In this document: positions 1 to 33,350 of the stretch, piece by piece
How positions within the stretch are numbered: the stretch's first letter is position 1
Layout: the number at the start of each line of letters is the position of its first letter
DNA from: Phycisphaerae bacterium
GTDB lineage: Bacteria > Planctomycetota > Phycisphaerae > Sedimentisphaerales > Anaerohalosphaeraceae
DNA length: 33,350 nucleotides
Assembly (NCBI GenBank): GCA_029858345.1
Contig: JAOUFG010000018.1
Location: 1-33,350 of the forward strand
Direction: 5' to 3'
Made by a program: the position numbers and the translations under genes
The notes under the pieces: generated by a model
The model's database searches: none
Seen by the model: only the letters and a program-made list of their open reading frames with translations
What the model was told of the DNA's origin: nothing

Positions 1-1
1 A

Positions 2-85
2 GACGCTGTATCAAACGAAAAAGCAAACGCAGAGAGCTTGCTCGGTTTTATCATTACAAGCGACATAAGCTATTGGCTCCACTAA
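2..85 (+). CDS. Possible 3' end of a truncated gene (CBS-domain-like tail)
   Basis: An open frame enters from the left edge and stops at TAA 83-85, giving 27 residues. It ends with an LLGFIITSDI-type stretch that resembles the last strand and turn of a CBS domain. Two other frames are also open over most of this short piece, so the reading frame rests only on the plausibility of the peptide. Nothing else in the window belongs to it. Confidence 0.25.
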   Translation, partial: DAVSNEKANAESLLGFIITSDISYWLH

Positions 86-108
86 GGGTTAAAGAACGAA
101 AATGAAAT

Positions 109-139
109 TGGACAGTAAAACTAATAATACTGTTACAAT
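109..139 (+). promoter_or_regulatory. Candidate promoter of the truncated rnpB copy
   Basis: TACAAT (134-139) lies exactly six bases before the start of the rnpB-like segment, the same spacing as TATAAT before the intact rnpB. The -35 is poor: TGGACA at 109-114 with a 19-base spacer. It may be the ancestral rnpB promoter or a decayed copy. The sequence differs from the intact promoter, so the duplication stops at the transcription start. Confidence 0.35.
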
Positions 140-145
140 AACCCC

Positions 146-223
146 TTGAGTGGGTCGGGCGGTCGCCGGATTGAGAGACATCCGGAGGAAAGTCCGAGCA
201 GGGCAGGGCAACGGTGGTGGCTA
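146..223 (+). pseudogene. Truncated duplicate of the 5' end of RNase P RNA
   Basis: These 78 bases match 2190-2267, the 5' end of the intact RNase P RNA gene, with only two substitutions. The copy includes the 5' strand of P1, the following helices and the conserved GGAAAGTCCG block. It ends abruptly in GGTGGTGGCTA, after which the sequence is unrelated to rnpB. Since the rest of the catalytic core is missing it cannot be a working ribozyme. Its orientation matches the intact gene and both copies start at the same base, so the pair forms a direct repeat around about 2 kb. It could be a recombination scar, an attachment-site-like duplication, or the remnant of a displaced gene. Confidence 0.92.
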
Positions 224-438
224 CGCCAGAGGTATCGCCTCCAACGCCATCGATGGCATCAAAGTCGCCGAAGCAATACTATCGCTGTAAGGATTCTTAC
301 GAAATCAGCAAAAAAGCAGTTGGAATACTTGGCTGGGTGAGTTAAGATTTTGTAGGAATTGGCGGAAAAGATTTGTGGAGCAGAAATGGAGTTATTTATT
401 TAGCCACAGAGGGACACAGGGATTTTGGAGATACTGAG
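224..438. other. Unassigned sequence after the rnpB fragment
   Basis: Immediately past the junction at 223/224 one frame reads as a natural-looking protein tail ending YARGIASNAIDGIKV plus seven residues and stopping at TAA 288-290. It would be the 3' end of some gene joined to the rnpB fragment; I cannot name it. The remainder, to the start of the next gene, is AT-rich. It contains a CCACAGAGGGACACAGGGA stretch of the kind found scattered in accessory DNA. No further gene is seen. Confidence 0.35.
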
Positions 439-1491
439 ATGACCGACATGAAAAAAGTCAGAGAAGGTGGATATCACAAAAACACATCAGAACCAGAAAA
501 AATAGAAAATAAATCCGATGATATTATCGGTGACACTTGGAATTTCTGCGGGCTTTCCGTAAATATTAAAAACTTGTATCCTAAACTAAAATCTCGGTGG
601 GTTCAGATAATTTTTATTTGTTTAATACTCGCCGTTTTAGCGATATGCTTCATTTTCAACAAACTTTCCAGTTCAGGCAAACCTATAAACAACCAAATAG
701 AATCTGAAACAAGCGTTGAATCTTCGCCTGGAAAGACCCAGCAAAGCATCACAGGAGATGGTAATATTCAGACTGCAACAACAGGTAACAATAGTCCTAT
801 TGTAGATGGTGATTATGTTGCAGGTAATAAAGTTGCATATAACATTTACAATAATAGCGTCACAAATAAAAGCCAATCCGGAGACTTGGTTTCTGATTCA
901 TCTCTACTTGATTTCTTTTACCGATACTCCTCAGCTTTTAACCAAATTATCAATAGTGTGCCACAGGATTTACTCCAAGGTTTGCCGGGGTTTTTACAAA
1001 AATCATACAGCATGAAGGTTGTCGTATCTAAATGCCATGGTATAGGATTCGAATATACGGTACCATCAAATACTCCAGAAATAACAATGATTCATACGGA
1101 TGCACCAATTGAAAGGCATTTTTTTATAAAATATACAAATAACCCTGACTTCCCAATATCTACAGAGTTTATTAAGGTAACAGAGAAGGACATATTATGG
1201 TCAGGGGCCAACTTTGTTGGCAGTAAACAGGTTTTTTGGGTCACTGAAAAAGCGGATTTGCAAGCAATTGACATGAGAATAAAATATTCAGAAAAGGATG
1301 AGTTTAAGAATATTAGTTATCTTTGGCTATTTGGCAGCAACTCAAATGAGTATTGGAGTCAGAAAGATCCTGTAGAGCTTGCTAAAAAGAATGCGATTGG
1401 GCTTATTAAAACGTATATAAGCAAACAAGAAGCTGAGGCCAGCTATAATTCTTACAAAAATTCGCTGGGTGGCAAGGGAGATTTTAATTGA
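439..1491 (+). CDS. Membrane-anchored protein of unknown function
   Basis: The product is 350 residues. The ATG at 439 has GGAG eight bases upstream and is preferred to an in-frame TTG at 373. Residues 1-53 are polar and probably cytoplasmic, and one strongly hydrophobic helix follows at about 54-73. A low-complexity linker rich in Gly, Asn, Ser and Thr covers about 100-145 and includes GDGNIQTATTGNNSPIVDGD. The C-terminal 200 residues look globular and end in a charged helix. Gly/Asn linkers of this kind occur in many unrelated membrane-tethered proteins, so they do not reveal function. The gene is clearly more AT-rich than the core genes and lies between the two rnpB copies, which suggests a transferred gene. 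I recognise no family. Confidence 0.8.
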   Translation: MTDMKKVREGGYHKNTSEPEKIENKSDDIIGDTWNFCGLSVNIKNLYPKLKSRWVQIIFICLILAVLAICFIFNKLSSSGKPINNQIESETSVESSPGKTQQSITGDGNIQTATTGNNSPIVDGDYVAGNKVAYNIYNNSVTNKSQSGDLVSDSSLLDFFYRYSSAFNQIINSVPQDLLQGLPGFLQKSYSMKVVVSKCHGIGFEYTVPSNTPEITMIHTDAPIERHFFIKYTNNPDFPISTEFIKVTEKDILWSGANFVGSKQVFWVTEKADLQAIDMRIKYSEKDEFKNISYLWLFGSNSNEYWSQKDPVELAKKNAIGLIKTYISKQEAEASYNSYKNSLGGKGDFN

Positions 1492-1558
1492 AGAATGAAA
1501 AGCCTCTCGTCGCTGTGCGATACAGGTCGCCCAAGAGGAAAAGAGCTAAAAAACTAGA

Positions 1559-1602
1559 CCACCCCGGCCTTCGGCCACCCCTCCTTGAAAAGGAGGGGAG
1601 TT
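1559..1602. repeat. 44-bp palindromic repeat, left copy
   Basis: It contains two hairpins: GGCC-TTC-GGCC, then CCCCTCCTT-GAA-AAGGAGGGG (arms 1578-1586 and 1590-1598). The same 44-bp unit recurs at 2066-2109 on the other side of the DUF559 gene. The two copies differ in the first hairpin by a compensating pair change. It resembles the REP-like palindromes spread through many bacterial genomes. Confidence 0.85.
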
Positions 1603-1615
1603 GTTGTAAAAAGCT

Positions 1616-1650
1616 CTCCCCCTGCCAAGGGGGAGTACCCGCAGGGGGAG
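1616..1650. repeat. C-rich/G-rich palindrome with two alternative pairings
   Basis: CTCCCCCT (1616-1623) can pair with AGGGGGAG (1628-1635). Extended to CTCCCCCTGC (1616-1625) it can instead pair with GCAGGGGGAG (1641-1650). It follows the left 44-bp repeat directly and is probably a second REP-like unit. No copy of this part lies downstream of the DUF559 gene. Confidence 0.7.
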
Positions 1651-1690
1651 GGGGTGTAAAACAGGGAAATTCCTTATTTGCGGATTATGT

Positions 1691-2065
1691 ATGGATGAAC
1701 AATGTTTGAACAACCATCCGGATCTGAAAACGTTTCGGCGACAGTTGAGGAATCAGCTTACTCCGGCTGAGGCAAAACTCTGGGATTATTTAAAGGGCAA
1801 AAAGCTCGAAGGACGCAAGTTCCGGCGACAACACAGCGTCGGACCATTCATCCTGGACTTTTATTGTCCGGCTGAACGGCTGGGGATTGAACTGGACGGC
1901 CAGCCGCATTTTCATCCTGCTGCGAGAGAGTATGATCGAGAGCGGGATATCTTTTTAGCATTCTATGGGATTCGCGTGTTGCGATTTGAAAACCACTACA
2001 TTTTTAATCGTTCTGAATATGTTTTAAACTGCATCAAAGGGTATTTTGGCAGCACAGGGAAATAA
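1691..2065 (+). CDS. DUF559 / Vsr-like endonuclease-domain protein
   Basis: This 124-residue protein covers the whole DUF559 domain. It has an N-terminal helix with the family pattern LRNQLTPAEAKLWDYLK, then FRRQHSVGPFILDFYC, IELDGQPH, a YDRERD helix and IRVLRFEN. DUF559 is related to the very-short-patch-repair and PD-(D/E)XK nuclease fold. The Asp of LDFYC and the Glu/Asp of IELDG are the likely metal ligands. The family is very common as single genes scattered in environmental genomes and its substrate is unknown. Here it has its own palindromic repeats on both sides, ends one base before the right-hand repeat, and sits inside the segment between the rnpB copies. ATG 1691 is used; no strong ribosome binding site is visible. 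Confidence 0.88.
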   Translation: MDEQCLNNHPDLKTFRRQLRNQLTPAEAKLWDYLKGKKLEGRKFRRQHSVGPFILDFYCPAERLGIELDGQPHFHPAAREYDRERDIFLAFYGIRVLRFENHYIFNRSEYVLNCIKGYFGSTGK

Positions 2066-2109
2066 CCACCCCGCCCTTCGGGCACCCCTCCTTGAAAAGG
2101 AGGGGAGTT
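2066..2109. repeat. 44-bp palindromic repeat, right copy
   Basis: Second copy of the unit at 1559-1602, starting right after the DUF559 stop codon. The first hairpin reads GCCC-TTC-GGGC instead of GGCC-TTC-GGCC, a paired change that keeps the stem. The 9-bp hairpin with the GAA loop is unchanged. It may also act as the end of the DUF559 transcript, though no U-tract follows. Confidence 0.85.
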
Positions 2110-2154
2110 TTAAAATCTCCGCGATGCATCCTCTTTATTGTTGCGCTGTTCTTC

Positions 2155-2183
2155 TTGACCCTTCTTTCTGGTGGGGGTATAAT
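2155..2183 (+). promoter_or_regulatory. Promoter of rnpB
   Basis: TTGACC (2155-2160), a 17-base spacer and a perfect TATAAT (2178-2183). The expected start is at about 2190-2191, which matches the first base of P1 of RNase P RNA. This is one of the strongest promoters in the window, as expected for an abundant stable RNA. Confidence 0.88.
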
Positions 2184-2190
2184 CAAGGTT

Positions 2191-2573
<383 letters not shown>

Positions 2574-2618
2574 TTAATTGTATATTGATGATTGTAGATT
2601 GTATAATGGAAACTGAAG

Positions 2619-2815
2619 ATGAAAGTTCTTGTGATCAATGCCGGCAGCAGCTCGGTCAAGTATCAGCTTTATGAAATGCCCGAAGAACGTGTTCTTGCCA
2701 AGGGCACTCTTGAACGGCCATGTCCAAACTGAGTTATTCGTACAGCGGGCAGGTTTATACCGTTGACACAAACGTGCCAGATCACGACACCGCGATGGGG
2801 CTGATTTTACAGACG
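2619..2815 (+). pseudogene. ackA: Acetate kinase remnant, frameshifted and truncated
   Basis: From ATG 2619 the frame reads like the N-terminus of acetate kinase: [20 protein letters not shown], then LAKGTLER. The family's NAGSSSxK phosphate-binding motif is present. The frame then stops at a TGA soon after 2720. The homology continues in another frame with [20 protein letters not shown] and MGLILQT, so there is an indel near 2715. It ends at about 2815, leaving only the first 65-70 of about 400 residues. Intact enzyme would make acetyl phosphate or ATP at the end of fermentation. A functional copy is presumably elsewhere. The remnant begins 46 bases after rnpB. Confidence 0.9.
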
Positions 2816-2839
2816 GGGCAGCGATACAAAGTATCGTCG

Positions 2840-2863
2840 CTTTGGCTAATTAAGCGGCCAAAG
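2840..2863. terminator. Hairpin after the ackA remnant
   Basis: CTTTGGC (2840-2846) pairs with GCCAAAG (2857-2863), and GCGATAC/GTATCG-like pairing lies just before it at 2821-2836. There is no long U-tract on either strand. It lies between a plus-strand remnant and a convergent minus-strand gene, so a terminator role is plausible but weakly supported. Confidence 0.35.
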
Positions 2864-2896
2864 CACCGTGAAAACAAACCCTGTTTGAAAAAGAGC

Positions 2897-3235
2897 TTAT
2901 CGGGCTTTCAATGATTCGATTTCTTCTTTGAGTTTTTCGTTCTCGAGAGTCAAAGCTTGATTGCGATCCTCGGTTTCCGCTAACATTTGCAGCGTCTTAA
3001 TGGTCGTGGAACCGAATTTTTCATCTGCTTTGGCCTTTTCCGCCTCAATTTCCTCAATCTGCTTTTTCAGGTCCTGAATTTGGGCGTCTTTTTCTGCGAG
3101 TTGTTTTTTGAGCTGAAGATTTTCGTTTGCAACCAGGCGGGCCTTCCGAATCTGGCTGGCATCGGATTTCTGGCAACCGGTCAGGAGAAAAGTCCCTAAT
3201 ACGGCTGTCAATACAACGATTGTCATATGTCTCAT
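2897..3235 (-). CDS. Small coiled-coil lipoprotein
   Basis: This 112-residue exported protein starts with a signal peptide and lipobox ending LLTGC (lipid-modified Cys21). Residues about 28-112 are almost one continuous heptad-patterned coiled coil, with segments such as LQLKKQLAEKDAQIQDLKKQ and ENEKLKEEIESLK. This architecture suits a trimeric or dimeric periplasmic rod tied to a membrane, in the manner of Lpp, but the sequence is not Lpp itself. ATG 3235 is chosen because GGAGG stands a few bases upstream and the signal peptide begins there. A longer upstream opening in the same frame is only the antisense of ftsW. The gene is divergent from ftsW and has its own promoter. Confidence 0.85.
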   Translation of the reverse strand: MRHMTIVVLTAVLGTFLLTGCQKSDASQIRKARLVANENLQLKKQLAEKDAQIQDLKKQIEEIEAEKAKADEKFGSTTIKTLQMLAETEDRNQALTLENEKLKEEIESLKAR

Positions 3236-3269
3236 AAAACCTCCGGGTTCATTTTCTTTTAAGGACTTT

Positions 3270-3297
3270 ATTCTAATATAAAACCGATCTGAATCAA
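3270..3297 (-). promoter_or_regulatory. Promoter of the small coiled-coil lipoprotein
   Basis: On the minus strand TTGATT (3297-3292), a 16-base spacer and TAGAAT (3275-3270). The predicted start lies about 30 bases before the ATG, leaving room for the GGAGG site. Confidence 0.6.
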
Positions 3298-3379
3298 CAG
3301 AATTTCCGATTTGTTCTAAAGGTATCGGCACCTTTCTCTTTTTTGTTGAAAAAGGCGGTTTTCTGCCGAAGTAACCCGT

Positions 3380-4576
3380 ATGTCTATTAAAGAGCCGACA
3401 ATTCGCTATGATCGAATCATCGAAACGGTGGTCCTGCTGCTGATGGCCACGGGGACGGTATTTGTGTTTTCTGCCGGAGCGACGGTCAACGGGGATTACG
3501 ATCTGAGCCAGTTTTACAATATGACCACCCTGAAGCAGTTGATCTTTTTCCCGCTGGCGGTATTGGTAATGTATGGGGTCTCGGCTATCGACTACCGGCG
3601 ATTCAGCGTCACACAGCGTCCCCCCGGATATTCGCCGACGCCGTATTTGTCCGTGATTGCACTGCTTCTTTTGGTTGCGGTGCTGATTTGGGGGGTAGAA
3701 CGGAATTATTCCAAACGCTGGCTGGACCTGGCTCCGGGTTCGGTTTATATCAGCTTTCAGCCCTCTGAACTGGCTAAATGGGTCATGATTCTGTTTTTGG
3801 CCGCCTATTTGGAGCGCTATTCGAGTACAATAGGGCAGTTTGGGACCCGGTTTGTTCCTGTATGCCTCATTGCGGGATTTGTTGTTGGGCTGATTGTTAT
3901 CGAGGATTTCGGTACCGCGGCATTTATCGCAATGATTACCTTTATCATGCTGCTGCTGGGGGGGGCCAAACTCTGGCATCTGTTTTCTCCGCTCCCTGTA
4001 GTACTGCCTGCCTTTGCATGGGCGATTCTGAGCAGTCCGACACGGATCAACCGCATTAAGAGTTTTCTTGACCCTTCGGGCATGCAGTATCAGGCCCGGC
4101 AGTCGTTGATCGCCATCAGCACCGGGGGGATGCTTGGCAAGGGGCTCGGAAGGGGGGTCATTAAATACGGGCATCTTCCGGAAGACACGACGGATTTCAT
4201 TTTTTCGATCATTGCCGAGGAGATGGGGATTGCGGCGTGTGTATTTGTGATTCTGTTGTTTATTATCTTTGCGATTGCCGGCGTTATGGTTGTCTTTCGT
4301 TGTCGCGACCGGTTTGGCCGGCTTGTCGCGGCGGGGATTGTCATGGCGATTACGATTCAGGCCGCAGTCAATATCGGCGTGGTTACCGTGGTGCTGCCGA
4401 CGAAAGGCATCCCGCTGCCGTTTATCAGTGCCGGCGGTACCAGTATGCTGCTGACTGCCGCGGCAGTGGGAATTCTGCTGAACATCGCGCGGCATGGAAG
4501 CGAACCGGCCTTTAATTTAAAGAATACCATACCTGTTATAACAAACATTTCACAGGACAATCATGAATCGCATTGA
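3380..4576 (+). CDS. ftsW: SEDS-family lipid II polymerase FtsW/RodA type, probably FtsW
   Basis: This 398-residue inner-membrane protein has about ten hydrophobic helices. SEDS proteins polymerise lipid II into peptidoglycan glycan strands together with a class B penicillin-binding protein. Family hallmarks are present: FQPSELAKW, EDFGTA, RIKSFLDP with a following YQARQSLIAI, GGMLGKGLGRG, LPEDTTDFIFSIIAEEMG, and near the end VVLPTKGIPLPFISAGGTS. The overlap of 14 bases with murG points to FtsW rather than RodA, because ftsW-murG is the classic division-and-wall cluster order. No good ribosome binding site precedes ATG 3380, but no other start fits. An intact SEDS-MurG pair implies that this organism makes peptidoglycan. 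Confidence 0.93.
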   Translation: MSIKEPTIRYDRIIETVVLLLMATGTVFVFSAGATVNGDYDLSQFYNMTTLKQLIFFPLAVLVMYGVSAIDYRRFSVTQRPPGYSPTPYLSVIALLLLVAVLIWGVERNYSKRWLDLAPGSVYISFQPSELAKWVMILFLAAYLERYSSTIGQFGTRFVPVCLIAGFVVGLIVIEDFGTAAFIAMITFIMLLLGGAKLWHLFSPLPVVLPAFAWAILSSPTRINRIKSFLDPSGMQYQARQSLIAISTGGMLGKGLGRGVIKYGHLPEDTTDFIFSIIAEEMGIAACVFVILLFIIFAIAGVMVVFRCRDRFGRLVAAGIVMAITIQAAVNIGVVTVVLPTKGIPLPFISAGGTSMLLTAAAVGILLNIARHGSEPAFNLKNTIPVITNISQDNHESH

Positions 4577-5678
4577 TACCATGGATGGACGGCACTATTT
4601 TTTTGCCGGCGGCGGAACGGGGGGGCATATCTACCCGGCGCTGGCGGTCGCTGAGCAGATTACGCAGGCCAACGACGGCAGTTCAATCCTGTTTTTTTGC
4701 AGCAGCCGGGAGATTGACGCGCGCATCCTGTCCCAAAGCGGATATGAGTTCCTGCCGCTGCCGGCGATCGGACTCAGCAGGAGCCCAAGGCGGATTTTAC
4801 AATTTTGTATGCAATTGGTCAAAAGCTACTATTTTGTCAAACATATCCTAACACCGCTTCGTAAAAACGCCGTTGTTATCGGAACCGGCGGATTTGTCAC
4901 GGCTCCGGTTGTGTTCGCGGCCAAAGCATTGGGGATTCCGGTCTATCTGATCAACGTGGACACCGTTCCCGGCAAGGCCAACCGGGTTCTCGCCCGATAC
5001 GCCAAAAAGGTGTTCGTGCAGTTCGAACAATCACGCCCGTTTTTTGCCAATCGCGATGTGGAGGTCGTGGGCTGCCCGCTGCGAAGCGATTTCCAAAGCC
5101 CATCCCGGCACAAGGCATTTTCCGAACTGGCTCTGGAAGAAGGCAAAAAGGTTCTCTTGATCACCGGGGCCTCCAGCGGGGCGGCCAATATCAATAACGC
5201 CATGATTTCCATCCTGCCGGAATTGACCGAGTTTGCTAATGATTGGCAGGTCGTGCATCTGACAGGAATGCTGCACATCGATGAAGTCAAACAGGCGATT
5301 GAAGGATTGGATATCACCTACCACGCCGTGGATTATTACGACGACATGCCATCGCTGCTGGCTGCAGCGGATGTGGTGGTCGGCAGGGCGGGCGCTGTCA
5401 GCATCGCCGAGTTCGCCGCCGCGGGCAAACCCGCCATCTGCCTGCCGTATCCGTATCACAAAGACAACCACCAGCACAAAAACGCCCAGGTCCTCGTTGA
5501 TGCCGGCGCCGCCATCATTGTCGAAGATAATATCGACTCATCCGCCCAAACGGCACAAGACCTGCTGACAGCCCTCAAAGAACTGATGGGCAACGAATCC
5601 AAACGCATTGCTATGTCCGCCTGTGCCAGAGATATCGGCACAACGACCGCTGGAAAACAGATTATTGATTCGTTGTAG
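4563..5678 (+). CDS. murG: UDP-N-acetylglucosamine transferase MurG
   Basis: MurG transfers GlcNAc from UDP-GlcNAc to lipid I, making lipid II on the inner face of the membrane. The protein is 371 residues, the usual size. The N-terminal donor-loop motif GGGTGGHIYPALA is at residues 16-28. The C-terminal UDP-binding part shows GRAGAVSIAEFAAAGKPAI, LPYPYHKDNHQHKNA and a following LVDAGAA. ATG 4563 overlaps the end of ftsW by 14 bases and has AGGA six bases upstream, so the two genes are probably translationally coupled. An ATG at 4581 is the alternative. The gene ends about 20 bases from the convergent gene at 5701. Confidence 0.97.
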   Translation: MNRIDTMDGRHYFFAGGGTGGHIYPALAVAEQITQANDGSSILFFCSSREIDARILSQSGYEFLPLPAIGLSRSPRRILQFCMQLVKSYYFVKHILTPLRKNAVVIGTGGFVTAPVVFAAKALGIPVYLINVDTVPGKANRVLARYAKKVFVQFEQSRPFFANRDVEVVGCPLRSDFQSPSRHKAFSELALEEGKKVLLITGASSGAANINNAMISILPELTEFANDWQVVHLTGMLHIDEVKQAIEGLDITYHAVDYYDDMPSLLAAADVVVGRAGAVSIAEFAAAGKPAICLPYPYHKDNHQHKNAQVLVDAGAAIIVEDNIDSSAQTAQDLLTALKELMGNESKRIAMSACARDIGTTTAGKQIIDSL

Positions 5679-5700
5679 AAAGAGTGAACTCGCCCTAAGT

Positions 5701-6183
5701 TTAACGATGGTAGTAAAATCGGTTTCTTTCAGGGGCATATACAATCAGACGAGTTGTTGAGCATAAGAGTAATTTATCGACATCTGAAATGTCCCAAAGA
5801 GGATCATGGTATTCAGAGGGCCATGTATCCGGGCCAAATTCGGTGAAAAAATCAGGCAGCCCAGTTATTTCTTCGAAATCTTCAAGTTTTAGACCGAGCT
5901 CCTTCATTATAAATTGCTCACATTCTTCAGAACTGGAGAGAGAAAAGGCAATATAAAGGTCGGGATCCAAAAAACCTCTGTGTGCATAATAAAGCCGAGT
6001 CGCATCTTCGGGAAGGGGTATGGAAGCTCTAATTCTATTGCGAGCATTAGTTTCGCTTTCGATATGAGGCGTATTTAGTGATTTGGTTAACTGGTATACA
6101 GCGGAAGCATAGAAACCAGCGAGGAATATGACAGTAAAAAGCAATAAAGCAAAAATCGTTTTTACAGCAGATTTGGTATTCAT
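5701..6183 (-). CDS. Exported or membrane-anchored protein, unknown
   Basis: A 160-residue protein with a hydrophobic segment at about residues 8-30, either an uncleaved anchor or a signal peptide. The outer part is acidic and contains IPLPEDATRLYYAHRGFLDPD, IAFSLSSSEECEQFI and LPDFFTEFGPDTWP. I recognise no family and see no catalytic motif. The start is well supported: AAGGAAGG lies just before ATG 6183. The gene is convergent with murG and follows pgsA by 24 bases on the other side, so it is probably read from the pgsA transcript. Confidence 0.8.
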   Translation of the reverse strand: MNTKSAVKTIFALLLFTVIFLAGFYASAVYQLTKSLNTPHIESETNARNRIRASIPLPEDATRLYYAHRGFLDPDLYIAFSLSSSEECEQFIMKELGLKLEDFEEITGLPDFFTEFGPDTWPSEYHDPLWDISDVDKLLLCSTTRLIVYAPERNRFYYHR

Positions 6184-6207
6184 ATAATTCCTTCCTTTTC
6201 AAAATGC

Positions 6208-6831
6208 CTATTTAATGCGTCTTGTCAGGGATTGGATTCCGCTCAGGACGGTGGCGAAGATCATAAGGGCGTAGGTGATGAGGGTGAACCAGTCGCCCCA
6301 GGGGCGTTCGACGTAGGCCCAGCCGAAGATGACGGTGCCGATACCGAAAGACTGGAGGAACATTTTAAGCTTGCCGGACCAGATGGCGCCGAATTGCACG
6401 CCCCGGCTTTCGGCGATGTGCCGCAGCGTCTGGACAATGACCTCGCGGGCAAAAATCGTAATGGCCGTGCCCCAGTGGATGATATCAAGCGTCAGTTCCG
6501 AAAATCCAAAACAGACCAATCTTGGCTGATTGACCCAGGCGAAGCAGAAATACGCCCCGCACACGAGGAATTTGTCGGCCAGCGGGTCCATGGTGCGGCC
6601 GAATTTGCTGGTGACCTCGAACTTGCGGGCGAGGTAGCCGTCCACGATATCGGTCAGCCCGGTGACGACGAACAGGATGAACGCGCCCAGCAGCAGGTTG
6701 GCCGGTTTATCCTGACCCGTTTTGGGGGCGTAGATGATGAGTCCCAGGAAGATGACCGTCAATACCAGCCGCCCGACTGTCAGGGCGTTGGGAATATGCT
6801 TCATGATGCCTTTGTCTTGTTTTTCCGTCAT
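6208..6831 (-). CDS. pgsA: CDP-diacylglycerol-glycerol-3-phosphate phosphatidyltransferase
   Basis: PgsA makes phosphatidylglycerol phosphate, the first committed step to phosphatidylglycerol and cardiolipin. The CDP-alcohol phosphotransferase motif DGx2ARx8Gx3Dx3D is complete: D64, G65, A68, R69, G78, D82 and D86 in the stretch VDGYLARKFEVTSKFG. Six or so membrane helices follow, and the length of 207 residues is typical. Two starts compete. ATG 6831 lies only a base or two after the transcription start predicted from the promoter at 6840-6868. ATG 6807 has an AAAGG site and begins MKHIPNALTVGRL, closer to family N-termini. A related CDP-alcohol transferase activity cannot be excluded. Confidence 0.9.
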   Translation of the reverse strand: MTEKQDKGIMKHIPNALTVGRLVLTVIFLGLIIYAPKTGQDKPANLLLGAFILFVVTGLTDIVDGYLARKFEVTSKFGRTMDPLADKFLVCGAYFCFAWVNQPRLVCFGFSELTLDIIHWGTAITIFAREVIVQTLRHIAESRGVQFGAIWSGKLKMFLQSFGIGTVIFGWAYVERPWGDWFTLITYALMIFATVLSGIQSLTRRIK

Positions 6832-6839
6832 GGTCGCCG

Positions 6840-6868
6840 ATTATAGTAGGGCGGGTTGGATTAGGCAA
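6840..6868 (-). promoter_or_regulatory. Promoter of pgsA
   Basis: Minus strand TTGCCT (6868-6863), 17-base spacer, perfect TATAAT (6845-6840). The start falls at about 6833, so translation from ATG 6831 would be leaderless, while ATG 6807 would have a leader of about 26 bases. Confidence 0.7.
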
Positions 6869-6968
6869 GCATATTAAGGGTTCCTGTTGAGTATCGTTAA
6901 CCATAACCTCTTTTGTTGCTGAAAACCTGCCGGTAGGATGCCAGCGATACTGTGAGGCCCGCGTTGGA

Positions 6969-8324
6969 TTACTGGAGTTGTTCGACGATGAAGTCGTAGT
7001 CATCGCGGGCGGTGATTTTGGCCTGAATAAAGTCGCCGGGATTGGCGTTGCAGTTTTGGATTTTGCAGATACTGTCGATGTGCGGGGCCTGGCCGTAATA
7101 GCGGCCGACGGCCTGATCCTCGACGACTTCATCCACAAGGACGGTCAGTTCGCTGCCGACCTTGGCATCCATTTTGGCAAAGACCAGTTCCTGCTGGGTC
7201 CGCATGAGTGTGTCCAATCGCTGTTGTTTGACCACGTCGGGAACCTGTTTCGGCATCTCTGCTGCCGCTGTTCCCGGTTCGGGGTAGAAAGTAAAGCATC
7301 CAAGTGCGTCAAAGCGTGCCCATTGAACAAAATCCAGCAATTCCTGATAGTGTTGGCTGGTTTCGCCCGGGTAGCCGACGATAACCGTTGTTCGCAGGAC
7401 TACATCCGGCATGGCAGCACGAAGTTTGTCAATCAATTCGATGGTATACTCCTTGGTGTCGGCCCGCCGCATCGATTTGAGGATATCGTTATTGATGTGC
7501 TGGATCGGCATGTCAATGTAAGGGACGACTTTGTCACTTTTGGCGATGGCTTCGATGAGGGCATCGTCGATACCCGCCGGATACAGATACATCAGCCGAA
7601 TCCATTTGAGCGGGTCGATCTTCTCCAATTCGTCCAGCAGGGCGATGAGACCGTTTTTAATCCCTAAGTCCCGGCCGTAAAAATTGCTGTCCTGTGCGAT
7701 GATGCTCAGTTCCGCGGCACCATTGTCGACTAGTTCCGCGGCCTCACTGAGAATCAATTCCTGCGGCTTGCTGCGAAATTTGCCCCGGATCGCCGGGATG
7801 GTGCAAAAGGAACATTTTCGGTTACAACCCTCGCTGATGCGAAGGTATGCCCAGTGCCCCGGTGTGATTAAAAGTCGCCCTCGATCATCATGGATGCCTG
7901 TGTCGGAGTGCTCGACATGGACATGCAACGCGGTTTTTTTCTTGTTACCAAGGCAGTTTCTTATAATCTCGACGATCCGATCCCGTTCGGACAGACCGAT
8001 GACGGCATCGATTCCCTCGACTTCGTCGATTATATCCTGTCCCATCCGCTCCGAGAGGCATCCGGCGACAACAACTTTCCGAACACGTCCCTCTTTCTTT
8101 TGGGCGACGGCCTGCCGGATGGCGTCGAGGGCCTCTTCTTTGGCCGGGGCGATAAAGCCGCAGGTATTGATGACGACCACATCGGCGTTGTCGGGGTCAC
8201 TGCTGAGAACAAAACCGTCCTGGCCGATCTGCGCGAGCATGACTTCGCTGTCAACGATATTTTTCGGACATCCCAGGGCAACAAAGCCCACTGAAACAGA
8301 TTTTTGTTTTCGTTTTTTCGCCAT
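6969..8324 (-). CDS. rimO: Ribosomal protein S12 methylthiotransferase RimO
   Basis: RimO is a radical-SAM enzyme that adds a methylthio group to an aspartate of ribosomal protein S12. The 451-residue protein has the N-terminal UPF0004 domain with cluster ligands Cys19 (in LGCPKN), Cys55 (in NTCGF) and Cys89 (in AGCLSER). The radical-SAM CxxxCxxC is C167, C171 and C174 within SEGCNRKCSFCTIPAIRGK. A C-terminal TRAM domain completes it. NIVDSE after the first Cys is typical of RimO rather than MiaB. ATG 8324 starts MAKKRKQK, right before the first domain; the frame is open further upstream but that part is not conserved-looking. No strong ribosome binding site is visible. Confidence 0.96.
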   Translation of the reverse strand: MAKKRKQKSVSVGFVALGCPKNIVDSEVMLAQIGQDGFVLSSDPDNADVVVINTCGFIAPAKEEALDAIRQAVAQKKEGRVRKVVVAGCLSERMGQDIIDEVEGIDAVIGLSERDRIVEIIRNCLGNKKKTALHVHVEHSDTGIHDDRGRLLITPGHWAYLRISEGCNRKCSFCTIPAIRGKFRSKPQELILSEAAELVDNGAAELSIIAQDSNFYGRDLGIKNGLIALLDELEKIDPLKWIRLMYLYPAGIDDALIEAIAKSDKVVPYIDMPIQHINNDILKSMRRADTKEYTIELIDKLRAAMPDVVLRTTVIVGYPGETSQHYQELLDFVQWARFDALGCFTFYPEPGTAAAEMPKQVPDVVKQQRLDTLMRTQQELVFAKMDAKVGSELTVLVDEVVEDQAVGRYYGQAPHIDSICKIQNCNANPGDFIQAKITARDDYDFIVEQLQ

Positions 8325-8391
8325 TGAGGGCAAAATCATACCAAAAATGCATCTGAAAATCCATGGTTTTAAAGTCGTTTCCCTAAAAACA

Positions 8392-9057
8392 TCAATATGG
8401 CTCAGACACAATTTGATGAGGTAAATCTTCTAAGGGACAGCCATTGCAAATGGGCTTGGGTTTACAGTGGTTCTTGCCCACCTGTACGATGAGGGCGTGG
8501 AATTCATTAAAGAATTGAACGTCTTTATCCAGTCCCTCATGAAAGATTTCTTGAATTTGTTCGTATCCGCTTGGCGCTTCGATCATGCCGTGGCGTCCAA
8601 AGACACGGGCGGTATAGGCGTCAACGACGAAGATGGGTTTTTGGAAAGCGTACAGGCATATTGAATCGGCGGTCTCAGGTCCAATGCCTTTGACGGCCAG
8701 AAGTTTTTCCCGCAACGTTGACAGGCCCAGCCCATTCAGAGATTCTAACAGACCGTCGTACTCATCGAACAGCCAATCAAGAAAACATTTCAGCCGCCGG
8801 GCTTTGATATTGAAATATCCGGCGGGGCGGATCAGTTGAGCCAGGCGGTCCGCCGGGAGTTCATGCAGTCCCGCCGGGGTTAGATACCCGCCTTTTTTCA
8901 GATTCGCAATCGCTTTTTCGACATTCGTCCAGTTGGTGTTTTGTGTCAGGATGGCCCCGACGATGATCTCAAACCGAGTCTCGCCGGGCCACCAGTGCTG
9001 CGGGCCGTAATAGGTGTAAAGCCGATTATAGATTTCGAGCAGTTTTTCCCGATTCAT
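8392..9057 (-). CDS. HhH-GPD DNA glycosylase, MagIII-like (endonuclease III family)
   Basis: A 221-residue base-excision-repair glycosylase. The opening YGPQHWWPGETRFEIIVGAI and LTQNTNWTNVEKAI are typical of the endonuclease III-related MagIII branch, which removes alkylated purines. The helix-hairpin-helix is LAVKGIGPETADS (residues 120-132). The catalytic aspartate is D146 in VVDAYTARV. The position of the endonuclease III nucleophilic lysine (GxGxKTA) is glutamate 128 (GIGPETA), so a pure glycosylase without lyase activity is expected. Only three cysteines (198, 204, 207) remain of a four-cysteine iron-sulfur motif, and the protein ends soon after. It lies 67 bases upstream of rimO on the same strand. 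Confidence 0.87.
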   Translation of the reverse strand: MNREKLLEIYNRLYTYYGPQHWWPGETRFEIIVGAILTQNTNWTNVEKAIANLKKGGYLTPAGLHELPADRLAQLIRPAGYFNIKARRLKCFLDWLFDEYDGLLESLNGLGLSTLREKLLAVKGIGPETADSICLYAFQKPIFVVDAYTARVFGRHGMIEAPSGYEQIQEIFHEGLDKDVQFFNEFHALIVQVGKNHCKPKPICNGCPLEDLPHQIVSEPY

Positions 9058-9163
9058 GTGTTTTGTGCTTTGTCCGATTTTCCGGGTGTTTTTTCTTTTA
9101 CTTTTCTTCTGTTTGATTATACTTGGTGCGCTTTTGAAATCAATCGAACTTTCAGGAATCTCG

Positions 9164-10018
9164 ATGACGCGACACTATGATCGAAAAGCCGTTTCCGGGC
9201 AGTTGGTTTCGTATATCCCCAATTCGTATGCGGAACGGACCAGCCGCCCGATTTATGCGCTGGTGTATCTGCTTGGTTTTCTGCTTTGCTTTATGATTGG
9301 AACGATTCTCCTTCAGCCCTCGTCGATCTCGCAATCCCTGTCTGAGCCGGAGGTCCGCGTCGTGGCGTTTATCTGGGTTCAGAATATCATGGAGTTCCTG
9401 GGATTTTCGCCTCGTGCTGCACTGATCGGGACGCCCGTTGTGGTGGTGATCATTTTGCTTGCGTTGCAGATTACTTCAAAAACCTCCTGGCGTGTAAAAT
9501 TTGCAGATCTTTTTTTGATGATGGGCGAATCGGTGCTTCTGTCCATTCCGTTGATTGTTCTGAGTCTGCTGCTGAACCGGCAGGGGGTTGTTGCCAATGC
9601 TGCTGCGGCCGGACAAGGAACGGATATTCGGGGCCTGCTTTGGAGTGATATTGTTACCGGAATCGGTGCGGGGATCTATGAAGAACTGGTTTTTCGACTG
9701 GTCCTGATTTGCCTGTTAATGCTGATTTTTCAGGACTTATTCGGGGTCGAAAAAAAGCCGGCCGTTATCCTGTCGGTTGCGATTTCGGCGGTTCTTTTCA
9801 GTGCCCACCATCATATCTTCTTCGCCAACGGCCATTTTTATCAGGGCGATACCTTTACTGTGGGGAAATTCGTTTTTCGGGCGATTGCCGGGGTCTATTT
9901 TGCTGTCTTATACGCGGCAAGAGGATTCGGCATTACGGCCGGAACGCACGCCTTCTATAATATCCTCGCCGCCGTGGCACGGACGCTGCTTTTTGTAAGC
10001 CATTCTGATAATTTTTAA
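9164..10018 (+). CDS. CPBP-family intramembrane metalloprotease
   Basis: A 284-residue polytopic protein with the three CPBP (Rce1-like, Abi) motifs. EELVFR (E173, E174, R178) follows GAGIY, FSAHHH (H215-H217) is second, and GTHAFYN with H262 is third. These residues form the metal site in the membrane. The family cleaves CAAX-type or small membrane peptides, or acts as an immunity or scaffold protein; the substrate here is unknown. ATG 9164 is chosen over an in-frame ATG at 9056. A TATACT box at 9118-9123 puts the transcript start after the earlier ATG, AGGA stands near 9164, and the extra residues would be an odd hydrophobic leader. It is divergent from the glycosylase gene. Confidence 0.85.
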   Translation: MTRHYDRKAVSGQLVSYIPNSYAERTSRPIYALVYLLGFLLCFMIGTILLQPSSISQSLSEPEVRVVAFIWVQNIMEFLGFSPRAALIGTPVVVVIILLALQITSKTSWRVKFADLFLMMGESVLLSIPLIVLSLLLNRQGVVANAAAAGQGTDIRGLLWSDIVTGIGAGIYEELVFRLVLICLLMLIFQDLFGVEKKPAVILSVAISAVLFSAHHHIFFANGHFYQGDTFTVGKFVFRAIAGVYFAVLYAARGFGITAGTHAFYNILAAVARTLLFVSHSDNF

Positions 10019-10115
10019 ATAAATTTTCACTTGATAATGCCTTGCCTGTTTGAGACTTGTGGAATATTCGTCCGATAAGGGGGGGTAAGCGGGCTTATCA
10101 GCACTGAAAAAGGGG

Positions 10116-10145
10116 TTGATTTTGGGTGTTACTTTTTAGTATAAT
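10116..10145 (+). promoter_or_regulatory. Promoter of the gene at 10194
   Basis: TTGATT (10116-10121), 18-base spacer, TATAAT (10140-10145). The bases TATAATACCTCTTA recur exactly at the promoter of the lipoprotein gene at 21067. Upstream, GATAAG and CTTATC (around 10074-10099) form a small hairpin that may end the protease transcript. Confidence 0.75.
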
Positions 10146-10193
10146 ACCTCTTAGAATCAGACGGTCAACCACGTTAATTTGCGAGATCACTAA

Positions 10194-10742
10194 ATGGAAT
10201 CGCCGAAAAGTCACTTAGCTGTCAGCGAGTTAAATTTTTCTCTGTTTCAGCGGCCTCTGCATCCAGAGCTTTTTACGATTCATGCACGTCGCCACGTGAA
10301 AACGGAACGTTACGAAACAACGATCTGGGCGACGGGCGGTTCACACGTCGTCAGTTTGTCTGATGGAGAGGTTTGCCTGACCGAAATCATCAGTGCGCCG
10401 GGGCAGCTTTTGCCGAAACGCGGGCTGATTGAACGGTTCCAGTTTCGCGGTCAGCGCAGTCACAAATGCACCTTGAGCCGGGGCCTGAGCTACATGACCG
10501 ATTTTCAGATTGAAAAAATGAGCCCCAATCTGTACCGGCAAAGTCATTATGACTTGGAACGCTTTGCGAAAAATCGGGGCATTTTTATTCCATTTCCAGA
10601 CCAGGCGATCAGCGGCCTGGAGCCGTTTAGTTATATCGATTTCGAGGCCCGCCGGGATGAACTGCACATCCACGCGTTCCATGCTTTTCCCGATCAGGTG
10701 ACGATTATTAAGACACAGTCCCTATTCGATTTACATCAATAA
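10194..10742 (+). CDS. Conserved soluble protein, possibly DUF2617-like
   Basis: This 182-residue protein has no signal peptide and no membrane segment. It opens with LAVSELNFSLFQRPLHPELF and has GGSHVVSLSDGEVCLTEIIS, then a long basic middle containing RGQRSHKCTLSRG. The last third is beta-rich and ends in HAFHAFPDQVTIIKTQS. The N-terminal pattern reminds me of the DUF2617 family of unknown function, but I am not certain of the match. No catalytic motif stands out. It is a single-gene unit, with its own promoter at 10116-10145 and a strong bidirectional terminator after it. ATG 10194 has no clear ribosome binding site. Confidence 0.8.
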   Translation: MESPKSHLAVSELNFSLFQRPLHPELFTIHARRHVKTERYETTIWATGGSHVVSLSDGEVCLTEIISAPGQLLPKRGLIERFQFRGQRSHKCTLSRGLSYMTDFQIEKMSPNLYRQSHYDLERFAKNRGIFIPFPDQAISGLEPFSYIDFEARRDELHIHAFHAFPDQVTIIKTQSLFDLHQ

Positions 10743-10784
10743 ATATGTTCGCCGGAAGGCGAAGAGGGGTAATGTATAGTGGTG

Positions 10785-10811
10785 AAAAAGCGGCGGTTTC
10801 TGCCGCTTTTT
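10785..10811. terminator. Bidirectional terminator
   Basis: AAAAAGCGGC (10785-10794), loop GGTTTCT, GCCGCTTTTT (10802-10811) followed by more T. It serves the plus-strand gene ending at 10742 and the minus-strand lexA ending at 10818; its A/T flanks give a U-tract in both directions. The last base is just past the lexA stop. Confidence 0.9.
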
Positions 10812-10817
10812 TTGCGC

Positions 10818-11492
10818 TTACAGCCGCTTTACGACACCGATAACGACGGCTTGAATCCGGCAATGGGTCGAATAAATTGGCTCAAAATCATCGTTTTCCG
10901 GCATCAGTCGCGCGGCTTTGGCGTCCCTGAAGAATCGTTTCATTGTGGCCTGTTCCTCGTCCAGAAGGGCGATGACGATCTGGCCGTTGTCAGCTGTTTG
11001 GGCCTGCCTGCAGATAACATAATCACCGTCATTGAACCCCGCGTTGATCATGCTGCGGCCGCATACCTGCAGGACGAAAATATCCTCTTGAGAGCCGAAA
11101 AAATCCGGAAGCGAAAAAGGGGTTTGTTCCTCAATAGCGTCGATCCCATACCCCGCTGAAACTCTGCCGCAAAGAAAGACTGTTTTCGCACTGTTGTCAA
11201 CGGCGGTATTGCATAAATCAGGTTCGGGCGCGTTCGTTTCAAGCCGCCGCGCCTGTTCAAGCAGTTTTTCGCCCTGACTTGTTAACCTCAAACAGCGTGC
11301 CCTGCCCGTGGATTGAACCAGTAGCTTTTTTTCGCGAAGCCCTGCGATGTGTTCGTACGCGGTGGTTCGACTGATATTTAAGCTTGCTGCCAGTTCCCCA
11401 ATCGTCGCCGAATAGCATCGGCTCTTTTGAAAGTTTTCCACTTGGCGGAGTGTTTCGAACTGTTTTGGCGTAATCTGCTTTTCGTACCCCAT
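10818..11492 (-). CDS. lexA: LexA-like SOS repressor (S24 self-cleaving)
   Basis: A 224-residue repressor-protease. The N-terminal winged helix (about residues 7-85) carries the recognition-type segment ATIGELAASLNISRTTAYEH and then LREKKLLVQ. The C-terminal S24 domain has the cleavage site Cys108-Gly109 (LCGRVSAG), the nucleophile Ser147 in CGRSMINAGFNDGDYV and the general base Lys185 in ATMKRFF. Activated RecA normally triggers cleavage and lifts repression of DNA repair genes. The Cys-Gly bond replaces the usual Ala-Gly, as in UmuD. ATG 11492 is preceded by AGGAG. The gene lies inside the 3' part of another minus-strand frame (11257-11760). Its binding sites in this lineage are unknown to me, so a LexA-like but specialised repressor is possible. 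Confidence 0.88.
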   Translation of the reverse strand: MGYEKQITPKQFETLRQVENFQKSRCYSATIGELAASLNISRTTAYEHIAGLREKKLLVQSTGRARCLRLTSQGEKLLEQARRLETNAPEPDLCNTAVDNSAKTVFLCGRVSAGYGIDAIEEQTPFSLPDFFGSQEDIFVLQVCGRSMINAGFNDGDYVICRQAQTADNGQIVIALLDEEQATMKRFFRDAKAARLMPENDDFEPIYSTHCRIQAVVIGVVKRL

Positions 11493-11760
11493 CCTCGGGT
11501 TTCTCCTGATAATCCTGTGTTTCTGATACGGGTTTTTGCGGTTCGTATGCCGCCGGCAGGGCACAGGCGATCTCGGTCAGAATCTCCGGCTGGATCGTTG
11601 CTCCGATAATCTCGGCGATTGCGGTCAATACCTGCCCCAAAGGCGATTCTTTTTCAGAGGGTTTGGGCGGAACCGAGGCATTGAACGCGTTTACATAGTC
11701 TCCGCCGGGACCGAACTTACATAAAGGAATGTCGTTATTGGGTTTTCGAAACCGTTCCAT
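11257..11760 (-). CDS. Hypothetical ORF overlapping lexA
   Basis: A frame of 167 codons from ATG 11760. Its first 89 residues look like a genuine protein: a basic start (MERFRKPNND), a Pro-rich stretch, then a helical segment LGQVLTAIAEIIGATIQPEI followed by LTEIACALPAAYEP. From 11492 on it runs through lexA in another reading frame for 236 bases and becomes basic, low-quality sequence. Either the gene truly overlaps lexA, or a frameshift near 11500-11560 has separated an N-terminal extension from lexA. I see no known domain. It would be the first gene after the structured leader, so it is co-transcribed with lexA. Confidence 0.5.
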   Translation of the reverse strand: MERFRKPNNDIPLCKFGPGGDYVNAFNASVPPKPSEKESPLGQVLTAIAEIIGATIQPEILTEIACALPAAYEPQKPVSETQDYQEKPEDGVRKADYAKTVRNTPPSGKLSKEPMLFGDDWGTGSKLKYQSNHRVRTHRRASRKKATGSIHGQGTLFEVNKSGRKTA

Positions 11761-11933
11761 GGCGTATTCTCTCTCTCATTGTCAGGTTTTGCAGCAATCC
11801 GGTTTTTTCCGCGGTAACTTGTATCGGCAAACCGTCCTCGAAAACCCAAACAAAAACCGAACAAATATTAAAAAAGAGAGATATTTTTTTGATGAGCGAA
11901 ATATGGACAAATCTTTTTCGGAAGAAAAAAAGA

Positions 11934-12000
11934 CCGCCCGCACTTCGCAGAAGGAGGAGGAAGTCGGTGAACTTCCCAGGGCTACTGAAGTTACGGGCGG
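11934..12000 (-). promoter_or_regulatory. Nested stem-loop in the leader upstream of the lexA unit
   Basis: Outer arms CCGCCCG (11934-11940) plus ACTTC (11942-11946) pair with GAAGT (11987-11991) plus CGGGCGG (11994-12000), about 12 base pairs with a small bulge. Inside, GGAAGT (11959-11964) pairs with ACTTCC (11971-11976) around a six-base loop. It lies about 175-240 bases before ATG 11760 in the expected minus-strand transcript. I know no RNA family that it matches. The strand is inferred from the promoter; the fold is possible on either. Confidence 0.5.
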
Positions 12001-12084
12001 CAGAAGGAGCTTCAAAAACCGCCGTTAACAAAACCACTGGACTAAGAAGTTACTCAAACGCGATTGCTAACAACACTATACTAT

Positions 12085-12113
12085 ACTATAACCGCGACCG
12101 ATGGGTCTGACAA
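12085..12113 (-). promoter_or_regulatory. Promoter of the ORF-lexA unit
   Basis: Minus strand TTGTCA (12113-12108), 17-base spacer, TATAGT (12090-12085). Two further TATAGT-like repeats follow directly, because the plus strand reads ACTATACTATACTATA. The start is expected at about 12077. Confidence 0.6.
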
Positions 12114-12254
12114 GAAAAAAAACGGAAAAATTTTCATTTTTATGTAGGGATATTTCCGCATTGGCTGGGATGTCTCAGGGTTTTCTTAAGTAACCGTAAA
12201 TAAATAAGATAAAGAAGTCAGTGGCGGTTTTCGGACAGTAGTTGTACTGATTTT

Positions 12255-13229
12255 TCATAGCAACCTTACAAGTTTTTCCTTGTTGTTCAGATGAGAAGGA
12301 AGATGTGTTTCCAGGTCTTTGATGAATCGCTGCCCGTCCTGCCAGTAACCGGCTGTCGGACACAGGTCCGGGCAAAGACGGCAAAAATAATGATTCAGAG
12401 AGTGCATCATCACTTCACGCAAATATTTACTGACCATGGAAGCAAGCCCGACTACAAGGTATTCTGTATCTGCTTTTGCGCAGAAATGAATTCGCATCAT
12501 CTGCCCGTTTCGGTTCAGTTCATAGCTGCTCATATTGGTTTTCTGCCGAACCACGGACAACGAAAAGCCCGGAAACATCCGCAGCAGTTCCTGTTGATAA
12601 TTGATGCGGCCGCCTTGCCTGTCCACGATCACCTGCATCGGTTCGGTGCCGGCTGCGTTTCGGTTGAATGCTTCCAGTATCAACGCACAGAGTTCCGTGA
12701 AAAGGACGCGGCTTTTATTTTTGACTTTCCGTACCCGCGTATTGTAAAGCTCGACATCCAGACACCTGCTTTGTATGCCCGAAATCTGAATGTTGTGTTC
12801 GGACATGGTTTTTTGAAGAACCCCGGCGGCAATGGCGATATCCGAGGGATTGTGCCCGAGTGTATGCGTATTTAGCTCTTTATACCAGGGGTACGATTCA
12901 ATGGATTCCAGCGTGCCCGGGCATATCAGCGAAAGAACATCCTGAATCGTGTCTGTTTGTGCGCTGCCGTTTTTCCACGCATGAAGCGATGACAGGACCG
13001 TTCGGCGGAGGTGGTCGATGCCGCTTTTTCGCGAGTATGTTTTTTTGCTGTCTGTGATTAAGAGCCGGCCGGAAAGGCCCTTTTTCTGTGTCGATACGGC
13101 TTTTGCGAGAACGTCCCAATGGTCCGAGCGCAACAGCTTTTCGGGCATGTCGAACGCCGCCGCCGACACGACCAACGGTCCCAACAGCGGCCCGTATCCG
13201 GCTTCATCAATACCGACAAGCATTGCCAT
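12255..13229 (-). CDS. Enlarged ribonuclease HII-like protein
   Basis: A 324-residue protein of the RNase HII fold, against about 200-220 for ordinary RnhB. RNase HII removes single ribonucleotides and RNA from RNA-DNA hybrids. The active-site set is in place: D8 and E9 in GIDEAGYGPLLGPLVV, D203 in VIVDRQGGR, and D254 in AKADTEYLVVGLASMVSKYL. GYWQDGQRF near the end resembles the family's terminal Gly-Tyr-x-Thr region but with changes. The extra length lies mainly between residues 85 and 195, ahead of the third catalytic residue. ATG 13229 has AGGAGA upstream. It follows yggS by 58 bases. A specialised function is possible given the large insertion. Confidence 0.82.
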   Translation of the reverse strand: MAMLVGIDEAGYGPLLGPLVVSAAAFDMPEKLLRSDHWDVLAKAVSTQKKGLSGRLLITDSKKTYSRKSGIDHLRRTVLSSLHAWKNGSAQTDTIQDVLSLICPGTLESIESYPWYKELNTHTLGHNPSDIAIAAGVLQKTMSEHNIQISGIQSRCLDVELYNTRVRKVKNKSRVLFTELCALILEAFNRNAAGTEPMQVIVDRQGGRINYQQELLRMFPGFSLSVVRQKTNMSSYELNRNGQMMRIHFCAKADTEYLVVGLASMVSKYLREVMMHSLNHYFCRLCPDLCPTAGYWQDGQRFIKDLETHLPSHLNNKEKLVRLL

Positions 13230-13287
13230 TCGATTCTCCTGAAAAAACGTGTTACTGATACGGTGGTATTATAGCATCCCCGAACCG

Positions 13288-14007
13288 TCAACTGAAGATG
13301 GCCGAGCCGATACGGAGCAGTGTGGCGCCTTCTTCGATGGCGATCTCAAAATCCTGGCTCATCCCCATGCTCAAATGTTTGAATTTGGACCCGGCGATCC
13401 GCTCGCCGTGGATTTCCTCGAAGAGTTCGCGAGCCCGAGCAAAACTGGCCCGCACGCGGTTCTTGTCCATGGTCAGGGGGGCCATGGTCATCAGGCCGGT
13501 CAGCCGGATGTTGGGCATGGTGTCAAACTGCTCCGCCAGATGAATCGCCGCTCCCACGGGGGCACCGTACTTCTGCGGTTCGCCGGAACAGTTGACCTGA
13601 AGCAGGACATTGGCGTGGATCCCCAGTTTGTGGGCCTGGGTGTTGATCTCTTCGGCCAGCCGGAGCGTATCGACCGAATGGATCGTTTCACATATCTGCA
13701 GCGTCTGCTTGACCTTATTCCGCTGCAGATGGCCGATCATGTGCCAGTGAACCTTGGACGGAACTGCTTCCTTGCCATGGTTTTCTTTGAGAAACGCACC
13801 CACTTCATCGGAAACCTGCTTGAGGTGCTGGACGCGGTTTTCGCCAAGATCGGCGAATCCATGTCGGAGGACTTCCTGAATCGCCGGCAGGGTCGCAGTT
13901 TTCGTAACGATAATGATTTTGACGTTTTTTCTGTTACGCCCGGCTCGGACACAGGCGTTGTTAACGTCGTCCTGAATCTTCTTCAATTTGTCTGTGATTA
14001 TGCTCAT
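13288..14007 (-). CDS. yggS: YggS-family pyridoxal-phosphate homeostasis protein
   Basis: A 239-residue PLP-binding protein of the YggS/PROSC family. It has an alanine-racemase-like barrel, no known catalysis, and a role in vitamin B6 balance. The PLP lysine is K36 in IIIVTKTATL. Other family segments are FADLGENRVQHLKQ, WHMIGHLQRNKVKQ, HSVDTLRLAEEIN, LLQVNCSGEPQKYGAP, LTGLMTM, FKHLSMGMSQDFEIAIEEGA and LLRIGSAIF. It starts 24 bases after the top6A stop, so it is probably in the same transcript. Start ATG 14007 lacks a clear ribosome binding site, which fits coupling to the gene before it. Confidence 0.95.
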   Translation of the reverse strand: MSIITDKLKKIQDDVNNACVRAGRNRKNVKIIIVTKTATLPAIQEVLRHGFADLGENRVQHLKQVSDEVGAFLKENHGKEAVPSKVHWHMIGHLQRNKVKQTLQICETIHSVDTLRLAEEINTQAHKLGIHANVLLQVNCSGEPQKYGAPVGAAIHLAEQFDTMPNIRLTGLMTMAPLTMDKNRVRASFARARELFEEIHGERIAGSKFKHLSMGMSQDFEIAIEEGATLLRIGSAIFS

Positions 14008-14031
14008 GGTTAAGTTGTGCAGGTTTATTGA

Positions 14032-15126
14032 TCAGGGTAAAAAATTCGTGGTATTTTTTAATTTTTTCGGCAGGTATTCATTCACGACAAAATCGAGACC
14101 GTGCTTGGCAAACGCCTGCTGTTCGACACGCTCACCCATTTTAAGCATCTGGTTGATGGCCACCTGCCAGGGTTTATGGTGCTTGACAAAGGGATCGTTT
14201 TTCAGGGCGTCTTTGGCGCGTTTGATATCCACGTCCTTAAGCGGGTGGGTCGGCAGTTTGTAGTCGATGATATCCTGGGGTGTAACACCGAGAAACGACG
14301 CTTTCGGTACACAGAAGTACTCATTCAGGTGGGCGGCGTTTCCGGAGCCGACCTTGAGTGTGCGGTAAATATTGAAGTAGCCGTAAGGATCGCCGTCCAC
14401 AAAGGCATAGACGGGGATTTTCAGCGAGTCGCTGAGCCGCCGGATGAAACGCCGACACGCGCGGGTGGGCACGCCGCCCATGCTGATGAGGATGCAGTCG
14501 GCTTTGTTCCAGTAGTCGCATTTTACCAGCCGCTGAAACGCGCCGGCGGTTTCGATGGCGAGGATAAATTTGGCTTTGCTTTGGAACTTGAGTTCCTCGA
14601 CTTCGACCGGGATGGAGTAGGCGCCGGAGCCGAACTTGGTGCAGTCGATTTTGAGTTTATGGCCGCTGTTGTCTTTGTCGATGACAAACAGACGCCCCGC
14701 AACGTCACCGCCTTTTTCTTCGGGGACGAATTTGAGCTGTTCACGGTTGACGCCAAACATGGCCTCGATGTCGTCCATTACGGTGTCCGACTCGGGCTGT
14801 TCTGTGAATCCGGCCTTGCCCCAGTTTTTTGAGATGTAGTAGGCCTCTCGTTTGGTGGCCATGTTGTCTTCGTCAATGAGCTGCTTGCTGAGAGCCATCA
14901 TTTTGAGGGTCTGGGCGAACGCCTTGACGGTGTTGACGGTCAGGGTGCGTTTTTTGGATTTTCCCAGCATCTCAAAATAGCCCTTTTTGGCGTGGTATTT
15001 CACGTTGGAAAGCGAGCGGATGGGGGCGCTCATGGTGGGTTTTCGATTTGCCAGAATCGCTTTATAGACCTCTTGGGCGTTCTCTTTGATCCGCTCTGAA
15101 GCCGAAATCTGTTTGGTCCTTGCCAT
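14032..15126 (-). CDS. top6A: DNA topoisomerase VI subunit A (Spo11/Top6A family)
   Basis: A 364-residue homologue of the DNA-cleaving subunit of type IIB topoisomerase. The catalytic tyrosine lies in KREAYYISKNW (Y96 or Y97) of the 5Y-CAP domain. The Toprim metal residues are E192 in FILAIETAGAFQRL and D244/D246 in FVDGDPYG. Domain order and length fit an intact A subunit. ATG 15126 is used with GGGAG upstream; an in-frame GTG at 15150 adds eight unlikely residues. Topoisomerase VI is mainly archaeal and plant, and patchy in bacteria. Subunit B, the ATPase normally encoded next to it, is not in this window. The downstream neighbours yggS and rnhB appear co-transcribed. Confidence 0.93.
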   Translation of the reverse strand: MARTKQISASERIKENAQEVYKAILANRKPTMSAPIRSLSNVKYHAKKGYFEMLGKSKKRTLTVNTVKAFAQTLKMMALSKQLIDEDNMATKREAYYISKNWGKAGFTEQPESDTVMDDIEAMFGVNREQLKFVPEEKGGDVAGRLFVIDKDNSGHKLKIDCTKFGSGAYSIPVEVEELKFQSKAKFILAIETAGAFQRLVKCDYWNKADCILISMGGVPTRACRRFIRRLSDSLKIPVYAFVDGDPYGYFNIYRTLKVGSGNAAHLNEYFCVPKASFLGVTPQDIIDYKLPTHPLKDVDIKRAKDALKNDPFVKHHKPWQVAINQMLKMGERVEQQAFAKHGLDFVVNEYLPKKLKNTTNFLP

Positions 15127-15178
15127 TGAAGTTGAAACTCCCTTTTTCACCGGTATTCTATTTTCTCAAATGTCGGTT

Positions 15179-15207
15179 ACTGTAAAAGAAAAAGATCCTA
15201 TATGCAA
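15179..15207 (-). promoter_or_regulatory. Promoter of top6A
   Basis: Minus strand TTGCAT (15207-15202), 17-base spacer, TACAGT (15184-15179). The predicted start is about 45 bases before ATG 15126. Confidence 0.55.
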
Positions 15208-15274
15208 GCATAAAGAGGTTTTCAGGCATTTTATCCTGTTTTTTAAAAAAGAACGGTTTTTTATAAAAACATCA

Positions 15275-15303
15275 TTGACAGAATCGGAATATGTCGATAT
15301 AGT
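15275..15303 (+). promoter_or_regulatory. Promoter of the small RNA
   Basis: Perfect TTGACA (15275-15280), 17-base spacer, TATAGT (15298-15303). It points to the plus strand, away from top6A and into a region with no plus-strand gene. The expected start is at 15307-15311. Confidence 0.8.
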
Positions 15304-15307
15304 TGTA

Positions 15308-15413
15308 GGTGATTATTAAGCCGATGAACACGGCTTAGACATAAACCTCGGCGAGGCTAAGCGAGAATCCGTTTCCCCCCCCAGACGGACTTGCATTCCT
15401 CGCCATTTTTTTT
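15308..15413 (+). ncRNA. Candidate small RNA with C8 apical loop
   Basis: About 105 bases between a consensus promoter and a U-tract. Hairpin 1 is TAAGCCG (15317-15323), loop ATGAACA, CGGCTTA (15331-15337). Hairpin 2 is long: GGCGAGG (15350-15356) pairs with CCTCGCC (15398-15404), GCGAG (15361-15365) with CTTGC (15390-15394), and TCCGTTT (15368-15374) with AGACGGA (15383-15389). The loop is exactly eight C (15375-15382). An A and eight T follow (15405-15413), a typical intrinsic terminator. No frame with a ribosome binding site lies inside. Flanking genes are both on the minus strand, so this is not a leader. C-rich loops in known bacterial sRNAs pair with G-rich ribosome binding sites; that role here is inference. 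It does not resemble SRP RNA, 6S RNA or tmRNA. Confidence 0.7.
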
Positions 15414-15476
15414 GCGTATTCAATGCCCGTTTTGAGGCCCATTTCAAGAGATTTCGATATGTAAAAAAGATGTTTA

Positions 15477-15884
15477 TTATCCCGTTATGGTCAAGTGGAT
15501 CTTTCTTGTCCGGGGGCCGTCGAACTCACAGAAATAAACGCCTTGCCATGTTCCTAATCTGGGTTTGCCGTTTTGGATACAGAGGATCTCGCTGGCTCCG
15601 ACCAGCGACGCTTTGACGTGGGCGTCGCTGTTGCCTTCGGCGTGCCGGTATCCTTTTCGCATTTGCGGCAATAATTCTTCTAATGTCAACAGGATGTCGT
15701 GGGTCACATCGGGGTCAGCGTTTTCGTTGATGGTGATTGCGGCGGTGGTGTGGGGGCAGAAAATAATGACGGTGCCCGTTTCTATGCCGCTTTTTGCGAT
15801 GGCCCCGGATACCTCGGACGTAATATCGATCATTTCATTGCGGCGGTTTGTTTTGACCGTGATGGTTTCTGTGTGGATTTTCAT
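15477..15884 (-). CDS. yjbQ: YjbQ / UPF0047 family protein
   Basis: A 135-residue protein of the YjbQ family. Its members form compact trimers; some have weak thiamin phosphate synthase activity, but the physiological role is unsettled. Motifs are clear: CPHTTAAITINENADPDV, RHAEGNSDAHVKASLVGASE and LGTWQGVYFCEFDGPR. The conserved histidines and acidic residues in these segments form the putative metal or substrate site. ATG 15884 begins MKIHTETITVKT, the family's usual first strand; the frame is open upstream but has no homologous sequence there. It is the last gene of the rsfS-argS-yjbQ group, 62 bases after argS. Confidence 0.93.
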   Translation of the reverse strand: MKIHTETITVKTNRRNEMIDITSEVSGAIAKSGIETGTVIIFCPHTTAAITINENADPDVTHDILLTLEELLPQMRKGYRHAEGNSDAHVKASLVGASEILCIQNGKPRLGTWQGVYFCEFDGPRTRKIHLTITG

Positions 15885-15946
15885 AAATCTTTTCCCGACC
15901 GAATTACAATTTCGTTTGACAGGATTAACAGGAGTTCCAGGATAAT

Positions 15947-17764
15947 TTACATTTGTTCGACAACCGTGATTCCCAGCAGTTCGCCCAGGCCGTGTTTGAT
16001 TGTTCGGGCTGTCAGGTCGCACAGGAGCAGGCGGACAGGCCGTTGTGCGGCGTCGGCCTTGAGGACTGGGCAGACATTATAAAACCGGCTGAACGCTTGT
16101 GCCAGGTCATACAGGTAGGCGGTCAGATAGTTCGGGCGGCATTCATTGGCAGCGGCGGCAATCGCCTGGTCGTAGCGGATGAGCATTTTCGCCAAGTCTG
16201 TTTCGGCCTCGTCGGTAAAGGCCAACGTTTTGACGCCGGACAGTTCGCTTTCGATGTCCACGTCCTTGCCGGCGGCTTTTCGCTCGATGGATTTGATGCG
16301 GGCGTAGGCGTACTGCATGTAGGGAGCGGTATTGCCCTCCATGGCCAGCATCTTGTCGAAGCTGAAAACGAAGTCGCTGTTGCGGTTGTTGGAGTAGTCG
16401 GCGTATTTGACCGCGCCGATCCCGACGGCCTTGGCGATCTCGGCTTTCTGGTCGACAGGCAGGTCGGGATTTTTTTCTTCAACGACGGATTGTGCTCGCT
16501 GGACGGCTTCTTCGAGCAGATCCTTGAGCTTGACCGTGCCGCCGGTGCGGGTCTTGAAGGGTTTGCCGTCGGTGCCGAGCATCGTGCCGAAGGTGACGTG
16601 TTCCAATTGTACACTTTTTTCAGGTTCGCTTCCGAAGCTGGAAGATTCGGCCACATTGCTCTCGGTCCAATCGGCCATTTTAGCAACCGCAAACAGCATC
16701 TGAAAGTGTTGCGCCTGCCGGGCATCGGTTACATAGATTATCTTATTCGCATGTAAATCCCGAATCCGAAACTGAAGGGCGGCTAAATCTGTTGTCGCAT
16801 ATAAAAAGGCACCATCGGACTTTTGAATGATAAACGGCAATGGGTCACCGTCCTTATTTTGAAACCCCGGGGGGAATACACACATCGCACCATCGGATTC
16901 AACCGCTAAACCTTTTTGTTTCAGTGTTTCTACGATATCCGGCAGTTTATCATTATAGAAGCTTTCTCCGCGAACATCTTTGTCTTCTAATGTTACAGAA
17001 AGTTTACTATAGATTTCAATATAATGCTTCTTTGACTCTTTTACGATACTCTCCCAGTATGTACGCCATGGTCCATCTCCTGAGTGTAAACCTGCAACAG
17101 CGTATCGAGCTGTATTTGCGAACTTTTCATCTTCATCAAATCTTTTTTTTGCTTTAATGTAAAAGCCTTCGAGTTCGCCCATTATTTCTTCTGTTGAGCT
17201 AAAGTTGCCTTCTTTGCTCATTTCCAACAGTCTCTCATCAAACAGGGCGCATAGCATGCCAAATTGTGTTCCCCAATCGCCGATGTGGTTTTGGCGGATG
17301 ACGGTGTGGCCCTCGAAGTCGTAGAGCCGGGCGATGCAGTCGCCTATGATGGTGCTGCGGAGGTGGCCGACGTGCATCTGCTTGGCGATGTTGGGGCCGG
17401 AATAATCCACGACAACGGTTTTCGGCGAGTCTGTTTTGTCAATGCCCAGCCGGTCGGGGTCGGTATTCATGGCCAGCAGCCGTTCGGCGAGAAGCTCCTC
17501 TTTGAGACGCAGGTTGATAAAGCCGGGACCGGCGATTTCCGGAGTTTCGCAGAGATCGTCAATCTTTAGTTCGCCCACAATCTTTTCAGCCAGTTGCCGC
17601 GGATTCATCTTCGCATGCTTGGCCGCGGCCATGACCCCGTTGGCCTGATAATCCCCGAATTTCGGTTCAGTGGACACACGTACCATCGCGGGCAAGTCCT
17701 GTCCTGTAACTTTCCGAATTGCCCCGGAAATCCTCTGCTCTAAAATATCTGTTAGTTTTTTCAT
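15947..17764 (-). CDS. argS: Arginyl-tRNA synthetase
   Basis: A class I aminoacyl-tRNA synthetase of 605 residues that charges tRNA-Arg. The HIGH-type signature is HVGH in NIAKQMHVGHLRST; VVVDYSGPN before it is characteristic of ArgS. Further on are FGTMLGTDGKPFKTRTGGTV (the KMSKS-equivalent region), GAVKYADYSNNRNSDFVFSF and APYMQYAYARIKS. A C-terminal DALR domain for the anticodon stem follows. ATG 17764 starts MKKLTDILEQ; a TTG five codons upstream is less likely. It follows rsfS by 18 bases. The middle (about 16900-17260) is far poorer in GC than either flank. This may be a recombination tract or just a lysine- and glutamate-rich region. Confidence 0.96.
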   Translation of the reverse strand: MKKLTDILEQRISGAIRKVTGQDLPAMVRVSTEPKFGDYQANGVMAAAKHAKMNPRQLAEKIVGELKIDDLCETPEIAGPGFINLRLKEELLAERLLAMNTDPDRLGIDKTDSPKTVVVDYSGPNIAKQMHVGHLRSTIIGDCIARLYDFEGHTVIRQNHIGDWGTQFGMLCALFDERLLEMSKEGNFSSTEEIMGELEGFYIKAKKRFDEDEKFANTARYAVAGLHSGDGPWRTYWESIVKESKKHYIEIYSKLSVTLEDKDVRGESFYNDKLPDIVETLKQKGLAVESDGAMCVFPPGFQNKDGDPLPFIIQKSDGAFLYATTDLAALQFRIRDLHANKIIYVTDARQAQHFQMLFAVAKMADWTESNVAESSSFGSEPEKSVQLEHVTFGTMLGTDGKPFKTRTGGTVKLKDLLEEAVQRAQSVVEEKNPDLPVDQKAEIAKAVGIGAVKYADYSNNRNSDFVFSFDKMLAMEGNTAPYMQYAYARIKSIERKAAGKDVDIESELSGVKTLAFTDEAETDLAKMLIRYDQAIAAAANECRPNYLTAYLYDLAQAFSRFYNVCPVLKADAAQRPVRLLLCDLTARTIKHGLGELLGITVVEQM

Positions 17765-17782
17765 CGATAAAATAATCAATAA

Positions 17783-18154
17783 TTATTCATCAATCGTCAA
17801 TTTCTTTGCGTCGCCCCAGAGCATTTCGAGGTTGTAGTAGTCCCGCTGGTCCTCGTTGAAGATGTGGATGACGACGCTGACATAATCCAGGAGGATCCAT
17901 TGGCCCTTGGTGTAGCCGGCGATGCCGAACCGCTTGTGGCCCTGTTGCCGGGCCTCCTTGGCGATTTCGTCGGCGACGCTTCGCGCCTGGCGGTCGCTGG
18001 TGCTGGTGGCGATGACGAAATAATTTGTCGCCGGGCTGATGCCTTTCAGGTCCAGCACGGTGATATCGCTGCAGTTTCGGTCACTGGCGATTTTGGCCGC
18101 GGCCAGGGCAAGCTGTTTGTCTTCGGTTCTTTTCTTTTCGAGTTTTTTTGTCAT
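17783..18154 (-). CDS. rsfS: Ribosomal silencing factor RsfS
   Basis: A 123-residue protein of the RsfS/Iojap/DUF143 family. It binds ribosomal protein L14 and stops the subunits from joining when nutrients are short. The family pattern is complete: ALAAAKIASDRNCSDITVLD, ISPATNYFVIATSTSDRQA, KRFGIAGYTKGQWILLDYV, VVIHIFNEDQRDYYNLEMLW. The start ATG 18154 is chosen where the family begins; the longer opening upstream crosses the hppA terminator. No good ribosome binding site is visible. It heads the rsfS-argS-yjbQ group and must have its own promoter between 18155 and 18217, which I could not pin down. Confidence 0.95.
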   Translation of the reverse strand: MTKKLEKKRTEDKQLALAAAKIASDRNCSDITVLDLKGISPATNYFVIATSTSDRQARSVADEIAKEARQQGHKRFGIAGYTKGQWILLDYVSVVIHIFNEDQRDYYNLEMLWGDAKKLTIDE

Positions 18155-18217
18155 ATTATTTCGGTAGTGTGCTGTGTACACGTAATCGGGCGGCTCGCGC
18201 CGCCGCGCTTTTGTAAT

Positions 18218-18248
18218 AAAAAGGGGCGTCCTGACAACAGGACGCCCC
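18218..18248 (-). terminator. Terminator of hppA
   Basis: On the minus strand an 11-bp stem GGGGCGTCCTG / CAGGACGCCCC (plus-strand arms 18223-18233 and 18238-18248) with a four-base loop, followed by a T-run. It separates hppA from the rsfS group. Confidence 0.93.
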
Positions 18249-18295
18249 TGTAAGCTAATCGATTTATCCGACTGCGTCAAGTATTAAGGCGGCGG

Positions 18296-20731
18296 TTATC
18301 CAATATGGAGCCAATCGGCAATCATGGGTGCGAATTTGACAATTACGCCGCTGAACACCACGCTGACCATTGTCATCAGCTTGATCAGGATGTTCAAGCT
18401 GGGGCCGGAAGTATCTTTGAACGGGTCGCCGACGGTGTCGCCGACAACGGCGGCTCCGTGGACGGGGTTCTTGGTGCCATCGGGCAGTTTCTTTCCGCCG
18501 TATGCACCCTTTTCAATGTACTTCTTGGCGTTATCCCAAGCGCCGCCGGAGTTATTCAGCATGATGGCCAGAGAGAAACCAGCGGTCAGACCGCCTGCCA
18601 GAAGTCCCATGACGCCGGGCACACCGAGAAGGAGGCCGGTGGCTACCGGGACGATGATTGCCAGGGCGGAAGGAACAACCATTTCCTTCTGGGCGCCGGC
18701 AGTTGAGATGGATACGCAACTCGCGTAATCCGGTTTTCCGGTGCCTTCCATAATGCCCGGGATTTCTCGGAACTGACGGCGAACTTCGTTCACCATCGCG
18801 CCGGCTGCACGACCGACGGCTTTCATGGTCATTGCACAGAAGACAAACGCCATCATGGCGCCAATAAACAGGCCGCAGATGAGTTTGGGGTTCATGATAG
18901 ACATGTTATAGGCGTCCACAAACTGCATGACTGTGGCGGTCTTGGCGGCGATTGTATTTGCAATCGAGCCGTCAGATGAGAACACAGCATTGCCGACAGC
19001 ATAGATGCCATCGGCGTTTTCATCGGCAAGCCGTCCGATCCAAATACGAACCTCTTCGATATAAGCAGCCAGCAGGGCCATTGCAGTCAAAGCGGCAGAA
19101 CCAATCGCAAATCCCTTACCGGTTGCGGCGGTGGTGTTACCGAGTGAGTCCAGGGCGTCTGTCCGTTTACGGACCTCTTCGCCGAGGCCGGCCATTTCAG
19201 CGTTACCGCCGGCATTGTCAGCGATCGGACCGTAGGCGTCAGTGGCCAGTGTAATACCCAGTGTGGATAACATACCTACAGCAGCGAAGCCAATACCATA
19301 AAGACCCATGGACAGGTCGCTAAATCCGCCAGCAAAGGCGAACGCACAAACGATACCGATGACGATTGTAATAACTGACCAGCCGGTCGAAAACATACCG
19401 ACGGCCAGACCATCGATAATCGTGGTGGCCGGACCCATCTGGGCCTGTTCGGCGATGCCTTTGGTGGGTTTGTATTCATCAGAGGTATAGTATTCGGTAA
19501 TCTGGCCGATAATCACACCTGCGAGCAGGCCTGACACAACCGAACCGAAAATGCCCCAAGTAATCATTTCCATTTGAGCCATGATTGCCAGTACAACCAG
19601 GATCAGGACGGAACTGCCGAGTGTGCCTTTCAAAAGTGCTGTCAGCAGTTGTTTCTGCGTGGCGCCTTCTTTACATTTAATCATAAACATGCCGGCGATG
19701 GACAGCAGAATACCGATTGCGGCGACAATCATCGGCGCCAGAACCGCCATCAGAGGGTCAATGCCGAATTTTTGGAGTGTACCCATTGAAAGGGCGGCTC
19801 CCAAAGCAGCCGTTGCGAGAATCGAACCGCAGTAGCTTTCGTACAGGTCTGCACCCATACCGGCTACGTCACCGACGTTGTCACCAACATTGTCAGCAAT
19901 TGTGGCGGGGTTACGCGGGTCGTCTTCCGGAATACCGGCTTCGACCTTACCGACGAGGTCGGCACCAACATCTGCGGCCTTGGTGTAAATACCGCCGCCG
20001 ACACGTGCGAACAACGCCTGCGTTGAGGCACCCATACCAAAGGTAATCATTGTGGTGGTGATTTCAACCAGTTTATGGTCTTGTTCCATGCCTGCTTTTA
20101 CAAGTTGCAATCCCAGAAAAGACAGACCGTTTTCCATGTTCGCGACAGTATAAATCAGTTTGTCCAGTACCAGGTACCACAGGGCAATGTCCAGCAGACC
20201 AAAGCCCACGACAACCAGGCCCATGACTGCGCCCGAGCGGAACGCGACGGTCAAACCGCGGTTAAGGCCTTCACTGGCGCCCTGAGCGGTACGAGCCGAG
20301 GCGTTGGTGGCGGTTTTCATACCGAGGAAACCGCACAGACCGCTAAAGAACCCACCGGTCAGGAACGCGATGGGAACAAACGGGTTCTGTACGCCTTTGT
20401 AGGCCAGAAACGCGAAGATGGCCAACAGCACAATAAAGACCCATGTTACGACTTTGTACTGCCGGAACAGGTAGGCGTAGGCACCTTCGCGAACGTGCGT
20501 TGCAATTTCGATCATTCTTTCAGTGCCTTCCGGGGCACTCATCATCTTCTTATAGAAGTAGACGGCCATTGCCAATGCGGCGGAAGCACAAATCACCGCA
20601 AAGTAGGGTCCCCAAGCACCCGAAGGAGGCGCTGCTGCAGAAGCGTCTGATACAACTTCTTCGGCCATGGCCGTCGCTGACAGTGCCAATACCGGCAATC
20701 CCAACAATCCCGATTTCATTAATCCTTTCAC
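18296..20731 (-). CDS. hppA: K+-dependent membrane pyrophosphatase
   Basis: An 811-residue pump that uses pyrophosphate hydrolysis to export H+ or Na+, saving energy in low-energy anaerobes. It has about 16 membrane helices. The substrate site is [20 protein letters not shown] followed by [25 protein letters not shown], with further Asp-rich signatures near the end ([33 protein letters not shown]). The segment [16 protein letters not shown] carries Ala, not Lys, at the position that separates the two subfamilies, so K+ dependence is expected. The first 25 residues look like a signal peptide, usual in some lineages. GTG 20731 has AAAGGA upstream; ATG four codons later is the alternative. Whether it pumps Na+ or H+ cannot be read here. 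Confidence 0.96.
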
Positions 20732-21066
20732 TGTTACATTCCTTTCGGTTTAAGATTTTTACTGCACGCAAATTTTAGTTGTAGTACGTCCATCGTTTTT
20801 ATAGGCGAAAATCGCCCATAGTGTACAGATTCCAAGTGCGTTTTCAACCTTTTTATCGGTTTTTTTAGGGTTGGTGACGAGGTGTTAAATTGGGTAGAGT
20901 CATTTATTGCCAAGTGGTATATAAAAAATTTTGATTCGGATATGTTGTTATTGCTGTATTAAATCCATGTTTTGAGAGCAAAAACCGCAATTTTCTTGAA
21001 TTTTCCCGTCTCTTTTGGTATAATACCTCTTAAATAAGAAACTAAACGATTTATGGGAGTACCGTG
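20732..21066. other. Divergent intergenic region between hppA and a lipoprotein gene
   Basis: It is AT-rich and contains no gene. Upstream of hppA there is a dyad, TAT-A-GGCGA-AAA-TCGCC-C-ATA at 20800-20820, about 70 bases before the GTG; it may be an operator or a leader hairpin. The plus-strand promoter at 20996-21024 serves the lipoprotein gene. Confidence 0.6.
20996..21024 (+). promoter_or_regulatory. Promoter of the lipoprotein gene at 21067
   Basis: TTGAAT (20996-21001), 17-base spacer, TATAAT (21019-21024). The box and the next eight bases, TATAATACCTCTTA, are identical to those at 10140-10153. Confidence 0.78.
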
Positions 21067-21555
21067 ATGAGAAGTCTGTTTCCGGTTGTTTTAATTGCCG
21101 TATTAATGTGCTTTACTTCCTGCAGTACGAGTCCATCTGACATTGATTCATCTATGAATCCGGGTATTAAGGCTTTTGTGAAAACATTAAATCGAGAGGC
21201 ACAGGAAGAGGGGGCGCCGTTTCGATACCGAATTACGGCCGACGGATATTTTATCGAAAAATACCCCTCAGTCGATTTCGACAAAGTGTTGGAAGAAGTC
21301 GATGCCGCACCGCCATCCCCATCACTCGCAAATGATTCACTCATGCTGGGTATTTATGAAAAAATATCTGACTATGAGGCCCAGAATGGCGGACAAGCAT
21401 ATCCAGATATTGTTGAGACACGTATCCTAAAAAAAAGAAACGGATACTATCGTGAAGCCTGGATCATTGTCAGCAATGGCTCTGTCAAAGAATATCTTGT
21501 GACATATAAACCTATCCAACACGGCGGGACGGACGGTACAATTTATCCGCTTTAA
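21067..21555 (+). CDS. Small lipoprotein of unknown function
   Basis: A 162-residue exported protein with a signal peptide ending in the lipobox FTSC (Cys19). The mature part is a mixed alpha/beta domain containing FRYRITADGYFIEKYPS, a Pro-rich stretch, then YPDIVETRILKKRNGYYREA and WIIVSNGSVKEYLVTYKP. I recognise no family. ATG 21067 is preferred to the GTG directly before it because GGGAG is seven bases upstream. It is a single-gene unit with a strong promoter and a bidirectional terminator shared with the convergent coiled-coil lipoprotein gene. Confidence 0.8.
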   Translation: MRSLFPVVLIAVLMCFTSCSTSPSDIDSSMNPGIKAFVKTLNREAQEEGAPFRYRITADGYFIEKYPSVDFDKVLEEVDAAPPSPSLANDSLMLGIYEKISDYEAQNGGQAYPDIVETRILKKRNGYYREAWIIVSNGSVKEYLVTYKPIQHGGTDGTIYPL

Positions 21556-21583
21556 CTAAAGCTATAGATTATTACATATAAAA

Positions 21584-21615
21584 AAACAGGGCGAAAAAAT
21601 TATTTCGCCCTGTTT
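21584..21615. terminator. Bidirectional terminator between two lipoprotein genes
   Basis: AAACAGGGCGAAA (21584-21596) pairs perfectly with TTTCGCCCTGTTT (21603-21615), with A-rich sequence on the left and T on the right. It serves the genes ending at 21555 (plus) and 21667 (minus). Confidence 0.92.
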
Positions 21616-21666
21616 AATTATTCCAACTCTATATTGAGTTGCATTCTGGAAATTGCTATCGGCTCT

Positions 21667-24330
21667 TTATTTAAGTGTCTCTAAGAAAGGACCCGCGTTT
21701 TCCATTACATCAACTTCTTCGACTTCCGGTTTCTTGAACATAGCCAACTTGTTGGACCAGTCTGCCAGAGAGGCAACCTGAAGCTGGGCCTGCTTTTCTT
21801 TCAAAGCTTCCAACTTCAGCTTAGAATCTTCACGAGCAGTCTTCGCTTCGGCAAGTGCTGTCGCTAAGTCGGTTCGTTTAAGAGTCATGAATTCATCTTC
21901 TTCTGCCCTGGCAATAACACGTTCGGCTTTAACTTGTTCAACTCGTGCACTGAAGCGTGCCTTTACCGCATTCAGCTGAGACTTTGCAGCTTCGCGTTTG
22001 GCTGTATTATCAGCCAGAACAATGTTCATCTCTGCTTCTGATGCGGCAACTTGAGAGTCAATATCAGCGTTTTCACTTACTTTGTTGCTCATGATATTAG
22101 CAACCATGCGATCATAAATAGCATTAGCACGAATACTCTGATTCAAAGCCAGTTTGCTATCGCGCTCGATCTGTGTCTTAGCAATAGCATGTTCCATTTT
22201 AAACTGAGCCTCTGTACGGTTGATTTCTGCTTCAGCTTTCTTCAGAAGAACCTCAGCCTGTGTTGCTGACTGTTGGTAGTCTGCTTGTGCAATACGTTCT
22301 GCTGACTCGATTGAATTGGCAATTTTTGTCAAATTGGCATTGAGCGTACGGCGAGCAGAATCTACCTGTGCATCGATTTGAAGTGCCAATGCTTCCTCAG
22401 ATTCAGCAATACTCTTGGCTTCGGTTACCAACTTAGAATACTGAGCATCACCACGCTCTTTAACAGCCCAAACGGTAACCTGCAACTCTTTAACGTCATT
22501 TTGGCCGCATTTACGGATGGATTCTTCTTCGGCCGACATCTTTTCGGCACGAGCATTGGCAATCTGCTCCATTGCGTCAGCTTGGCTCAATATATCCTGT
22601 ACTTCAGTTTCTTTCTGACGACGGAAAGAGTCGGCTTCTGCAACCTGCTGGCGATATTTAGATTCGACAACATCCATTTCCTTAGCCAATTTGGTTTCTA
22701 TCTCTTTGAAGCGTGTATGAGCTTGCGCTTCAAGTGCGTCTGCAACAGCCAGTTTCTCTGAAGCAATCGCATCTTCCTGAGCCTTCACAGCCTGGATTCT
22801 TGTCTTTGCTTCAGCAAACGTTGCGTCGGCAACCATTTGATGAGCATCCGCCTGAGACCGAATTTCCATGACTTCGGCAAACGTTTTACGATAAGAAGCA
22901 ATGTGTTCGGGTTCAATGCGGGGGGCAACGGGTTGGACTGTTGAAGCAACGGGGACGGTGTGCAATTCTTCTGATTGCTGAGAAATCTCAGTTGTGTTTC
23001 CTTCAATTTCTACTTTACCGCTTGCTTTTTTAGCAGCAATCTCATCAAGCATCTCTTGTCTGATTCTTGTAGCTTCCGCTTCAGCATCAGCAATGATCTG
23101 GAGCTTTTCTGCTTCGGCCAGTGCTTCCTGATGGATGGCTGTCTGACGGACAGCTTCCGCGCGGGCAGCAGCTTCGGCTTTGATAAACTCTGCACGCGCA
23201 ACTTGTTCTATGCGATCTGCATTAACACGTTGCTTCTTGATTTCGTTTGTTTCGTCATCCAATTTGGCCTCAATTCCAGCGAACATTGACTCATAATTGG
23301 CCTGTGACGCTTCCTGGTGATGCTGAACTTCTGCACGCAGCTTGTCGATCTCAGCTAATGCCTTCTCCAAGCGAGTCGGTGCATTTTCTGATTTCTCTTT
23401 GTTTCTGGCGGCTTCACCGAGCTTTGTCGATTCGGCTTCTGCCATTTTTAATTGAAACTCTTCTGAAGCCAAATTCGCCTTTGTCGTTTCCGCTTTTGAA
23501 CGAAGTTCTTTAACGTGAGCAGTTGTGTCTTTCAGGAGTGATTCACGTGCCACTTTAATTCGATTGGCTTCAGATTCGGTTCGAATATCAGTGGACTTAA
23601 TCTGCTCATTAAGCTCATCGATACGAGCCTGCGTTTCAAGCTTGACTGCTCCCGCTTTAGCCTGGAGTTCTTTAACCGTAGCCGCAGCACGTTCGCGTGT
23701 AGCTTTGGATGCCTGAACCATTTCGAGAATCTTAGCATTGCCTTCAACTTCTATGGCCTTGTGAATTTCTTTAATCTGGTCGATACGAGCGGTTTCACTT
23801 TGAAGTTTTTCATGAGCATTGGATATAATGTCACCATGCGATGTTTGTGCTTCCTTTGTAAGAGAATCAATAATTGTATTCTTATTCTCTACCAATGCTT
23901 CCAGCTCTGTTTCTCGAGTCTTAATTTGCGATACTGCTGCCGTATATTCTTTGAGGTTTTTTTTACGAAAAGCGTCAGCGAGCGAGAGTCCCTTGCTTGC
24001 TTCAGCGTTAGCCTCAACACGACGAGCATTTAAGTCGGCAACCTGCTTATTCATTTCAGCGCGTGCATGTGTATCGTTGCTATTTGCGATATCCATCACA
24101 GCTTCAACTTCAGAAACGCCAACTGTACCTTCATTAAGATACTTGATCGGCAGATCTGAATGGTTTGCCATCTTGGAGAATTCAGAATGTGTTTTCGAAA
24201 CTTCTGTTTGATCATTCTTAGTCCCCGGTTCACTGTACTGAAGACCACATCCCTGAATGCATACTGCAACACACACGAAGCAGATGCACGATACTTGCAG
24301 GACGATCCGTCTTGGACTTGCTTTACTCAT
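21667..24330 (-). CDS. Very long coiled-coil lipoprotein
   Basis: An 887-residue protein that begins with a signal peptide and lipobox ending IQGC (Cys28). After a short linker, nearly all of residues 95-860 is Ala-, Glu- and Lys-rich helix with heptad patterning and many imperfect repeats of the type AEAxA. Examples are AEAAARAEAVRQTAIHQEAL and AEKLQIIADAEAEATRIRQE. The helix is broken once near 465-490 by a Pro/Val-rich stretch (VPVASTVQPVAPRIEPEH). No enzyme motif is seen. A fully helical rod this long could span well over 50 nm, so a tether or periplasmic filament is likely. It could also be a stalk or scaffold protein. ATG 24330 has AGGAG nine bases upstream. Low Cys content and even composition argue against a frameshift artefact. 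Confidence 0.88.
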   Translation of the reverse strand: MSKASPRRIVLQVSCICFVCVAVCIQGCGLQYSEPGTKNDQTEVSKTHSEFSKMANHSDLPIKYLNEGTVGVSEVEAVMDIANSNDTHARAEMNKQVADLNARRVEANAEASKGLSLADAFRKKNLKEYTAAVSQIKTRETELEALVENKNTIIDSLTKEAQTSHGDIISNAHEKLQSETARIDQIKEIHKAIEVEGNAKILEMVQASKATRERAAATVKELQAKAGAVKLETQARIDELNEQIKSTDIRTESEANRIKVARESLLKDTTAHVKELRSKAETTKANLASEEFQLKMAEAESTKLGEAARNKEKSENAPTRLEKALAEIDKLRAEVQHHQEASQANYESMFAGIEAKLDDETNEIKKQRVNADRIEQVARAEFIKAEAAARAEAVRQTAIHQEALAEAEKLQIIADAEAEATRIRQEMLDEIAAKKASGKVEIEGNTTEISQQSEELHTVPVASTVQPVAPRIEPEHIASYRKTFAEVMEIRSQADAHQMVADATFAEAKTRIQAVKAQEDAIASEKLAVADALEAQAHTRFKEIETKLAKEMDVVESKYRQQVAEADSFRRQKETEVQDILSQADAMEQIANARAEKMSAEEESIRKCGQNDVKELQVTVWAVKERGDAQYSKLVTEAKSIAESEEALALQIDAQVDSARRTLNANLTKIANSIESAERIAQADYQQSATQAEVLLKKAEAEINRTEAQFKMEHAIAKTQIERDSKLALNQSIRANAIYDRMVANIMSNKVSENADIDSQVAASEAEMNIVLADNTAKREAAKSQLNAVKARFSARVEQVKAERVIARAEEDEFMTLKRTDLATALAEAKTAREDSKLKLEALKEKQAQLQVASLADWSNKLAMFKKPEVEEVDVMENAGPFLETLK

Positions 24331-24717
24331 TTTTGTTTACTCCTAAATAATGTTAGTATGGATGGTTCACATTTCTGTTTTAAAAGCAATAACGCTATGC
24401 ATCTTTCGAATACTTAAAGTTTAAGCGTAATTTTACTTAAAACCCAAAAAACCTAATTCCTTACCGGAATCTTTCGCCATGAAAAATCACCTGCATTAGG
24501 AAAAAAATAAGTATTTTTAAAATAATGCAATTATTACAACCAAAGATGAATTTTTATGATATCTGTGGGGAATTACGGAAATGGTTATCGGTCTTTCTAC
24601 CGAGACAGGAGATTGGCGAAATGAGGGGTGTCCGGGACTTTTTAGGGTTTATTTGCGTGTTGATCCGGGTTGTCGTTGTCTCGCTGGTGGTGCACGAATC
24701 GGTTTTGTCGATCAACT
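24331..24717. other. Intergenic region between the coiled-coil lipoprotein gene and argJ
   Basis: AT-rich with no clear gene on the minus strand. It holds the leader of the coiled-coil lipoprotein gene, a terminator-like hairpin set at 24452-24500, and one possible small plus-strand ORF at 24621. I could not find a convincing promoter for the lipoprotein gene. Confidence 0.55.
24452..24500 (-). terminator. Possible terminator of argJ
   Basis: On the minus strand ATTCC/GGAAT (24456-24460 and 24466-24470) forms a hairpin, and CCTAAT/ATTAGG (24452-24457 and 24495-24500) can form an outer stem. TTTTTT follows on the minus strand. It lies about 220 bases after the argJ stop, which is far for a terminator. 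Confidence 0.35.
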
Positions 24718-24740
24718 TTATGTATGGTAATCAGCATTAA
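24621..24740 (+). CDS. Possible 39-residue membrane peptide
   Basis: ATG 24621 has GGAG nine bases upstream. The peptide has a strongly hydrophobic helix (FLGFICVLIRVVVVSLVV) and a polar tail. Its end overlaps the 3' end of argJ on the opposite strand by 23 bases. The frame is open further upstream to 24525 but that part has no ribosome binding site. No family is recognised, and chance is a real possibility. Confidence 0.25.
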   Translation: MRGVRDFLGFICVLIRVVVVSLVVHESVLSINFMYGNQH

Positions 24741-25920
24741 TCGTTACATAGTCACGACTTAAGTCACATCCATAGCAGAAATCCCGGTATTTTCCGATGC
24801 CCAGATCGACAGTGATGGTGTGTTCTTTGCGGGTGATAATGGCTGAAACCGCTTTTGGGTTAAAATCGGTCGGTTTTCCGTTTCTAAAGACGAAAACATC
24901 CCCGATCTTGCAGGACAACTTATTGGGGTTCAGTTTGACGCCGCAGGAGCCCACGGCACAGATAATGCGTCCCCAATTGGGATCGGCTCCATGGACGGCG
25001 CATTTGACCAGGTCATAATCGGCCACCGCGTGCGCGGCTTTGAAGGCATCTTCCTTTTTGGCGGCGCCTTTGACCTCCACCGTGAACATGCGGGTTGCGC
25101 CCTCGGCATCAAGGGCCATTTGCTTTGCCAGATCCCTGCATAGCTCATTTAATGCCCGGGAAAATCTTCGATAGCCGGAATCCTGTTTTTTGAGGACTCT
25201 GTTTTGTGCCAGACCGGAGGCGAGAATTATAGCTGTGTCATTTGTACTCTGATGTCCATCCACTGTTAGGCGGTTCAAGGAAATTCCGATCGCGCTTTTG
25301 AGTGCCTTTCCCAGCAGGGGTTTGCTGATGGCGATATCTGTTGTAATCATACTGATGGTTGTTGCCATGTTCGGCCCGATCATTCCGGCACCCTTGGCGG
25401 TTCCTGCGATGGTGACGGTTTGGCCATAGATTTCAACGGTTTGCGTGGCCTGCTTAGGTTTGGTGTCGGTGGTCATGATGGCCTTGGCGAAGTTGGCGCC
25501 GGCGGCCTGCGAATCGCTGAGCAGTTTAACAGCTTGTGAGATACCGGTGTTAATCCGGGTAATCGGAAGCTGGTGACCGATGATACCTGTCGAGGCAATA
25601 AGAACTTGATCTGTTTGGATATTCAGTTCTTTGGCAACCTTACTGCACATGACTGTTGCGCTGGCGAGGCCTTTGGTGCCGGTACAGGCATTGGCGTTGC
25701 CGCTGTTAATAACCGCGGCGTAAATCGGCGTGTTCTGAACGTGCGCCTTGCACACCGTTACCGATGCGGCCTGAATCGCGTTGGTTGTGAATGCCGCCGC
25801 CGCCTTGGCGCCAGTCGGGCAATAGAGAAGTGCTAAATCCGGCTTTCCCGATTTTTTGATGCCGCAATAGAGTCCGGCAGCCATAAATCCTTTGGGTGCG
25901 GTAATCGTTTTGTTCGCCAT
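24718..25920 (-). CDS. argJ: Bifunctional ornithine acetyltransferase / N-acetylglutamate synthase
   Basis: ArgJ recycles the acetyl group in arginine synthesis, moving it from N-acetylornithine to glutamate; some members also use acetyl-CoA. The 400-residue precursor cuts itself into two chains between A186 and T187 in GAGMIGPNMATTISM, making Thr187 the nucleophile. Other family segments are VINSGNANACTG, IASTGIIG, LTVDGHQSTNDTAI, GADPNWGRIICAVG and the terminal LGIGKYRDFCYGCDLSRDYV. Whether it is bifunctional or only the cyclic transferase cannot be told from sequence by eye. No other arginine gene is adjacent; argS is 7 kb away. Confidence 0.96.
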   Translation of the reverse strand: MANKTITAPKGFMAAGLYCGIKKSGKPDLALLYCPTGAKAAAAFTTNAIQAASVTVCKAHVQNTPIYAAVINSGNANACTGTKGLASATVMCSKVAKELNIQTDQVLIASTGIIGHQLPITRINTGISQAVKLLSDSQAAGANFAKAIMTTDTKPKQATQTVEIYGQTVTIAGTAKGAGMIGPNMATTISMITTDIAISKPLLGKALKSAIGISLNRLTVDGHQSTNDTAIILASGLAQNRVLKKQDSGYRRFSRALNELCRDLAKQMALDAEGATRMFTVEVKGAAKKEDAFKAAHAVADYDLVKCAVHGADPNWGRIICAVGSCGVKLNPNKLSCKIGDVFVFRNGKPTDFNPKAVSAIITRKEHTITVDLGIGKYRDFCYGCDLSRDYVTINADYHT

Positions 25921-26025
25921 AAGTATCTTTCCGTAAAGGGTTGCTGTTATGAAACGTTTATTATTTTACCATACGAAGAAACTTGAAAAAAGCAAGTATT
26001 AATCCAAAGACGCCGGCAATTATAC

Positions 26026-26053
26026 TTGACCTTGGGTGATATATGAGTACACT
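26026..26053 (+). promoter_or_regulatory. Candidate promoter of dprA
   Basis: TTGACC (26026-26031), 16-base spacer, TACACT (26048-26053), with ATG 26091 about 30 bases after the predicted start. AAAGGAGG, among the best ribosome binding sites in the window, lies just before the ATG. Confidence 0.55.
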
Positions 26054-26090
26054 TTTTCGTTAAACCTACAAAAACAGGGAAAGGAGGTTT

Positions 26091-27248
26091 ATGCGTACTC
26101 AGGAACATAGTCCCGGGATTGAATTATGGCTGAAATTGATTCGTGCGGAGGGGATCGGGCCGACGCTGTTTAGGCGATTGTTGGAATATTTTGGCAATGT
26201 CGAGCGGATCTTGGGGGCGTCTGTATCTGAACTGACCAAGGTCGAGGGCATCGGGTACAAGACCGCCGAGATGATTGCCCGCAGCCGGAGTGCGTTTGAC
26301 GCTGAAAAAGAACTGGCGCTGGCGAACAAGCTTGGCGTGTGGGTGATTCACTTGCAGGATGATCGGTATCCGGCGGCACTGAAAGCGATTTATGATCCCC
26401 CCCCGGTATTGTATGTCAAGGGCTCGCTGAGCCGGGCGGATGCCCTGGCGATGGCGGTTGTAGGCAGCCGGCGGTGTACGCATTACGGTACCGAGCAGGC
26501 CAACCGGTTTTCGCATCTGATGGCGTCGGCGGGATTTACGATTGTCAGCGGGCTGGCGCGGGGCATTGATACCGCGGCCCATCGCGGTGCCCTGGCGGCG
26601 GGGGGACGGACGATTGCCGTGCAGGGGTGCGGGTTGGCGAGTGTGTTTCCGCCGGAGAACAAGGCGCTGTTTGAGCAGGTTGTCGAAAATGGTGCGGTGG
26701 TCAGCGAACTGCCGCTGACGTATGAGCCGCTGGCGGAAAACTTTCCCGGGCGCAACCGGATTATCGCGGGATTGTCGATGGGGGTGTTGGTGGTGGAGGC
26801 GACCTATCGCAGCGGGGCGCTGATTTCGGCACAGGCAGCGGTGGATAATAACCGTGAAGTGATGGCGGTACCGGGGCGGATCGATTCACCGGCCAGCGCC
26901 GGCTGTCACAAACTGCTCAAGCAGGGAGCGCAGCTGGTGGACAGTATCGAGGAGATTATGGATGCTCTGGGGTATGTCGGGGACGGACTGAAGGATCATG
27001 CGGGTGCGGCTGCAACGGATGCACAGGCGAATGTCCAGCGAACCCTGTTCGATGTGTCGGAATTGAACTTAAGTGATGAAGAAAGCGCGATCCTGAAACA
27101 TCTGAACTCCGAACCGGTGCATGTGGAGGAGTTGATCGGGTTGACACAGTTTCCGGCGGGGAAGGTTCACGCCGCGGTTATCAGTTTGCAGCTTAAAGGG
27201 CTTGTTAAGCAATTGCCGGGAAACATGATCGTCAAGCGAACAAAGTAG
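26091..27248 (+). CDS. dprA: DNA processing protein DprA
   Basis: A 385-residue protein that binds incoming single-stranded DNA during transformation and loads RecA onto it. The N-terminal region has helix-hairpin-helix-type segments (AEGIGPTLFRRLLEYFGNV, LTKVEGIGYKTAEMIA). The Rossmann-like DprA/Smf domain carries VGSRRCTHYG, VSGLARGIDTAAHRGAL, VFPPENKALF, FPGRNRIIAGLS, VVEATYRSGALISAQAAVD, VMAVPGRIDSPASAGCHKLL and GAQLVDSIEEI. A C-terminal winged helix follows (residues 325-385). It is a complete three-part protein. Presence of DprA hints at natural uptake of DNA but many non-competent bacteria have it. The expected neighbour topA is not next to it here; the gene stands alone. Confidence 0.96.
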   Translation: MRTQEHSPGIELWLKLIRAEGIGPTLFRRLLEYFGNVERILGASVSELTKVEGIGYKTAEMIARSRSAFDAEKELALANKLGVWVIHLQDDRYPAALKAIYDPPPVLYVKGSLSRADALAMAVVGSRRCTHYGTEQANRFSHLMASAGFTIVSGLARGIDTAAHRGALAAGGRTIAVQGCGLASVFPPENKALFEQVVENGAVVSELPLTYEPLAENFPGRNRIIAGLSMGVLVVEATYRSGALISAQAAVDNNREVMAVPGRIDSPASAGCHKLLKQGAQLVDSIEEIMDALGYVGDGLKDHAGAAATDAQANVQRTLFDVSELNLSDEESAILKHLNSEPVHVEELIGLTQFPAGKVHAAVISLQLKGLVKQLPGNMIVKRTK

Positions 27249-27397
27249 CTCAGGCGTCCCTGTCTGAGCGGTACTGTTATTCGCCATAGAAGACGTGGGC
27301 TGCTTATAAATGTTTCCTGTCTCTTTTGAGGCAATACAACTGAATTAATCCAGTTGGAGAATCATCCACGCAATCGTAGTTTGGAGGAGTAAATTTC

Positions 27398-27487
27398 CGC
27401 GAACCAACCCGTAACTTATCCCGATGCATCGGGACAGGCCTATACAGCTGCGCAGAAACGGGGATTTTCAATCGTGATTGGTATATA
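27398..27487 (+). repeat. Structured repeat unit A upstream of hemB
   Basis: About 90 bases, largely identical to unit B 201 bases further on. CCCGT (27408-27412) can pair with ACGGG (27458-27462), enclosing the perfect palindrome TCCCGATGCATCGGGA at 27419-27434. A constant GGGATTTTC follows. In unit B the left arm is TCCGT against the same ACGGG, a G-U pair that keeps the stem. Confidence 0.7.
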
Positions 27488-27598
27488 AAACTCGGATGTT
27501 TTGTGAAAATTTGTCAAAGTCTTTCTTTATATTATCATGTGTTTAGGGTAATATATTCGGGTCTATTTTTAAGGGTAGTATCCCGATAGATCGGGACC

Positions 27599-27687
27599 CG
27601 CCAGCCAATCCGTGACTTATCCCGAGCATCGGGATGGCACTACATAGCAGCGCAGGAACGGGGATTTTCGATCGTGGTCAGTATGCA
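27599..27687 (+). repeat. Structured repeat unit B upstream of hemB
   Basis: Second copy of unit A, one base shorter in the palindrome (ATCCCGAGCATCGGGAT). TCCGT pairs with ACGGG, and GGGATTTTCGATCGTGG closes the unit. It ends about 40 bases before the hemB ATG, so it may lie in the hemB leader. Confidence 0.7.
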
Positions 27688-27725
27688 GTAAGAGCTTTTT
27701 TGGAGATTATGAACAGGAGAGCATC

Positions 27726-28700
27726 ATGGGTTTTCCGGTGATAAGACAAAGACGGTTGCGAGCCAGTGCCGAGCTGCGGCGACTGGTGTGCCAGACAAAA
27801 GTGTCCGTGGATGACTTGGTGTATCCGCTTTTTACCTGCCCGGGCAAGGGGGTAAAGGAGCCGATTGCTTCGATGGCGGGCTGTTTTCATTTCTCTCCGG
27901 ACAGAATTGCCGAAGAGGCCGCTGAGGTCGCGTCGTTAGGGATCCCGGCTGTTTTACTGTTTGGGTTGCCGGAGCAAAAAGACGAATCGGGCTCGGAGGC
28001 CTATGCTGAAGATTCAACGGTGTGCCGGGCCATTCGGCAGATCAAGAAGGCTGTGCCGGAACTGCTGGTCATTACAGATGTATGCCTGTGTGCCTATACG
28101 GATCACGGGCATTGCGGTCTCATTAAAGACGGCAAAATTGATAACGACCCCACTCTGGAATTGTTGGCGAAAATGGCCTTGGCCCATGCACAGGCCGGTG
28201 CTGATATGGTGGCTCCGTCGGATATGATGGATGGCCGGATTGGCAAGATGCGCAGTGTGCTGGATGCGGCCGGTTTTTCGGATACGCCGATCATGTCCTA
28301 TGCCGCCAAATATGCTTCGGCTTACTATGGTCCTTTTCGGGAAGCGGCCCACAGCGCCCCGGAAGAAGGGGATCGCAAAAGTTACCAGATGGACCCGGGC
28401 AACAGCCGGGAAGCCCTTCGTGAGATGGAACTGGACCTCGAAGAAGGTGCAGATATCCTGATGGTCAAGCCCGCTTTGTCGTATTTGGATATCATCTGTC
28501 GGGTGGCAGATGCATTTGATGTTCCGATTGCCGCCTATAATGTGTCGGGGGAGTATATGATGGTTCAGGCCGCGGCGGAACAGGGACTGATCGACCGCGA
28601 TGCGGTGCTGATGGAAACCCTGATCTCGATTAAGCGGGCGGGCGCCGACATCATCATTACGTATTTTGCGAAAGATGCGGCGCGAGTTTTGAGGGGATAA
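27726..28700 (+). CDS. hemB: Delta-aminolevulinic acid dehydratase (porphobilinogen synthase)
   Basis: HemB condenses two 5-aminolevulinate molecules to porphobilinogen in haem, sirohaem and corrinoid synthesis. The 324-residue protein has the two Schiff-base lysines, K195 in MSYAAKYASAYYGPFREA and K248 in ILMVKPALSYLDII. The zinc-type cysteine triplet C120, C122 and C130 is present in DVCLCAYTDHGHCG, so a zinc enzyme is expected. The segment YQMDPGNSREALRE is also diagnostic. ATG 27726 has AGGAGA upstream. No other haem gene is next to it. It appears to lead a transcript with the unknown helical protein and the symporter that follow. Confidence 0.97.
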   Translation: MGFPVIRQRRLRASAELRRLVCQTKVSVDDLVYPLFTCPGKGVKEPIASMAGCFHFSPDRIAEEAAEVASLGIPAVLLFGLPEQKDESGSEAYAEDSTVCRAIRQIKKAVPELLVITDVCLCAYTDHGHCGLIKDGKIDNDPTLELLAKMALAHAQAGADMVAPSDMMDGRIGKMRSVLDAAGFSDTPIMSYAAKYASAYYGPFREAAHSAPEEGDRKSYQMDPGNSREALREMELDLEEGADILMVKPALSYLDIICRVADAFDVPIAAYNVSGEYMMVQAAAEQGLIDRDAVLMETLISIKRAGADIIITYFAKDAARVLRG

Positions 28701-28730
28701 GTCGCAGTCATAATTGAAAGGAAACTCAAA

Positions 28731-29183
28731 ATGCGGGCGATCACGATAGGCCAGGTTCTGGATCATGTCGAAGCATTCGAAGATTTACTTTCAACATTTT
28801 ATGAGACATTCTCAAGGGAAAGCAGCCACGAAGGAGTGCGTCTGTTGACCGAATACATGAGCCGCCACAGCCACCACATGCGGGATTTATTGAGTAAACT
28901 GCCCGAAGAGAAAGTCAGCCATTTCTTAAAAGTACCGATTTCCTATCAGCCGCACATTCCGGACTGTCACTGTTTCGAAAGGATTGAGATAACGCCGGAG
29001 ACTGAAGCTGCTGAAGTGCTGGATGCAGCGGTGCTTCTTGATGAATGCCTGATGCAGTTGTACCGGCAGGTCGTCCGTCAGCCCGTCGAAGAGCAGATAC
29101 GGGAACTTTTTGAAGAATTAATCCTGATTGTCGAACAGGATGAAATCCAGATAAAGAAAATCAAGGCCATGAATTATTTCTAA
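28731..29183 (+). CDS. All-helical soluble protein, unknown
   Basis: A 150-residue protein predicted to be almost entirely helical. Segments such as DHVEAFEDLLSTFYETFSRE, the histidine-containing SRHSHHMRDLLSKL, and two C-terminal helices full of Glu (EEQIRELFEELILIVEQDEI) suggest a ferritin- or rubrerythrin-like bundle. The ordered ExxH metal pairs of a real di-iron site are not clear. A short central stretch SYQPHIPDCHCFERIEI carries Cys and His. I do not recognise a family. AAAGGAA precedes ATG 28731. It starts 30 bases after hemB and ends just before the symporter gene, so the three are probably co-transcribed. Confidence 0.75.
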   Translation: MRAITIGQVLDHVEAFEDLLSTFYETFSRESSHEGVRLLTEYMSRHSHHMRDLLSKLPEEKVSHFLKVPISYQPHIPDCHCFERIEITPETEAAEVLDAAVLLDECLMQLYRQVVRQPVEEQIRELFEELILIVEQDEIQIKKIKAMNYF

Positions 29184-29193
29184 ATTGACCTGT

Positions 29194-30441
29194 ATGAGTA
29201 CTAAAGTATTTCTTAAGCAATGGCGTTTTACCATCATCCTGATCGTTTCGGTGGTTATCGGCTCCATCTTGGGCGCGACTATCGGGCCCGGATTTTACAT
29301 TTTCAAGTTTAAGTTTGAGTTCAAGCCATTAGGGGATATCTTTCTGAATCTGCTGTTTACGGCGGTTGTCCCGCTGATCTTTTTTTCGATCTCCTCTGCA
29401 ATCGCTTCCAGTTCAAGTCTTAAACGCCTGAGCCGTATTGCCGGTCTGATGTTGCTTGTTTTTGTGGTTACAGGGGTTATTTCGGCGGCTCTGATGTTGT
29501 GTACCGTGAAGCTTTTGGATCCGGCCAAGGGATTGTCGTTACAGATGGACGCGCCGCCGGTGGAAAAAGTAGGCGGCGTTGCCGAAAAAATTGTCGATGC
29601 GTTTACTGTCAATGAGTTTTCCAAGCTGTTAACCCGCCAGAATATTCTGGCCTTGATTGTATTTTCAGTGCTGACCGGTTTGGCCTCGCAGGCGGCAGGT
29701 CCAAAAGGGCGGGCCTTTCGTGAGTTTCTGGTCTCCGGATCGGCCGTCATGGGCCGGGTAATAAAGCTGATCATGTATTATGCGCCGATCGGGTTGGGGG
29801 CCTATTTCGCGTATTTGATCGGGACATATGGTTCGGACCTGGTGGGGACCTATTTTCGTGTTGTTACCTTGTATTATCCTGTGGCGATAGGGTACTTTGT
29901 GGTTGGATTCAGCATGTATGCGTTTCTTGCCGCCGGCAGAGGCGGAGTCAAGAGTTTCTGGACACATATCTTACCTCCGGCGTTAACGGCCTGGGGAACC
30001 GGCAGCAGTTTGGCGGCGCTTCCGGCGAATATGGAGGCCGCCCGCCGCATCGGGGTCCCCGAAGATGTTCGCGAAATCGTGCTGCCTCTGGGGGCAACGA
30101 TCCACATGGACGGAACGTGCCTGGCGGCCATTGTTAAAATCGCCGTTCTGTTCTCATTGTTTGGACGGGAGTTTTCAGGGATGGGCACCTTTGCGGGGGC
30201 GGTTGCGGTCTCCCTGTTGTGCGGCGTTGTCATGAGCGGCATCCCCGGCGGCGGTTTTCTGGGGGAGGTGCTGATCGTTTCGCTCTATGGTTTTGGTCCG
30301 GAAGCATTGCCGATCATCTCGATGCTGGGGACGCTTGTGGACCCGCCAGCGACAATGGTGAATGCGTCCGGGGATACCGTTGCGGCCATGCTGGTCAATA
30401 AACTCATGGAACGGAAAAAGGTCCCGTCGTCAACGTCATAG
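29194..30441 (+). CDS. Dicarboxylate/amino acid:cation symporter (GltP/DctA family)
   Basis: A 415-residue sodium- or proton-coupled carrier for glutamate, aspartate or C4-dicarboxylates. It has eight membrane helices plus two re-entrant loops. The serine-rich hairpin is GTGSSLAALPANMEAA. The unwound helix 7 is LPLGATIHMDGTCLAAIVKIA, matching the family NMDGT with a His. The second hairpin is MSGIPGGGFLGEVL. Helix 8 has DPPATMVNASGDTVAAMLV, where the family carries substrate-contact residues (Asp, Thr, Asn). Substrate choice cannot be read safely. ATG 29194 is taken; an in-frame TTG at 29185 directly follows the previous stop. There is no ribosome binding site of its own, so translational coupling is likely. 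Confidence 0.93.
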   Translation: MSTKVFLKQWRFTIILIVSVVIGSILGATIGPGFYIFKFKFEFKPLGDIFLNLLFTAVVPLIFFSISSAIASSSSLKRLSRIAGLMLLVFVVTGVISAALMLCTVKLLDPAKGLSLQMDAPPVEKVGGVAEKIVDAFTVNEFSKLLTRQNILALIVFSVLTGLASQAAGPKGRAFREFLVSGSAVMGRVIKLIMYYAPIGLGAYFAYLIGTYGSDLVGTYFRVVTLYYPVAIGYFVVGFSMYAFLAAGRGGVKSFWTHILPPALTAWGTGSSLAALPANMEAARRIGVPEDVREIVLPLGATIHMDGTCLAAIVKIAVLFSLFGREFSGMGTFAGAVAVSLLCGVVMSGIPGGGFLGEVLIVSLYGFGPEALPIISMLGTLVDPPATMVNASGDTVAAMLVNKLMERKKVPSSTS

Positions 30442-30448
30442 GCGCCTG

Positions 30449-31318
30449 TCAGAGTCTTTCAATTGCGTAGGCGATGTTAATTGAAATGAGGATCAGGTAA
30501 TCCATGTCTTCGAGATTGTAATGCGGATGGTCCGTTGCGTTAGCGATATAAATCACCCCATGATTATCCTTTCCGGCAAGAATAGGAGCGATCATGACGG
30601 ATCGAATGCCGCGGACGATGATTTGTCGCGGAAGTTGGTGAACCAGCAAATACATATTTCCGGTGCTGGCCTCAGACAAGCTTGCCGGCAGTGCAAGATC
30701 GAGACGTTTGATGTGTTCGGTTGAAAGTTTTCTGCCATCCTCAATGTCCGCCGGTCCCGAAAGGCCTTTACGAAAGGACATCCAGACATTTTTGGCTTTG
30801 AATTGCCGAAACAAGATATCCATAACCGATTTATAAAGTGAATCCATCTTCTTGTGTTGGTTTATAGCGGCAAGGATTTCATGATATTGTTTGATGCGTT
30901 TGGGGGAGAATTTGAACGGGGGGGCGTCGTGCGCCTCAAGTTTTCGTTCGACGGTATGAAGATCCCGGTGGATGTGACGTTCGCCTGTGATCGTATCTTC
31001 CATCTCATTATGCCGGTTATGATCTTCATCGGCTTCCAGGCTGACGCGTATCAGGAAGTCGGCAATACGAACGATGTCATTATGTTTCAGCTCGGTTTTG
31101 TGGATCGCCTGACTGTTCACGCAGGTTTTATTGGAAGAACCCAAATCTTCGATGATCCAGACGCCGTCTTTAGTTGTGTAAAATACCGCGTGCTGGCGGG
31201 AAACAGATTTGTCCGGAAGAAATACCTGGCTGCCCATTTGCCTGCCGACATAAATAGGTCCGCGGTCAAACTGCAATTCATTCACACTGCTCTGGCCGAG
31301 ACTGACAAATAATCGCAT
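30449..31318 (-). CDS. FHA-GAF domain protein
   Basis: A 289-residue soluble signalling protein. The N-terminal FHA domain (about residues 5-95) reads phosphothreonine: YVGRQMGSQVFLPDKSVSRQ followed by HA, LGSSNKTCVN and HNDIVRIADFLIRV. The arginine of VGR, the serine of SRQH and the NKT/N residues are the usual phosphopeptide contacts. A variable linker of 60 residues follows, then a GAF domain (about 150-285) with VMIAPILAGKDNHGVIYIAN. GAF domains bind small ligands or mediate dimerisation; the ligand is unknown. ATG 31318 has GGAG eight bases upstream; ATG 31324 is the alternative. It is convergent with the symporter and divergent from the kinase gene, a plausible functional partner. Confidence 0.9.
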   Translation of the reverse strand: MRLFVSLGQSSVNELQFDRGPIYVGRQMGSQVFLPDKSVSRQHAVFYTTKDGVWIIEDLGSSNKTCVNSQAIHKTELKHNDIVRIADFLIRVSLEADEDHNRHNEMEDTITGERHIHRDLHTVERKLEAHDAPPFKFSPKRIKQYHEILAAINQHKKMDSLYKSVMDILFRQFKAKNVWMSFRKGLSGPADIEDGRKLSTEHIKRLDLALPASLSEASTGNMYLLVHQLPRQIIVRGIRSVMIAPILAGKDNHGVIYIANATDHPHYNLEDMDYLILISINIAYAIERL

Positions 31319-31401
31319 AGACATTTCTCCTTGAAACAAATCCAGTGACTCTATTTTAACAAAACATTTTGTTTTTGTCAAAGGGCTGTTTGGCGGCTGG
31401 C

Positions 31402-31437
31402 ATTTTCGGCTGTTTAGGCAGGAAAACAGCCGAAAAT
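31402..31437. promoter_or_regulatory. Perfect 14-bp inverted repeat between divergent signalling genes
   Basis: ATTTTCGGCTGTTT (31402-31415), loop AGGCAGGA, AAACAGCCGAAAAT (31424-31437). It lies 84 bases upstream of the FHA-GAF start and about 130 bases before the kinase start. A partial direct repeat, GGCTGTTTGG, precedes it at about 31384. With no U-tract it looks more like an operator or leader hairpin than a terminator. Confidence 0.6.
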
Positions 31438-31569
31438 AACGCCAATTTAATCGCGGAGACGCGGGTGTTTTTTGTTGGAATCGGAGGCGGAACTTTGATA
31501 GGATAACGGCCTCTTTTAGTCAGGGCAAAACCGCGACGGTTGAATATCACTATATTTGATGATGCGAAA

Positions 31570-32895
31570 ATGGACAGTGGGAACGAAAAATCTCAGTTAC
31601 AGGCACCCCGGGATAAAAAAACTCGATTGCACCCCAAACAGCGCATTGGCAAATACCGGCTCCAGAAGCGGTTGGGCAAAGGCGGCTACTGCGAGGTCTG
31701 GAAGGCCCGGGACACGCTGGAGGGCATCTGGGTCGCCCTGAAAATCCCCCTGACCGACGGGGCGGGCAAGCGTGACAACGAAACCATCCTCCGTGAAGTT
31801 CGGCTGCTGTCGCAACTGCGCCACCCGCACCTGATGCCGATTAAGAACGTCGACATCATCGACGGTCACGCCGTCATGGCTACCGAATTGTCCACCGGAA
31901 CGCTGGGAGATTGCTCGCGGCCGATGAGCGTTCGCCGCATTGTCGGCATTATTCGTCAGGTTTTGGATGGTCTGGCCTATGCTCATTCCAAGCGGCTGGT
32001 CCACTGCGACGTCACGCCGGACAATATCTTCCTGTTTGGCAATGGCAGGGCGGCGTTGGGCGATTTCGGTATCGGCGTCCAGTTCACCGGCCGGATGAAA
32101 ACCATCGACGACTACGGCACCCCCGGCTACGTCTCCCCGGAACAGGCATTCGGCAGGCCGACGTATCGCAGCGACTGCTTTTCCGTGGCACTGATCCTGT
32201 ACGAGTTCATTACCGGTACGCTGCCGCGATGGCCGTTCCACTGGCCGCCGCGGGGGCTGGAGAAATTGCGGGATAGGACCTCGCCGGGGTTTGTGCGGTT
32301 TATGAAAAAGGCGCTGGACCCGGACCCGGAAAGACGCTTTGCCAACGCCAAACAGATGCTGGCGGCGATGGAGCAGGCCCTGCCCAAGGCCCTGCACGAC
32401 AAAAAGACCACTGTCGCAAAGAAAAAAGCCCTTGATTGGCGGCAGCTTCGCCGGGCCAGTTTTACCCAGCGGTACCAGAAGGTGCTGGGCGCACTGTTTG
32501 CCTGTGTCGATTGCGGCGAGCCCATTACCGAATCCATGCAAAGTTGCCCCTGGTGCGGCAGCCAGCGCAACCGCTTCGATGACCGCTCGCAGTTGTCGCA
32601 TATCTGCCACCATTGCCACCGCGGCGTCGCCCCGGAGTGGCACTATTGCCCGTGGTGCTACGGCCCCGGCTTTATCCCGCAGGAGCCCAACGGCACTAAG
32701 CCGGATTACAAAACCAAATGCCACCATTGCGGCGGCAAGATGACCAACTTTATGAAATACTGCCCGTGGTGCCATAAGAAACCCAAAAAGCCCTGGCACC
32801 TCCGGCCGTTCCCGGAAGTCTGCACCACCTGCGGCAACTCCGTCGATACCAACTACTGGATCGTCTGCCCGTGGTGCACGGCAAAGCTTGTGTAG
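31570..32895 (+). CDS. Ser/Thr protein kinase with four zinc ribbons
   Basis: A 441-residue cytoplasmic protein without a membrane segment. The kinase domain (about 27-270) has the glycine loop LGKGGYCEVW, Lys58 in VALKIP, Glu76 of helix C, DFG (D165) and SPEQAFG. The catalytic loop is HCDVTPDN (145-152) instead of HRDLKPEN: Arg is Cys and the catalytic-loop Lys is Thr. After a basic linker come four CxxC...CPWC zinc ribbons at Cys 312/315/326/329, 346/349/360/363, 384/387/398/401 and 418/421/433/436. Zinc ribbons suggest binding to nucleic acid, ribosome or protein partners. The asparagine and DFG remain, so activity is possible but altered. ATG 31570 is used; an in-frame TTG at 31540 is less likely. 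The divergent FHA protein is a candidate phospho-reader. Confidence 0.9.
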   Translation: MDSGNEKSQLQAPRDKKTRLHPKQRIGKYRLQKRLGKGGYCEVWKARDTLEGIWVALKIPLTDGAGKRDNETILREVRLLSQLRHPHLMPIKNVDIIDGHAVMATELSTGTLGDCSRPMSVRRIVGIIRQVLDGLAYAHSKRLVHCDVTPDNIFLFGNGRAALGDFGIGVQFTGRMKTIDDYGTPGYVSPEQAFGRPTYRSDCFSVALILYEFITGTLPRWPFHWPPRGLEKLRDRTSPGFVRFMKKALDPDPERRFANAKQMLAAMEQALPKALHDKKTTVAKKKALDWRQLRRASFTQRYQKVLGALFACVDCGEPITESMQSCPWCGSQRNRFDDRSQLSHICHHCHRGVAPEWHYCPWCYGPGFIPQEPNGTKPDYKTKCHHCGGKMTNFMKYCPWCHKKPKKPWHLRPFPEVCTTCGNSVDTNYWIVCPWCTAKLV

Positions 32896-32943
32896 GTAAG
32901 AGTTCAAGCTCTAGCTTGCAGCGTGATACGGATTGGAGCCCAA

Positions 32944-33054
32944 ATGAAAAAACGATTGAAATTGACAAGACACAGGCAAACCCGCCACGGCCAAGCACAC
33001 AGCTTGACCGTGCCACCCGTCGTCGAATATTATAAAAAACAGGAGAAAAGCTAA
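32944..33054 (+). CDS. Very small basic ORF, 36 residues
   Basis: ATG 32944 has GGAG five bases upstream. The peptide begins MKKRLKLTRHRQTRHG and ends EYYKKQEKS; it is strongly basic with no Cys. Its stop TAA (33052-33054) lies one base before the ATG of the next small ORF, and the ribosome binding site of that ORF (AGGAG) is inside its last codons. The spacing suggests coupling. It may also be a chance frame or a leader peptide. Confidence 0.38.
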   Translation: MKKRLKLTRHRQTRHGQAHSLTVPPVVEYYKKQEKS

Positions 33055-33055
33055 T

Positions 33056-33241
33056 ATGGAAGAGAGTAAGGAAAACATCTGTGCAGAGAAATACCAGAAA
33101 ATTGTTAATAGTTTTATCTTGGGATTCGTTAAACTTTTTGCAGCAAAATTAATAACAGTAGCAAGCTCAAAAGGCCTAAATAAAATTCAAATGGATAGAA
33201 TGAAAAATGATGAATTTGTATATTTTTACTGTCCAACATAA
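33056..33241 (+). CDS. Small hypothetical protein, 61 residues
   Basis: ATG 33056 has AGGAG ten bases upstream. The product has a helical middle (KIVNSFILGFVKLFAAKLIT) that is amphipathic to hydrophobic, then a basic part and VYFYCPT at the end. The gene is very AT-rich compared with the kinase gene before it, so it is probably acquired DNA. No family is recognised. Confidence 0.5.
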   Translation: MEESKENICAEKYQKIVNSFILGFVKLFAAKLITVASSKGLNKIQMDRMKNDEFVYFYCPT

Positions 33242-33273
33242 TTAAAGTTTTGTAAGTCATTTATACGAATAAC

Positions 33274-33300
33274 TTTCCAGGGGAATAGTCCCCATGGAAA
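33274..33300. repeat. Hairpin near the right edge
   Basis: TTTCCAGGGGA (33274-33284), loop ATAG, TCCCC (33289-33293), one bulged A, TGGAAA (33295-33300). It sits just before the ATG at 33310 and could hide or mark the ribosome binding site there, or be the end of a mobile element. Confidence 0.55.
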
Positions 33301-33309
33301 GGAAAAGTC

Positions 33310-33350
33310 ATGGAGCGACGATTTGAAATACGAAAACAAGAAATTCTCGA
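33310..33350 (+). CDS. Start of a gene running off the right edge
   Basis: ATG 33310 is preceded by GGAAAGGAAAAG. The visible part is MERRFEIRKQEIL, charged and helical. It is too short to name. Its position after an AT-rich stretch and a hairpin makes a mobile-element gene possible, but nothing visible proves it. Confidence 0.35.
   Translation, partial: MERRFEIRKQEIL

Follow-up and report, generated by a model that had tools for sequence, protein, structure and literature searches.

Between two minus-strand genes of a bacterium from the order Sedimentisphaerales lies a stretch of DNA (positions 15275–15413, plus strand, of the 33,350-nucleotide window analyzed here) that reads as a promoter, a 5′ hairpin, and a three-part terminator stem capped by a loop of eight cytosines (C8) and followed by eight thymines (T8). 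Does this stretch encode a free-standing small RNA (sRNA), and what might such an RNA do with a loop made of cytosine alone?

Results

Promoter, Fold, and Conservation of the RNA Locus

The putative sigma-70-type promoter (15275–15303, +) comprises the −35 box TTGACA (15275–15280) and the −10 box TATAGT (15298–15303), separated by a 17-base spacer; it agrees with the consensus at 11 of 12 positions, and no better sigma-70-like site lies in the 2.2 kb from 14000 to 16200. The start implied by this promoter gives a predicted RNA of ~105 nt (15308–15413, +). Its 5′ hairpin (15317–15337) pairs TAAGCCG (15317–15323) with CGGCTTA (15331–15337), and its terminator stem (15350–15404) is built from a basal helix (GGCGAGG, 15350–15356, with CCTCGCC, 15398–15404), a middle helix (GCGAG, 15361–15365, with CTTGC, 15390–15394), and an upper helix (TCCGTTT, 15368–15374, with AGACGGA, 15383–15389) closing on the C8 loop (15375–15382), with the T8 termination tract at 15406–15413. 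Computational folding of the transcript from 15308 returns the same hairpin and three-helix terminator as read from the letters, at −39.6 kcal/mol versus −21.0 ± 2.9 kcal/mol for shuffled sequences (z −6.4; 0 of 200 shuffles as stable). A preliminary description of this DNA had placed the promoter, 5′ hairpin, stems, C8, and T8 correctly to the base; its loop of “exactly eight C” is right for this genome, and other copies mostly carry seven.

A blastn run on 59 relatives found homologs in almost every member of the same family, and a covariance model was built from 33 copies. In the alignment of 100 matches, 95.7% of cells take part in pairs; double changes occur in 13 of 18 pairs, compared with 7.9 in shuffles (0 of 500 shuffles reach the observed level), and each of the 11 pairs in the middle and upper helices covaries by compensating substitutions. 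The C run enclosed by these helices, examined in 97 copies, consists of seven C in 75, eight in 13, and six in 8 (at least six in 96 of 97), and is absent from one tandem second copy. Covarying stems around an unchanging loop imply that the loop itself is under selection, and since a loop free of function would drift, we take the C-loop to be functional. An exposed hairpin loop with a conserved C run, a trait of trans-acting sRNAs with C-rich loops, is thus present.

The flanking elements are retained to differing degrees. TTGAC occurs upstream of 81% of the 97 copies versus 11% of shuffles, with TTGAC[AT]-17-TATAAT-like boxes seen at individual copies, and the T tract is nearly invariant across the 33-copy alignment. 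The 5′ hairpin persists as a structure while its sequence differs (5′ regions of the 97 copies, mean z −2.2). The element CCTCGGCGAGG (15346–15356), which consists of a single-stranded CCTC and the 5′ arm of the basal stem, does not differ among the 33 rows of the alignment and is nearly invariant more widely, as is the 3′ arm CCTCGCC; in family f5, CCAC replaces CCTC. An alternative CCTC/GAGG hairpin within CCTCGGCGAGG was considered and rejected as a conserved switch, because the CCAC of family f5 breaks its pairing. The recurrence of promoter, hairpin, stems, and C-loop in relatives places the locus, by comparison of sequences, far from what chance would be expected to produce. It was in part on such conservation that the preliminary description had let its proposal of an sRNA stand or fall, and the outcome favors the sRNA.

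Distribution within Sedimentisphaerales

Of 161 genomes of the order, 129 match the covariance model, including 60 of the 66 high-quality ones; the RNA is widespread, usually as a single copy. In a phylum-wide sample of 392 genomes, matches fall within the order only, apart from three weak ones (L126–L128, 24–33 bits); two of these (L126 and L127) were aligned, both are without the C-loop, and these two were taken as chance. When 84,980 named species were scanned with a DNA pattern, 57 stretches came up, almost all of them from records titled as Phycisphaerae, Sedimentisphaerales, or unclassified planctomycete metagenome assemblies. Family f4 yields no covariance-model match, even in three single-contig genomes that are 98%–99% complete, and a plasmid collection contains no match to the C-loop RNA. 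It is virtually certain, on this evidence, that the locus is a real and conserved sRNA gene.

Two side observations concern individual matches. Contig CAMDDF010000099.1 (L040), titled Candidatus Kuenenia stuttgartiensis, carries the RNA but equals a genome of the order (G039), and its title is probably wrong. Family f7 shows weak, shorter second matches of 30–44 bits (e.g. G048:C81:65807–65874, G092:C94:2641–2706, and G086:C1:2689746), which are possibly paralogous RNAs with a common basal stem.

At the gathering threshold, Rfam matches nothing in the window except RNase P (bacterial class A, 2191–2576, 267 bits, overlapped by spurious reading frames). At E values up to 10, nothing overlaps the transcript at 15308–15413, and matches near it are only chance. 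The Rfam covariance model of 6C RNA, which we take to be RF01066, is not matched by the transcript. No published description of the C-loop RNA was found in the open-access literature searched. We class the C-loop RNA as a new family of a functional kind that is already known.

Neighborhood and Autonomy of the RNA Gene

The divergent neighbor is a top6A homolog (TOP6A-Spo11 Toprim; 14032–15150, −; Pfam PF21180, 3.8e-60), and the convergent neighbor is yjbQ/UPF0047 (15477–15884, −; Pfam PF01894, 1.4e-43), so both lie on the opposite strand, as previously described. This top6A encodes a homolog of the topoisomerase VI A subunit and adjoins yggS in these bacteria. The usual setting, in several families, has yggS/top6A diverging on one side of the RNA and yjbQ converging on the other. 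In most loci, and in different families, the RNA has yjbQ on one side and top6A or yggS on the other. Such a setting would be expected if the element acted in cis, whether on yjbQ, as a convergent antisense regulator or a bidirectional terminator, or in the service of the top6A/yggS side. We consider this very improbable, given that there are copies with unrelated neighbors (L022, L180, and L181) and duplicate copies within one genome, that the RNA has its own promoter, that the minus strand is without a T tract after the stem, and that a terminator does not need a conserved C-loop. Nor is there a same-strand gene directly downstream, as for a cis-regulatory leader or attenuator, since yjbQ is convergent in most loci.

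The second and relocated copies argue instead that the RNA gene is autonomous. One genome (G001) has two diverged copies at different loci (L022, 4677–4749, −, and L008); in the second copy the promoter is weaker and the upper stem shorter. The proposal of a free-standing sRNA unit is strongly supported by its maintenance over several families with compensatory stem changes, a TTGACA-type promoter, and a terminator.

Further duplications occur in family f2, where two genomes contain a full second copy ~150 bases on with a C6 loop kept (L185, 2900–3260, −; L187, 2990–3330, +). In the first of these a further C6 stretch lies between the two copies; in a third f2 genome (L178, 2950–3290, +) a C6 hairpin lies in between, and the second terminator is degenerate and without a C-loop.

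Candidate Target Sites

The preliminary description proposed that the C-loop pairs with G-rich ribosome binding sites and named dprA as an example. The dprA site (AAAGGAGG) is an ordinary Shine-Dalgarno sequence without a run of six G, and dprA is not retained as a target. This genome contains 22 instances of TGGGGGG-N4-10-ATG and 7 of the reversed pattern; most matches to the former were rejected as start sites, as they lie inside reading frames (TGG GGG codons). The clearest real start among them belongs to a PilX_N gene (PF14341, 467 aa), with GUUUGGGGGG immediately upstream of the start. The duplex predicted between its ribosome binding site and the C-loop together with the 3′ side of the upper stem comprises 13 contiguous base pairs (G-U included) at −23 kcal/mol.

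PilX_N homologs were taken from 40 relatives and 36 further genomes. Their G-runs range from about 4 to 9; in many f1 genera, and also in family f7, the ribosome binding site contains at least 5 G in a row (e.g. TTTTCCGGGGGGGAAAAAAATG). Outside the genus of the window, at least 6 G are present at the ribosome binding site in 25 of 62 PilX_N genes, compared with 2 of 242 control genes (four families from the same genome group, measured identically; Fisher p 1e-17, a value inflated because PilX was chosen for the G6 in its own genome and the homologs are not phylogenetically independent). Runs of this length precede the start in only ~1% of 671 background genes of these genomes, and, when ranked by energy against 637 background starts, about half of the predicted PilX_N duplexes fall within the top 1%. 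The retention of the G-run at PilX_N ribosome binding sites across genera and two families lends comparative support to the proposed pairing, and in families f1 and f7 the evidence from sequence tips, if only slightly, toward counting PilX_N as a main target.

Within families, RNA-target co-variation beyond the C/G core was not seen, and matched duplexes are not distinguished by energy from swapped ones in f1 (p 0.47) or f7 (p 0.24); the overall value of 0.03 is confounded by ancestry. PilX_N G-runs also occur in genomes without a detected RNA, most of which are incomplete assemblies. PilX_N genes often stand as two or three tandem paralogs (L260/L274, L264/L275, L352–L354, and L375), and in some genomes every one of them has a G-rich ribosome binding site.

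A few other starts in the window’s genome have G6 sites, among them those of a Flagellin_N gene and of a gene for a WbsX glycosyltransferase. The G6 ribosome binding site of the former (L302, 1501, G000:C43:12987; L396) is kept in one congener, and Flagellin_N is a possible second, genus-limited target. In a variant of the pairing mechanism, the RNA would regulate many genes through G-rich ribosome binding sites generally, PilX_N not being the main target. A short CCCCCC seed could indeed pair weakly at many sites, the genome has these few further G6 starts, and family f2 has the RNA but no PilX_N homolog was found there: in one f2 genome (G045) the RNA is even duplicated, and neither a PilX homolog nor any convincing gene with a G6 ribosome binding site was found. 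The rarity of such G-runs among background genes, and the presence of a flagellin-type gene in only 3 of 40 genomes, lead us to regard this broader role as doubtful.

Discussion

Our main reading, to which we assign a probability of roughly two-thirds, is that the locus encodes a free-standing sRNA of ~105 nt that acts without Hfq, its C-loop pairing with G-runs at ribosome binding sites, with PilX_N as the leading target. The RNA would be transcribed from its own promoter and would end in a terminator hairpin with an apical loop of 6–8 C. The exposed loop would then pair with a G-run at or beside the ribosome binding site of the target mRNA, the duplex continuing along the 3′ arm of the upper stem. 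Ribosome binding would be blocked, with repression as the presumed outcome. The leading candidate mRNA is that of the PilX_N-domain gene (type IV pilus or pseudopilin type). None of 59 genomes gave a match to Hfq, the protein that an Hfq-dependent trans-acting sRNA relies on, with 5 of 14 control genomes positive.

Base pairing by the loop does not account for one prominent feature, a basal stem that hardly varies. GGCGAGG/CCTCGCC and the CCTC before it are almost invariant, though the arms could drift by compensation, which is what an RNA acting mainly by protein binding might show, whether as a sponge or as a housekeeping particle; the C-loop and basal stem would then be recognition elements and the PilX_N G-runs unrelated. 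A wide distribution, usually in single copy, and the failure to find a target in family f2 fit such a role as well. It would, however, leave the strong G-run excess before PilX_N genes unexplained, and the transcript resembles neither 6S, SRP, tmRNA, nor any other Rfam family, even at E up to 10; in our judgement a homopolymeric C loop would also be an unusual protein site. We therefore consider a primarily protein-binding RNA unlikely, and a base-pairing regulator, as the comparative evidence suggests, the likely identity of the C-loop RNA.

The LhrC family of Listeria comprises multicopy sRNAs whose terminator loop can join in target pairing; their seeds are mixed C/U, they belong to Firmicutes, and they match the C-loop RNA in neither sequence nor architecture. 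Helicobacter pylori is not known to encode Hfq, the protein that was not found in the genomes studied here. The loop on the terminator hairpin of its RepG, rich in C and U, pairs with a homopolymeric G-run in the leader of an mRNA (PMC8295292). The likeness lies in a terminator-hairpin loop pairing with a G-run, which is a prediction for the C-loop RNA; in contrast to the mixed loop of RepG and the tlpB G-repeat, which is phase-variable within a species, the C-loop RNA has a pure C loop kept over an order, and its G-run lies at the PilX_N ribosome binding site. No sequence relation between the two RNAs was found.

In the B11/6C system, a six-G tract in the eccB4 5′ UTR is repressed through either C-rich loop (PMC10470900), and the title of Mai et al. 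(2019), as cited in PMC8628891, describes 6C/B11 as chaperone-independent. The C-loop RNA likewise has loops with at least six C in nearly all copies, and its predicted target mRNAs carry G-runs. Unlike 6C, which is actinobacterial and has two C-loop stem-loops, the C-loop RNA usually has one C-loop, located on the terminator, together with a GGCGAGG basal stem that scarcely varies and a 5′ hairpin that is variable and has no C-rich loop; several C-loops are found only in the tandem arrays of family f2. By analogy, the C-loop RNA probably works like RepG and 6C/B11, though we do not claim membership in either, and trans-acting pairing of its C-loop with G-runs at ribosome binding sites is the best-supported mechanism.

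In its widest form the proposal is of an order-wide, Hfq-independent switch for surface pili, in which the C-loop RNA controls PilX_N translation through a homopolymeric G-run. We offer this only tentatively; if it is true, the length of the PilX_N G-run could serve as an evolvable rheostat, like the tlpB G-repeat for RepG. The near-invariance of the basal stem is a separate question in its own right. Catalogued sRNAs are few across the Planctomycetes-Verrucomicrobia-Chlamydiae group as a whole (a 2022 survey counted 8 distinct annotated ones; PMC9029176). The C-loop RNA offers a nearly universal marker for an order known mainly from metagenomes. It also seems to be another example of a C-run loop that reads G-runs in Hfq-less bacteria, with PilX_N as one specific, testable target.
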